This document shows, piece by piece, positions 1 to 52,120 of a DNA stretch of 52,120 nucleotides; within the stretch, counting starts at the first letter, position 1; every line of letters begins with the position of its first letter. Made by a program: the position numbers and the translations under genes. Location: NCBI GenBank assembly GCA_022771805.1, contig JALELM010000014.1:24001-76120 (forward strand), written 5' to 3'. This stretch comes from Veillonellaceae bacterium (GTDB lineage: Bacteria > Bacillota > Negativicutes > Veillonellales > Negativicoccaceae). Under the pieces are notes generated by a model, which searched no databases, had not been told where the DNA came from, and saw only the letters and a program-made list of their open reading frames with translations.

Positions 1-150
1 CTCGTCAAGCATGGTATCGACTCGGTTTCGGTTAACCCGGACATGGTCAAGTCGACGAAGAAGATGGTGGCGCAACTGGAACAGCGGATCATGTTGGATG
101 CGCTGACCGGTAAAGGGCGTGCCGCCAACGCGGATGAAGAAGTGTGGTAA
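1..150 (+). CDS. ppsA: Phosphoenolpyruvate synthase, C-terminal end (partial)
   Basis: Only the last 49 codons are in the window; the gene enters from the left edge and stops with TAA. The visible tail, with [14 protein letters not shown], resembles the C-terminal TIM-barrel end of PEP synthase, where a GIDSxSxNPD motif is conserved, better than pyruvate phosphate dikinase. PEP synthase makes PEP from pyruvate and ATP (gluconeogenesis). The next two genes, a CcpN-like regulator and a PEP synthase regulatory protein, support the call. A strong hairpin terminator follows directly. Confidence 0.8.
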
Positions 151-153
151 GTG

Positions 154-182
154 AAAATGCCCCTCTTGCAGGGGCATTTTTT
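154..182 (+). terminator. Rho-independent terminator after ppsA
   Basis: A 10-bp perfect stem (AAAATGCCCC / GGGGCATTTT) with a 7-nt loop ends in a T run. It separates the PEP synthase gene from the regulator that follows. Confidence 0.9.
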
Positions 183-203
183 CCTATATAATAGAGAGAG
201 GCG

Positions 204-854
204 GTGAGTGCTATCGTATTAACGGAGAGACAGCAGGCGATTGCCGCCATGGTCAGGGAAGACGGTCCGATCTCCGGCAATGAGATTGCCGGACGACTGG
301 CGGTGACACGGGCGGCCTTACGCAGCGACCTGGCAATCCTGACCATGCTCGGCATTTTAGATGCCCGGCCGAAAATAGGTTATTTTTACGTCGGTATGGA
401 AACGACGGATGCCTTGCAGGATGCGGTGCGTTCGTTGACGGTGGAACACTATTTGTCGCAGCCGGTCATGCTGCCGGCGGAGGCCTCGGCATATGATGCG
501 ACGGTGTTGATGTTCACCGAAGACGTCGGTACGATTTTCGTAGGCAAGCCGCAGAATCTGGAAGGGGTCATTTCGCGGAAAGATTTGCTGAAAGTGGCGA
601 TCGGGAAGCGGGAATTGACGACCTTGCCGGTAAGCCTGGTCATGACACCGTGCAGCCGCTTGATTTATGCGGAACCGGGAGACGATATCCTCTCGGCGGC
701 ACAAAAGATGATCGACTACGAGGTGGACTGTCTGCCGGTGGTCGATGTCATCCATGACGGTGCAGAGCGGCGATTCAGCGTGCGCGGACGGATATCCAAG
801 ACCAATATGGCGCGCCTGTTGGTGGATATCGGCCGAGGAGACAAGGGGGAGTGA
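204..854 (+). CDS. ccpN: CcpN-like transcriptional regulator with HTH and paired CBS domains
   Basis: A 216-aa protein with an N-terminal winged helix (about residues 5-60, with TRAALRSDLAILTMLG as recognition region) and two CBS domains (about 80-135 and 145-205). This is the architecture of Bacillus CcpN, a repressor of gluconeogenic genes whose CBS pair senses adenine nucleotides. The start is GTG at 204: the N-terminus SAIVLTERQQ matches the family start. A TATAAT-like element lies at 187-192. It is followed four bases later by the PEP synthase regulatory protein, the same pairing as ccpN-yqfL in Bacillus. Likely targets are ppsA and other gluconeogenic genes; this is inferred from family and context. 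Confidence 0.88.
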   Translation: MSAIVLTERQQAIAAMVREDGPISGNEIAGRLAVTRAALRSDLAILTMLGILDARPKIGYFYVGMETTDALQDAVRSLTVEHYLSQPVMLPAEASAYDATVLMFTEDVGTIFVGKPQNLEGVISRKDLLKVAIGKRELTTLPVSLVMTPCSRLIYAEPGDDILSAAQKMIDYEVDCLPVVDVIHDGAERRFSVRGRISKTNMARLLVDIGRGDKGE

Positions 855-858
855 AGGA

Positions 859-1674
859 ATGAAGGTACCGACTATCTATGTTTTGTCGGACTCGCTCGGG
901 GAGACAGCGGAGAAAGTCGCCCGGGCGACAATCAGTCAATTTGACAAGGAAGAAATAGACGTCGTGCGGATTCCGTATATCCGCTCGGTGGAGCAGGCAG
1001 AAGAAGCGGTACGCGATGCCAAAGCGAACGGCGGCATCATCTGCCATACGATCGTGGAAGAAGAATTGCGGAGCACCTTTGAGGAAATCGCGGCGCGCGA
1101 GCAGGTGGTGTCCGTCGATATTCTCGGCCCGATGTTGCAGGCGGTGCGGACGATCACTACCACGGAGCCGCGCTTGAAGGCGGGGATGATGCACAAGCTC
1201 GACCGCGACTATTTCAAAAAAGTGGAAGCGATCGAGTTTGCCGTGAAATACGACGACGGGAAATCGCCCTCGGGTTTTCTGAAGGCGGATATCGTCATCA
1301 TCGGCGTTTCACGTACTTCGAAAACGCCGCTGTCCATGTACCTGGCGAATAAGCGGATCAAGGCGGCGAATTTGCCGCTGGTGCCGGAGGTGCCGTTGCC
1401 GGAAGAGTTGTTCCGCATTCCGCCGTACAAAATCGTCGGTCTGGTGATCGATCCGGGTAAACTGAATACGATCCGGAGCGAACGGCTGCGGACGATGGGG
1501 CTCACGGATGAGGCGAGCTATGCCCAACTCGACCGGATCAATGAAGAACTGCACTATGCGCGGGAAATCATGCGTAAGTTGCATTGTCCGGTGATCGATG
1601 TCTCGACGAAAGCGATTGAAGAGACGGCCAATCGGGTCATGGAAATCGTCGAACGGAATCGCCGGCGACCATAG
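859..1674 (+). CDS. ppsR: PEP synthase regulatory kinase/pyrophosphorylase (DUF299)
   Basis: A 271-aa protein of the DUF299 family, which inactivates PEP synthase (or PPDK) by ADP-dependent threonine phosphorylation and reactivates it by phosphate-dependent dephosphorylation. It begins MKVPTIYVLSDSLGETAEKV, the usual N-terminus, and carries the P-loop-like GVSRTSKT at about 149-156. ATG 859 is chosen because an in-frame start further upstream lies inside the preceding gene and adds unrelated residues. A GTGAAGGA ribosome site precedes it. With the PEP synthase upstream and the CcpN-like gene just before, this is a compact PEP/pyruvate control locus. Confidence 0.93.
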   Translation: MKVPTIYVLSDSLGETAEKVARATISQFDKEEIDVVRIPYIRSVEQAEEAVRDAKANGGIICHTIVEEELRSTFEEIAAREQVVSVDILGPMLQAVRTITTTEPRLKAGMMHKLDRDYFKKVEAIEFAVKYDDGKSPSGFLKADIVIIGVSRTSKTPLSMYLANKRIKAANLPLVPEVPLPEELFRIPPYKIVGLVIDPGKLNTIRSERLRTMGLTDEASYAQLDRINEELHYAREIMRKLHCPVIDVSTKAIEETANRVMEIVERNRRRP

Positions 1675-1682
1675 GAGGAAGT

Positions 1683-2657
1683 ATGAATATTCGGGAACGC
1701 AGTGAAGAACGTGAATACGAGTTTTTGGCGCCGAACGCAGCCAAAAGTCGGGAAGCGGTACGCGAACGGGAAGAAACACCCTGCCCGTTGCGGACGGAGT
1801 ATCAGCGTGACCGGGATCGGATTTTGCACAGCAAGGCGTTTCGACGTTTGAAACATAAAACGCAAGTATATATTGCGCCGACGGATCATTATCGTACGCG
1901 TATGACGCATACTCTGGAAGTCAGCCAAATTGCCAGGACTGTCGCCCGGGCGCTGCGGCTCAACGAGGATCTGGTCGAGGCGATCGCGCTCGGGCATGAT
2001 GTGGGGCATACTCCTTTCGGTCATGTCGGCGAGTTCGCTTTGCGCGATTTGCTCGGCCGTTTTCATCACAACGAGCAGAGTTTGCGGGTGCTGTCCGTGT
2101 TGGAACGAGACGGACGGGGGCTCAATCTGACGGAGGCGGTACGTGACGGAATCGAGCATCATACGGGTGATGTCCAACCCAAGACGCAGGAAGGGATGGT
2201 CGTGCGGCATTGCGACCGCATCGGCTATCTTTGCCATGATTTTGACGATGCGGTGCGGGCGGGAATGATTTCGGCGGAGGACTTGCCGGCGGAAGTGCGG
2301 GAGCATTTCGGCACGACGCATTCCTCGATGATCACCGCCATGGTGACGGATATCGTCACGACTTCGCTGGCGGCGGGAACGGTCGGGCTGACCGAACGGA
2401 CGACGGAGACGATGACGGTTTTTCGCGAATTCATGTTCGAGCATGTGTACGCGGCGCCGCCGCTCATGCCGGATCGGGAGCGGGCGTATCGGTTGGTGCA
2501 GGAACTCTGCAAGTACTACCTGGAGTATCCGGAGCGCTTGCCGCACAGCAACGGGTCCGTGAGCACGACGGAGATCGTCGATTATGTTGCCGGGTTGACG
2601 GATGATTATGCCATCCGGCTGTATGAAGAAATATTTCTGCCGCGTTACTGGCAGTAA
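1683..2657 (+). CDS. dgt: Deoxyguanosinetriphosphate triphosphohydrolase-like protein (HD domain)
   Basis: A 324-aa HD-superfamily protein of the dGTPase-like type, which hydrolyses dNTPs to deoxynucleosides and triphosphate. Metal-binding residues are visible: His76 in RMTHTLEV, the His-Asp pair in LGHDVGHTPFGH (about 104-114), and a later Asp in YLCHDFDDAV. The N-terminal RTEYQRDRDRILHSKAFRRL block is typical of the family. ATG 1683 has AGGAGG eight bases ahead. It lies 8 nt after ppsR and may share its transcript. True substrate range is not readable from sequence. Confidence 0.92.
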   Translation: MNIRERSEEREYEFLAPNAAKSREAVREREETPCPLRTEYQRDRDRILHSKAFRRLKHKTQVYIAPTDHYRTRMTHTLEVSQIARTVARALRLNEDLVEAIALGHDVGHTPFGHVGEFALRDLLGRFHHNEQSLRVLSVLERDGRGLNLTEAVRDGIEHHTGDVQPKTQEGMVVRHCDRIGYLCHDFDDAVRAGMISAEDLPAEVREHFGTTHSSMITAMVTDIVTTSLAAGTVGLTERTTETMTVFREFMFEHVYAAPPLMPDRERAYRLVQELCKYYLEYPERLPHSNGSVSTTEIVDYVAGLTDDYAIRLYEEIFLPRYWQ

Positions 2658-2666
2658 AGCGCTTAC

Positions 2667-2693
2667 AAAAGCTTCCTTCGGGGGAGCTTTTTT
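2667..2693 (+). terminator. Rho-independent terminator after dgt
   Basis: Stem AAAAGCTTCC / GGGAGCTTTT (one G:T pair) around TTCGG, followed by T residues. It closes the ppsR-dgt unit before ruvC. Confidence 0.85.
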
Positions 2694-2722
2694 GTTGTGC
2701 AAAAGAGAGCGGCGGTGCATGG

Positions 2723-2728
2723 TATAAT
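2723..2728 (+). promoter_or_regulatory. Probable promoter (-10) for the ruvC operon
   Basis: TATAAT preceded by TGG makes an extended -10 box 30 bp before ruvC. No convincing -35 box is seen at the normal distance. Confidence 0.5.
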
Positions 2729-2757
2729 AAGAGAAGTATGGAATAAGGTGGGAAGGT

Positions 2758-3258
2758 ATGCGCGTATTGGGAATTGACCCGGGCACCGCGATTTGCGGCT
2801 TCGGCGTAGTGGAACGAGTCGGGAGCCGGCTGCTGCCGCTTCATTACGGCGTGCTCACGACGGAGCCGAGTATGGCGATGCCGGATCGGCTGACGGTGCT
2901 GTATCGGGGGCTGACGGATTTGATTCGGGAGTATCAACCGGATCGGGTCGGGGTCGAGGAATTATTCTTCAATAAGAATGTAACAACGGCGATGACGGTA
3001 AGTCAGGCTCGCGGTGTCATTCTGTTGGCGGCGCGGCTGGCGGAGGTGCCGGTTTCGGAGTATACGCCGTTGGAAGTCAAGCAGGGTGTCGTCGGCTACG
3101 GGCGGGCGACCAAGCATCAGGTGACGGAAATGACGAAGCGTCTGCTCGGCATCCGGGAAGCGATTCGCCCGGACGATGCGGCGGATGCGTTGGCGATTGC
3201 GATTTGTACATTGTTGCGGGAAAGGGGCGGCGGGTATGATCGGTTATCTTCACGGTAA
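2758..3258 (+). CDS. ruvC: Crossover junction endodeoxyribonuclease RuvC
   Basis: A 166-aa Holliday-junction resolvase, normal length. Acidic metal-binding residues expected for the RNase H-like fold are present: Asp7 in LGIDPGT, Glu67 in VGVEELFF, and Asp residues at 139-143 in RPDDAADAL. The NKNVTTAM segment is also typical. It cuts the four-way junctions moved by RuvAB. It starts the ruvC-ruvA-ruvB operon, and its last 23 bases overlap ruvA. ATG 2758 follows GGTGGGAAGGT. Confidence 0.97.
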   Translation: MRVLGIDPGTAICGFGVVERVGSRLLPLHYGVLTTEPSMAMPDRLTVLYRGLTDLIREYQPDRVGVEELFFNKNVTTAMTVSQARGVILLAARLAEVPVSEYTPLEVKQGVVGYGRATKHQVTEMTKRLLGIREAIRPDDAADALAIAICTLLRERGGGYDRLSSR

Positions 3259-3847
3259 AGTGGCTCGCTTGGGAACGGATTACTGCATTGTCGATGTGCA
3301 GGGTGTCGGGTACCGGCTGACGATTCCCGCCTCGACCCGCGAGGAATTGCGGCTCGGTGAAACGACTACGTTGGAAACGTACCTGCAGGTACGGGAAGAC
3401 GCGCTCACGCTGTACGGTTTTGCGGAAGAGGCGGAGTATGAACTCTTCACGCTGCTGATCACGGTTTCGGGGATCGGCCCGAAGGTGGCCTGCGGGGTTG
3501 TTTCGGCCGTGACGCCGGCGGCATTTTACGCGGCGATCCGCGGCGGGCAGAAGGCAGTATTGACCGGTTTGCCCGGGATCGGAAAGAAAACGGCGGAACG
3601 CTTGATTTTGGAATTGAAGGATAAGGTAGCGGCGTTGCCCGCCGGTGACGATACGGTGATCGCGCCGCCGGCTGCCGCGGAAACGGCTACGGGCGCCGTG
3701 GCGGAAACGGTGCGGGCGCTCGTCGGTCTCGGCTATACGGAGCGGGAAGTGGAGCCGGTCGCGGCGCGTCTCGCGGCGGAGTATGCGGAGACCGAAGCGT
3801 TGTTGCGGGCGGTATTGGCCGCCTTGGGTAAGGAGCGGAGAAGATGA
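3236..3847 (+). CDS. ruvA: Holliday junction DNA helicase subunit RuvA
   Basis: A 203-aa protein with the RuvA layout: N-terminal OB fold (MIGYLHGKV start), two helix-hairpin-helix motifs (ISGIGPK-type at VSGIGPKVA and [12 protein letters not shown]) and a C-terminal domain that binds RuvB (residues about 150-203). The start at 3236, inside ruvC, is preferred because MIGYLxGKV is the conserved N-terminus. RuvA tetramers bind the junction and load RuvB rings. Overlap with ruvC and a 4-nt overlap with ruvB suggest translational coupling. Confidence 0.97.
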
Positions 3848-4878
3848 CGGAAGAGCGGATTATCGCGCGGGAAGAAGTTTCCGGCGACGGCTGGCAACAA
3901 AGTCTGCGCCCGCGGCATCTGGCGGAATATATCGGACAGGAGGTGCTGAAACGCAACCTGGAGGTGTTCATCGCCGCCGCCAGGCAGCGCGGTGAAGCAC
4001 TGGATCATGTCCTGCTGTACGGCCCGCCGGGGCTCGGTAAGACGACGCTTGCGGGGATTATTGCGGCGGAGCTGGACGTGCCGCTGCGGATTACGAGCGG
4101 GCCAGCGATCGAGCGTCCGGGAGATTTGGCGGCTCTGCTGACCAATCTCGAGCCGAATGACGTGCTGTTTATCGACGAAATTCATCGGCTTTCGCGTTCG
4201 GTTGAAGAAATTTTGTATCCGGCTCTGGAAGATTTTGCGTTGGACATCCTCATCGGCAAAGGGCCGGGGGCGAAGTCCGTCCGGATCGATCTGCCGCCGT
4301 TTACGCTGGTCGGCGCGACGACGCGAGCCGGTGCGTTGGCGGCGCCCTTGCGGGATCGCTTCGGCGTGATTCATCGGCTGGAATACTATCAGCCGGAAGA
4401 AATTCGGCAGATCATCGAACGGGCGGCCGTCCTGCTCGGGATCGAAATGGAGCCGTCGGGCGCGGCGGAAATTGCCCGCCGGTCACGCGGTACGCCGCGC
4501 ATAGCCAATCGGCTGCTCAAGCGGGTGCGGGATTTCGCCCAAGTGCAGGGCGACGGCATCATCACCGCGGCGCTTGCCGACTCGGCATTGGCGGCCATGG
4601 AAGTCGACCGTTGCGGTTTGGATGCGATCGACCGTAAGGTATTGCGGACGATCATCACGCAATTCGGCGGCGGCCCGGTCGGTGTCGATACGATTGCCGC
4701 AGCGGTCAGCGAAGAAACGACGACGATCGAAGATGTATACGAGCCGTACCTCATGCAGAACGGCTTTTTGAACCGGACACCGCGCGGACGCATGGTGACA
4801 CCGGCCGCCTACGCACATTTGGGGCTGCCCTTGCCGCGCGTGCCGGAAGGTTCGCTTTTCGGAGGAACGGATGGCTAA
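3844..4878 (+). CDS. ruvB: Holliday junction DNA helicase ATPase RuvB
   Basis: A 344-aa AAA+ motor. Walker A is GPPGLGKTT at 60-68, Walker B is LFIDEIHR near 104, sensor/arginine-finger regions are GATTRAG and LRDRFG, and the C-terminal winged helix includes [17 protein letters not shown]. It drives branch migration with RuvA. ATG overlaps the ruvA stop (ATGA). The gene also overlaps the next gene by 8 nt. Confidence 0.98.
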
Positions 4879-5074
4879 ACTGTTGATCGCGCTCGGCATC
4901 GTTCTCGTCCTGTGCGGCTTGTGGTGGGAGTTCGGCGGCACATTTCGTCCCGGAAACCTGCCCGGCGATTTCGGTTTCACGCACGGGAATGTACGTTTTT
5001 ATTTTCCTTTGGGTACCTCGCTGTTGCTGTCGGTGGTACTGACACTGATCTTGAGTTGGATAGGACGGCGGTAA
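4871..5074 (+). CDS. DUF2905 small membrane protein
   Basis: A 67-aa protein of the DUF2905 family, with an N-terminal hydrophobic helix (about 4-20), a central motif with PGNLPGDF, and a second hydrophobic helix (about 45-63). Its function is unknown. It overlaps the end of ruvB, and homologues are commonly found near ruvB and queA in Firmicutes (family knowledge). It is therefore probably co-transcribed with DNA repair and queuosine genes by position rather than by function. Confidence 0.85.
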
Positions 5075-5075
5075 G

Positions 5076-6518
5076 ATGAAGAATTGGCAGAAAAAAACGG
5101 TTGCCTGCCTGTTGGGACTGGTGCTGCTTTGCGGCGGCACACAGGCCTTGGCGGCCGGAGTGAAGGGAGCGCCGGCCGAGACGCAGACGACACATACGGA
5201 GACCCGGCAAAAAGTCCGGCCGAATGCGCCGCACAAAGTAACTGCGGAAAAGCATGTCGTCGCGGCACGAGCGCAGGTCAAGGCCGCGCCGGCGGCCGCG
5301 AAGGCGGTCAAAGGCGCAGTGAAAGCGGCGGGCAGCGAAAACGCGGCGCAAGATTCCTCCCGCAAAGCAAGTACGATAAAAGAAAATGCGGCGCGAACGG
5401 AGCCGGTGACACTTCGGCCGACGGGAAACCAGCCGCTGATTGCGGTCGGTCTGGCGCGTGGCGTGAACCGAGCCGTCGTCACGGGGAACGGGCCGTTCAG
5501 CGTGTACAGCGGCACGACGAAGTGGAAATCCTACAAGGCGGGAGAACGCCTGACGCTGACGGTGCGCGGGCGGGCGATCTATCTCGACGGCAAGGCGGTC
5601 GGTGAGACGGTCATTATTCAGCCAGAGGGATTGACGCTGCTCTCGTATGACGATTCGCCGTACCGCGGTTCATTGCGGCTGCTGACGGCCACGGGCAACG
5701 GCATGGTCGTGGTCAACGATGTGCCGGTGGAAAGCTATCTCTACGGGGTCGTGCCGCGTGAAATGCCGGCGAGCTGGGAAATGAATGCCCTGCGGGCACA
5801 GGCGGTAGCGGCGCGGACGTATGCGCTGGCGCATCGGGGCGATTATCGTGCCCAGGGTTTTGATGTGCTGCCGACCGTGCTTTCGCAAGTATACGGCGGT
5901 GTCGCCGCGGAGGATCCGCGCTCGACACAGGCGGTCAACGACACGGCGGGCGAGGTGCTGACCTACAACGGCCGTCTGATCGATGCGGTATTCTGTGCAC
6001 ACAGCGGCGGCTATACGGAAGACAGCGAGAATGTCTGGACAAACCGGGTGCCGTATTTGCGCAGCGTGGTCGAGCCGACGAATGACTTTACCGCGAAGCA
6101 GTGGAGTGTCCGGCTCAGTCTGCGTGAACTGGAAGCGAAACTGGCGGCGGCCGGCCGGGATGTCGGCAAAATTCGCAAAATTCGCCTCTCCTCGCTCGGC
6201 AAAGCGCCGTATCGGGTAAAGGATCGGACTGCGGCCGGGCGTGTAAAAGAGATCGTCTTTGAGGGAACCAAGAAAACGGTCACCGTGACGGGCAACCGCT
6301 TTCAGGAGTTGTTGGATCTGCGCAGCACACTGTTCGACATCCGGCTCTTGAAGAAGGGCGATCAGGTGGAAGTGTACGGATACGGTTACGGGCATGGCGT
6401 GGGAATGTCGCAATGGGGCGCGCAAATCATGGCGCAAAAAAACTCGCAGGATACATTGGGCTATCGCAAGATTCTGCTTCATTTCTACAGCGGTGTGAAG
6501 CTGGAAACGATGTATTGA
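5076..6518 (+). CDS. SpoIID/LytB-domain protein, exported lytic transglycosylase-like
   Basis: A 480-aa secreted protein. It has a signal peptide (about 1-27, ending ALAAG), a low-complexity Ala/Lys/Arg-rich linker (about 30-120), and a SpoIID domain (about 200-330) with VESYLYGVVPREMPASW, where the Glu of PREM corresponds to the catalytic acid of SpoIID. The motifs AQAVAARTYA and YGHGVGMSQWGA are also family hallmarks. SpoIID cuts denuded glycan strands during engulfment in spore formers, but SpoIID-domain proteins persist in non-sporulating relatives as wall enzymes. It starts 1 nt after the DUF2905 stop and 7 nt before queA. Confidence 0.88.
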   Translation: MKNWQKKTVACLLGLVLLCGGTQALAAGVKGAPAETQTTHTETRQKVRPNAPHKVTAEKHVVAARAQVKAAPAAAKAVKGAVKAAGSENAAQDSSRKASTIKENAARTEPVTLRPTGNQPLIAVGLARGVNRAVVTGNGPFSVYSGTTKWKSYKAGERLTLTVRGRAIYLDGKAVGETVIIQPEGLTLLSYDDSPYRGSLRLLTATGNGMVVVNDVPVESYLYGVVPREMPASWEMNALRAQAVAARTYALAHRGDYRAQGFDVLPTVLSQVYGGVAAEDPRSTQAVNDTAGEVLTYNGRLIDAVFCAHSGGYTEDSENVWTNRVPYLRSVVEPTNDFTAKQWSVRLSLRELEAKLAAAGRDVGKIRKIRLSSLGKAPYRVKDRTAAGRVKEIVFEGTKKTVTVTGNRFQELLDLRSTLFDIRLLKKGDQVEVYGYGYGHGVGMSQWGAQIMAQKNSQDTLGYRKILLHFYSGVKLETMY

Positions 6519-6525
6519 GGAGATT

Positions 6526-8688
<2,163 letters not shown>

Positions 8689-8725
8689 AAATAAATGAAT
8701 ACAACGTACGGAGGTGAATGTACGA

Positions 8726-9055
8726 ATGGAATCGATTATGCCTTTGATTAATGCGGCGTGGCCGTTTTTGCTGATGATCGCAGTGTTCTATTTCCTGCTG
8801 TATCGTCCGCAGAAGCGGGAAAAGTCGCAGCGGAAAACGTTTCTGGAACAATTGAAGCGGAACAGCAAAGTCATTACGGTCGGCGGCCTTTGCGGCACGG
8901 TAAAAGCGATTCAGGGCGAGTTTGTCGTCCTGCAGATTGCGCCGAAAGTGGAAATTCGGGTGGCCAAGGCGGCAATCCACAAATTCCAAGCCGATGAGGT
9001 GGAAGAAGAAGCGGCGAAAGAAGTCGCGGCGGAGCAGGCCGAACGGGATGAGTAA
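8726..9055 (+). CDS. yajC: Preprotein translocase subunit YajC
   Basis: A 109-aa membrane protein with one transmembrane helix near the N-terminus (about 6-25), then FYFLLYRPQKREK, the signature of YajC. The C-terminal tail is rich in Glu and Ala. YajC binds SecDF and YidC at the Sec translocon. ATG 8726 is preferred to GTG 8714 because GGAGG at 8710-8714 gives a normal spacing to it. Its last 8 nt overlap the next gene, and secD and secF follow. Confidence 0.95.
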   Translation: MESIMPLINAAWPFLLMIAVFYFLLYRPQKREKSQRKTFLEQLKRNSKVITVGGLCGTVKAIQGEFVVLQIAPKVEIRVAKAAIHKFQADEVEEEAAKEVAAEQAERDE

Positions 9056-9617
9056 AACGGCAACGGCGCAGGAGCGGAAAGCTCTACTGCGCCGTACACT
9101 TTTACCGCGGGAAGAGGTGCCGCCGGCTTTGTCGGCGGCGGTTTGCAGTCGGCTGGCACGCATGCCGGAGTGGTTGCAAGCCCGCACCGTGCTTGCGTAT
9201 TTGGCGCAGCCGGACGAGGTGAATTTGGATGCGTTGCTGGCGGCGGGGCTGGCAGCCGGCAAGACGCTGGCGGTACCGGTCACGCAGGCGCAGGGACGCA
9301 TGGAGGCCGTCCGACTGACAAGCCTTGCGGCGACGGTGTGCGGTCGCTACGGAATCCGCGAGCCGCGTGAGCGGGAGGACGTTCTCGCCCCGGCAGCTTT
9401 CGATCTCGTGTTGGTGCCGGGACTGGCATTCACCCGGCGCGGTGAACGGCTCGGCCTCGGAGCTGGCTACTATGATCGCTATTTGCCGCGGACGCAGGCG
9501 ATCACTGTCGGAGTTTGTCGCGACAGTTTAGTGTTGGCGCACTTGCCGGTGACGGCGCTGGACATACGGGTGGACAGTGTCGTGACGGAAGTTGCGCGGT
9601 ACGCATTACCGCAGTAG
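9048..9617 (+). CDS. 5-formyltetrahydrofolate cyclo-ligase
   Basis: A 189-aa enzyme that converts 5-formyl-THF to 5,10-methenyl-THF with ATP. The conserved ATP/folate site GLGAGYYDRYL lies near residues 141-151, and DLVLVPGLAFTRRGERLG precedes it. ATG 9048 starts inside the end of yajC and gives the usual length. Placement inside the yajC-secD cluster appears to be positional only. Confidence 0.93.
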   Translation: MSKTATAQERKALLRRTLLPREEVPPALSAAVCSRLARMPEWLQARTVLAYLAQPDEVNLDALLAAGLAAGKTLAVPVTQAQGRMEAVRLTSLAATVCGRYGIREPREREDVLAPAAFDLVLVPGLAFTRRGERLGLGAGYYDRYLPRTQAITVGVCRDSLVLAHLPVTALDIRVDSVVTEVARYALPQ

Positions 9618-9636
9618 CGGAGAGGAGGAAAACCCG

Positions 9637-10863
9637 TTGCGTATCAATGAGTTATTGAAATTTTTGCTGGCGATCGCCGTGATTATCGGACTGTTTGTAT
9701 TTAAGGTAGGCGATCTGGCCGGCTCGATCAAACAGGGTCTGGATCTGCAGGGCGGGACACATATCGTCCTAGAAGCGAAGGACACCGAAGAGCACGCCGT
9801 GACGGATCAGGATGTGGAGCAGGTCGTCAAAATCATGGAACGCCGCATTAACGAAATGGGGCTGACCGAGCCGATCATTCAGCGTGAAGGCGTGCGCCGG
9901 ATTATTATCGAATTGCCGGGCGAACGCGATCCGGAAAAAGCGATCAACACGATCGGCAAAACGGCCGTGCTGCAATTTCAGGACGAAGACGGCAATGTAC
10001 GCCTGTCGGGGGAAGATCTGGCCAATGCCAAGGAAGAACTGGGACAGGGAAATAAGGCGCTGGTCGCGATCGAGTTCAATGATGCGGGCGCGAAAAAATT
10101 TGCCGATTTGACGACGGCAAATGTCGGGCGGCATATTGCCATCCTGCTGGACGGCGAAATGCTGACGAATCCGGTCGTCAATGAGCCGATTATCGGCGGC
10201 AAAGCGGTCATTACGGGCAGTCGTACATTGGAAGAAGCGAAGGATCTGGCCATTCTGCTGCGCAGCGGCGCCTTGCCGGTCAAGGTGGAGGTAATGGAAG
10301 TCCGGACGGTCGGCCCGTCGCTCGGGCAGGACTCGAAAGACAAGTCCGTCCGCGCCTTTGCGATCGGTCTGAGTCTGATCGTCATCTTCATGCTGCTGAT
10401 TTACCGGGTGAACGGCTTTATCGCCAACGTGGCGTTGCTGATCTATGTCTTGCTGCTGCTCTTCATTCTGAAGTTGCTGCATGCGACACTGACCCTGCCG
10501 GGAATTGCGGGGATCATCCTTTCCATCGGGATGGCGGTCGATGCCAATATCCTGATTTTTGAACGGTTCAAGGAAGAAATCGCGGCGGGGAAAGTGCTGC
10601 GCTTGGCGATTCAGGCGGGATTCAAACGCGCCTTCGCCACGATCTTCGACGCGAACATGACGGTAATGATCACGGCGTTGATTCTTTTCGTCATGGGCAG
10701 CGGCACGATCAAAGGTTTCGCCGTCACGCTCGGTCTGGGCGTGCTCGTCAGTATGTTCACGGCGATCACGGTCAGCCGGACTTTGCTGATGATGCTGGTC
10801 AATGCGAATATCGTGCATAATCCCTGGCTGTTCGGGGCACGGAAAGGGGGGCATGTAGAATGA
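9637..10863 (+). CDS. secD: Protein translocase subunit SecD
   Basis: A 408-aa protein with a first transmembrane helix (about 7-25), the GLDLQGGTHIVLEA motif, a large extracytoplasmic domain (about 40-220), and five further helices including the conserved GMAVDANILIFERFKEE block. SecD and SecF use the proton motive force to help release translocated proteins. The start is TTG 9637, placed 7 bases after GAGGAGG; an in-frame reading further upstream lacks a ribosome site and overlaps the preceding gene. Confidence 0.96.
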   Translation: MRINELLKFLLAIAVIIGLFVFKVGDLAGSIKQGLDLQGGTHIVLEAKDTEEHAVTDQDVEQVVKIMERRINEMGLTEPIIQREGVRRIIIELPGERDPEKAINTIGKTAVLQFQDEDGNVRLSGEDLANAKEELGQGNKALVAIEFNDAGAKKFADLTTANVGRHIAILLDGEMLTNPVVNEPIIGGKAVITGSRTLEEAKDLAILLRSGALPVKVEVMEVRTVGPSLGQDSKDKSVRAFAIGLSLIVIFMLLIYRVNGFIANVALLIYVLLLLFILKLLHATLTLPGIAGIILSIGMAVDANILIFERFKEEIAAGKVLRLAIQAGFKRAFATIFDANMTVMITALILFVMGSGTIKGFAVTLGLGVLVSMFTAITVSRTLLMMLVNANIVHNPWLFGARKGGHVE

Positions 10864-11780
10864 GTTGGAACTGGAATTTGGTGAGCTATCGCAAGATCTG
10901 GTTCACACTTTCGACTCTCATCGTTCTTCCCTGTATTGCGGCGATTGTGATCTTCGGCTTCAACTGGGGGATCGATTTCACGGGCGGTACCATTTTGGAT
11001 CTGCATTTCAATCAGCCGGTGTCCGTTGCGCAGGTGCGTGATGTATTGGCGAAAGACGATTTGCAGGGTGCCACGATTCAGCTGACGGGCAGCACGGATA
11101 ACGAAACCGGTCAGGATATCATGATTCGGACACATAATCTGACGGCGGAAGAAGCGAACGCGGTCGTCGTGCACGCCAATGATGCGTTCGGGCAGGTGGA
11201 TGTGCGCCGGATCGAGTCGGTAGGGGCGGTCATCGGCTCGGAAGTTACCGAACATGCCATTTTGAACCTGTTGGTGGCATTTGCCGCGTTGGTCGCTTAT
11301 ATTTCCTATCGTTTCGAGTATCGGATCGGGCTTTCCTGTATTGCCGCCATTACGCACGATATTTTAGTCGTGCTCGGCGCCTTTGCGTTTTTCCAATTGG
11401 AAGTGGACGCATCTTTCCTGGCGGCTATTTTGACGGTTATCGGCTATTCGATGAACGAGTCGGTCGTTATCTTTGACCGCGTGCGTGAAAATCTGCGGAC
11501 GCATCGCAAGACGGATTCGTTCGAAACATTGGCCAATGACAGTATCCGGCAGAGTATCACGCGCAGCTTCTACACGCTGTTCACGGTATTGTTCGCCGTC
11601 GGTTCGCTGTACTTTTTCGGCGGCGAGACGACGAAAAATTTTGCGTTGGTCATGCTGATCGGTTTTATCAGCGGTGCGTATTCGTCTCTGTGTATCGCCA
11701 CGTCGCTCTGGGCGGTTTGGCGGAATTATGACGGTAAACGGCATAACAGTGTACGAACCCGTCCGCGGACGACTGCATAA
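10860..11780 (+). CDS. secF: Protein translocase subunit SecF
   Basis: A 306-aa six-helix partner of SecD. Recognisable parts are FNWGIDFTGGTILDL after the first helix, IGSEVTEHAILNL, and the C-terminal GYSMNESVVIFDRVRENLR block. ATG overlaps the secD stop by 4 nt, so translation is probably coupled. A strong palindromic terminator follows. Confidence 0.97.
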   Translation: MSWNWNLVSYRKIWFTLSTLIVLPCIAAIVIFGFNWGIDFTGGTILDLHFNQPVSVAQVRDVLAKDDLQGATIQLTGSTDNETGQDIMIRTHNLTAEEANAVVVHANDAFGQVDVRRIESVGAVIGSEVTEHAILNLLVAFAALVAYISYRFEYRIGLSCIAAITHDILVVLGAFAFFQLEVDASFLAAILTVIGYSMNESVVIFDRVRENLRTHRKTDSFETLANDSIRQSITRSFYTLFTVLFAVGSLYFFGGETTKNFALVMLIGFISGAYSSLCIATSLWAVWRNYDGKRHNSVRTRPRTTA

Positions 11781-11787
11781 GCATAAT

Positions 11788-11823
11788 AAAAACTTCCGAA
11801 AGCAATTGCTTTCGGAAGTTTTT
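11788..11823. terminator. Bidirectional terminator between secF and the DJ-1-like gene
   Basis: A near-perfect palindrome: stem AACTTCCGAAAGC / GCTTTCGGAAGTT around AATT, with A and T runs on either side. It can serve secF on the plus strand and the convergent DJ-1-like gene on the minus strand. Confidence 0.92.
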
Positions 11824-11843
11824 TGTGTGAAGTTTGCCGCGCT

Positions 11844-12431
11844 TCAGATGAAACAGCTGCAGTCCTGCAATGCGGCGCGCACGCGACTGAAAAGAATCTG
11901 TTCGGCCACTTCAGCGGCTTTCTCTTCGCCGGCCAGGTAACGAATGATGGCCAAAGCAAAGAACGGTGCCGTCAGCGGACCGCGGCCGGTGATGACATTG
12001 CGGTCGATATGGACGATCTCTTCATGTGCCTGTTTGAAGCCGACCGCTTCTTCGCAGCCCGGATAGCAGACACCCTCGATTTCGCCGGCGATGCCTGCCG
12101 CCTGCAGCACGATGGGACCGGCACAAATCGATGCGACGAGTTTTCCTTCTTCATAGAAGGCGCGTACGGTTTCCGTCACGCGTTTGTCGGCGGCCAGCGC
12201 TTCGGCACCGGGATAACCGCCGGGAGTCACCAGCGCATCGTAGTCGGCGGGGCGGATATCTTCCCATAATTTGTCCGCCCGAATGATGACACCGTGATCG
12301 CCGACCGTGTCCGGCGTACCGACGGTGGACACGATATCGGTCGGAATACCGGCACGGCGCAGGTAGGTGACGACGAGCAGGGCTTCCGTTTCCTCGTAGC
12401 CCTTGCTGAACAGAACCATTACTTTTTTCAT
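11844..12431 (-). CDS. DJ-1/PfpI family protein
   Basis: A 195-aa protein of the DJ-1/ThiJ/PfpI superfamily. It starts MKKVMVLFSKGYEETEALL, contains the conserved Glu of GYEETEA and the nucleophile-elbow Cys in ASICAGP (about residue 103), followed by GRGP. Members include glyoxalase III/deglycase and stress proteins; the precise role is not readable. The start at 12431 is chosen over upstream in-frame GTG/ATG because GGAG at 12440-12443 is then eight bases away. It diverges from the cyclodeaminase-like gene. Confidence 0.88.
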   Translation of the reverse strand: MKKVMVLFSKGYEETEALLVVTYLRRAGIPTDIVSTVGTPDTVGDHGVIIRADKLWEDIRPADYDALVTPGGYPGAEALAADKRVTETVRAFYEEGKLVASICAGPIVLQAAGIAGEIEGVCYPGCEEAVGFKQAHEEIVHIDRNVITGRGPLTAPFFALAIIRYLAGEEKAAEVAEQILFSRVRAALQDCSCFI

Positions 12432-12457
12432 ACACATCACTCCTTCTTTACTTTATT

Positions 12458-12463
12458 ATTATA
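12458..12463 (-). promoter_or_regulatory. Probable -10 box for the DJ-1-like gene
   Basis: Minus-strand TATAAT with a TGC extension, 27 bp before the start codon. No clear -35 box. Confidence 0.45.
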
Positions 12464-12476
12464 GCATATGGCACGA

Positions 12477-12505
12477 TTGCGCTGATGTCTCGGCTGTGTC
12501 ATAAT
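12477..12505 (+). promoter_or_regulatory. Probable promoter for the cyclodeaminase-like gene
   Basis: TTGCGC, 17-bp spacer, CATAAT, 19 bp before the start codon region. It is back to back with the minus-strand promoter. Confidence 0.5.
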
Positions 12506-12524
12506 ACGGGCAGGAGGAATAGTT

Positions 12525-13130
12525 ATGATGCAGGAATGGAGTTTGCGCGAATTCTGTGCGGCGCTGGCCTCTTCACAGCCTACACCGGGCGGCGGTCCGG
12601 CTTCGGCGGCGGTCGGCGCACAGGCGGCCGCTTTGGCGGAAATGGTGGCACAGATCACGCGAAAGAACAAAAAATTTGCCGCCGTCCATGCCGAGATGGA
12701 TGCGATCAGCTCTCGCTGCGCCGACTTGCGGGCGGAGCTTCTGGCGGCGATGGAGCGGGATGCGGCGGCCTTCGCCGAATTAATGCGTTGCTGGCGTTTG
12801 CCGCAGGAAGATCCCGCACGGGAGGAGCAATTGACGCGAGCCACCTATGCGGCGGCGGAGGCACCGCTGGCCATTGCGCGGACGGCGGCACGCATTTTCC
12901 CCGAGGCGGCAGCAGTACTGCGGCATGGTACGCCGGCGGCGGCTTCGGACGGAGCCTTGGCCGTATTATTTGCGGCGGCCGCAATCCGAGGTGCGCTGTA
13001 CAATGTGCGGATCAATCTCGCCGTGCTGGCACCGACGGCGCAAACCGAGGAGTTGGCGGCGGCGGCAGCGGAGTTGGAGACCGCGGCGGCGGAGGAGGAA
13101 AAAAGGCTGCTGCCTTTGGCGAAGATATAG
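12525..13130 (+). CDS. Cyclodeaminase/cyclohydrolase family protein (FchA/FTCD-type)
   Basis: A 201-aa, alanine-rich, all-helical protein. The N-terminal block FCAALASSQPTPGGGPASA is the hallmark of formiminotetrahydrofolate cyclodeaminase and the related methenyl-THF cyclohydrolase FchA. The second motif ALYNVRINL (about 163-171) is also typical. It would act on one-carbon folate derivatives. No histidine degradation genes or folate operon surround it, so which reaction it performs is open. ATG 12525 follows GGAGGAATAGTT. Confidence 0.87.
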   Translation: MMQEWSLREFCAALASSQPTPGGGPASAAVGAQAAALAEMVAQITRKNKKFAAVHAEMDAISSRCADLRAELLAAMERDAAAFAELMRCWRLPQEDPAREEQLTRATYAAAEAPLAIARTAARIFPEAAAVLRHGTPAAASDGALAVLFAAAAIRGALYNVRINLAVLAPTAQTEELAAAAAELETAAAEEEKRLLPLAKI

Positions 13131-13195
13131 GTATTTATGGTACTTGTAAATTTCCACGGACTTTTTTCCAATGCGGTGCTCCGAGGGATCTGTGG

Positions 13196-13201
13196 TATAA
13201 T
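13196..13201 (+). promoter_or_regulatory. -10 box for the OmpH-like gene
   Basis: TATAAT with TGG directly upstream (extended -10), 61 bp before the OmpH-like start codon. Confidence 0.55.
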
Positions 13202-13262
13202 ACGTGTATAGCCATTCTTGGCAAGGCCTGCGGGTCGAGTGAATAATGAGGAGGACTCAACT

Positions 13263-13709
13263 ATGGTTAAAACAGCAATGATGACGGCCGCTTTGGCGGT
13301 AGGCACTTTGGTCGGAGCGGCAGCTGCCGATATCGGCGTAGTAGATTTTGATCTGGCGGCACAATCGCACCCGCAATACGCAGCAATGCGGCAGCAGGCG
13401 CAGAAAGTGGAGCGGGAATATGCGCCGCGCCTGGAAGCGATGCAAACAGATCTCGGCGGTATGAAAACCGATGCCGATCGCGAAGCCGCTGTACAAGACA
13501 AGTATCAAGCATTGATTGAAAGCTTCCTGAAGGCTCGCAATCAGGTAATGGCGCCGGTAATGGGCGATGTGGAAAAAGCGGTGGAAGCGGTTCGTGCGGA
13601 AAAGAAATTGGTTGCCGTAATGGATGTGCCGGTTTCCATTGTAGTAAAAGACGCAAAGACGGAAGTCGTCGATGTGACTCCGCTCGTCCAGCAGAAATTG
13701 AAAAAATAA
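13263..13709 (+). CDS. OmpH/Skp-like periplasmic chaperone
   Basis: A 148-aa exported protein with a signal peptide (about 1-21, ending GAAAAD), then IGVVDFDLAAQSHPQY, the typical first strand of OmpH/Skp, and a long charged helix region (about 40-110) expected to form the tentacle-like coiled coil. Skp-type chaperones carry outer-membrane proteins across the periplasm, which fits a diderm Firmicute. It is a single gene with its own promoter and terminator. ATG 13263 is chosen because upstream codons would spoil the signal peptide. Confidence 0.85.
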   Translation: MVKTAMMTAALAVGTLVGAAAADIGVVDFDLAAQSHPQYAAMRQQAQKVEREYAPRLEAMQTDLGGMKTDADREAAVQDKYQALIESFLKARNQVMAPVMGDVEKAVEAVRAEKKLVAVMDVPVSIVVKDAKTEVVDVTPLVQQKLKK

Positions 13710-13715
13710 GTGCAG

Positions 13716-13742
13716 AAAACTCCGCTGCGGCGGAGTTTTTTC
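13716..13742 (+). terminator. Rho-independent terminator after the OmpH-like gene
   Basis: Perfect 10-bp stem AAAACTCCGC / GCGGAGTTTT with loop TGCG and a T run. Confidence 0.92.
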
Positions 13743-13910
13743 TTGCCCAAAATAAAGCCGCCGGCGGAGCTTTTTGCCTAAACCGTTCATCGGGGAGGTT
13801 TCGTTTGCAAACGTTCGCGGCAAGGCGAATGTTTTTTAGTTTTACAGGAAGAAAAGCGATGAAAACGGACGGAATTTATGGTATCCTAAAGGAGAAAGAG
13901 AGGTGGGCAC

Positions 13911-14744
13911 ATGCTCAAAATACGACGCGTGGAACGGATTGCGGCATTGGCCAAAATGCTGGTCGACCGGCCGCAGGAACTGTTGCCCTTGTCTTTTTTT
14001 TGTGAGTATTTCGGCATTGCCAAATCAACCCTGAGTGAAGATATCCTGTCCGTCCGGCGTTCGTTTGCGCTGTTCCGGCTGGGCGTCGTGGAGACGGTGT
14101 ACGGGGCGGCCGGCGGTGTGCGCTACATCCCGTATCGGGAGGGAGAGGCGGCCAATCGCGTGCTGACGGAAATCGCCGCCCGCCTGACGGCGGACGAACG
14201 GATCATTCCCGGCGGCTTTTTGTATATGTCCGATATTTTATATGATTGGCGTTTGATGAATGCGGTCGGCGAAATTTTTATGACACGTTTTGCCGCGCTG
14301 CGCCCGGATTGCATCATGACGGTGGAAACCAAGGGTATTTTACCGGCGATGATGGTCGCCCGCGCTTTCAACAAGCCTCTTGTGATCGCCCGCCGGGACA
14401 GCCGTGTGACGGAAGGTTCGGCGTTGAGTATTAATTATGTTTCCGGTTCGACGAAACGGATTCAGACCATGTCGCTGACGAAGCGCGCGTTGGCGCCCGG
14501 ACGACGAGTATTGATCATTGATGATTTTATGAAGGCCGGCGGTACCGCAAAAGGTATGCGGGAGTTGGTGCGTGAATCCGGCTCCGAAGCGGTCGGTGTC
14601 GGCGTGCTGGTAGCCACCGCGGAGCCGGAACGGAAGCTGGTCGAGGCGTATATGCCGCTGTTGGTGTTGCGTGAGGTCAATGAGGAAGCGCGGCGAGTGC
14701 GGGTCGAGCCGCAGCTGCTGGCAAAGGAGGCGGAGCATGAGTAA
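13911..14744 (+). CDS. purR: Purine operon repressor PurR (Gram-positive type)
   Basis: A 277-aa regulator with an N-terminal winged helix (about 1-75, with FGIAKSTLSEDI) fused to a phosphoribosyltransferase-like domain. The PRPP-binding loop is VLIIDDFMKAGGT (about 200-212). In Bacillus, PurR represses purine genes and is released by PRPP. Here it leads purR-glmU-prs-pth, and prs makes PRPP, the effector. ATG 13911 follows GAGAGGTGGGCAC. The glmU start lies inside its last codons. Confidence 0.95.
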   Translation: MLKIRRVERIAALAKMLVDRPQELLPLSFFCEYFGIAKSTLSEDILSVRRSFALFRLGVVETVYGAAGGVRYIPYREGEAANRVLTEIAARLTADERIIPGGFLYMSDILYDWRLMNAVGEIFMTRFAALRPDCIMTVETKGILPAMMVARAFNKPLVIARRDSRVTEGSALSINYVSGSTKRIQTMSLTKRALAPGRRVLIIDDFMKAGGTAKGMRELVRESGSEAVGVGVLVATAEPERKLVEAYMPLLVLREVNEEARRVRVEPQLLAKEAEHE

Positions 14745-16107
14745 ATGGGCGGCGGCGGTGCTGGCGGCCGGTAAAGGAACGCGGATGAAGTCGCGCTTGC
14801 CGAAGGTACTGCATCCGGTCGGCGGCAAACCGATGGTGGCGCGGGTACTGGCGACGGCAAAGGCCGCGGGTGTCGAAGAAACCGCGGTGATTATCGGTTT
14901 CGGCGGTGAAGAAGTGCGGGCGGCCTTGGGTGATGAATATCACTATGTCGTGCAGGCGGAGCAGCTCGGTACGGGGCATGCGGTGCGGCTGGCGGAAGAT
15001 GCCTTGCGCGAGGCGGAGACGGTGCTGGTCATTTGCGGCGATACGCCGCTGTTGCGTACGGAAACGATCCGGCAGCTGTATGACGCACACCGGGAAGCCG
15101 GTGCGGCGGCGACGATCCTGACGACGGTGATGCCGGATGCGACCGGTTACGGCCGGATTATTCGCGACGACAAGGGAGCCGTCCTGCGGATCGTGGAGGA
15201 AAAGGATGCCGACGCTTCCGAGCGGGCGGTGCGGGAAGTCAACACGGGAACCTATTGTTTTGCCGGGCGGCAGCTTTGGGAGAAATTGGCGGCGATTACC
15301 TGCGATAACGCCCAAGGAGAATACTATCTGACGGATGTCATCGCTCTGCTCGTCGCCGCCGGCGAGACGGTGGCCGCAGTGGTCGCCGAAGATTCTGCCG
15401 AAACGCTTGGAGTAAACTCCCGCGCCCAACTGGCGGAAGCGGAAGCGATCCTGCGCCGGCGCAAGGTGGCGGAACTGCTGGCGGCCGGCGTGACCTGCAT
15501 CGATCCGGAACGGGTATATGCGGATGACGAGGTAACGGTCGGCGCGGATACGGTCTTGGAGCCGGGGGTCATCCTGCGCGGACGGACACACATCGGCCCG
15601 AATTGCCGGATCGGCCCGGATACGGAGCTCGTCGATACGGTTGTCGGCGAGGACAGCCGCGTGCATCGCACCTACGCGCATGAGGTCACCGTCGGCGCGC
15701 GGGCGCAAATCGGCCCGTACGTACACCTGCGGCCGGGAACGGAGCTGGCGGCGGATGTGAAGGTGGGCAATTTCGTCGAAGTGAAAAACAGCCGTGTCGG
15801 CGCCGGTACGAAATTCCCGCACTTGAGCTATATCGGCGACAGCGATGTGGGCGGCGGTGTGAATGTCGGCTGCGGTACGATCACGGTGAACTATGATGGC
15901 GTGCACAAACACCGAACGACTATCGGCGACGGTGCGTTTGTCGGCTGCAACACGAATTTGGTCGCGCCGGTCACGGTCGGGGCGGATGCGTACGTGGGAG
16001 CCGGCTCCACCATTACGAAAGACGTACCTCCGGCGGCCTTGGCAGTCGGACGGAGTCGGCAAATTATCAAAGAAAATTGGGTCAAAAAAACGGTGGAAAG
16101 GGACTAA
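14737..16107 (+). CDS. glmU: Bifunctional GlmU: GlcNAc-1-P uridyltransferase and GlcN-1-P acetyltransferase
   Basis: A 456-aa two-domain enzyme. The N-terminal uridyltransferase has LAAGKGTRMKS (about 8-18) and GTGHAV; the C-terminal left-handed beta helix acetyltransferase has repeated hexapeptides and GCGTITVNYDGVHKH. It makes UDP-GlcNAc for peptidoglycan and lipopolysaccharide. ATG 14737 overlaps purR by 8 nt and gives the family start MSKWAAAVLAAG. With glmM at 27300, two steps of UDP-GlcNAc synthesis are in this window. Confidence 0.97.
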   Translation: MSKWAAAVLAAGKGTRMKSRLPKVLHPVGGKPMVARVLATAKAAGVEETAVIIGFGGEEVRAALGDEYHYVVQAEQLGTGHAVRLAEDALREAETVLVICGDTPLLRTETIRQLYDAHREAGAAATILTTVMPDATGYGRIIRDDKGAVLRIVEEKDADASERAVREVNTGTYCFAGRQLWEKLAAITCDNAQGEYYLTDVIALLVAAGETVAAVVAEDSAETLGVNSRAQLAEAEAILRRRKVAELLAAGVTCIDPERVYADDEVTVGADTVLEPGVILRGRTHIGPNCRIGPDTELVDTVVGEDSRVHRTYAHEVTVGARAQIGPYVHLRPGTELAADVKVGNFVEVKNSRVGAGTKFPHLSYIGDSDVGGGVNVGCGTITVNYDGVHKHRTTIGDGAFVGCNTNLVAPVTVGADAYVGAGSTITKDVPPAALAVGRSRQIIKENWVKKTVERD

Positions 16108-16119
16108 GGAGTGGACAGA

Positions 16120-17073
16120 ATGGCTATTGAAACAGGCAACCAACTGAAGTTATTCTCGGGGACGGCGCATCCTGCGTTGGCACAGGAGGTGGCGGACTAC
16201 CTCGGCATCCCGCTCAGCGCGGCGTTTTGCGGTCGATTCAACAACGGTGAAATTCAAGTCATGATCGATGAAAGCGTGCGCGGCAAGGACGTATTTCTGA
16301 TCCAGCCGACGGGTACGCCGGCGAACGACAACCTGATGGAGCTGTTCATCATGGCGGATGCCATGAAACGCGCTTCCGCCCGGCATATCACCGCCGTAGT
16401 TCCTTACTACGGATATGCCCGCCAGGATCGCAAGACCCGCGGCCGCGAACCCATTACGGCCAAGCTCGTGGCGGATTTAATGGAGACGGCCGGGGTCACC
16501 CGCCTGGTCACCATCGACCTGCATGCGGGGCAGATTCAGGGCTTCTTCGATAAGCCGGTGGATCACCTGATGGCGGCCTCGATTCTCGCCCGGCACATCC
16601 GCAAGCAGAATCTCGAAGACCTGATCATCGTTTCGCCGGATCTCGGCGGCGTCACCCGGGCGCGTGATCTGGCAGACCGTGTGGGCGCGCCGATCGCCAT
16701 CATTGAAAAACGGCGCCCGCGGCCGGGAGTTGCGGAAGTGATGAACCTGATCGGGAGCGTGGAAGGAAAGAACTGTATCATCGTGGATGACATCGTCGAT
16801 ACGGCCGGTTCGCTTGTCGAAGGGGCGAAGGCATTGGCGCGCTTCGGCGCGAAATCCGTGCGGGCGGCCTGCACGCATCCCGTCTTGACGGCACCGGCGA
16901 CGGAACGTCTGGCAGCGTCCAATATTGAAGAACTGATCATTACGAACACGATCCCCGTCCCGGCGGAAAAACGCCTGCCGAAGATTACGGAACTCTCCGT
17001 TGCGCCGCTTTTGGGCGAAGCGATCATGCGTATCTTCCATAATATTTCGGTCAGCAAGTTGTTCGATAAATAA
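16120..17073 (+). CDS. prs: Ribose-phosphate pyrophosphokinase (PRPP synthetase)
   Basis: A 317-aa class I PRPP synthetase. The flexible-loop region YYGYARQDRKTRGREPIT, the DLHAGQIQGFFDKPVDHL segment and the PRPP site CIIVDDIVDTAGS are all present. It forms PRPP from ribose 5-phosphate and ATP. ATG 16120 is preferred to GTG 16111 because AAGGAG at 16106-16111 is then 8 bases away. Its position downstream of purR and glmU is common in Firmicutes. Confidence 0.97.
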   Translation: MAIETGNQLKLFSGTAHPALAQEVADYLGIPLSAAFCGRFNNGEIQVMIDESVRGKDVFLIQPTGTPANDNLMELFIMADAMKRASARHITAVVPYYGYARQDRKTRGREPITAKLVADLMETAGVTRLVTIDLHAGQIQGFFDKPVDHLMAASILARHIRKQNLEDLIIVSPDLGGVTRARDLADRVGAPIAIIEKRRPRPGVAEVMNLIGSVEGKNCIIVDDIVDTAGSLVEGAKALARFGAKSVRAACTHPVLTAPATERLAASNIEELIITNTIPVPAEKRLPKITELSVAPLLGEAIMRIFHNISVSKLFDK

Positions 17074-17082
17074 GGAGGCAGT

Positions 17083-17655
17083 TTGAAACTCATTGTCGGG
17101 CTGGGCAATCCCGGCGACAAATACGAGCGGACTCGCCACAATGTCGGTTTTCTCGCGGTGGACGGCTTGGCGGCGGAGCTGGGGGTGTATCGCTGGCGGG
17201 AAGAGCATGCGGCCTTGACGGCAAGCGTTACGATCGCCGGGGAGAAGGCGCTCCTGGTCAAGCCGCAGACTTTTATGAATTTGAGCGGCGATGCGGTAGG
17301 TGCTCTGTCCCGCTATTATAAAGTCGCGCCCGCAGATATTATCGTCATCTATGACGACATGGATCTGCCGGTCGGTCGGTTGCGAATTCGGGCGAAAGGA
17401 TCGGCCGGCGGCCACAACGGAATGAAGTCGGTCATTGCACATCTCGGCACGAATGTGTTTCCGCATGTGCGTATCGGTATCGGCAGGCCCCAACTCGGTC
17501 GGACGGTGATCGAGCATGTCCTGCTGCCGCCGCTGCCGACCGAACAGGCGGCCGTGACGGAGGCGATCGCCGCTGCCGGTAAGGTGGCGATCGCGATCTG
17601 CCGTGACGGTCTGGACTTGGCAATGAATCGGTTTAATCCGCTATACAGTCGTTGA
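17083..17655 (+). CDS. pth: Peptidyl-tRNA hydrolase
   Basis: A 190-aa enzyme that frees tRNA from prematurely released peptidyl-tRNA. Catalytic His and Asn are in GLGNPGDKYERTRHNVGF, and the second signature is GSAGGHNGMKSVI. The start is TTG 17083, six bases after AAGGAGG, giving KLIVGLGNPG directly after the initiator Met, as expected. It is the last gene of the purR-glmU-prs-pth cluster. Confidence 0.97.
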   Translation: MKLIVGLGNPGDKYERTRHNVGFLAVDGLAAELGVYRWREEHAALTASVTIAGEKALLVKPQTFMNLSGDAVGALSRYYKVAPADIIVIYDDMDLPVGRLRIRAKGSAGGHNGMKSVIAHLGTNVFPHVRIGIGRPQLGRTVIEHVLLPPLPTEQAAVTEAIAAAGKVAIAICRDGLDLAMNRFNPLYSR

Positions 17656-17659
17656 CCTA

Positions 17660-17689
17660 TTGACTAAATGCATGCATATGCGGTATAAT
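17660..17689 (+). promoter_or_regulatory. Strong promoter for the 65-aa gene
   Basis: TTGACT, 18-bp spacer, TATAAT, starting just after the pth stop. A second possible -35, TTGACC, lies at 17652-17657. The spacer holds the palindromic ATGCATGCAT. Confidence 0.75.
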
Positions 17690-17738
17690 GATTTAACTGC
17701 ATAAGGAACAATGCAAGAAAAATCAATAGGAGGGGGAC

Positions 17739-17936
17739 ATGAGCAGCATTCAAGCGCTGAGCAACAAGCTCGCCGTACTCGGTTATACCGGTTACGAAAT
17801 CGCGGAGCTGATTCGGTCCGTCACTCACGGTCGCAAATTGCAGACGTTGAGCGCAGCAAAGTTGCGCCGCGTTACGGACGTTTTGGAACAACACGTGCGG
17901 CTGGGAACCGAATTCGTTGCTACATACAGCAAATAA
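17739..17936 (+). CDS. Small conserved-looking protein of unknown function (65 aa)
   Basis: A 65-aa soluble protein, not recognised. It has its own consensus promoter, an AGGAGGGGG ribosome site seven bases before ATG, and a strong terminator, so it is very likely a real, well-expressed gene. Predicted secondary structure is helical, and it is rich in Leu, Ala and Arg/Lys (residues 28-50 basic: HGRKLQ, AAKLRRV). There is no Cys, no signal peptide and no membrane segment. Its 5' leader shares a 17-nt segment with the 16S rRNA leader at 52016. A nucleic-acid-binding role is possible but only a guess. Confidence 0.75.
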   Translation: MSSIQALSNKLAVLGYTGYEIAELIRSVTHGRKLQTLSAAKLRRVTDVLEQHVRLGTEFVATYSK

Positions 17937-17940
17937 CTGT

Positions 17941-17970
17941 AAAGTCTATGCCGCCGGCATAGACTTTTTC
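17941..17970 (+). terminator. Rho-independent terminator after the 65-aa gene
   Basis: 12-bp stem AAAGTCTATGCC / GGCATAGACTTT with loop GCC and a T run. Confidence 0.92.
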
Positions 17971-17989
17971 AAAAGGAGGATTACCCGCG

Positions 17990-18436
17990 ATGCTGAAAAA
18001 GATCGGGATATCCGTTAAAGCCGCTATTTTTAACGGCGACGAACTCTTGATTTTGCAAAAAAATGATCGCCAAAGTGATTATCCCTGGGAGTTTCCGGGC
18101 GGCGGTCTCCAATTCGGCGAAACCTTCCCGGAAGGTTTGCGGCGTGAAGTGCGGGAGGAGACCGGGCTGCAGGTGGAAATACTCGGGCCGCTCGGGACTT
18201 GGGACTATCGGCGCGAGCGCAATTACCATTTGACGGGGATGATCTTTGCCTGTCGGACGGCTTCGCGGGAAGTGCGTTTGTCGGAGGAACATCGGGAATA
18301 CCGCTGGGTTCGGCCGGCGGAACTCGGCGCGTATCCCTTGCAGGAATCGCTGCGCCGCGCTTTGGCGGAGATCGACCCGGCGGGCTTGGCGGAAGCGGCC
18401 GCCGTTGCGGCGTATTTGGCGGAGAAACGGTCATGA
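17990..18436 (+). CDS. Nudix hydrolase
   Basis: A 148-aa Nudix protein. The Nudix box GX5EX7REUXEEXGU is complete: it begins at GGLQFGETFPEG and continues through REVREETGLQV (about residues 37-62), with the catalytic Glu pair in REEXG. Such enzymes hydrolyse nucleoside diphosphates linked to another group. The substrate cannot be read. ATG 17990 follows AAAAGGAGG. It lies 79 nt before tmk, and an Arg-rich non-coding stretch separates them. Confidence 0.93.
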   Translation: MLKKIGISVKAAIFNGDELLILQKNDRQSDYPWEFPGGGLQFGETFPEGLRREVREETGLQVEILGPLGTWDYRRERNYHLTGMIFACRTASREVRLSEEHREYRWVRPAELGAYPLQESLRRALAEIDPAGLAEAAAVAAYLAEKRS

Positions 18437-18515
18437 TGCCGCGGCAGGGAGCGGGCAAGGTTTTCGGGAACGGCGGCAGCCGGCGCCGTGGTATATGTCG
18501 GCAGGAGGAACGGGC

Positions 18516-19196
18516 ATGAGCGGGAAATTGGTGGTGCTGGAAGGCGCGGACGGCAGCGGCAAGGCGACACAGGCGGCGCTGCTGGCGGAGCATCTGCGAG
18601 CGGACGGCGTCCGGGTGCGGCAGGTCACCTTTCCGAATTATGCGGGGGAAGCCTCCGCGCCGGTGCGGATGTACCTGGCGGGACGCTTCGGGACGAATCC
18701 GGAGGACGTCAATCCTTATGTCGCTTCGACTTTTTACGCGGTCGATCGCTTTGCCTCGTATCGTGAAGACTGGCGCGAGTTTTATGAAGCGGGCGGTGTC
18801 ATCATTGCCGATCGGTATGTGACGAGCAATATGGTACACCAGATGACGAAGTGTGCAACAGAAGCCGAGGCGAGGAAATTTCTCGCCTGGCTGGACGATT
18901 TCGAATATGAAAAATTTGAATTGCCGCGGCCGGATCGGGTCTGCCTGCTCGACATCCCGCTTGCCGTTTCCGCCGCGTTGCTGGCGGCTCGGCGGGAGCT
19001 GAAAGATGCGCGGGCGGAAAGCCGGGATATTCACGAACGCGATCGGGAATATTTACAGCGTTGCTATGCGGCGTATGATATGCTGGAGGCGAATTACGGC
19101 TGGATCCGTATCCGCTGTGCCGACGGCGAAGTATTACGCAGCCCGAAGGCCATTCATGCGGATGTCTATGCCGCCGTGCAAAGTATTTGTAAATAG
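18516..19196 (+). CDS. tmk: dTMP (thymidylate) kinase
   Basis: A 226-aa kinase that phosphorylates dTMP. The P-loop is EGADGSGKATQ (about 9-19), the DR motif is in IIADRYVTSN, and the lid region is in DARAESRDIHERD. It belongs to the slightly longer clostridial-type thymidylate kinases that keep GKATQ rather than GKTTQ. ATG 18516 follows GCAGGAGGAACGGGC and gives the family N-terminus SGKLVVLEG. It may be co-transcribed with the Nudix gene. Confidence 0.93.
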   Translation: MSGKLVVLEGADGSGKATQAALLAEHLRADGVRVRQVTFPNYAGEASAPVRMYLAGRFGTNPEDVNPYVASTFYAVDRFASYREDWREFYEAGGVIIADRYVTSNMVHQMTKCATEAEARKFLAWLDDFEYEKFELPRPDRVCLLDIPLAVSAALLAARRELKDARAESRDIHERDREYLQRCYAAYDMLEANYGWIRIRCADGEVLRSPKAIHADVYAAVQSICK

Positions 19197-19204
19197 CGAA
19201 AATA

Positions 19205-19236
19205 AAAAGACCGATTCCTTTGGGAGTCGGTCTTTT
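19205..19236. terminator. Bidirectional terminator between tmk and the isochorismatase gene
   Basis: Stem AAAAGACCGATTCC / GGGAGTCGGTCTTTT (one G:T pair) around TTT, flanked by A and T runs. It serves two convergent genes. Confidence 0.88.
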
Positions 19237-19241
19237 GTTGC

Positions 19242-19952
19242 TTATTTTTTCCGAGCTTCTTCGAGCAAGGCCAGGGTATCGTCGGTGGAATGTACCTGGC
19301 AATAGATGAGGTTCATGATCTTGAGTTCCGCCTCGTGCAGATCTTCCGCGCCGGCGGCGCAGGCATCTTCGACGCAAATCACTTGGAACCCGTCATCGGC
19401 AAGACCGCGCACGGTGCCGGCTACGCATTGGTCGGTGACGATGCCGCCGACAACGACCGTGCGGATGCCGAGATTGCGTAAGACGCGAAGCGCGTTCGTG
19501 CCGGTGGTGACGCTGTCGGTCGTCTTGTCGAAAACGATTTCTTCCGGCCGGGGCAGGAGATCGTTCACCATTTCCGCTTCCAAGGAATCCTTGTGAATGA
19601 AAATCCCGTTCCAGCCGGCGGATTTTTGAACCGCTTCACGATCCTCGCCGTCCGGCGACTGACAGGCGATTCGGCCGAAGGTGACGCGCAGACCGTGCTC
19701 GCGGAAGTAATCCAACAGGCGTTTGGCATTGGGGATGGTCGTCTCCCGCAGGCGATTGCGGAAGTAGCTCCAGTCATCCCAGGAGCCGTCTTTCTTGAAA
19801 TCCAGAGCTTCGCCTACTTCGTCATCGGCAAACTCTTTTTGTAAATCGACAAGCAACAGTGCGGTGGTTTTCGGATCCAAAGCCAAGTCCGGATATTCTT
19901 CCACGCCGCGATAATAAAAGGAACGGTACTTGGGGTTTACGGTGATTTTCAT
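19242..19952 (-). CDS. Isochorismatase-family cysteine hydrolase
   Basis: A 236-aa protein of the isochorismatase/nicotinamidase superfamily. The catalytic triad is visible: Asp36 in LLLVDLQKEF, Lys143 in VFDKTTDS, and Cys176 in IVTDQCVAGT, with the preceding cis-peptide GG. Members cleave amide or vinyl-ether bonds of small molecules. It is the last gene of a three-gene minus-strand unit after an alpha/beta hydrolase and an exported binding protein. That setting suggests breakdown of an imported small molecule, but the substrate is unknown. ATG 19952 follows AAAGGAGAAGC. Confidence 0.9.
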   Translation of the reverse strand: MKITVNPKYRSFYYRGVEEYPDLALDPKTTALLLVDLQKEFADDEVGEALDFKKDGSWDDWSYFRNRLRETTIPNAKRLLDYFREHGLRVTFGRIACQSPDGEDREAVQKSAGWNGIFIHKDSLEAEMVNDLLPRPEEIVFDKTTDSVTTGTNALRVLRNLGIRTVVVGGIVTDQCVAGTVRGLADDGFQVICVEDACAAGAEDLHEAELKIMNLIYCQVHSTDDTLALLEEARKK

Positions 19953-19971
19953 AGCGCTTCTCCTTTACTTG

Positions 19972-20793
19972 TTAATGTTTGTCTGCAAATGCACGAACTT
20001 CTTTCACGAATTTCTCCGGCTGATCCGACCAGAGCCAATGGCCTGCCTGCTCGAATTCGACGAATTTCCCGCGCGGTAACAAGGCGGTGATTTGCCGACC
20101 CTGCTCGATGCCGCGGGGGAAGATGTTGTTGTCCGAATTCATGACGAGAGTCGGGACGGATACGGTGGGCAACATGGTCGTCCAGTCGCGTACGAGGTAG
20201 TCGTTGTAGAGCGTGACGGCGGCCTGCGGGATAATCGCCAGCATATCGTCCAGCTGCTCCTCGGGAATTTCTCCGCCGCTGCGGCATTGCGCCGCAAAAT
20301 GCCGGACGAATGCTTCGGGATCGGCGAGGTAGGTGCGGACGGTTTGATTCCAGTCGGTCACCGCAAAGTTGCGGAGAGGATGGGAATTCCACGCCTTATT
20401 GCCGTAGGGGAAGGTGGTCGTATCGAGCAGCAGCAGACCCGCCACGTCCCGTTCGCGGGCATAGCGTTCCCAGTATGCGAGAACGGCGGGACCGCCCAAC
20501 GACCAACCGCCGAGCAGCACGTTTTGCAGGCCGAGACCCTTGATGATTTCGTGCATATCCTCCGCCAGACGCGGCAAGGTCAGGCCGGAAAATGTTTTCT
20601 GTGAGCGGCCGTGACTGCGTAAATCAAAGGTGATCAGGCGAAAATGTCGGGCGAGCGCCGCGCGCACCGGCTCCCAACAACGCGAGGAAAACAGCCAGCC
20701 GTGGCAGAGGACGAGGGGGCGACCCTGACCGCAAATATCCACGTAGAGGGATACATCGTCCGTAGTACGGAAATACAATTCACCGTTTTTCAT
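19972..20793 (-). CDS. Alpha/beta hydrolase
   Basis: A 273-aa alpha/beta-fold hydrolase. The oxyanion motif is LCHGWLFSS (about 29-37), the nucleophile elbow is GGWSLGG with Ser98, the acid is probably the Asp in MNSDNNIFP (about 220), and the base is the His in EQAGHWLWSD. It resembles non-haem haloperoxidase/aryl-esterase type enzymes. It starts 2 nt after the binding-protein gene stops, with GGAGG before ATG 20793, and ends 19 nt before the isochorismatase gene. Confidence 0.9.
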   Translation of the reverse strand: MKNGELYFRTTDDVSLYVDICGQGRPLVLCHGWLFSSRCWEPVRAALARHFRLITFDLRSHGRSQKTFSGLTLPRLAEDMHEIIKGLGLQNVLLGGWSLGGPAVLAYWERYARERDVAGLLLLDTTTFPYGNKAWNSHPLRNFAVTDWNQTVRTYLADPEAFVRHFAAQCRSGGEIPEEQLDDMLAIIPQAAVTLYNDYLVRDWTTMLPTVSVPTLVMNSDNNIFPRGIEQGRQITALLPRGKFVEFEQAGHWLWSDQPEKFVKEVRAFADKH

Positions 20794-20795
20794 AA

Positions 20796-21866
20796 TTACC
20801 TCCTGTCCGTTTCGATGGAATTATATGCCTGTTGCCATAAATCATAACGCAACACACGGGCGGGATCCAAGTCCGCCTGCATGAACTCATGACTGCGGTA
20901 CCAGCGGATCTGGCGGGCGATATCGTCCGGAACGGGCTCGCCGTTGCGATCGATGTAGGGAAGCCCGGCGGCGATATCTTCTTCCGGCGACCGGGTGTAG
21001 CGTGCCGTCAGCCGGACAAGATCGCGGAAAGCTGCGTCATTTTGCAGACGCTCGCTTACCGGGATCTCCGGGTGGGCAAACGCAATATCATGGTAATAGC
21101 GGCAAGCGCGAATATATGCGCGGAGAAACTTCAGGGCAACGGTTTCCCGCTCCGCAAACTGAGGTGAATAGAAAATGGCGGCATTTTGGAAAGACAGTTC
21201 GTTGCCGACAGGGAAAAGAATGTGTACATACTGTGCCTGCGCCATCATCGAGGCAAAGGGTTCATTCAGAATCGCGCCGTCAATTTGTTGTGCCTGCAGA
21301 GCCGCCATGACGGCGGAAGTCTTGCCCAGATTGGCATATTGCACGCTGTCCGGAGGCAGGTCATGCCGTTCCAGCAGGTTGCCCAGCATGTATTCGAAAC
21401 TGGAGCCGGCTTGCGTATTGCCGATTTTCCGTCCGACGAGAGCGGTCAGGTCATGCACACCCTGCGCATAGGCCTCTTGCGTAACGACGAGGTAGCTGAG
21501 CGGGTGCTCGGGCGTTTCGCGTCCTTTATCGGCGACAATCAGCGGTGCCTGTCCGCCGGCGGCCAAATTGTAAAGGCCGGCAGTCAGACCGGTCGCACCG
21601 ACATCGAGTTCGTTCGTGGCGACCGCTACGGCGATCGGCTGTGCCGCTTCGAAAAAGACGGGCTCGACGGTGAGACCTTCGTCGGCAAAAAAGCCTTTCT
21701 CCAAGGCAATAAAAAGCGGAGCGCTGTTGGCCAACCGCAACATACCGATGCGGACGTGCGTGTCGTTATCCTTCGGTGCGGAAGCGGAGTCTTTTCCGCA
21801 AGCGCAGAGCGAAAGGATCAGGCAGAGACATAGCAACATGCTCCCAAAACGTGAAAAGCGAACCAT
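20796..21866 (-). CDS. ABC-type substrate-binding lipoprotein (NrtA/SsuA/ThiY-like)
   Basis: A 356-aa exported protein. A lipoprotein signal peptide ends at LSLCACGK (about residue 23). The mature part starts VRIGMLRLANSAPLFIALEKGFF, typical of the NMT1/SsuA fold that binds nitrate, sulfonates, taurine or thiamine precursors. Further family segments are VGATGLTAGLYNLAAGG and ILNEPFASMM. No permease or ATPase gene is adjacent, which is unusual. It leads a probable operon with the alpha/beta hydrolase and isochorismatase-family gene. ATG 21866 follows AAAAGGAGCTGCCGCC. Confidence 0.88.
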   Translation of the reverse strand: MVRFSRFGSMLLCLCLILSLCACGKDSASAPKDNDTHVRIGMLRLANSAPLFIALEKGFFADEGLTVEPVFFEAAQPIAVAVATNELDVGATGLTAGLYNLAAGGQAPLIVADKGRETPEHPLSYLVVTQEAYAQGVHDLTALVGRKIGNTQAGSSFEYMLGNLLERHDLPPDSVQYANLGKTSAVMAALQAQQIDGAILNEPFASMMAQAQYVHILFPVGNELSFQNAAIFYSPQFAERETVALKFLRAYIRACRYYHDIAFAHPEIPVSERLQNDAAFRDLVRLTARYTRSPEEDIAAGLPYIDRNGEPVPDDIARQIRWYRSHEFMQADLDPARVLRYDLWQQAYNSIETDRR

Positions 21867-22015
21867 GGCGGCAGCTCCTTTTATTATTACAAAGTACTTT
21901 TATATATAACAGTATATCACAGATGTATATTCGATCACGGCAGGGAAGTAAAATTTACAACGACCCGCTTGGGGCGCTCCGCTTATGCATTTCGGCCGGC
22001 ACAAGATAAAATGCC

Positions 22016-22044
22016 TTGACAGTTATTCCGGCAGGGTATATAAT
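22016..22044 (+). promoter_or_regulatory. Consensus promoter for the SLH porin
   Basis: TTGACA, 17-bp spacer, TATAAT: a perfect consensus promoter, fitting an abundant outer-membrane protein. The 5' leader is about 70 nt. Confidence 0.9.
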
Positions 22045-22120
22045 ATCAGTAGTTTTTCAACAAAAATAAAAAAATGATTGAATAATCCAAAAGATATTGA
22101 GAATGAAAGGAAGCGAAGGG

Positions 22121-23596
22121 ATGAAAAAGTGGCAGGTATTGATGCTGACGGCGCTGGCAACCGGCGTGATTTCCGCACAGGCGGCAAATCCGTTCAGCGA
22201 TGTGACGCCGAACGATTGGGCCTATCAGGCGGTCGGCGAATTGGCGGCACAAGGAGTGGTAGAAGGCTACCCGGACGGGACGTTCAAGGGAGAACGCAAC
22301 ATCACGCGTTTTGAGATGGCGCAGCTGGTCGCTAGGGCGATGAACCGGCGGGCGGAGTTGGATGCAAATCAAGAGGCGCAGCTCCAACGGCTGGAGCGGG
22401 AATTTGCGAGTGAACTGAAAAGCCTCGGCGTGCGTGTAACGTCACTGGAAGAACAGGTCGGTCGGGTGAAACTCGGCGGCGACTTCCGGCTTTCGTATGC
22501 GCAGGGGGATTCGGACATTCGTCGCGGTCACGGCGTTTCGCTGAACCGGACGGAGGCGCGGCTGCGTTTGCGGACGACGATGGACGTGTCGCCGAAGACG
22601 ATGGTGCTTGCCAGTCTGGAATCCACGCTCAACATGCACGGCAACGCGTACAGTGATGCCGGGCTTGTGGGATTTCAGCAAGCCAAGCCGGAAACGGAAG
22701 ATCTGAGTATTAAGTACCTGTTAGTTCGGCACCAGCCGATGAAAAACGTATCGGTTTCGGCCGGCAGGTTGCCGGTTACGATCGGTGTCACCGGTGTGTT
22801 TTACGACGACACGATTGACGGGGTCGCCGTGAAGGTCGGCAAGCAGGAAGGCAGCATGTGGAGTGCGGCATACGGTACGGTGCAGAGCCTGAACATGCCT
22901 TTCGTGCACCCGATGCTGGCGCATTATGGAATCCAGGCGGAAGATGATTTCAGCGATTTCAAGCCGGAATCCCATTACTCGGAATATTCCTATAATAAAA
23001 CGCGGAAAATTACTGCAAAAGTCTGGCATTTGCAACCGACAAGCAAGACGGGCGAGCTCGTCAAGGTATACGGGGCGGGACTTTCGCTTTGGCCGCATCC
23101 TTTCGTCAATATCCATGGCGATTACATTCTGAATAATGCCAAGAATGACGTCAACGGTGAAAAACCGAAACTGTGGACGGCAGGTCTTTCGTTCGGGATC
23201 GCGCATCCGAAGTACAAGAAATCCTTCCAGGCCGGTCTGGATTATGTGTACAGCGATGCCGGCTCCTATTTCGGCGGCAGTCGCTATGATGTGTTGAAAC
23301 CGTACCTGAGTCCGCTGTACACGATGAAGACCCCGCAAGGTGACTATACTACGGCCGGCTATGCGGCGGATATGATTGCCGATTCCGCTTATACGATAGA
23401 TCCGGTTACGAATAAACCGGTTCGTGAGCAAAAATATACTTTCAAACACGGCGGTACGAAGCTGTGGATGGCATCGTTGAAGTATGTGCCGGTGGAGGGC
23501 ATGCTGCTGGAAGCCTACTATGTATTCAATGCCAAGTCGATGCGCGGCGAAAAATTTGACAACAATCTGCGCGTGCAGGCCAGCTACTTCTTCTAA
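22121..23596 (+). CDS. S-layer homology domain outer-membrane porin
   Basis: A 491-aa protein with a signal peptide (about 1-23, ending SAQAA), one SLH domain (about 24-78: NPFSDVTPNDWAY, GVVEGYPDGTFKGE, ITRFEMAQLVARAM), a short coiled-coil stalk (about 80-120), and a long beta-barrel region ending in aromatic residues (SYFF), as outer-membrane proteins do. This is the OmpM-type architecture of Negativicutes: the SLH domain grips pyruvylated or polyamine-modified peptidoglycan and so ties the outer membrane to the wall. ATG 22121 is chosen over an upstream in-frame start because it has the signal peptide directly and AAGCGAAGGG ahead. Confidence 0.94.
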   Translation: MKKWQVLMLTALATGVISAQAANPFSDVTPNDWAYQAVGELAAQGVVEGYPDGTFKGERNITRFEMAQLVARAMNRRAELDANQEAQLQRLEREFASELKSLGVRVTSLEEQVGRVKLGGDFRLSYAQGDSDIRRGHGVSLNRTEARLRLRTTMDVSPKTMVLASLESTLNMHGNAYSDAGLVGFQQAKPETEDLSIKYLLVRHQPMKNVSVSAGRLPVTIGVTGVFYDDTIDGVAVKVGKQEGSMWSAAYGTVQSLNMPFVHPMLAHYGIQAEDDFSDFKPESHYSEYSYNKTRKITAKVWHLQPTSKTGELVKVYGAGLSLWPHPFVNIHGDYILNNAKNDVNGEKPKLWTAGLSFGIAHPKYKKSFQAGLDYVYSDAGSYFGGSRYDVLKPYLSPLYTMKTPQGDYTTAGYAADMIADSAYTIDPVTNKPVREQKYTFKHGGTKLWMASLKYVPVEGMLLEAYYVFNAKSMRGEKFDNNLRVQASYFF

Positions 23597-23603
23597 AACA
23601 GCT

Positions 23604-23641
23604 ACAAACAAAAACGGGGACAATGTCCCCGTTTTTGTTTG
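23604..23641 (+). terminator. Strong terminator after the porin
   Basis: A long stem, CAAAAACGGGGA / TCCCCGTTTTTG type, around CAATG with flanking A and T runs. Confidence 0.92.
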
Positions 23642-23775
23642 TAGCGAGACGGACGCCGATTCGCGGTCGAGGTGTCGGGGGCGACCGCAGCGGCAGAAGC
23701 GGGCGCCGCGATTTTGACAGCGGCGGAAAAGGTATAGTAAAATTAAACTATATTGAAACGAGACGGGGGAAGGCG

Positions 23776-24918
23776 ATGAAGGGATTCTTACGAAGCGCAG
23801 TGCTGTGCATCTGTTTGTCGGCGGCTCTGCCGCTACAGGCGATGGAAAAAGGGATGCTCGGCGACGAAGTGCTGGCTTTGCAGGAACGTCTGGCAGCGCA
23901 CGGCTACCTGGCCCGTGAAGCGGACGGTATTTTCGGTTCGACAACGGAAAAAGCGTTGCGCTTGTTTCAGCGCGATCGCGGTTTGACGGTGACGGGCGAA
24001 CCGGATGCGGACACGGCGGCGGCACTCGCGGCGGACGGCCCGGCGCGGCGGGGCGGCGGAGTGCTCTTTGCGCCGGGTAACCTCGGGGCGGAGGTGGTCG
24101 AGTTGCAACATCTGCTGACCGCCGCCGGCTACGCTTCGGGTGCTGCAGACGGCGCGTACGGCCCGGCACTGACCGCGGCGGTACAGGCGTTCCAACGCGA
24201 TCATGAGCTGGAGGTCATCGGCGCCGTCGATGAAGCCACTTGGGCATTGCTTGCGGGCGTGCGTCCGGAGGACGTATCCCGTGGCTCCGTGAAAGGCATA
24301 CGGGAAGAACGGCGAGAAGCGGCACGGGCAAAAGCAGTCGTGAAGAAGCCGGCAACGGACGTTAAGTCGGATACACAACAGGGGAGCGGCTATAAAGATA
24401 CGAAGGAACGGATCGGCCTGAAACGGGGAGCGAAGGGCAAGACGGTGCGCGAATTGCAAAGCCGTCTGATTCAGCACGGCTATCCCGTCGGTGCCGTGGA
24501 CGAACATTTCGGTGCCGGTACGGAGCGGGCGTTGCGAGCCTGGCAGGAGGCGCAGGGCGTCGCCGTGACGGGGATCGCGGATGCCTATTTCTGGGAGAAA
24601 ACCGCGTCCATTCCGCCGCAACCGAAGAAATATAAGAAGCACTGGCGGATGCACGCGACGGCATATTCCTCGGAAGATCCCGGCAACGGCACGCATACGG
24701 CACGCGGCAGTCGACTGACCCGCGGCCTGATCGCGGTGGATCCGGAGCGGATTCCGTTGGGGTCGCTCGTGTATGTTGTCGATTACGGTTATGCCGTCGC
24801 CGATGATATCGGGGGCGCGATCAAGGGAGCCGTGATCGATTTGGGCATGGACACGCATCATGAAGCGCTGCAATGGGGGCGGCGCGATGTCGAAGTATAC
24901 CTGATCGAGGAAGGCTGA
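23776..24918 (+). CDS. Exported protein with three peptidoglycan-binding domains and a C-terminal 3D domain
   Basis: A 380-aa protein with a signal peptide (about 1-22, ending LQAME). Three PG_binding_1-type repeats follow (about 26-75, 97-150 and 215-265), each with a pattern like GYxxxxADGxFG and LxxFQRDxGL. A 3D domain (about 290-380) has HATAYSSEDPGNGTHTARG, AVDPERIPLGSLVYV and AVIDLGMDTHHEAL, with the Asp residues typical of the double-psi barrel lytic transglycosylase-like fold. It probably remodels the wall. A Lys-rich linker (about 165-210) separates the second and third repeats. ATG 23776 follows GGGGGAAGGC. Confidence 0.9.
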   Translation: MKGFLRSAVLCICLSAALPLQAMEKGMLGDEVLALQERLAAHGYLAREADGIFGSTTEKALRLFQRDRGLTVTGEPDADTAAALAADGPARRGGGVLFAPGNLGAEVVELQHLLTAAGYASGAADGAYGPALTAAVQAFQRDHELEVIGAVDEATWALLAGVRPEDVSRGSVKGIREERREAARAKAVVKKPATDVKSDTQQGSGYKDTKERIGLKRGAKGKTVRELQSRLIQHGYPVGAVDEHFGAGTERALRAWQEAQGVAVTGIADAYFWEKTASIPPQPKKYKKHWRMHATAYSSEDPGNGTHTARGSRLTRGLIAVDPERIPLGSLVYVVDYGYAVADDIGGAIKGAVIDLGMDTHHEALQWGRRDVEVYLIEEG

Positions 24919-25223
24919 GGCTTGAGCGAGGTTGCAGCTCGGGCGACCGGTGCGGAAGGGTCGGTCTCGGCCATACCGAAACCGGGCGGTACGGGAGGAA
25001 CGAAACATTCGCCTGCCCGTAGCGCCCGGTTGTTTTTCTTGCGGCTGTGCCGGCACGCTGCGGTATCATTGTTTGCGGCGGTGCGGGAAAGCGGCAGGAA
25101 AACAGGGAGCAGCCGTGCCGTCGGTGCGGAGTTATGCTATACTGAATAAAACAAACGATGCACTGTTGTCGCAAAGACAAAATAACGCCGGCCGGCAGCG
25201 GCGTTACCGGAAAGGAGAGCGGT
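24919..25223. other. 305-bp intergenic region before the GIY-YIG gene
   Basis: It holds the terminator at 24981-25037, a likely promoter -10 at 25138-25143 (TATACT with TGC extension, no clear -35), and a leader hairpin, TAACGCCG (25183-25190) pairing with CGGCGTTA (25199-25206), placed just before the GGAGAG ribosome site. I see no further gene or RNA in it. Confidence 0.6.
24981..25037 (+). terminator. Long two-part hairpin terminator after the 3D-domain gene
   Basis: ACCGGGCG (24981-24988) pairs with CGCCCGGT (25023-25030) and TACGGG (24990-24995) with CCCGTA (25016-25021), separated by single-base bulges; T run follows. The loop is about 20 nt. Confidence 0.65.
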
Positions 25224-25523
25224 GTGGAAAACTATTTTGTCCGTTGCAGCGACGGCTCTTTGTATGCGGGGATTGCCCGGGATGCCGTTGCGCGGGTAGC
25301 GCAGCATAATGCGGGCAAGGGTGCCAAGTATACACGGGCGCGTCGTCCGGTGCGGTTGGTCTGGCGTCGGCGCGCCGGCTCGGCGCGGGAGGCGCGGCGA
25401 TGGGAATACCGGCTGAAGCAATTGCCGAAGGAAGCGAAAGAAATACTGGTCGGGAACGTGCCGCAAACGGCGGCATATCGGGCGGTCATCGCCCGTGTCC
25501 GCCGGGAATTGGCGACAAAGTAA
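25224..25523 (+). CDS. GIY-YIG nuclease family protein (YhbQ/YazA type)
   Basis: A 99-aa single-domain GIY-YIG protein. The motif appears as YFVRCSDGSLYAGIA (about 4-18), followed by the conserved Arg in RVAQHN and the KGAKYTRARRPVRLVW block, typical of the UPF0213 (YhbQ/YazA) group. A conserved Glu lies in REARRWEYRLK. Members are small nucleic-acid nucleases of unclear cell role. The start is GTG 25224 after AAAGGAGAGC; extending upstream would read through the leader hairpin. Confidence 0.9.
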   Translation: MENYFVRCSDGSLYAGIARDAVARVAQHNAGKGAKYTRARRPVRLVWRRRAGSAREARRWEYRLKQLPKEAKEILVGNVPQTAAYRAVIARVRRELATK

Positions 25524-25542
25524 GCCCGAAAGGGGAGCTGTT

Positions 25543-26367
25543 ATGTTGATGCAACTGCAAGCGCTGCTGTCGACGATACGAATTTTGGACATTGTGGACA
25601 TTCTGGTTGTGGCGCTTATTTTATACCAATTGTATTACTTGATCCGCGATACCCGGGCGGTATCCCTGCTGAAGGGGCTGCTCCTGCTCGGAGCATTTAC
25701 TATTTTAAGTAATTTGTTGGATTTGCACGTGGTCAATTGGCTGCTGGAAAAGTCGATGACGGTGCTGATCGTAGCGTTGCCGATCGTATTTCAGCCGGAA
25801 TTGCGAAAGGCGCTGGAACGGCTGGGGCAGGGGCGCTTCATCAGCCGCTCGTCCATTGTCGATGACAAGGAGCGTCTGCGCGTGATCGACGAAGTCGTGC
25901 TGGCCTGCGAAAAAATGGGTCGGGAGCGAATCGGCGCGCTGATCGTGTTCGAGCGGGAAGTCGGCTTGAATGAATACAGCGATACGGGAATTTATGTCGA
26001 TGGGGTTGTCAGTGAAGAGCTGTTGGGGAATATTTTCATTCCGAACACGCCTTTGCATGACGGTGCGGTATTGATTCGGGACAACCGCGTCCTGGCGGCA
26101 GGCTGCTTGCTGCCCCTGACGCAGGATCGCACGCTTTCAACCGAGTTGGGGACACGCCACCGGGCGGCGATCGGGCTGTCGGAGGCGGTCGATGCGCTGA
26201 TCGTCGTTGTCAGCGAAGAAAGCGGCTCGATTTCGTATGCGCACGGCGGGAAGATTTATCGCCATTTGGACGGCGAAAACTTACGTAATATGCTGCGGAA
26301 TTACTTGTTGAAGCGGGATGAAAGTACCTTGCGTTTCGGTGAGTTCTTTAAGTGGAGGAAGTCATGA
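25543..26367 (+). CDS. cdaA: Diadenylate cyclase CdaA
   Basis: A 274-aa membrane enzyme that makes c-di-AMP from two ATP. It has three N-terminal transmembrane helices (about 14-33, 41-60, 68-85) and a DAC domain with the signature DGA at 173-175 (LHDGAVLI) and RHR at 205-207 (GTRHRAA). ATG 25543 follows AAAGGGGAGC; an earlier in-frame start overlaps the GIY-YIG gene. The order cdaA-cdaR-glmM is the standard Firmicute module linking c-di-AMP with cell-wall precursor supply. Confidence 0.97.
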   Translation: MLMQLQALLSTIRILDIVDILVVALILYQLYYLIRDTRAVSLLKGLLLLGAFTILSNLLDLHVVNWLLEKSMTVLIVALPIVFQPELRKALERLGQGRFISRSSIVDDKERLRVIDEVVLACEKMGRERIGALIVFEREVGLNEYSDTGIYVDGVVSEELLGNIFIPNTPLHDGAVLIRDNRVLAAGCLLPLTQDRTLSTELGTRHRAAIGLSEAVDALIVVVSEESGSISYAHGGKIYRHLDGENLRNMLRNYLLKRDESTLRFGEFFKWRKS

Positions 26368-27284
26368 TGCGGTTTACGCAAGGGAATTGGTTCCCCAAGC
26401 TGGCCTGTCTGATCGTTGCGATCTTGCTCTGGCTGTTTATTATGAACGATCAGAACCCGTTGGTGGAAAAAAATTATGAATTGCCGGTCGCGGTGGAAAA
26501 TCTGGATTCCTCTCTGGTTGCGCTGGGCGTACCCGAGACGGTTCAGGTGCGACTCCGAATGCAACGCAATACGATGCTGAATTTACGGGAAGGCGATTTG
26601 CGGGCGGGAGTCGATCTGGCGGAGACCAGGCCGGGGGTATATGAAAATACGTCGGTCATGTTGTATTTGCCCGCAGGAACGGAAATATTGTCGCAGAGCC
26701 CGCAGCGATTCACGCTGGAAGTCGAGCCGCTGGTCATGCGGACATTGCCCGTGGCGGTGCATCTGACCGGCGAAGCGGCAGAGGGGCGGTCGGCGCAGAT
26801 AGAGACGATTACGCCGGAGCAGGTGACGATTTCCGGGCCGCAGTCATTGGTTTCGCAGGTTGTACAATTGGTGGCAACGGTACAGATTGCGGGACGGCGG
26901 GATTCGTTTGAGGCCGTGCCGAGTGTCCAGGCGCGGGATGCGCAGAATCGGCCGGTAACCGGCTTGACGATTGCGCCGGAAAGCGTACAGGTGGCAGTCC
27001 GTGCCGGGACGGCGACATTGGCTCGTGAGTTGCCGTTGACGGTGAACGTTCTCGGCGAACCGGCAGCAGGCCGGCGGATAGAAGAGGTACGGATTACGCC
27101 GAGTCGTGTGCAGGTGCAGGGGCAACGGGAAGAATTGGAAGGGCTGCGCAGCTGGGAGCTGGCACCGGTACATGTGGACGGTGCGGATCGCGATGTGGTG
27201 CAGCAGGTGCCGGTACCGATACCGGATAAAGGGCAGGCGACACCGCAAGTCGTGGAAGTGTATGTGCGCATTGCCCGGGAATAG
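26364..27284 (+). CDS. cdaR: CdaR (YbbR-domain) regulator of CdaA
   Basis: A 306-aa protein with one N-terminal transmembrane helix (about 12-30, LACLIVAILLWLF) and an extracytoplasmic part made of YbbR repeats (about 35-300). In Bacillus and Listeria it binds CdaA and adjusts c-di-AMP synthesis. ATG 26364 overlaps the cdaA stop (ATGA); a second ATG follows at 26367, and GGAGG at 26354-26358 could serve either. It lies 15 nt before glmM. Confidence 0.93.
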   Translation: MMRFTQGNWFPKLACLIVAILLWLFIMNDQNPLVEKNYELPVAVENLDSSLVALGVPETVQVRLRMQRNTMLNLREGDLRAGVDLAETRPGVYENTSVMLYLPAGTEILSQSPQRFTLEVEPLVMRTLPVAVHLTGEAAEGRSAQIETITPEQVTISGPQSLVSQVVQLVATVQIAGRRDSFEAVPSVQARDAQNRPVTGLTIAPESVQVAVRAGTATLARELPLTVNVLGEPAAGRRIEEVRITPSRVQVQGQREELEGLRSWELAPVHVDGADRDVVQQVPVPIPDKGQATPQVVEVYVRIARE

Positions 27285-27299
27285 AGTGGAGGAAACAAT

Positions 27300-28655
27300 A
27301 TGGCGAGATTATTCGGTACGGACGGGATTCGCGGGATCGTCAATGACAGTCTCACGCCGGAATTGACTTTTCGTCTGGGACAGGCGGCGGCATTATATTT
27401 TGCGGCTCGCAGCGGTACGCCGGCCAAGTTTTTGATCGGTCGGGATACGCGTATTTCCGGCTCGATGCTGACGGCCTCTTTGGCAGCGGGGATTTGCTCG
27501 GTCGGCGGTGAGGCGCATTTGGCGGGTGTCATGCCGACGCCGGCCGTGGCTTTCTTGACGAAACGGCACGGTTATACGGCGGGGGTGGTAATTTCCGCTT
27601 CGCATAATCCCTATCCGGATAACGGCATTAAATTTTTCGACGGCGACGGTTTCAAGCTGCCGGACGAAACGGAAGACGAAATCGAAGAGTATTTGCGGTA
27701 TGAGGTGCCGGACACCGTCCGCCCGACGGGAGCGGGGATCGGTCGTGTGTATGCGCAGCCCGCCATGTTGGAAGAGTATATGGAGCACATCGTGCAGACG
27801 GCGCCGAACCGGCTGGACGGCTTACGAATCGTTACGGACACGGCGAACGGCGCCGCTTCGCAAGTGACGCCGGAAGTGTTGCGCCGCTTGGGTGCGGAGG
27901 TGATCCCGATGGCGAACCTGCCTGACGGGGTCAATATCAATGACGGCTGCGGCTCGACGCATCCGGAAGCATTGGCTGCGCGGGTGGTGGCGGAAGGTGC
28001 CCATGCGGGTATCGCCAACGATGGTGATGCGGATCGCTGTCTCTTGGTGGATGAAACGGGAGCGGTGGTCGACGGCGACCGGATCCTCTATTTGTGTGCC
28101 CGCGAATTGAAAACGGAAGGGAAATTGGCCAAGGATACGGTGGTAGCCACCGTGATGAGCAATATCGGTTTCGGCAAAAGTCTGGCCGAAGCGGGAATTA
28201 CCCCGGTATATACGGCGGTCGGCGATCGCTATGTCCTGCAGCGCATGCGCGCCGAGGGATACGTACTGGGAGGCGAGCAGTCCGGGCACGTGATTTTCCT
28301 CGACTACAATACGACGGGCGACGGCGTACTGACGGCGGTGCAGGTATTGTCCGTCTTGCAACGGGCGGGGGTGTCGATGTCGGAATTGGCGAGCGCCATG
28401 CCGACGTACCCGCAATTGCTCCGGAATGTGTCGGTCTACGACAAGCAGGCCTGGGCGGAAAATCCTTTTATCCTGGCGGCGATTTCAGCAGGCGAGGAAG
28501 AGCTTGGCGACGACGGGCGTATTCTCGTCCGCGCGTCCGGCACGGAATCACTGATTCGCGTCATGGCGGAAGGGGCGGATGAGGCGCAAATTGAACGCAT
28601 CGTGGCCGATATCGTGCAAGTGATCGAGCGGGAACTCGGTCGCCCGACCGAATGA
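27300..28655 (+). CDS. glmM: Phosphoglucosamine mutase GlmM
   Basis: A 451-aa alpha-phosphohexomutase that interconverts GlcN-6-P and GlcN-1-P, the substrate of GlmU. The phosphoserine is Ser101 in VVISASHNPYPDNGIK, the metal loop is NDGDADR (about 240-246), the sugar loop is GGEQSGH, and the phosphate-binding loop is RASGTESLIRVM near the C-terminus. It begins MARLFGTDGIRG. ATG 27300 follows AGTGGAGGAAACAAT. A terminator closes the unit. Confidence 0.98.
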   Translation: MARLFGTDGIRGIVNDSLTPELTFRLGQAAALYFAARSGTPAKFLIGRDTRISGSMLTASLAAGICSVGGEAHLAGVMPTPAVAFLTKRHGYTAGVVISASHNPYPDNGIKFFDGDGFKLPDETEDEIEEYLRYEVPDTVRPTGAGIGRVYAQPAMLEEYMEHIVQTAPNRLDGLRIVTDTANGAASQVTPEVLRRLGAEVIPMANLPDGVNINDGCGSTHPEALAARVVAEGAHAGIANDGDADRCLLVDETGAVVDGDRILYLCARELKTEGKLAKDTVVATVMSNIGFGKSLAEAGITPVYTAVGDRYVLQRMRAEGYVLGGEQSGHVIFLDYNTTGDGVLTAVQVLSVLQRAGVSMSELASAMPTYPQLLRNVSVYDKQAWAENPFILAAISAGEEELGDDGRILVRASGTESLIRVMAEGADEAQIERIVADIVQVIERELGRPTE

Positions 28656-28685
28656 GAAGGTAACGGGGCGAAAGAAAACAAAAAG

Positions 28686-28717
28686 AAAAAGCCTGTCACA
28701 TCGTGACAGGCTTTTTT
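28686..28717. terminator. Bidirectional terminator between glmM and UPF0210
   Basis: Perfect stem AAAAAGCCTGTCAC / GTGACAGGCTTTTT with loop ATC, flanked by A and T runs. Confidence 0.93.
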
Positions 28718-28727
28718 GTAAGTAAAT

Positions 28728-30086
28728 TCAGTTTGTCAGGCTGCGAACCGGCGCGGGAATTCGTCCGCCGCGCGCGATGAAGTCGTCACCGGCAAACGAA
28801 TTGACCGCCATGATCGGGGCATAGCCGAGTAGGCCGCCGAATTCGACCGTATCGCCGACATCCTTGCCGGGAACGGGAATGATGCGCATGGCGGTGGTTT
28901 TATTATTAATCATGCCGATCGCCGCTTCGTCCGCCAGGATCGCGGCGAGGGTGGCGGCAGTCGTTGTGCCGGGGACGGCAATCATGTCGAGCCCGACGGA
29001 GCAGACGCAAGTCATGGCCTCCAATTTTTCCAAGCTGAGGGAGCCGCGCTCCACGGCCTGAATCATGCCGAGATCTTCACTGACGGGAATGAACGCGCCG
29101 GACAGGCCGCCGACCCGACCGGAAGCCATCAGGCCTCCTTTTTTCACCGCATCGTTCAGCAGGGCCAGCGCCGCCGTCGTACCCGGTGCGCCGCAACCGG
29201 CAAGCCCCATTTCCTCGAGGATGTGTGCCACGCTGTCGCCGATATCGCTGGTCGGAGCCAGGGACAAGTCGATAATGCCGAAAGGAATCGACAGTCGCGC
29301 CGAAGCTTCCTGCGCGACGATCTGGCCGATGCGGGTAATCATGAAAGCGGTGCGTTTTATCGTCTCCGCCACGACATCGAAGGACGCGCCGCGACAGTCT
29401 TCCAAGGCGCGTTTTACCACGCCGGGACCGGAAACGCCGACATGCACCGCCGCATCTCCCTGGGTGACGCCGTGGAAGGCACCCGCCATGAACGGATTGT
29501 CCTCGACGGGATTGCAGAAGGCGACCAGTTTGGCGCAGCCGAGCGCATCGCGATCCGCCGTTAACTCGGCGGTCTGTTTGATGATCTCACCGACTTTGCG
29601 GACGGCATCCATATTGATACCCGCTTTCGTCGAGCCGACGGCAATCGAGGAGCAGACGCGATCGGTCACCGCCAGGGCTTCCGGCACGGAATCGAGCAGG
29701 ATCCGGTCGCCGCGGGTCATGCCGCTTTCCACGAGGGCGGAGAAACCGCCGAGGAAATCGATGCCGACGGTTTTGGCGGCTCTGTCCAGGGCGCGGGCGA
29801 CGGGGACGTAACTTGTCAGGTCGGATGATTCCGCGACCAAGGCAATCGGCGTCACCGCTACCCGTTTGTTGATGATCGGGATCCCGTATTCGCGGGAGAT
29901 GGTGTCGCCGGTTGCGACGAGATTCTCCGCGGTGCGGCAGATATGGTCATAGATATTGGTGCACAACGTATCGCCGCTGCTTGCGGCGCAACCGCGCAGG
30001 GAGATCCCCAGCGTGATGGTGCGTACGTCCAGGCGGTTTTCTTCGAACATCCGTCGGGTGCTCAGAATTTCATTCAACTCCAGCAT
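28728..30086 (-). CDS. UPF0210 (PFL/DUF711) family protein
   Basis: A 452-aa conserved protein of the UPF0210 family, whose fold is related to glycyl-radical enzymes but which lacks a known activity. Family segments seen are [62 protein letters not shown] and [12 protein letters not shown]. It ends with [13 protein letters not shown], also typical. It lies 9 nt after the ACT-domain gene, the pairing widely seen for this family in Firmicutes (family knowledge). The substrate is unknown. Confidence 0.93.
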
Positions 30087-30095
30087 GCGGACCTC

Positions 30096-30368
30096 CTAAA
30101 TGCGATGCATTGCATAGAACACATCCGCCAGCTGGGCACGGATTTCCAGTCCCATTTCCGTACCGAGCGCGGCGAGTTCTTCCTGCAATTCGCGGACATC
30201 CGTCGAGGTATCCGTCATGTCTCCCAACAGCACCATGTTGAAAAACTGATCCAAAATGGTTTGGTTGATCGACAGCACATTGATGTTTTTGGCCGCCAAA
30301 ATACGGGTGACGGCGGCAATGATACCGACCCGGTCGAGGCCGATGACGGTAATGACTACTTTTTTCAT
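30096..30368 (-). CDS. ACT-domain protein (UPF0237)
   Basis: A 90-aa single ACT domain starting MKKVVITVIGLDRVGIIAAVT, with the ligand-binding Gly of the first loop present. ACT domains bind amino acids or similar ligands; UPF0237 proteins usually precede UPF0210 and are assumed to regulate it. The start at 30368 follows AGGAGGAACACGC; an upstream extension has no ribosome site. A minus-strand promoter, TTGGGC (30433-30428) and TATAAT (30410-30405) with a 17-bp spacer, lies ahead. Confidence 0.93.
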   Translation of the reverse strand: MKKVVITVIGLDRVGIIAAVTRILAAKNINVLSINQTILDQFFNMVLLGDMTDTSTDVRELQEELAALGTEMGLEIRAQLADVFYAMHRI

Positions 30369-30404
30369 GCGTGTTCCTCCTGTAGCGCGTGCAATGTTGT
30401 ATTC

Positions 30405-30433
30405 ATTATAGCATAGCGGCCGTTCCCGCCCAA
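30405..30433 (-). promoter_or_regulatory. Promoter for the ACT-UPF0210 operon
   Basis: Minus strand TTGGGC, 17-bp spacer, TATAAT with TGC extension. The start codon is 36 bp downstream. Confidence 0.65.
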
Positions 30434-30462
30434 CAAAAAGGCGGGCGCAGCGGCAGACGGTT

Positions 30463-30491
30463 TTGACAAGAGGGGATAAAACCCATACAAT
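30463..30491 (+). promoter_or_regulatory. Promoter for the exonuclease III gene
   Basis: TTGACA, 17-bp spacer, TACAAT, 39 bp before the start codon. Confidence 0.8.
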
Positions 30492-30530
30492 AAAACATAC
30501 GAGTATAACTAAAAAGGGGGATTGCCATAC

Positions 30531-31310
30531 ATGAGCAAGATCAAACGCTATGTTTCCTGGAACGTAAACGGTCTGCGGGCGGCGGTCAAAAAAGGTTTTC
30601 TGGATTCCTTTGCCGCCTTCGGTGCGGATGCGGTCTGTCTGCAGGAAACGAAAATGCAGGCGGGGCAATTGGAATTGGACTTGCCGGGCTATTTTCAATA
30701 TTGGAATTCCGCGCTAAGAAAAGGTTACAGCGGCACGGCCATTTTCACAAAAGAAGAGCCCTTGGCGGTGACGTACGGCATCAATCATGAAGATCATGAT
30801 AACGAAGGCCGGGTCATCACGTTGGAATATCCGGAGCATTTTCTCGTGACGGTGTACACGCCGAACAGCCAGCGGGAATTGGCGCGCTTGGGTTATCGCA
30901 TGACTTGGGAGGATGCCTTTCGCGGCTACCTGTTGGAGTTGAATGCGGTCAAGCCGGTCGTCGTGTGCGGCGATCTGAATGTGGCGCATCGGGAAATCGA
31001 TCTGAAAAATCCGAAAACGAATCGGCGCAACGCAGGGTTTACGGATGAAGAACGCGGCAAGATGACCGAGTTGCTGGCTGCCGGTTTCATCGATACGTAC
31101 CGGTACCTGTATCCGGATGTGACGGATGCGTATACCTGGTGGAGCTATTTTGCTAAATCGCGCGAACGGAATATCGGCTGGAGAATTGACTATTTTGTCG
31201 TTTCCGATGCACTGGCAAATGCGATTTGCGAGGCGAAAATTTATCCGGAAATCATGGGCAGCGACCATTGTCCGGTAGAAGTGGAGCTGGATTTTGCCAA
31301 ACTCAAGTGA
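30531..31310 (+). CDS. xth: Exodeoxyribonuclease III (AP endonuclease)
   Basis: A 259-aa ExoA/Xth-type enzyme that repairs abasic sites. Conserved motifs are VSWNVNGLRAA (Asn), LQETKMQ (Glu, metal), YTPNSQ (Tyr), CGDLNVAHREIDL (Asp/Asn), and the C-terminal GSDHCPVEVEL (catalytic Asp-His). ATG 30531 is chosen because GGGGG at 30516-30520 is ten bases away; TTG 30522 would be too close. It overlaps the 5' region of the glycosyltransferase gene. Confidence 0.96.
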   Translation: MSKIKRYVSWNVNGLRAAVKKGFLDSFAAFGADAVCLQETKMQAGQLELDLPGYFQYWNSALRKGYSGTAIFTKEEPLAVTYGINHEDHDNEGRVITLEYPEHFLVTVYTPNSQRELARLGYRMTWEDAFRGYLLELNAVKPVVVCGDLNVAHREIDLKNPKTNRRNAGFTDEERGKMTELLAAGFIDTYRYLYPDVTDAYTWWSYFAKSRERNIGWRIDYFVVSDALANAICEAKIYPEIMGSDHCPVEVELDFAKLK

Positions 31311-31326
31311 GCAAGCGGGAGAGAGC

Positions 31327-32913
31327 TTGTCGCGCGCGGAATACTTTATTTGGGCGGCAATCGCTCTCTTGGTGTTGCTGTTCGGCAATGCGAACCTGCC
31401 CGTAACGGATCCCGTCGAGTCGAATTATGCCTTGACGGCAAAAGAAATGTGGCAGGCGGGGAATTGGTTCGCTCCGCAGATTTATGGGAAGTATTGGTAT
31501 GATAAGCCGATTTTCACCTACTGGCTGCTGGAGGCGGCGTACAGTCTGTTCGGCCCGACGGCGTTTGCATCGCGGCTGGCGGTAGCGTTGCCGGGCGTGG
31601 CGACGGTCGTCGGTACGGTGGCGTTTGTTGCCCGCTTGTGGGGGCGGACGGCCGGGCGATATGCGGGCGGTATGCTGCTGACGACGTTGGCGTTTTGGGT
31701 CATCAGCCGGGGAATCGTCACGGACTCCTCGCTGCTGTGGTGGACCGCGGTCACCTTTGCCGGTGCCTATGTCGGGCTTTTGCGGGATAGTCGCCGCGGC
31801 ATGATCGTTGCCTATGCGGGCGCGGGTTTTGCCTGTCTCACGAAAGGGCCGGTCGGGCTCGTTCTGCCGGGACTGATTTTGCTGGCCTGGCTGGCGGTAA
31901 CGCCGGAGGTGCGCCGTTTTCGGCGCCTGTTTGACCCGGTCGGGATCGCGGCCTTTGCCGTGGTCGGTCTGGCCTGGTACGGGTTGATGTATCGGGCGCA
32001 CGGCACGGAATTTCTGGAAGGATTTATCGGCCTGCATAATATTACGCGGGCGACGGTGTCGGAACATCCGGAAGACAATCACTGGTACTACTATTTGCTC
32101 ATTATGCCGCTGTCGGCCTTGCCGTGGACGCCGACGGCGTTGGCGGAAATGTGGCGCGTATGGCGCGACAGGCGGCGCGGGGAGACGGTGTCTGCGGCGA
32201 CGCGTCTGTGTCTCGTCTGGCTCGGCGTGACCTTCCTTTTCTACACGGCGATGGCGACGAAGTATGTGACATATACGTATATTACCGTGTTGCCCTTCGT
32301 TTTATTGGCTGCCGGGTATTGGGCGCGCGAAACGGCACGCAGTAAACGCTACCTTCTTGTGGCGGTGCCGACGTTGTTGCTCACGGTTTTGTACTATGCG
32401 TTGAATTGGCGATTTGCCGCCGAGTCGGTATGGATTTCCGCAGTGTTGGCGGTCGCGAGTTGCTTCGTGCTTTGGCGCGGTATGCGGGGGACACCGCAGG
32501 GGTTGTGGGTACGAGCTGTGCTCGTCCTGGTGACGGCCGCGACGGTTCTTGTCGGGCAGGGGCTGGTGCGGCTCACGACGGAGCGCTCCATCCTGCCGGC
32601 AGCGGAGACTTGGCGGACATTGCCGGGGGCTGCCTACACGTACTCCAATTATGCGGCTTCCTATCCGTTCTACACGGGAATCGTGCCGTATCGCGTTCAC
32701 AAAGAGGACAAGGCGGGCGCTTGGGCGGGCAAGTATACGATGCCGCAAGTGAACGAGGCAGAATTCGCAAACCGGCTGGCGACCGGTGAGCCGCTGTCGC
32801 TTTGGGTGCCGCGCAGTCAGCAAAAGTCTTTTGCACGGGAAGCGTATGCGGGACAGTTGGTGCCGGTAGCGGTATATCCGCAGGGAGTGCTGTACCGCAC
32901 GCAAGAAAGGTAG
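31327..32913 (+). CDS. ArnT-like integral membrane glycosyltransferase (GT39/GT83 superfamily)
   Basis: A multi-pass membrane protein of about 528 aa with roughly ten to twelve predicted helices in the N-terminal two thirds. The first loop has TDPVESNYALTAKEM, matching the catalytic acid region (D-x-x-E) of polyprenol-phosphate-sugar transferases such as ArnT and Pmt, followed by KYWYDKPIFTYWL. Such enzymes move a sugar from a lipid carrier to lipid A or proteins. The start is uncertain: TTG 31327 after GGGAG gives MSRAEYFIWAA; TTG 31294 adds eleven residues and overlaps xth. No ArnA-E genes are nearby, so the acceptor is unknown. Confidence 0.85.
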   Translation: MSRAEYFIWAAIALLVLLFGNANLPVTDPVESNYALTAKEMWQAGNWFAPQIYGKYWYDKPIFTYWLLEAAYSLFGPTAFASRLAVALPGVATVVGTVAFVARLWGRTAGRYAGGMLLTTLAFWVISRGIVTDSSLLWWTAVTFAGAYVGLLRDSRRGMIVAYAGAGFACLTKGPVGLVLPGLILLAWLAVTPEVRRFRRLFDPVGIAAFAVVGLAWYGLMYRAHGTEFLEGFIGLHNITRATVSEHPEDNHWYYYLLIMPLSALPWTPTALAEMWRVWRDRRRGETVSAATRLCLVWLGVTFLFYTAMATKYVTYTYITVLPFVLLAAGYWARETARSKRYLLVAVPTLLLTVLYYALNWRFAAESVWISAVLAVASCFVLWRGMRGTPQGLWVRAVLVLVTAATVLVGQGLVRLTTERSILPAAETWRTLPGAAYTYSNYAASYPFYTGIVPYRVHKEDKAGAWAGKYTMPQVNEAEFANRLATGEPLSLWVPRSQQKSFAREAYAGQLVPVAVYPQGVLYRTQER

Positions 32914-32919
32914 GGACGG

Positions 32920-33612
32920 ATGAACGATTTGATAGCGGAGCTTGCGGCGTATCGGGCGCCGCTCGTCTGCAATCCCTGGTGTGAAGCGGACGAAGATCCC
33001 GCACTGGAGTGTGCCGGCGCGGCGGCGTTGCGGCGGCGACACTTGCAGGCATATCTTGCCGCTCGGCCGCAACCGAAACTGCTCGTCATTGCCGAGGCGG
33101 CAGGCTACCAAGGCTGTCGCTTCACCGGGATTCCGATCACTTGTGAGCGGATGCTGCTGAACCGGCATCGGGAGATCGGTTCGGGCGATGTCCTGCCGGG
33201 GAAACCGGCTCGGGGCGGGCGCACCTCGCGCGTGACGGAGGCGATGCCGGCAGCGCGCCGGGAAGGCGGCTACAATGAACCGACGGATACGGTCGTATGG
33301 GGCGCCATACGCGAATCCGGCTTGGCGATGGCGGACGTGCTGTTGTGGAATATCTTTCCGTTTCATCCGTATCGGGCGGGAAACCCGCTCAGCAATCGCA
33401 CACCGACGCCGGGCGAATTGGCGGCCGGTCTGGTCTTTGCCAAGCGCTTACTGCGGCGGTATCGTCCGGCGCTGATTCTGGCCGTGGGGCGTAAAAGTGC
33501 ACAGACGCTGCAGGAAGCGGGCATTGACGCAATCGGTTTGCGCCATCCGGCGAACGGCGGTGTCGGTGCGTTTCGGCGCGGTTTTGCCGAAGCAGTCAAT
33601 AATTTGTATTAA
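32920..33612 (+). CDS. Uracil-DNA glycosylase-like protein
   Basis: A 230-aa protein that looks like a member of the uracil-DNA glycosylase superfamily. Motif I is probably LLVIAEAAGYQGCRFTGIPI (about 54-73), the core strand is ADVLLWNIFPFHP (Asn and His near 140), and the second catalytic loop is LRHPANGG (about 208-215). The usual catalytic Asp or Glu of motif I is not obvious: the family GEAPG reads AEAAG here. It has no iron-sulfur Cys cluster of family 4. Activity is uncertain. ATG 32920 follows TAGGGACGG and lies 6 nt after the glycosyltransferase. Confidence 0.72.
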   Translation: MNDLIAELAAYRAPLVCNPWCEADEDPALECAGAAALRRRHLQAYLAARPQPKLLVIAEAAGYQGCRFTGIPITCERMLLNRHREIGSGDVLPGKPARGGRTSRVTEAMPAARREGGYNEPTDTVVWGAIRESGLAMADVLLWNIFPFHPYRAGNPLSNRTPTPGELAAGLVFAKRLLRRYRPALILAVGRKSAQTLQEAGIDAIGLRHPANGGVGAFRRGFAEAVNNLY

Positions 33613-33652
33613 AAAATAACGACGATATTTCCGGATATCGCCGTTATTTTTT
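33611..33652. terminator. Bidirectional terminator between the UDG-like gene and larE
   Basis: AAAAAATAACG (33611-33621) pairs with CGTTATTTTTT (33642-33652), then one mismatch, then CGATAT / ATATCG around TTCCGG. It overlaps the stop codons of both convergent genes. Confidence 0.9.
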
Positions 33653-34414
33653 GTCAAAACGTCCGCTGCAAAAGCGGTCGAAATGAACGGCCGTAAAGCC
33701 GAGAGTTTGCAGTTGTTTGCTGATTGCCGCCTGCATATCCGGGGACGGCGGGAGCGGCGTTTCCACGCTTGCCGTCGAAGCCAGGACACGGACGCGTAAC
33801 GGCGAGCCGAGGAGCGGCAGGAGCAGGGCTTCCGCGGCGGCTGCTCGTGCCAGTGCCGCCGGCGTAAGTTGCGTGTGGTAAGGAAAGCGGGTAGCCAGGC
33901 AGGGGGCGGCGGGTTTCGTCGCCAATTCCGGTACATAGCGGGCGGCAAGTTCACGCACGGTCGCCTTGTCGATCCCGAGTTCGAGGTACGGCGAGGAAAT
34001 GCCGAGCTCTTGCAGAGCGCGCAGTCCCGGGCGGTATCCTTGTAAGTCGTCGGTATTGCTTCCGTCCCAAACGGCGGTGTAGCCTTGCTCTTTCGCATAG
34101 GTAAGCAAAGCGGCAAAGCGGGCATACTTGCAGTGGTAGCAGCGATCGGGCGCATTGTTGCGAACGGCGGGTACGGCCAGGTCGTCGCAGTCTTTCACCA
34201 GATGCGGGAAGCCGTACGTTTGCGCCAGTTGCTGCGCGGCGGCCAGTTCGGCGGCGGGATACAGCGGTCCGCTGCAAGTCACGGTCAGCATCGCCGGGGC
34301 ATAGCGGGAGGCGAAGTAAGCGAGAACGCCGGAATCCACTCCGCCGGAATAGGCGACGAGAACGCGTCCGGCTCGGCGGGCATATGCTCGCAACGCCGCT
34401 TCAGCGCGCGGCAT
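33644..34414 (-). CDS. larE: LarE-type ATP-dependent sacrificial sulfur transferase (PP-loop)
   Basis: A 256-aa PP-loop ATPase. The ATP motif is SGGVDS at 23-28. CYHCK (Cys92, Cys95) and KPAAPCLATRFPY (Cys172) match the LarE family; Cys172 corresponds to the Cys that Lactobacillus plantarum LarE gives up when it adds sulfur to the nickel-pincer cofactor of lactate racemase. No larA, larB or larC is in the window. The gene overlaps the end of the RuBisCO-like gene by 14 nt, so the two are probably translated together. ATG 34414 is chosen for the family N-terminus; longer readings lie inside the upstream gene. Confidence 0.87.
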   Translation of the reverse strand: MPRAEAALRAYARRAGRVLVAYSGGVDSGVLAYFASRYAPAMLTVTCSGPLYPAAELAAAQQLAQTYGFPHLVKDCDDLAVPAVRNNAPDRCYHCKYARFAALLTYAKEQGYTAVWDGSNTDDLQGYRPGLRALQELGISSPYLELGIDKATVRELAARYVPELATKPAAPCLATRFPYHTQLTPAALARAAAAEALLLPLLGSPLRVRVLASTASVETPLPPSPDMQAAISKQLQTLGFTAVHFDRFCSGRFDKK

Positions 34415-35543
34415 AGATTTCGTCCAGCAGCGCCAGCAGGGCTTGTGCATTCGCCGTCAGATCGTTGCTGCGGCGGAAGAGATCGCCGCCGACCAGGTAC
34501 AGTACGTCCTCGCCGAACAGGCGCGCCATGGCCGGGATCGCGTCCCGATTCATGCCGCCGCCGACACTCGGCAAGACGGGAGCCAAGCCGCCCCAGGGTT
34601 TACGCGCGGCGTTACGCGCGGCGATACAATTTTTCTGCCCCAACGAGAACCGGCCGCCGCAACCGACGATGATCACACCGTCCGCGCCCGCCAAACGCGG
34701 CAGGTAGCCGTTGAAAATACGCGTATGCAGACCCGTCTCCCGCGTCCGAATGAACGGACCGCTGAAAGAGGGGTGCAACAGGATCGGCAGGGTGAATTTC
34801 GGGTCGCGGGACAGTTCGCGGATGATGCCCCAGCCGACGAGGGCGGGGGACAGCATGATGCCGCCGGCGCCGTACTCCTGAGCACGAAATGTGCGCTCGA
34901 TCACTTCCGTTCCTTCGGCGCAGACATTGGCAAAATAAGCGGTATGCCCGCCGGTTTCGGCATTGGCTTCGGCGACGGCGTCCACACAATATCGGACTCG
35001 CTCGTCAAACGGAGACCAGGACTGATTGTACAAGCTGTGATCGTCCTTGATCGTATGGATACCGCCTTTGGCAAAGGCGGCAGCCATGGCGGCAAATTCG
35101 CGGGATGTATGGCCGATCGGTTTCAGGACGGCCATCGTCAACGGCCCCTTCGGCCGCTGCCAACGTTCACGCAGACCCGCCAGACCGTACTTCGGTCCCG
35201 GATACTCGGCAAAGAGCTCCGGCGGCAATTTCAAATCCAAAGCCCGGATTCCCGGCTGCAGAGAAGAGTTGCCGTAGAGCATATTTAAGAACTGAATGAA
35301 GTCGCCCTGCACCGCTTCGGTCGGATAGGAAATGCAGGCGCGCCAGGTCGTTTCCGTGAAGGGCTCCAGCGCCTCGATCCTCCCGGTCATTTCGTCGGCA
35401 AACCAGGTGCCGGTCACCAGGTCATACGGGAATTCGATCGTCTGTTCGACCGCAATGCCGCGGGCGATTCGCTTCGCTTCTTCATAGTCGGCGGCGGGCA
35501 GTTCATATATCGCCTGCCAGCGCGGTAATTGTAAATGTGACAT
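34401..35543 (-). CDS. RuBisCO-like protein (form IV type)
   Basis: A 380-aa protein with the RuBisCO large-subunit layout: N-terminal alpha/beta domain (about 1-125) and TIM barrel. Key sites: LKPIG (Lys141 aligns with RuBisCO Lys175, but Ile143 replaces Lys177), IKDDH at 165-169 (carbamylated Lys and Asp kept, metal-binding Glu204 replaced by His169), LLHPSF (His257 for His294), GLHTRIF, and VGCGGRF where loop-6 Lys334 is replaced. It cannot be a carboxylase and belongs with form IV proteins, which act as enolases or isomerases (methionine salvage) or in sugar-acid breakdown. Its own reaction is unknown. ATG 35543 follows AAAGGAGGTTCT. Confidence 0.88.
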   Translation of the reverse strand: MSHLQLPRWQAIYELPAADYEEAKRIARGIAVEQTIEFPYDLVTGTWFADEMTGRIEALEPFTETTWRACISYPTEAVQGDFIQFLNMLYGNSSLQPGIRALDLKLPPELFAEYPGPKYGLAGLRERWQRPKGPLTMAVLKPIGHTSREFAAMAAAFAKGGIHTIKDDHSLYNQSWSPFDERVRYCVDAVAEANAETGGHTAYFANVCAEGTEVIERTFRAQEYGAGGIMLSPALVGWGIIRELSRDPKFTLPILLHPSFSGPFIRTRETGLHTRIFNGYLPRLAGADGVIIVGCGGRFSLGQKNCIAARNAARKPWGGLAPVLPSVGGGMNRDAIPAMARLFGEDVLYLVGGDLFRRSNDLTANAQALLALLDEIYAAR

Positions 35544-35612
35544 AGAACCTCCTTTGTTACGTTTCTATTCTATCACGAGTGGAAACGAAGCGGCGAATGA
35601 ACCGGTCTGTGA

Positions 35613-35618
35613 TATAAT
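35613..35618 (+). promoter_or_regulatory. -10 box for tpx
   Basis: TATAAT with TGA directly upstream (extended -10), 23 bp before the tpx start. No clear -35. Confidence 0.6.
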
Positions 35619-35640
35619 GTGAACAAAAGGAGGAATTGCC

Positions 35641-36147
35641 ATGAAACGACAAACTAAGTTTGGAAACAATATGCTGGATTTGGCAGGTTCGGCCGTAGAA
35701 GTCGGCGCCGCCGCACCGGATGCTTCGCTGGTGAACGGGAAGTTGGAAGAAGTGCATTTGAGCGATTGGAACGGGAAGATCAAAGTGATTGCCGTCGTGC
35801 CTTCCATGAATACGGGAGTTTGCCAGGCACAGGTGCGTGAATTTAATAAACAAGCGGTGGATTTCCATGATGATGTGGTTGTGTTGGCGATCAGCATGGA
35901 TCTGCCTTTCGCGCAGCAGGAATTTTGTGCGGCAAACGGGCTGGAGCGCGTCATTACATTGTCCGACCATCGGTCGGCGGAATTCGGTACGAAGTACGGC
36001 TTCCTCATGGAAGCGGTGCGGCTGCTTTCCCGCGGGGTGGTCATCATCGATCGCGATAATATCGTCCGGTATGCGGAATATGTTCCCGAGGTCAAAGACC
36101 AGGTCGATTTCGACCGGGCATTGGCAGCTTTGCGGGAAATTGAATAA
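35641..36147 (+). CDS. tpx: Thiol peroxidase (Tpx, atypical 2-Cys peroxiredoxin)
   Basis: A 168-aa peroxiredoxin. Peroxidatic Cys61 lies in VVPSMNTGVCQAQ (T-x-x-C motif) and resolving Cys96 in QQEFCAANGLE, the spacing of Tpx. The family segment VLAISMDLPFAQ is present. It reduces peroxides with thioredoxin. The usual SIDTPVC reads SMNTGVC here, a mild departure. ATG 35641 follows AAAGGAGGAATTGCC. It is divergent from the RuBisCO-like gene. Confidence 0.95.
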   Translation: MKRQTKFGNNMLDLAGSAVEVGAAAPDASLVNGKLEEVHLSDWNGKIKVIAVVPSMNTGVCQAQVREFNKQAVDFHDDVVVLAISMDLPFAQQEFCAANGLERVITLSDHRSAEFGTKYGFLMEAVRLLSRGVVIIDRDNIVRYAEYVPEVKDQVDFDRALAALREIE

Positions 36148-36161
36148 ACGGTATTTGTCAT

Positions 36162-36194
36162 ACAGCCCCGCCGATTTGGCGGGGCTGTTGTTTT
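36162..36194 (+). terminator. Terminator after tpx
   Basis: Stem ACAGCCCCGCC / GGCGGGGCTGT with loop GATTT, then TGTTTT. Confidence 0.88.
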
Positions 36195-36215
36195 GCAAGT
36201 CAATATAAATTGCAC

Positions 36216-36246
36216 ATAAAAAAACCGCCGAACCGGCGGTTTTTGT
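36216..36246. terminator. Terminator of rpmB (also readable on the plus strand)
   Basis: Stem AAAAACCGCCG / CGGCGGTTTTT around AAC with flanking A and T runs; on the minus strand it follows the rpmB stop. Confidence 0.88.
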
Positions 36247-36250
36247 TTTC

Positions 36251-36442
36251 TTATACGGCACGTTCCACTTTGCCCGAACGGAGGCACCGAGTGCAGACAT
36301 TCTGTCGCTTAGTTTCTCCGTTTACGAGTACGCGTACGCGTTGGATGTTCGGCTTCCACGTCCGTTTCGTTTTCAAATGGGAGTGGCTGACGTTGAATCC
36401 CGTCGCGGTAGTTTTGCCGCATACTTCACAATAATTTGCCAT
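36251..36442 (-). CDS. rpmB: 50S ribosomal protein L28, zinc-binding form
   Basis: A 63-aa ribosomal protein L28. It carries two CxxC pairs, CEVC at 5-8 and CTRC near 50-53, so it is the zinc-ribbon (C+) form. The SHSHLKTKRTWKPNIQ segment is the L28 signature. ATG 36442 follows an AAGGAGGTG site. It is a single gene with its own terminator. Confidence 0.97.
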   Translation of the reverse strand: MANYCEVCGKTTATGFNVSHSHLKTKRTWKPNIQRVRVLVNGETKRQNVCTRCLRSGKVERAV

Positions 36443-36520
36443 GTATCTACACCTCCTTATGCTTCCGCTGTTAGCAACAGTAATATATTAGCACAAAGCG
36501 AGGCGTTACGCAAGTACGAG

Positions 36521-37348
36521 TTACCAAGCGGGCAAAATGGAGCCGTTGAAATTTTCCAAAACGAATTGGCGTACCGCATCGCTGTGGAACGCCCGCAGCA
36601 GCTGCTGCCATTCCGGGCGATCCTTTTCGTCGCCGCGAACCGCGATGATATTCGTGTACGGCGAGTCGGTGGATTCCACCGCGAGCGCATCGCGGCTCGG
36701 ATTCAGACCGACTTCCAGCGCGTAGTTCGTATTGATGACGGCGAGATCCGTATCATGCAGCGAACGCGGGATTTGTGCCGCATCGAGTTCGAGGAAGTGC
36801 AGGTCTTTCGGGTTTTCGACGATATCGGCAAGGGAAGAGGTGACGGTGCCGCCGTCACGCAGCTTCAGCAAGCCCTTTTCCTGCAATAACAGGAGCGCCC
36901 GCCCGCCGTTGCTGGGATCGTTCGGAATGGCGACCTGCGCGCCGTTCGGGAGAGAGTCCGTGTCCCGGTAGCGATCCGAGTACATGGCGATCGGCAGAAG
37001 GATCGTCTGGCCGATATCGACCAGCGGTTCTTTTTGATCCTTGTTGAAGTTGGCCAGGTACGGTGCGTGTTGGAAGCTGTTGGCATCGAGGTCGCCCTGT
37101 TGGAGCGCGACATTCGGTGTGACAAAGTCCGTAAACTCGACTACCTGAATATACAAACCGTCTTTTTCCGCCACTTCTTTTACTTTGTCGATCACGGCGG
37201 CATGCGGCCCTGCCGTCACGCCGATTTTTAAGGGACGAGCCTGAGTACCGATGGCGGTGTTCTCCTGTTTATCGGAGCTGCCGCAGCCGGCAAGCAGAAC
37301 AAGGCAGAGAGCCAAAACACCGAGGTTGAAAAGATTACGAATACGCAT
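36521..37348 (-). CDS. metQ: Methionine ABC transporter substrate-binding lipoprotein MetQ
   Basis: A 275-aa lipoprotein with a signal peptide ending in the lipobox LLAGC (about residue 22). The NlpA/MetQ fold shows LKIGVTAGPHAAVIDKV, FTDFVTPNVALQQGDLDANSFQH and the ligand segment NYALEVGLNP. It captures methionine for MetNI. ATG 37348 is chosen over an upstream GTG because TAGGTG then lies at the right distance. It is the last gene of metN-metI-metQ, controlled by a SAM-I riboswitch. Confidence 0.96.
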   Translation of the reverse strand: MRIRNLFNLGVLALCLVLLAGCGSSDKQENTAIGTQARPLKIGVTAGPHAAVIDKVKEVAEKDGLYIQVVEFTDFVTPNVALQQGDLDANSFQHAPYLANFNKDQKEPLVDIGQTILLPIAMYSDRYRDTDSLPNGAQVAIPNDPSNGGRALLLLQEKGLLKLRDGGTVTSSLADIVENPKDLHFLELDAAQIPRSLHDTDLAVINTNYALEVGLNPSRDALAVESTDSPYTNIIAVRGDEKDRPEWQQLLRAFHSDAVRQFVLENFNGSILPAW

Positions 37349-37357
37349 AGTAAGCAC

Positions 37358-38011
37358 CTACCTTTTATTAACACGCCGGGAGAGGAAATTTCCCGCGCTT
37401 TGGATACATTGGACAACGACGATGAGGACGGCAATGGTCATCAGCATGACGTCGAGGCGGAAACGCTGGTAACCGTAGCGGATCGCCAGGTCGCCGAGCC
37501 CGCCGCCGCCGATGGCGCCGGCCATGGCGGAATAGCTGATGAGGTTCACGATGACATTGGTGATGCTGTCGATAATGGCAGGCATCGCTTCCGGCAACAG
37601 CACCTTGCGGATGATCTCGAGCGGCGAAGCGCCCATGGCCTGCGCCGCCTCAATGAGACCGGCCGGTACTTCCTTCAGCGCCGTTTCCACAAGGCGGGCG
37701 GTAAAGGGAGCCGCGGCAATGGTTAGCGGCACACAGGCCGCCGTAGTACCGATGGACGTTCCCGCGATAATTCGGGTAAGCGGGATAATCGCCACCATCA
37801 GGATGATAAAGGGGATCGAACGCAACATATTGACGACGATGCCGAGCGGCTTATTGATGACGGCATTTTCCAGGATATGCCCTTTGTCGGTGACCAGGAG
37901 AAGCACGCCGAGGGGAATGCCGAACAGTGCCGCCAACGTCGAAGAGACGACGACCATGTACAGCGTTTCGAGCAGGCTTTGCCACAACAAATTAATGAGC
38001 TCGGGGGACAT
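37358..38011 (-). CDS. metI: Methionine ABC transporter permease MetI
   Basis: A 217-aa permease with five predicted helices. The EAA loop is EAAQAMGASPLEIIRKVLLPEAMP (about residues 132-155 in outline), which contacts the ATPase. The MLRSIPFIILMVAIIP segment is typical of MetI. It overlaps metN by 20 nt and ends 9 nt before metQ. Confidence 0.96.
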   Translation of the reverse strand: MSPELINLLWQSLLETLYMVVVSSTLAALFGIPLGVLLLVTDKGHILENAVINKPLGIVVNMLRSIPFIILMVAIIPLTRIIAGTSIGTTAACVPLTIAAAPFTARLVETALKEVPAGLIEAAQAMGASPLEIIRKVLLPEAMPAIIDSITNVIVNLISYSAMAGAIGGGGLGDLAIRYGYQRFRLDVMLMTIAVLIVVVQCIQSAGNFLSRRVNKR

Positions 38012-39035
38012 AGCCGATCACCTCACTTTCAATAGGGCAGGATTCCAGCCAGCGCAGCGCATCCTGCAAGCCGCCGTCACGACCGTTCAGAAGAACGATC
38101 AGCCGGCCGAACGAAGTATTTTGAATGTCGTCGACATTGGCATAGAGAATGCTGACTTCAATGTCGAACTTGCGGATCAATGTGGAGAGCAAGGGCTCGT
38201 CCGTAACATCGCCGATGAACGAAAGGCGCAGCAGGATATCCGAGGGTCCCTGCGGTGCGGGCTGTACGTTCAGGTGACTCAGCGCTTCCGGCAGGTCGCT
38301 GGCGAGAACGGAACCGACAAATTCACGGGTTGTCGCCGTTTGGGGTTTCGTAAAGACATCCACCGTGCTGCCCTGCTCGATCAGCCGTCCGTCTTCAATG
38401 ACGGCGACACAATCACAAATTTCTTTGATGACTTCCATCTCGTGGGTGATCAGCACGATCGTGAGCCCCAGGCGACGGTTGATATCGCGCAGCAACTCGA
38501 GAATGGACTTAGTCGTTTGCGGGTCGAGCGCGGAAGTGGCTTCGTCGCAGAGAAGCACTTTCGGTTCGGCCACCAATGCCCGGGCGATCCCGACGCGTTG
38601 CTTTTGGCCGCCGGAGAGTTGCGCGGGATAGTTGTCCCGGCGATCGGTGAGACCGACCAGATCCAGAATCGGTGCAATCCGGCGCTCCCGTTCCGCTTTC
38701 GGAATACCGGCCAATTCCAACGGAAACGCGATGTTCTCATAGACGGTGCGGGACGAGAGCAGGTTGAAATGTTGGAAAATCATACCGATATGCTTGCGCT
38801 CGGCGCGCAATTCGCTTTCGCTCATGACGGTGAAGTCCTTGCCGTCGACCAGCACCTGGCCGGAGGTCGGCCGCTCCAGCATGTTAATGCAACGAATCAG
38901 CGTGGATTTTCCGGCTCCGGACAGACCGATAATTCCGCAGATGCTGCCGGCAGCCACATGTAAATTGATACCGTCGAGTGCAACAACACGGTTCGCGCCG
39001 TCGTAGACCTTGCCGACATTGCGTAAATCAATCAT
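37992..39035 (-). CDS. metN: Methionine ABC transporter ATPase MetN
   Basis: A 347-aa ABC ATPase. Walker A is GLSGAGKST at 37-45, the signature is LSGGQKQR near 140, and Walker B is VLLCDEATSALD. A C-terminal NIL domain (about 260-340) binds methionine and inhibits transport when methionine is plentiful. ATG 39035 follows GAGGAGTGATTCC; a longer in-frame reading would start inside the riboswitch terminator. It heads metN-metI-metQ. Confidence 0.96.
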   Translation of the reverse strand: MIDLRNVGKVYDGANRVVALDGINLHVAAGSICGIIGLSGAGKSTLIRCINMLERPTSGQVLVDGKDFTVMSESELRAERKHIGMIFQHFNLLSSRTVYENIAFPLELAGIPKAERERRIAPILDLVGLTDRRDNYPAQLSGGQKQRVGIARALVAEPKVLLCDEATSALDPQTTKSILELLRDINRRLGLTIVLITHEMEVIKEICDCVAVIEDGRLIEQGSTVDVFTKPQTATTREFVGSVLASDLPEALSHLNVQPAPQGPSDILLRLSFIGDVTDEPLLSTLIRKFDIEVSILYANVDDIQNTSFGRLIVLLNGRDGGLQDALRWLESCPIESEVIGYVPRAH

Positions 39036-39055
39036 GGAATCACTCCTCTTCAATA

Positions 39056-39091
39056 ATATAAAAACCTTCTCCAACAGATGAAGAAGGTTTT
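39056..39091 (-). terminator. Riboswitch-controlled terminator upstream of metN
   Basis: On the minus strand AAAACCTTCT (39091-39082) pairs with AGAAGGTTTT (39070-39061), followed by T-rich sequence. The loop carries TTCATCTG, complementary to CAGATGAA at the 3' side of the aptamer P1 stem, so an antiterminator can replace this hairpin when SAM is scarce. Confidence 0.85.
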
Positions 39092-39094
39092 GAA

Positions 39095-39190
39095 TTCATC
39101 TGTCGGGACATACCCGCCGGAATTGGCACCGTTTCAAGCGAATGGTTGCCGTGACGTCATCGGGCCGGTCCCTCGGTCACTCATGATGAA
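39095..39190 (-). promoter_or_regulatory. SAM-I (S-box) riboswitch aptamer controlling metNIQ
   Basis: Read on the minus strand, P1 is TTCATC (39190-39185) pairing with GATGAA (39100-39095). Between them are the conserved S-box parts: GAGGGACCGGCCCGATGA, then GGCAACC, then a hairpin and GGTGCCAATTCC. The arrangement matches the SAM-I consensus. With the terminator downstream, SAM binding should switch the methionine transporter off. Confidence 0.95.
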
Positions 39191-39212
39191 TGGCTGTATG
39201 TAGTTGCAATGT

Positions 39213-39241
39213 ATTGTAACACCGGACAGGAAGTTTGTCAA
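39213..39241 (-). promoter_or_regulatory. Promoter for the SAM riboswitch-metNIQ transcript
   Basis: Minus strand TTGACA (39241-39236), 17-bp spacer, TACAAT (39218-39213). Transcription would start just ahead of the aptamer. Confidence 0.85.
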
Positions 39242-39425
39242 ACAAAAAATGCGAAACCCGAGTATTGCCTTTTTTGCATAGTTTAATTCGGACTGACGAA
39301 AAGATGAGAGAGGAAGAAAACTGTATTTGCGGAAACGAAAGCATAAAGAACCGGGCAATTGAGAACCCGACACGGAATACATATATACGGATAACGCAAC
39401 ATGTAGAATGAAATGGGATAAATCA
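39242..39425. other. AT-rich spacer between metN promoter and nrdD promoter
   Basis: Less GC-rich than the genes around it. I see no open reading frame with a ribosome site, no hairpin terminator and no RNA family here. It separates two divergent transcription units. Confidence 0.5.
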
Positions 39426-39463
39426 TAGACTTCGACTACAATATGTAGTATACTACCAAGTAG
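39426..39463 (+). promoter_or_regulatory. nrdD promoter with NrdR-like operators
   Basis: A possible promoter, TAGACT (39426-39431), 17-bp spacer, TATACT (39449-39454). The spacer is filled by the palindrome CTACAATATGTAG (39436-39448), close to the NrdR box. A second palindrome, CTACCAAGTAG (39453-39463), overlaps the -10 box. NrdR is the usual repressor of ribonucleotide reductase genes. Confidence 0.6.
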
Positions 39464-39486
39464 CTGATACGAGGAGGGACGGCAAG

Positions 39487-41637
39487 ATGTTGGAAATTAT
39501 CAAGCGTGACGGCGCTCGCGCCGAGTTCAATCGAGAAAAAATCACGATCGCTATCGAAAAGGCGATGCACAGCTCCAGCGGTGTATATGAAATAGGCCTG
39601 GCGGATAAAATCGCCTGGGAAATCGAACGCGAAGCGCGTCAGGCGGATGCGCCGCTTACGATTTACAATATCGAGGACAAGGTTTATTTCAAGCTGATCG
39701 AAAACGGTAACCCGGCGACGGCTCGCGCGTATGAAAACTACAAGGCGGTGCAGACGTTTAAGCGGCATGAAAACACGACGGACGACAGCATTTTCGGCTT
39801 GTTGAATAAGAGCAACATCGACGTCCTGGACGAGAATTCGAATAAGGACGCGCATGTCGTTTCGACCCAACGCGACCTGATCGCCGGCGAAGTGTCGAAG
39901 GATATCGCCCGCCGCAAGCTGATTCCGGCGGATATTGTGCAGGCACATGACAGCGGCGCCATCCATTTCCATGATATGGATTATATTATTCAGCCGATGT
40001 TCAATTGCTGTCTGATCAATTTGGAAGATATGCTGACCAACGGTACGGTCATCAACGGTAAGAAGATCGATTCGCCGAAATCGTTCCAGGTGGCCTGCAC
40101 GGTTACGACACAAATCATCGCGCAGGTGGCAAGCGGCCAGTACGGCGGGCAGAGCATCAACGGCATCGATCGGATCCTCGCTCCGTTTGTGCGCAAATCG
40201 TTCGAGAAGACGCTGGCGACCGTGCTCGACGAGCAAGTGAATATATACGGCATGGAACCGGATCGGGAGAAAGCGGAACAGATCGCTTGGGCGCGCACGC
40301 GCAAGGAAGTCAAGGACGGCATCCAGACGATTCAATACCAGATCAATACGTTGATGACGACCAACGGACAGGCTCCGTTCGTAACTCTTTTCATGTATTT
40401 CCTGCCGGGATATGAATATGAAAAAGAAGCGGCGATGATCACGGAAGAAATTCTCGTGCAGCGGCTGGAAGGTGTGAAGAACGAACAGGACGTCTACATC
40501 ACGCCGGCATTCCCGAAATTGGTATATGTCCTGGATGAGCACAATATTCGTCCCGGGACGCCGTACTACTACCTCACGGAGTTGGCGGCAAAATGCACGG
40601 CGAAACGGATGTACCCGGACTACATTTCCGCCAAGAAAATGCGGGAGAACTACGAGGGCAATGTATTCAGTCCGATGGGCTGCCGCTCTTTCCTGCGGCC
40701 GTACAAGAACGAACAGGGCGAGTATGTCTGGGACGGGCGTTTCAATCAGGGTGTCGTGTCCTTGAACCTGCCGCAGATCGGCATTTTGTCCGGCGCGGAT
40801 GAAGAAAAGTACTTCCGGATCTTGGAAAAACGCCTGCAGCTGTGCTACAAAGCGCTCATGCTGCGCTACGACTTGCTGAAAGATGTCTGCAGCGATGTAT
40901 CGCCGATTCACTGGCAATACGGTGCGATTGCGCGCCTGCAGCCGGGGGAAAAGATTTATCCGTACCTGCAGAATACCTATTCCACACTCTCCCTGGGGTA
41001 TATCGGTGTGTATGAAGCGACGAAGCTGGTCACCGGCGAATCGCACACAACGGAAAAAGGTCATGAATTTGCAGCGAAATTGATGCATCGTCTGCGCGAG
41101 ACGGTGGATAATTGGCAAGAACAGACGGGGCTCGGCTTCTCCTTGTACGGCACGCCGGCGGAAAGCCTGACGAACCGGTTCTGCTCCATTGACAAATCGC
41201 GTTTCGGCGACATCGAAGGCATCACGGACAAAGGCTACTATACGAACAGCTACCATGTGGACGTGCGCGAGCCGATCACGGTTTTCGACAAATTCCGGTT
41301 CGAGTCGGAATTCCAGAAACTTTCGACCGGCGGCTGCATTTCCTATGCGGAAATCCCGAATATGACGGGCAATGTCGATGCCATCCTGACGATGATGCAG
41401 TTCATTTATGACAATATCTGTTATGCGGAATTCAATACGAAGTCGGACTACTGCCATGAATGCGGGTTTGACGGCGAAATTCTGTGTAATGACGACATTC
41501 AGTGGGAATGCCCGCGTTGCCACAATACGGATCGGAACAAGCTGACCGTAATTCGTCGTACTTGCGGCTACCTGGGCGAAAACTTCTGGAATGAAGGACG
41601 GACGAAGGAAATCAAAGCGCGCGTCCTGCACATCTAG
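39487..41637 (+). CDS. nrdD: Anaerobic ribonucleoside-triphosphate reductase NrdD
   Basis: A 716-aa class III reductase that makes dNTPs without oxygen. It has an N-terminal ATP cone (about 1-95: IIKRDGARAEFNREKI), a ten-stranded catalytic barrel, a C-terminal zinc site (CHEC and CPRC pairs), and the glycyl-radical loop RRTCGYLGENFW with Gly694. ATG 39487 follows GAGGAGGGACGGCAAG. nrdG follows 8 nt later. The operator-like palindromes upstream suggest NrdR control. Confidence 0.98.
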   Translation: MLEIIKRDGARAEFNREKITIAIEKAMHSSSGVYEIGLADKIAWEIEREARQADAPLTIYNIEDKVYFKLIENGNPATARAYENYKAVQTFKRHENTTDDSIFGLLNKSNIDVLDENSNKDAHVVSTQRDLIAGEVSKDIARRKLIPADIVQAHDSGAIHFHDMDYIIQPMFNCCLINLEDMLTNGTVINGKKIDSPKSFQVACTVTTQIIAQVASGQYGGQSINGIDRILAPFVRKSFEKTLATVLDEQVNIYGMEPDREKAEQIAWARTRKEVKDGIQTIQYQINTLMTTNGQAPFVTLFMYFLPGYEYEKEAAMITEEILVQRLEGVKNEQDVYITPAFPKLVYVLDEHNIRPGTPYYYLTELAAKCTAKRMYPDYISAKKMRENYEGNVFSPMGCRSFLRPYKNEQGEYVWDGRFNQGVVSLNLPQIGILSGADEEKYFRILEKRLQLCYKALMLRYDLLKDVCSDVSPIHWQYGAIARLQPGEKIYPYLQNTYSTLSLGYIGVYEATKLVTGESHTTEKGHEFAAKLMHRLRETVDNWQEQTGLGFSLYGTPAESLTNRFCSIDKSRFGDIEGITDKGYYTNSYHVDVREPITVFDKFRFESEFQKLSTGGCISYAEIPNMTGNVDAILTMMQFIYDNICYAEFNTKSDYCHECGFDGEILCNDDIQWECPRCHNTDRNKLTVIRRTCGYLGENFWNEGRTKEIKARVLHI

Positions 41638-41645
41638 GAGGATAT

Positions 41646-42164
41646 ATGCGGTACGGACAAATACGGCAATACGATATTGCCAACGGTGAAGGAATTCGCA
41701 CTTCGGTCTTTGTGACCGGTTGCACGCACAAATGTCCGGCCTGCTTCAATGAGGAATACCAGGATTTTACGGCGGGGCAACTCTGGACGGAGGAAACGAC
41801 GGCGGAGGTACTGCGCTACCTGAGCGGACCTGAAGTGGCGGGCTTGACACTGCTGGGCGGCGAGCCGATGCAGAATGTCAACGGCTTGCGTTCACTGGTG
41901 CGGCGGGTGCGGGAGGAATACCCGCTGAAATCCGTCTGGGTATATTCCGGCTATACGTTCGAAGAAATCCTTGCGGATGAAGAGCGGCTTTCGCTGCTTC
42001 GGCTTTGCGATGTGTTGGTGGACGGTCGTTTCGTGAATGCGTTGCGCGATCCGGCGTTGCGTTTTCGCGGCTCCTCCAACCAACGTGTTATCGACATCCC
42101 CGGCTCGCTTGCGGCGGGAGAGATTGTCCTGCATCGGGATATTCATACGGGCGAAACAATGTAA
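41646..42164 (+). CDS. nrdG: Anaerobic ribonucleotide reductase-activating protein NrdG
   Basis: A 172-aa radical SAM enzyme that makes the glycyl radical on NrdD. The cluster motif CTHKCPAC gives Cys26, Cys30 and Cys33 (CxxxCxxC). The SAM-binding LLGGEPM follows. ATG 41646 follows CTAGGAGGATAT. It is the last gene of the nrdDG operon. Confidence 0.97.
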   Translation: MRYGQIRQYDIANGEGIRTSVFVTGCTHKCPACFNEEYQDFTAGQLWTEETTAEVLRYLSGPEVAGLTLLGGEPMQNVNGLRSLVRRVREEYPLKSVWVYSGYTFEEILADEERLSLLRLCDVLVDGRFVNALRDPALRFRGSSNQRVIDIPGSLAAGEIVLHRDIHTGETM

Positions 42165-42190
42165 AAAGCGACCGAAAGGTCGCTTTTCTT
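42164..42190 (+). terminator. Terminator after nrdDG
   Basis: Perfect stem AAAAGCGACC / GGTCGCTTTT with a GAAA tetraloop and T-rich tail. Confidence 0.93.
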
Positions 42191-42219
42191 CGCATATTTT
42201 GCTAAAAGACAGAAACGAC

Positions 42220-42248
42220 TTGACATCCCGGCGCGGCTTTGCTACACT
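42220..42248 (+). promoter_or_regulatory. Promoter for the T-box transcript
   Basis: TTGACA, 17-bp spacer, TACACT with TGC extension. The transcript would begin near 42255, just upstream of the T-box. Confidence 0.82.
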
Positions 42249-42280
42249 GTACGAAATCGAAAACGGCAATGAAGGAAAAA

Positions 42281-42555
42281 AGTAGTGGCGTACGAAATCG
42301 ATAGAGAGCCGGCGACCGGTGGAAAGTCGGCGAGGACGGCGCGATGAAGTTCTTTCCGGAGCCGCTTTGCTGAAAAAGGAGTAGGCAAAGCCGGGGTGAC
42401 TCCCGTTACGAGGTCTCAAGTTGATCTGACTGAAGATAATTAGGGTGGTACCGCGGAATTTTTCCGTCCCTGCGGTGGCACTCTTTTTGTTTTCCGGATA
42501 ATTAGGGTGGTACCGCGATGTCGTCCCGTCGTCCCTGCAGGCAGGGACGATTTTT
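42281..42555 (+). promoter_or_regulatory. T-box riboswitch with one Stem I and two antiterminator/terminator modules
   Basis: Stem I has an AGAGAG bulge (42304-42309), the GGTGGAAAG distal loop region, a specifier-loop stretch GAAGTTCTTTCC, and GGAGC. The T-box element AGGGTGGTACCGCG occurs twice: a 21-nt exact repeat lies at 42435-42455 and 42497-42517. The first module ends in a hairpin with ACCGC / GCGGT and CTTTTTG; the second ends in the strong stem TCGTCCCTGC / GCAGGGACGA (42529-42550) with TTTTT. Uncharged tRNA should stabilise the antiterminator and allow the binding-protein gene to be read. The specifier looks like TTC (Phe); no TGG (Trp) codon is seen in the loop. Confidence 0.9.
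42529..42555 (+). terminator. Second (distal) T-box terminator
   Basis: Ten-base-pair stem, loop AG, then five T. It sits 17 nt before the start codon of the binding-protein gene. Confidence 0.88.
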
Positions 42556-42571
42556 GTTAGGAGGGATCAGC

Positions 42572-43552
42572 ATGAAAAAGAGAATGAAAATGTGGGCATT
42601 GATGGCGGGTTTGGCGGTACTGGCGGCCGGTTGCGGCGGTATGTCGCAGGAGACGAAGCCGCAAAGCGATGCGGTGCGGGTTGGGATCGTGCAATTGGTG
42701 GAACATCCGGCCTTGGACGCGGCGGAGCAGGGGATGACGGATGCCCTGAATCAGGCATTCCCGGACGGGAAGATCGAAATTTTACACCGTAATGCACAGG
42801 GGGATCAGGGGAATCTGCAGTCGATTGCCCAAAGCTACATTTCCGGCGGCGTGCAACTGATCGGTGCGGTGTCGACACCGGCGGCACAGGCGATGGCGAA
42901 CCGGACGACGGAGATCCCGATCGTCGGAACGGCGATTTCCGATTATGTAGCGGCGAAGCTGGTGAACAGCAATGAGGCGCCGGGTACGAATGTGACGGGC
43001 ACGACGGATCGCACCTCGGAACAATTGCAGGTGGAGCTGTTGCAGGCGTTGTTCCCGCAGGCAAAACGGATCGGTGTCCTGTATAACAGCGGCGAAATCA
43101 ACAGCCAATTGCAGGTGGAAAGCTTGCGTGCCGCAAGCGAGGCGGCGGGACTTACCTTGACGGAGGGGACGGTAAGCAATGTCAATGATGTATCGCAAGT
43201 CGCGCAATCTCTCCTGGAGCGCGTCGATGTCGTCTATGTTCCGACGGACAATGTACTGGCAGCGGCGATGCCTACGCTTACGGCCTTGGCGGACGAACGG
43301 GAGATCCCGGTCATCGGGGCGGCGGCGTCCTTCGTTGCGGACGGTGCCGTGGCGGCTTTATCGGTGGATTATTATCAGCTCGGTTACCGGGCGGGAGAAA
43401 TGGCGGCGGCAATCCTGAAAGGAGAGGCCGAACCGGAGACGACGGCGATCACGAGTCAGGAAGAGTGGCAAGTCGTCATCCGCAAGGACAAAGCGGCCGC
43501 ACTCGGCGTGACGGTGCCGGAGAAATGGCAGGCGCGTGTACAATGGCAGTAA
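42572..43552 (+). CDS. ABC-type substrate-binding lipoprotein (TrpX-like, ABC_sub_bind family)
   Basis: A 326-aa lipoprotein with a signal peptide ending at the lipobox LAAGC (about residue 21). The mature part, VRVGIVQLVEHPALDAAEQG and later GVLYNSGEINSQLQVE, belongs to the ABC_sub_bind family that includes TrpX, the binding protein of T-box controlled aromatic amino acid transporters. No permease or ATPase gene follows, although these are usually in the same operon. ATG 42572 follows TTAGGAGGGATCAGC. The T-box in front argues that its ligand is an amino acid, probably aromatic. Confidence 0.9.
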   Translation: MKKRMKMWALMAGLAVLAAGCGGMSQETKPQSDAVRVGIVQLVEHPALDAAEQGMTDALNQAFPDGKIEILHRNAQGDQGNLQSIAQSYISGGVQLIGAVSTPAAQAMANRTTEIPIVGTAISDYVAAKLVNSNEAPGTNVTGTTDRTSEQLQVELLQALFPQAKRIGVLYNSGEINSQLQVESLRAASEAAGLTLTEGTVSNVNDVSQVAQSLLERVDVVYVPTDNVLAAAMPTLTALADEREIPVIGAAASFVADGAVAALSVDYYQLGYRAGEMAAAILKGEAEPETTAITSQEEWQVVIRKDKAAALGVTVPEKWQARVQWQ

Positions 43553-43597
43553 TACAGGTCGTGCCATGGCAGTAAGGAAAGTCGTATAATGGTAATC

Positions 43598-43625
43598 AAA
43601 AAGGAACGGTACGCCGTTCCTTTTT
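43598..43625. terminator. Bidirectional terminator between the binding-protein gene and terC
   Basis: Perfect stem AAAAAGGAACGG / CCGTTCCTTTTT with loop TACG. Confidence 0.92.
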
Positions 43626-43635
43626 ATTGCTTATT

Positions 43636-44457
43636 TCAGTTTGATTTGCCGGCGCGTGTCGATGTGAACCAGCCCCAAAGGCCGATCGCAATCATGGTGC
43701 CGAAGAAAACGATATGCCAGGCAGCGCTTTCGGGGAATTTCTCCGGCAGAACACCGATGACGGGATGGGCGAGCGTGAGCACGACGAGCTTGATCCCGAC
43801 CCACAGAACGAGGAGAAATGCCGCCACTTCCAACTTCGGATGTTTATCCAGCAAGTGGACGAAGACTTGAGCGGCAAGACGCATCAGGACGATGCCCGCA
43901 AAGCCGCCGAGAAGAACAACGAGGAATTTACCGGTATCCAAACCGCCGATATGACCGATCCCGGTATCCGGCAAAGCCATCGCGATGGCGACGGCGGCGA
44001 GGATGGAATCCACGGCGAAGGCTATGTCCGCAAGTTCGACGCGGACGACGGTCCACCAGAATTCGCGCCGCGAACAGGCGGTTCCTTCCGGCGGCACATT
44101 GACTTCCGCGGCGTGTTTTTCGCTCGGCTTTTTCGTGTAGTAACGATACAGGTTTTTCACACTGATATAGATGAGGTATGCCGCGCCGGCCGCTTGTGCT
44201 TCCCACACATCCGCCAGATAGCTGATGGCGAACAAAGCGAGAAAACGCAGCACAATCGCTCCGACCAAGCCGTAAAACAAAGCATGCCCCTGCTCTTTTT
44301 TCGGTAACGGCCGAACCATCACGGCCAGGACGAGGGCATTGTCGGCGGAGAGGATTCCCTCCATAAAGACTAGCATGACAAGTACGAAAAGGTAATGTGT
44401 CAGCATGGCCGGGGTAAGTAACGACCAGTCGCCGCTAAAAACGGTTGTAAGATCCAT
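43636..44457 (-). CDS. TerC family integral membrane protein
   Basis: A 273-aa protein with about seven to eight predicted helices. Acidic residues in membrane segments typical of TerC are seen: FMEGILSADNALVLAVM near the N-terminus and ELADIAFAVDSILAAVAIA in the middle. TerC/Alx proteins are linked to metal (mainly manganese) export in protein secretion, and to tellurite resistance in older literature. ATG 44457 follows AGAAAGGACTATC. It stands alone with a terminator. Confidence 0.92.
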   Translation of the reverse strand: MDLTTVFSGDWSLLTPAMLTHYLFVLVMLVFMEGILSADNALVLAVMVRPLPKKEQGHALFYGLVGAIVLRFLALFAISYLADVWEAQAAGAAYLIYISVKNLYRYYTKKPSEKHAAEVNVPPEGTACSRREFWWTVVRVELADIAFAVDSILAAVAIAMALPDTGIGHIGGLDTGKFLVVLLGGFAGIVLMRLAAQVFVHLLDKHPKLEVAAFLLVLWVGIKLVVLTLAHPVIGVLPEKFPESAAWHIVFFGTMIAIGLWGWFTSTRAGKSN

Positions 44458-44539
44458 GATAGTCCTTTCTGTTGTCCGGGGGCAGCATATAAATCAAAAT
44501 ACGGGTTTATTATAACATTTTTCAGGAACTGACAAGAAA

Positions 44540-45499
44540 CTAGTCCGGAATATGCTCCGCAGTTCGTTCTTTTTTAGCCGCCAGGCAGGCCAAGTTGCGC
44601 AGAAGGATTTGTTTTCCGCGCCAAGCCCAGGCTCGGTCGGCAAATTGTTTGCGAAAGGCGGTATTACTGTAAGCGGCAAGCTCCGCTGCAGTGATGCGCT
44701 CGAGCCGATCGGCGGCGAACTCCGGCAAGGGCGACGGCTCGGCCCGACGATTGTGCGGGCAGACATCCTGACAGACATCACAGCCGAATACCGTCGGCGT
44801 ACGCTGCAGGATTTCCGTCTCCGTCCGGCTGAGTTCGCCTTTCTTTTGCGTGAGATAGGATTTGCAGCGGCGATAGGTAAAACCGTCGGCTCGCAACGCC
44901 TGACCGGGGCAGTAGCGGCGGCAACGATTGCAGCCGAGACAGCTGCGCGTCAGCGGCTCGGAGGGCGGCAGTTCGGCCGTCGTGACGAGACCGCCGATGA
45001 CCGTATAGGTTCCGTAGCGGTCATTGATGAGACAATGGTTGCGACCGAAATAGCCGAGCCCTGCCGCGTAGGCGAGGTAGCGATCCGGCAGGGGAGATGT
45101 GTCGACAAAGGGATAGAAGTCTTCCTCGGGAAGCTGCACCTGCAGGCGAGCCTGCAACCGTTCCAAGTACTGCTTGCAAATCCGGTGGTAGTCGCGAGGC
45201 CTGGCATAACGCGCTATATTGGCCCCGCCGGTTTCCGTATACGGCGGGTGTTCGGGCAGCGGGGTGTCCGTCGGCGCCCGATACGGGAACAGGAGCACGA
45301 TGACGGCCTGTGCGCCGGGCAGCAATTCTTCCGGCCGCGTACGCAGGTGCGGATCCGGCGGCGTAAAGGGAGACGGCTCGGCTTCGGTCAGGCATTCCGC
45401 CAAGCCCGCCGGCAACGGCAGACTGACAAAGCCGACTTCCGTCAATTGCAGGCGGGCGCAGGCTTTGCGTATAATACCGGCAGTTTCCGACGGTTTCAT
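44540..45499 (-). CDS. queG: Epoxyqueuosine reductase QueG
   Basis: A 319-aa cobalamin- and iron-sulfur-dependent enzyme that reduces epoxyqueuosine to queuosine on tRNA. Two ferredoxin-type clusters are visible: CLGCNRCRRYCP and CDVCQDVCPHN. The conserved Asp-containing DRYLAYAAGLGYFGRN region lies in between the N-terminal part and the clusters. It lacks a long HEAT-repeat tail, as in shorter QueG proteins. The start at 45499 follows GAAAGGAGACCGC. It completes the work of queA and tgt, encoded at 6526-8662. Confidence 0.95.
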   Translation of the reverse strand: MKPSETAGIIRKACARLQLTEVGFVSLPLPAGLAECLTEAEPSPFTPPDPHLRTRPEELLPGAQAVIVLLFPYRAPTDTPLPEHPPYTETGGANIARYARPRDYHRICKQYLERLQARLQVQLPEEDFYPFVDTSPLPDRYLAYAAGLGYFGRNHCLINDRYGTYTVIGGLVTTAELPPSEPLTRSCLGCNRCRRYCPGQALRADGFTYRRCKSYLTQKKGELSRTETEILQRTPTVFGCDVCQDVCPHNRRAEPSPLPEFAADRLERITAAELAAYSNTAFRKQFADRAWAWRGKQILLRNLACLAAKKERTAEHIPD

Positions 45500-45551
45500 G
45501 CGGTCTCCTTTCCGCTGACAGAAAAAACGCGTTGCGGAGCAACGCGTGAAA

Positions 45552-46607
45552 TTATAAAGTACGGGGCCGTTGCAGGCGCTCTCGTAATAAAGCGGCGACA
45601 CTTTCCGTCGGCGAATCGTCACTGTCGTAGAGTAAGCCTTTTTCACTGCGGACAAGGAGACGGTCGAACAGATTTTGCCGACGAATTGCCAAGGCGGTCT
45701 CCACGAAACGGTCACAGGCCCAGTCGTGATATTCCGGACTCATGATCCGGGCTAACGCGGGTGCTTTAATAAGCTGCTGCTGGTACAACTGTTGCAAGGC
45801 GAGCCAGCTTTCTTCACGCGGTGTGGCGCGAAAATGCACTTCCACACGATAGCCGGCAGCTTTCAGACGCTCGATTCGCTCCAGACAGAACGCTTCGTCC
45901 GTACAATTGCTTTCCACCAAGATGTGGCGGCGTTCGGCAATTGCGCGATCAAAGACGAGGCCGGCGATATATTCCGCAAAATGTTGCGTGATGTAAATGC
46001 TGTAGAGACCGTAGCGTGCCTGCAGCTCATGGTAATGCGGATGGAAGCCGAACAAATTGCCCGTGTCGCCATAGATGAGTTGGTGCGGGTGCGCCGCGAT
46101 GAGCGTGGTCGCCATACGCGACTTACCCGAGCCGGGCTGACCGCCGACAAGGTAGGCGATCGGTTCCGTCAGCTGCGAAGGTTTGGACTTCGCAATGACG
46201 GGCCAAACCCGCGTATCAAAAACAAAATCGGCTTGCGCGCGATCGTATGTTTCTTCCGGCAAGGGCGGCACGAAATCACCTTCCGGCTTCGTGACTTTTT
46301 CCATAAGTACTTCCGGGATGTAAATATCCATGATCGCCAGGGCTTCTTCCAACATGGCCAGTTGCTCCTGCCAGGACATCCCGTAACCGCGGCGCTCTTC
46401 CACTTCGGCGATGGCGCGCACCGTCTGGCGGCTGAATTCGTCGAGTCGGTGCAAATGCTGCGCCTGCAAGGGACGGGAACCCGGGATGGAATACAGCAGA
46501 TTCCGGATTGTATTGAATATTTCCGCATTGACCTCCAATTGGATTCCTATGGGAACCTGGTCGGCGGCCTTTTCGATCAATGTCTTGGTCTCTGAGTGAT
46601 ACGGCAT
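45552..46607 (-). CDS. Zeta-toxin-like kinase with a 145-residue N-terminal extension
   Basis: A 351-aa protein. The C-terminal two thirds match zeta toxins: Walker A GGQPGSGKS at 155-163, YGDTGNLFGFHPHYHEL around 179-195 (the substrate-binding D-x-x-R-x-x-HP region), and later LVESNCTDEAF and RATPREESW. Zeta kinases phosphorylate UDP-GlcNAc and block wall synthesis. Residues 1-145 are a separate alpha-helical region, with no recognised homology. No small antitoxin gene is adjacent. Whether the extension acts as a built-in antitoxin is speculation. ATG 46607 is the first start after in-frame stops. Confidence 0.83.
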   Translation of the reverse strand: MPYHSETKTLIEKAADQVPIGIQLEVNAEIFNTIRNLLYSIPGSRPLQAQHLHRLDEFSRQTVRAIAEVEERRGYGMSWQEQLAMLEEALAIMDIYIPEVLMEKVTKPEGDFVPPLPEETYDRAQADFVFDTRVWPVIAKSKPSQLTEPIAYLVGGQPGSGKSRMATTLIAAHPHQLIYGDTGNLFGFHPHYHELQARYGLYSIYITQHFAEYIAGLVFDRAIAERRHILVESNCTDEAFCLERIERLKAAGYRVEVHFRATPREESWLALQQLYQQQLIKAPALARIMSPEYHDWACDRFVETALAIRRQNLFDRLLVRSEKGLLYDSDDSPTESVAALLRERLQRPRTL

Positions 46608-46635
46608 TGCGTATTATCACGCTCCTTTACTTCGT

Positions 46636-46664
46636 ATCTTAGCAAATCGGATAGAATTTGTCAT
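46636..46664 (-). promoter_or_regulatory. Promoter for the zeta-like gene
   Basis: Minus strand ATGACA (46664-46659), 17-bp spacer, TAAGAT (46641-46636) with TGC extension. An inverted repeat, TGTA-TTTTT-ACA (about 46664-46676), overlaps the -35 box. Confidence 0.6.
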
Positions 46665-46777
46665 GTATTTTTACATACGAAAAGAAAGCAGCGGGCATGG
46701 ACGAACACCTCGCCCGAAGCCGCCGGGAAAACGCCGCGCGTTGATTCCTTTTCGGCTCTTCGCCGGAAACGGAGCGT

Positions 46778-47374
46778 TTACCGGACGGACAGTTGGAAGC
46801 GCCAGGGGAATTCACGTCCGAATTCGGCGTAATCAATCCCGCGGCGCGGCGTCACTCGGACGGTTTCCCCGGGCAAGAGCTTGCCGTGCCGCAGGCAGAA
46901 ATCGCCTTGTAACGCGCTCCGCCCGCTGTCGCTGCGGGTGAGCGCCAAGGCCGCGCTGAGTTTGCCGGGGCCGTCGGCGTAGTGGCGGGGCGATGTCTTG
47001 CGCCGTGCCGCGACGATCTCCTCCCCGTGCACCACGACCGCGCCGCGAAGCAGAACCGCCGCCGGCGTTCCGGGCGAACCGGTGACGATGTTGGCGCAAT
47101 GGTGCAGGCCGTACACCAGGTAGACATAGAGCGTACCCGCGGCGGCGAACATGGGCGCATTGCGCGCGGTTTTGCCGCGGTGCGCATGACTCGCATCGTC
47201 GGGACGGCCGTCATGCATGCCGCCGTAGGCTTCCGTCTCCGTGATTCGCAGGATGACGAGTCCTGCCGCCGTGCGTCGCCAGATATACGAGCCGAGCAAT
47301 GCCCGAGCCGCCGTAACGGCATCACCGGCAAGTTCCGCCGTTGTCCAACGCGGCGGCAGATCAGCCGTCCGCAT
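46778..47374 (-). CDS. 3-methyladenine DNA glycosylase (AAG/MPG type)
   Basis: A 198-aa alkyladenine DNA glycosylase. The catalytic Glu is in ITETEAYGGMHDGRPDDASH (about 44-63), the Tyr intercalation region is YVYLVYGLHHCANIVT, and LLRGAVVVHG follows. It removes damaged purines. The start at 47374 is chosen as the family N-terminus (LPPRWTTAELAGDAVTAARALLG); it overlaps the end of the adaptor gene by 14 nt. Confidence 0.95.
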   Translation of the reverse strand: MRTADLPPRWTTAELAGDAVTAARALLGSYIWRRTAAGLVILRITETEAYGGMHDGRPDDASHAHRGKTARNAPMFAAAGTLYVYLVYGLHHCANIVTGSPGTPAAVLLRGAVVVHGEEIVAARRKTSPRHYADGPGKLSAALALTRSDSGRSALQGDFCLRHGKLLPGETVRVTPRRGIDYAEFGREFPWRFQLSVR

Positions 47375-48380
47375 AGCGCACCACCATTCCGCCCGCCAAG
47401 TCCGCCGGCGGTTCCCGCACGATCCGCACGGACTCTTCACCGGCGGCGAGGACGGCAACATACTCGGACGTTCGGTACGCGATCTGCACGGGAACGCGCT
47501 CGACGAGGCCGTTTTCCGCTACCGTATAGATTGCATTGTCACGGACGGCGCTCGGCGGTACGTGCAGAACCCGCATCGTGCCGCCGCCGCGCCAAGACAG
47601 TTGTGCCGGCTCATGCAGGCGCAACGAGTCGTCCTCGTTGGCGAATTCGACACGAAACGGAATCAGGCCGTCCCGGCTCGCAAGAATTCGGCCGCTGCCG
47701 ACATAGTCCCGCCCGGCGTAATCCGCATGGACGACAGCGGTTCCGGCTGCCGTTACGGCTGCCGCCGGGAGCGTAAACTCCGCGCCGACAGGCCGGACGG
47801 CGGCAATCAGGAAGGCAGGAGAACCGGCAACGAGGACACCGTCTTCGCCGACGGCGCTTGCCTGGACAATCCCCGCGATGGGAGCCAAAATGTGCGCCCC
47901 GGCCAAAGCGGTTTCATAATTCTCCGTTGCAGCGGTATCCGTAACGGCCGGAGCCGGCTGCCCCACAGACTCCCGAGCGTAAATCCGATCGCGCTCTTTG
48001 GCCGTAATAATGCCTTGTGCAAGCAATTCGTCCGCCTCCGCCGCGGCGGGGTTGTAAGGCGGGGCGGCGGGTGTCGCGGTAACGCGTGCCCGCTCGAGCT
48101 GCTCCAGGTACGGCGTCGTATCGATTTGCGCCAAGACCTCGCCTGCCTGCACGAAAGCACCGGGCGCTTTCGGTGTGCCGATGACCCTGCCCGTGATGAG
48201 CGGCGTCGCTTCGGCCGTTCGCAGCGGTTCCCAGCGTACTTCGCGTTCCAAGCGGATATCTTCCGTTACGACCGGCGGTCGCAACGTAGACAGGCGCTCT
48301 TCGGTGCAACCGCCGAGCAGCGAGATGATCAAACCGGCCAGGAAAAAGTATGCCGGATAACGATACCATGTTTTTTTCAT
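47361..48380 (-). CDS. Efflux RND-type periplasmic adaptor lipoprotein (HlyD/MFP family)
   Basis: A 339-aa membrane-fusion type protein. A signal peptide ends in LLGGC (about residue 25), so it is probably a lipoprotein. A split lipoyl domain (GAFVQAGEVLAQIDTTPYLEQ ... AGAHILAPIAGIVQA), a very short helical hairpin between them (about 95-150), then a beta-barrel and a membrane-proximal domain follow. The transporter and outer-membrane channel it should serve are not nearby. ATG 48380 follows AGAGGTGTAGTA. It overlaps the downstream glycosylase gene. Confidence 0.85.
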   Translation of the reverse strand: MKKTWYRYPAYFFLAGLIISLLGGCTEERLSTLRPPVVTEDIRLEREVRWEPLRTAEATPLITGRVIGTPKAPGAFVQAGEVLAQIDTTPYLEQLERARVTATPAAPPYNPAAAEADELLAQGIITAKERDRIYARESVGQPAPAVTDTAATENYETALAGAHILAPIAGIVQASAVGEDGVLVAGSPAFLIAAVRPVGAEFTLPAAAVTAAGTAVVHADYAGRDYVGSGRILASRDGLIPFRVEFANEDDSLRLHEPAQLSWRGGGTMRVLHVPPSAVRDNAIYTVAENGLVERVPVQIAYRTSEYVAVLAAGEESVRIVREPPADLAGGMVVRYADG

Positions 48381-48463
48381 TACTACACCTCTTATAGTAC
48401 TATTCTAGCGGCCAAGGTGCCTTTCAGCAAGGACAATCTGCAGCCGGGACGGACTTCGGGCAA

Positions 48464-48491
48464 GAAAAATGACCGTTCCGGAGAACGGTCG
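48464..48491 (-). terminator. Terminator after queT
   Basis: Minus strand GACCGTTC / GAACGGTC with loop TCCG, followed by ATTTTTC. Confidence 0.85.
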
Positions 48492-48495
48492 AGCC

Positions 48496-48978
48496 TTATT
48501 CGGTAAGCGCTTTTCGAATCACCGTGTTACGCAAGGCCAAGCGCAACAACGGGATGCCGATGATGACTGTCGACACCAGTTCGCCGGCAGCGATGTACGC
48601 CATCATGGCGAACAAGCTCAATTCCGGCGGCAGCTCGCCGAGGTAAGCCAGTTCCAAAGCGATGATGATACCGTTGCTTGCGACGGGCAACAATGCGGCA
48701 ACAAAAATATTTTTTGTATAGCGCATGCCGTACACGGCGATACAAGTTGCCAACGTCCCGATGACGATATCGACCAAGCCGAAAGGACTGGCGAGGTTGG
48801 CGAGCAGACAACCGACGGTCAGCCCGGCTACCCGGCGGCGATCCGCAAATGCCAGGAGCGTCATACACTCCGACAGGCGCACTTGAATCGGTCCGTAGCT
48901 CAAGGGCGCAAGAGCAATCGTCAGTGCGGCATATACGGCGGCAATGAGGGCGTTAATCACCAAGGTTCGCGTATTCAT
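48496..48978 (-). CDS. queT: Queuosine precursor ECF transporter S component QueT
   Basis: A 160-aa membrane protein with about five helices, QueT family. NTRTLVINALIAAVYAALTI at the N-terminus and YGPIQVRLSECMTLLA are its signatures. As an S component it needs an ECF core module, not seen in this window. It imports preQ1 or a related base. ATG 48978 is preferred to ATG 48984 because the AGGAGG site would touch the latter. With tgt, queA and queG in the window, it points to salvage of a queuosine precursor. A possible structured leader lies directly upstream. Confidence 0.9.
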   Translation of the reverse strand: MNTRTLVINALIAAVYAALTIALAPLSYGPIQVRLSECMTLLAFADRRRVAGLTVGCLLANLASPFGLVDIVIGTLATCIAVYGMRYTKNIFVAALLPVASNGIIIALELAYLGELPPELSLFAMMAYIAAGELVSTVIIGIPLLRLALRNTVIRKALTE

Positions 48979-48985
48979 TTGCATT

Positions 48986-49033
48986 CCTCCTCTTGTTTTT
49001 GTTTTTACGAAGTGGGACCAAGAAAACACTTCG
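48986..49033 (-). promoter_or_regulatory. Candidate pseudoknot leader in front of queT
   Basis: On the minus strand, CGAAGTG (49033-49027) pairs with CACTTCG (49014-49008) around a 12-nt loop. The loop contains TCTTG (49023-49019), which can pair with CAAGA (48995-48991) after an A-rich linker. The last A is the first base of the AGGAGG ribosome site (48991-48986). This is an H-type pseudoknot, the same layout as preQ1-I riboswitches, but the loop does not match the known consensus, so the identity is unproven. Confidence 0.45.
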
Positions 49034-49041
49034 CAACAGGC

Positions 49042-49071
49042 AGTGTACCACAGAAACGGCAAACCTGACAA
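49042..49071 (-). promoter_or_regulatory. Promoter for queT
   Basis: Minus strand TTGTCA (49071-49066), 18-bp spacer, TACACT (49047-49042) with TGG extension. Transcription would start near 49035, at the base of the candidate pseudoknot. Confidence 0.7.
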
Positions 49072-49377
49072 ATGTACGGAACGCCGCTTCACCGGAACGG
49101 CAAGTTGATCGGACAGAAAAAAAGAGCATATTTCGGGCGGTGTTTCGGCTTGAAAAAGAAAGTTAAACAAGATGTACTTTTTTGAATTTGAGAAAAGAAA
49201 ACAACACGGCATTCAGAGAGAGGAATTATCTCGACAAATCCAAGGTTTGAACTGATATTTGCGAAACGAAAAAAACAGGGGAAAAATAAATATACTGAAA
49301 ATGTTTTTTTGTCTATGCAAGAAGGATTTTTCATGTTAAAATAACTGCGCAAAATGAAACCAAAGGGAGTGATGGCA
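49072..49377. other. AT-rich intergenic region between queT and potE
   Basis: This stretch is clearly richer in A+T than the genes around it, with many A and T runs. It ends with TAAAAT (49337-49342), a possible -10 box for potE. I found no gene with a ribosome site, no terminator and no RNA family. Confidence 0.5.
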
Positions 49378-50712
49378 TTGACCGGAGCAACGAAGAAAAT
49401 GAATGTTTGGCAATTGACTATGCTGGTTGCGGCGAATATGTTGGGGGCCGGCATTATTATGCTGCCGACCAAGCTTGCGCAGGTCGGTACCGTTTCTGTT
49501 TTTTCCTGGCTGGTCACGGCGCTCGGCTCGCTGGCCTTAGCGCAGGTTTTTGCACAATGCGGCATGTTCTCCCGTCATTGCGGCGGTATGGGCGGCTATG
49601 CGGCGTACCGCTTCGGGTTACCCGGCTATTATATGACAAATTTTTCTTATGCCGTCTCACTGATCATTGCCAATGTCGCCATTGCCGTTTCGGCGGTCGG
49701 CTACGGAGCAACCCTGTTCGGTCAGGTATTGACACCGCTGCAGGTTTCCTTGGCGACGATCGCCGTGCTGTGGCTGACGGGGACGCTGAACTTCGGCGGC
49801 AACCGCAGGACGGGGCGGATCAGCTCGGTCACGGTATGGGGCTCGCTGTTGCCCGTGTTTTTCATCGGCACGGTCGGTATCTTCTGGTTTGATCCGGCGT
49901 TGTATCGCGCCGCTTGGAATCCGCAGGAGCTGCCGTTTTTTGCGGCCGTCGGGGAGTCGATCACGTTGACTTTGTGGGCGTTTCTGGGATTCGAATCGGC
50001 AGCGGCCAATATGGCGGTGATTGAAAACCCGCAGCGGGATGTACCGCGAGCGACTTTCTTCGGAACCTTGGGAGTTGCGGTGTTGTACATTGCGGCAACG
50101 AATATTATGGCGGGTATCGTGCCCAATGCGGACTTGCTGCGCTCCGATGCGCCCTTCGGTCTGGCGTTTGCCCAAATGTTCGGCCCGACGGTCGGCAGCG
50201 CGGTGATGGGGATTATGGTTATTTCCTGCGTGGGTGCCTTGCTTTGCTGGCAGTTTACTCTTTCGCAAGTATTCAAGAGCAGTGCGGAAACGGGAATTTT
50301 CCCCAAGATCTTTGCGCGGATCTCGCAACGCGGCGTGCCGACTCGCGGCATCTTGATTTTGCTCGGCGTACAATCGGTATTGGCGCTGATGACGATGGAT
50401 GAATACCTGCTCGTGCAATTTGAACGGCTGGTCGACTTGGCCGTCGTGACGAATATTGTGCCCTATCTCTATTGCATGTTGGCGGCTCCCGCCGTGCTGC
50501 AACAGGAGGGCGCATCCCGCAAACGGGTGTTGACCGTGGGAATGGTTGCCGCCGCCGGCTTTTTCTACTCCCTCTACGCCGTATATACGGCAGGAGTGGA
50601 AGCCAATATCGGAGCCGTAGCGGTGCTGTTTATCGGTTACCTGCTGTTTGAAACGACGATCCGGCGTCATCCGGAGCAAGTGCAGTACCGCCTGCAGTAT
50701 GAGGCGATCTGA
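49378..50712 (+). CDS. potE: Putrescine/ornithine-type APC antiporter PotE
   Basis: A 444-aa APC-family transporter with about twelve helices. MNVWQLTMLVAANMLGAGIIM, then LPTKLAQVGTVSVFSWLVTA and CGMFSRHCGGMGGYAAY match PotE very closely along the N-terminal half. PotE exchanges putrescine for ornithine or takes up putrescine. Polyamines matter for Negativicutes, some of which attach cadaverine or putrescine to peptidoglycan, so export or uptake could feed the wall; this is inference. No ornithine decarboxylase is adjacent. The start is uncertain: TTG 49378 is eight bases after AAGGGAG; ATG 49354 or 49372 are alternatives. Confidence 0.9.
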   Translation: MTGATKKMNVWQLTMLVAANMLGAGIIMLPTKLAQVGTVSVFSWLVTALGSLALAQVFAQCGMFSRHCGGMGGYAAYRFGLPGYYMTNFSYAVSLIIANVAIAVSAVGYGATLFGQVLTPLQVSLATIAVLWLTGTLNFGGNRRTGRISSVTVWGSLLPVFFIGTVGIFWFDPALYRAAWNPQELPFFAAVGESITLTLWAFLGFESAAANMAVIENPQRDVPRATFFGTLGVAVLYIAATNIMAGIVPNADLLRSDAPFGLAFAQMFGPTVGSAVMGIMVISCVGALLCWQFTLSQVFKSSAETGIFPKIFARISQRGVPTRGILILLGVQSVLALMTMDEYLLVQFERLVDLAVVTNIVPYLYCMLAAPAVLQQEGASRKRVLTVGMVAAAGFFYSLYAVYTAGVEANIGAVAVLFIGYLLFETTIRRHPEQVQYRLQYEAI

Positions 50713-50722
50713 ACGTTCTATA

Positions 50723-50746
50723 TCCTGCCTGCGGGCAGGATTTTTT
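50723..50746 (+). terminator. Terminator after potE
   Basis: Stem TCCTGCC / GGCAGGA with loop TGCG and a T run. Confidence 0.88.
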
Positions 50747-50793
50747 ATTGCTGCGATATTGCGATATCATGTAATGCCTTTTGCTGCGTATGA

Positions 50794-50799
50794 TATAAT
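50794..50799 (+). promoter_or_regulatory. -10 box for the FecB-like gene
   Basis: TATAAT with TGA directly upstream (extended -10), 50 bp before the start codon. No clear -35. Confidence 0.55.
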
Positions 50800-50848
50800 T
50801 TATTACATACTACAGGGAATACCGTCAGGGTGAGCGGAGGAGAACACC

Positions 50849-51862
50849 ATGAAGCGACAGGGAGTATACTTACCGCTGCTTCTTTTGGCGATTGTCGGTT
50901 TGCTGTATGCATGGGTGCCGGCACCGCCTGCGGAAGAGAAAGGAAGGGAAGTAGTCGATGCGCGCGGGACACGCGTGCAGGTGCCGTTGCACGCGCAACG
51001 CATACTCGGCACATCGACCGCGATCGACAGCGCACTGCTGGCACTCGTTGAGCCGGAAAAGTTAGTAGCCGTTTCCCGTGACAGTCGGTCGCCGTTGTCG
51101 AACCCGGACTGGCAGCAGGCGCGTCGATCCCGCGCCGTAATCGAGCGAAACCCGGAGGCGGAAAGCATTGTCGCTTTGCGGCCGGATCTTGTATTCCTGC
51201 CGGACTATACGGAAGAAAGCATGGCCGCCTCGCTGCGCGCTCTCGGGATCCCTACGGTGGTTGTCACCACCCCGTATCGGGTGGAAGAAGTGGAAACGCT
51301 GGTTCGCCAGGTCGGCACCGCTTGCGGCGAGCCGGAAGAGACGGAGCGTGTGATTGCATCCTATCGGCGCAAGGTGGCGGCAATCGCCGAGCGGGCACGC
51401 CGGATTCCGGAGGCCGAACGCCGCACGGTACTGATGATATCGAGCATGGTCGGCTACGGCGGTACGGGAAGTCTGTTCGCGGCGGGGAACCGGACGGCGG
51501 GCTTGCTGAACGCGGCGGAAGTGGCGGGCATCCCGGATCATACGCCGTTCACCGAGGAGCGCATGCTGCTCATGGATCCGGATATTTTATTCGTGCCGTA
51601 TTACGACGGCAACAGCGAGAAACAGATCAACCATATCTTGGCGGATCCGGCGCTGCAAACGCTGAGCGCGGTTCGGGAGCGGCGGGTAACACCGATTCGC
51701 CCGGCGTATGTGTACAACTCGTCCCTGCGCTTGTCCGATGCCATGGCAGCCACACAGGCACTGGGCTATCCGGAATACTTTCCGGCACGGGCGGAGGCCT
51801 ACCGCAAGGAACTGCAGGACTTAGTTCGGTTCGTGCAGGAGGAAAGGAAAAAGAAGAAATAA
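50849..51862 (+). CDS. Periplasmic binding protein of the FecB/BtuF (iron-chelate/cobalamin) family
   Basis: A 337-aa exported protein. The mature part begins VVDARGTRVQVPLHAQRILGTSTAIDSALLAL, the usual start of the TroA-like helical-backbone fold, with LRPDLVFLP and ALGIPTVVV following. The hydrophobic N-terminus (about 7-24) has no Cys, so unlike most Gram-positive homologues it is not a lipoprotein; it may be periplasmic, as expected in a diderm, or membrane-anchored. No permease or ATPase genes follow before the rRNA operon. ATG 50849 follows GGAGGAGAACACC. Confidence 0.88.
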   Translation: MKRQGVYLPLLLLAIVGLLYAWVPAPPAEEKGREVVDARGTRVQVPLHAQRILGTSTAIDSALLALVEPEKLVAVSRDSRSPLSNPDWQQARRSRAVIERNPEAESIVALRPDLVFLPDYTEESMAASLRALGIPTVVVTTPYRVEEVETLVRQVGTACGEPEETERVIASYRRKVAAIAERARRIPEAERRTVLMISSMVGYGGTGSLFAAGNRTAGLLNAAEVAGIPDHTPFTEERMLLMDPDILFVPYYDGNSEKQINHILADPALQTLSAVRERRVTPIRPAYVYNSSLRLSDAMAATQALGYPEYFPARAEAYRKELQDLVRFVQEERKKKK

Positions 51863-51875
51863 TCTGCCGGACGAT

Positions 51876-51904
51876 TTGACAGAAGAGAAAACCGGTGCTA
51901 TACT
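51876..51904 (+). promoter_or_regulatory. Upstream rRNA promoter (P1)
   Basis: TTGACA, 17-bp spacer, TATACT with TGC extension. It lies 13 bp after the stop codon of the FecB-like gene. Confidence 0.85.
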
Positions 51905-51946
51905 TTTCAAGTCGCAAACAGGACGAAAAAGAAATCACCGAGTCAC

Positions 51947-51975
51947 TTGACAAACATTCGACAGCGTGATAAACT
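51947..51975 (+). promoter_or_regulatory. Downstream rRNA promoter (P2)
   Basis: TTGACA, 17-bp spacer, TAAACT with TGA extension. Tandem promoters are usual for rRNA operons. Confidence 0.82.
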
Positions 51976-51981
51976 TTACAA

Positions 51982-52110
51982 GTCGCTATAAAGCGACAGC
52001 GGTTCTTTGAAAACTGAACAATGCAAGAAAAAGCCAATGTGCGGGTTCAAAGAAATGAACTCGAAAACAAAGCACCGAAAGGTGCAAAACGAATGAGCAA
52101 GACAAACTAC
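51982..52110 (+). promoter_or_regulatory. 16S rRNA leader with antitermination-like elements
   Basis: It contains the hairpin GTCGCT / AGCGAC (51982-51997), boxB-like, directly before GGTTCTTTGAAAACTGAACA, a boxA-containing block common to Firmicute rRNA leaders. A second hairpin, GCACC-GAAA-GGTGC, lies at about 52071-52084. Processing sites are expected here. Confidence 0.75.
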
Positions 52111-52120
52111 TATGGAGAGT
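52111..52120 (+). rRNA. 16S ribosomal RNA, 5' end (partial)
   Basis: The window ends in TATGGAGAGT, which fits the start of 16S rRNA (continuing TTGATCCTGG in Firmicutes). The tandem promoters and boxA-like leader before it support the call. The exact mature 5' end may be a few bases upstream. Confidence 0.8.

Follow-up and report, generated by a model that had tools for sequence, protein, structure and literature searches.

Why should a gene for a RuBisCO-like protein (RLP) run into a gene for a LarE-type sulfur transferase? The two genes overlap in a stretch of 52,120 nucleotides from a Veillonellaceae bacterium, which was analysed at full length and is called the window below. Gene anatomy, gene sets, phyletic patterns and conserved adjacency can be established at the sequence level, and we favour, with a probability of about 0.72, a reading in which two genes of different pathways sit in one sulfur-metabolism transcription unit, RLP being a DeepYkr isomerase and LarE a cofactor sulfur insertase. 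From them we infer the enzyme activities, the co-transcription and the view that the genes are neighbours because they share sulfur regulation.

The overlapping genes and their surroundings

The features of the locus, numbered within the window, are:

33611-33652, no strand: bidirectional intrinsic terminator with an 18-bp stem, common to larE and the convergent gene 32920-33612
33644-34414, minus strand: larE, 256 aa, ATG to TAA, intact
34401-34414, minus strand: overlap of the RLP stop (TGA) with the larE start (ATG), exactly 14 nt
34401-35543, minus strand: RLP, 380 aa, ATG to TGA, intact
35641-36147, plus strand: divergent peroxiredoxin-like gene, separating RLP from metN-metI-metQ
36521-39074, minus strand: metN-metI-metQ, methionine ABC transporter (Pfam NlpA, BPD_transp_1, ABC_tran + NIL)
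39093-39192, minus strand: SAM riboswitch preceding metNIQ (RF00162 in Rfam, 81.8 bits against a gathering threshold of 44.4)

The initial annotation had described the genes as co-directional, with the RLP stop codon 14 nt inside larE, and the reading-frame coordinates agree with it exactly. The terminator that it placed after larE is real as well, and strong: the structure has a folding energy of -19.8 kcal/mol (z -4.2) and A/T runs on either side, its stem-loop includes the larE stop codon, and it can end transcription from both directions, that of larE and that of the convergent gene. Its single promoter region fared less well, having as sole support the 97-nt divergent gap 5' of RLP (35544-35640); a sigma-70 scan upstream of RLP found no convincing site and nothing beyond chance. 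We consider RLP and larE probably co-transcribed. The methionine transporter genes lie about 1 kb upstream of RLP on the same strand, and an Rfam scan of the window turned up no riboswitch ahead of RLP and larE themselves. Elsewhere in the window, a T-box leader (42260-42474, plus strand) precedes an ABC substrate-binding lipoprotein gene at 42518.

Identity and pathway of the RuBisCO-like protein

RLP belongs to the Pfam family RuBisCO_large (PF00016, E 1e-27), and its best sequence match in the PDB is 3qfw, an RLP of R. palustris. The metal motif reads K166-D167-D168-H169, histidine replacing E204 of RuBisCO; it is unchanged in 18 relatives and is also present in 3qfw. An AlphaFold2 model (pLDDT 92.7) displays a RuBisCO-like fold and superposes on 3qfw with Z 44.4, a comparison by which subtypes are indistinguishable, the values ranging from 42.6 to 45.2 across MtnW, 3qfw and Photo RLPs. 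In a tree of 71 rows, 3qfw falls on the side of the window RLP in the split from MtnW and 1tel (Chlorobium RLP), with SH-aLRT support of 94% and on a long branch. In both the tree and the PDB comparison the DeepYkr type was represented by 3qfw, which is presumably R. palustris RLP1, by elimination, since 2qyg is rlp2.

Other identities were tried and rejected. Scored as MtnW, the protein reaches 185.7 against 409 bits and 131.7 against 513.6 bits, far under the NCBIfam equivalog cut-offs, and scored as the acid-sugar RLP OiaX it reaches 77 against the 700 bits of NF042437. RuBisCO fails on both the profile cut-off and the KDDE metal motif (K201, D203, E204), which is broken by the exchange of Glu for His169.

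The DeepYkr RLPs of R. rubrum and R. palustris convert 5-methylthioribulose-1-phosphate to 1-methylthioxylulose-5-phosphate, from which a cupin yields 1-deoxyxylulose-5-phosphate (DXP), releasing the methylthio group as methanethiol (PMC5893883). MtnP and MtnA act before these two enzymes, the RLP and cupin reactions as described require no LarE, and Dialister and Veillonella are named among the organisms possessing RLP, cupin, MtnP and MtnA (PMC5893883).

The genome of the window carries mtnP and mtnA 80 nt apart (contig C13:172701-174472), MtnP scoring over its NCBIfam cut-off, and a cupin homologue on contig C19. The latter is 47% identical to the RLP-adjacent cupin of locus L062, which served as the query in place of the characterised R. 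rubrum protein. Among 43 genomes, all of which contain mtnA, the cupin was found in 32 of 34 RLP-positive and in none of nine RLP-negative ones (p = 1e-7). On the strength of this phyletic pattern, together with cupin and mtnP-mtnA in the same genome, RLP is read as a probable 5-methylthioribulose-1-phosphate 1,3-isomerase of the DeepYkr type, belonging to the oxygen-independent MTA-isoprenoid shunt. The two RLP-positive genomes from which the cupin is missing speak against our reading.

RLP directly adjoins cupin and O-acetylhomoserine sulfhydrylase (OAHS)-type genes in other families of the class Negativicutes, one of which (f12) has larE-PTS-RLP-cupin-OAHS clusters. Outside the class, relatives in Rhizobiales, Clostridium and others carry RLP as the last gene of an mtnK-mtnA-tktN-tktC-RLP operon with a split transketolase (L186, L229, L234, L247 and others), and in one genome, at L065 (6545-8680), tktN-tktC-RLP lies directly behind a SAM riboswitch and a terminator. 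For a split transketolase acting after methylthioribulose isomerase no role was found in the literature searched, and a search for RLP with transketolase returned nothing relevant. Taken together, the cupin, mtnP-mtnA, OAHS, mtnK-mtnA-tkt and SAM-riboswitch contexts place the RLP family in the metabolism of SAM and methionine by-products. A sulfur-containing substrate for RLP, as suggested at the outset by the initial annotation, is very probable, and most likely it is a methylthio sugar phosphate.

In the proposed route, MtnP and MtnA would process methylthioadenosine, a by-product of SAM, ahead of RLP. RLP would then isomerise 5-methylthioribulose-1-phosphate between the MtnA and cupin methylsulfurylase steps, and the output would be DXP and methanethiol, formed without oxygen.

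Two side observations belong here. At L062, L063, L067, L068 and L139, which resemble methylthio-alkane reductase loci, nitrogenase-like NifD/NifK-type genes lie in the vicinity either of larE or of RLP, cupin and genes of the OAH-sulfhydrylase type. In the reduced genome G187, mtnA (C1:71886-72865) is seemingly broken by stop codons.

LarE, its cofactor partners and its sulfur-gene neighbours

LarE scores 218.5 bits with NCBIfam TIGR00268 (cut-off 150), its PDB matches are L. plantarum LarE and 8cnz, and it contains the motifs SGGVDS, RCYHCK and APCLATRF. SGGXDS together with CXXC-C cysteines marks the [4Fe-4S] type of LarE (PMC9283937), and by its motifs the protein is of this three-cysteine type. 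The initial annotation had noted the absence of larB and larC, which holds for the window and not for the genome: larB overlaps larC2 on contig C9 (larC2/larB at C9:25373-26399; L032, L072), larC1 lies on contig C10 (C10:7159-7875; G000, L031), and larA is present too. The larE of the window is the sole one of its genome. Such a lar gene set elsewhere had been named in advance as something that would weaken a functional link between LarE and RLP, and here it is found with larA, larB and a split larC.

The role that suits LarE best is that of a [4Fe-4S] sulfur insertase in making the nickel-pincer cofactor. Together with LarB and the split LarC, whose genes lie elsewhere, it would build the nickel-pincer nucleotide, by which LarA would be activated. 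The distribution of the genes fits closely: all 61 genomes sampled from the order are concordant for larE and larA, 41 having both and 20 having neither (p = 1.6e-16), so that no sampled genome has larE without larA. On the well-supported branches of the RLP tree, four of four independent larE contrasts agree with larA, a number too small for significance. A feature that tells against our reading is the position of the window LarE on a fast-evolving branch of its tree, which could mean an altered function.

The splitting of larC is widespread. Unlinked larC1 and larC2+larB are seen throughout the sampled genomes of families f1 and f2 and in part of f3, and lar operons have a fused larC. Three genomes (G169, G187, G193) with neither larA nor larE encode a protein weakly LarC-like at its N-terminus (26-30 bits), possibly a diverged paralogue, and their match to the larB model is below its cut-off.

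Is cofactor synthesis the whole task of LarE in these bacteria? We surveyed 59 larE loci of the class, picked for diversity and partly by hand, counting as neighbours O-acetylhomoserine sulfhydrylase-type genes, cysK, NMT1-type ABC transporter and nitrogenase-like genes. Of 34 larE copies that are neither in lar operons nor RLP-linked, 16 have such sulfur-amino-acid or sulfur-transport genes no more than 3 kb away, compared with 0 of 13 lar-operon copies; the p value of 0.002 serves as a guide only, the rows being related and not 34 independent events. In the larE tree, most sulfur-linked and RLP-linked copies fall outside the main clade of lar-operon copies, though some do not. At two loci (L065, L125) an OAHS-larE-cysK cluster follows a SAM riboswitch. 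The second larE of Megasphaera paucivorans (L140, about 6633-7437) has a T-box (6366-6575) with its own terminator directly upstream, the specifier of which, taken from the alignment, is UGC (Cys); a literature search for LarE with T-box returned nothing relevant.

These neighbourhoods are explained most simply if LarE, which consumes sulfur, is controlled along with sulfur metabolism. They also raise an alternative in which the larE lineage linked to RLP does other work in sulfur-amino-acid metabolism, possibly in addition to making the cofactor, such as transferring sulfide or trapping it as thiocarboxylate in an ATP-dependent reaction, and is for this reason co-expressed with methylthio salvage. 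Beside the survey counts, the riboswitch-led clusters and the cysteine T-box, it draws on several genomes in which a lar-operon larE is accompanied by another copy beside RLP or other sulfur genes, an arrangement that cofactor synthesis alone leaves unaccounted for and that tells against our reading. So does the position of larE in two genomes 85-92 bp downstream of the cupin gene, a second link to the RLP pathway. Opposed to a second role are the lack of any sampled genome of the order having larE without larA, the scarcity in the class sample of genomes with larE and no larC, all of them incomplete but one, and the related, partly hand-picked rows of the survey. On balance we hold this alternative to be unlikely. 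A broader version, a Negativicutes larE lineage placed in a cysteine/methionine regulon and performing sulfur chemistry beyond the nickel-pincer cofactor, such as capturing sulfide with the help of ATP when sulfur is salvaged anaerobically, is suggested by the Cys T-box, the SAM-riboswitch-led OAHS/cysK clusters and the linkage to RLP and cupin; we regard it as a speculative and rather improbable idea.

History of the pairing and comparison with known systems

The initial annotation had asked whether the adjacency reaches beyond one strain. It does: RLP and larE are adjacent in 15 of the 61 genomes, in three families, with a looser version in another family. Where the window has its 14-nt overlap, some relatives show spacings of -1, -4, +11 and +15 nt, and the genes of the Veillonella ratti group are 53-151 nt apart. 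The arrangement looks ancestral in the order and has been broken many times. RLP remains at its locus after loss of both larE and larA in G112, in genomes of genus f3-g7 and in many Veillonella, and Veillonella that possess larA but no larE at the RLP locus have a larE-larB-larC-larA operon elsewhere. Conversely, the site that holds RLP-larE in G190 still holds larE in genus g4, which lacks RLP. As larE with larA and RLP are lost in separate patterns, the presence of each gene follows that of its own pathway. Real and ancient though the pairing is, its genes are inherited with different partners.

Could the two simply be chance neighbours, inherited within one order and sharing no regulation? 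An ancestral arrangement that was repeatedly disrupted, and the loose spacing in the Veillonella ratti group, would be expected on that view. We nevertheless judge it improbable, for in other families, too, larE is tied to sulfur genes, including the clusters of family f12.

There remains the proposal of the initial annotation that LarE is a dedicated partner of RLP, delivering sulfur to its substrate or cofactor. Adjacency kept in three families, with overlap or tight spacing in several cases, and the two other genomes in which larE adjoins the cupin are in its favour, yet it is very improbable and finds no support in the data: of the 46 genomes in the order that carry RLP, 18 have no larE, larE-free Veillonella carrying RLP and cupin point away from a need for LarE, and the described RLP and cupin reactions set sulfur free as methanethiol with no LarE needed (PMC5893883). 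In the 61 genomes both genes occur together in 28, RLP alone in 18, larE alone in 13 and neither in 2, which gives no positive association (p = 0.11, in the negative direction).

The odd gene pair is thus most likely an RLP of anaerobic methylthioadenosine recycling next to a sulfur insertase of the nickel cofactor. On our reading, the gene set of oxygen-independent methionine salvage extends through most of an order of anaerobes, and methanethiol is a predicted product. Stand-alone larE genes of the class, often found amid sulfur-amino-acid genes and some of them behind the riboswitches or T-boxes of these, offer a lead on the sulfur source of LarE or on a second role. The RLP pathway and the cofactor enzyme are each already known; for their conserved neighbourhood we found no description, a literature search for RLP with LarE having returned nothing relevant.

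Among known systems, the MTA-isoprenoid shunt of R. rubrum and R. palustris with its DeepYkr RLP is similar in fold, in the KDDH motif (3qfw, about 31% identical to the window RLP in structural alignment) and in having mtnP, mtnA and cupin in the genome; it differs in that the window RLP (contig C1) lies apart from the cupin (C19) and is followed by larE. MtnW, the 2,3-diketo-5-methylthiopentyl-1-phosphate enolase of the YkrW clade, shares the fold and the sulfur-salvage context, whereas the window RLP is far below its cut-offs, has KDDH in place of KDDE and is separate in the tree. The [4Fe-4S]-dependent LarE of Thermotoga maritima (PMC9283937) has the same PP-loop SGGXDS and CXXC-C cysteines, and larB, larC and larA accompany larE in the genome of the window, but here larE stands beside RLP outside a lar operon and larC is divided into two unlinked genes.
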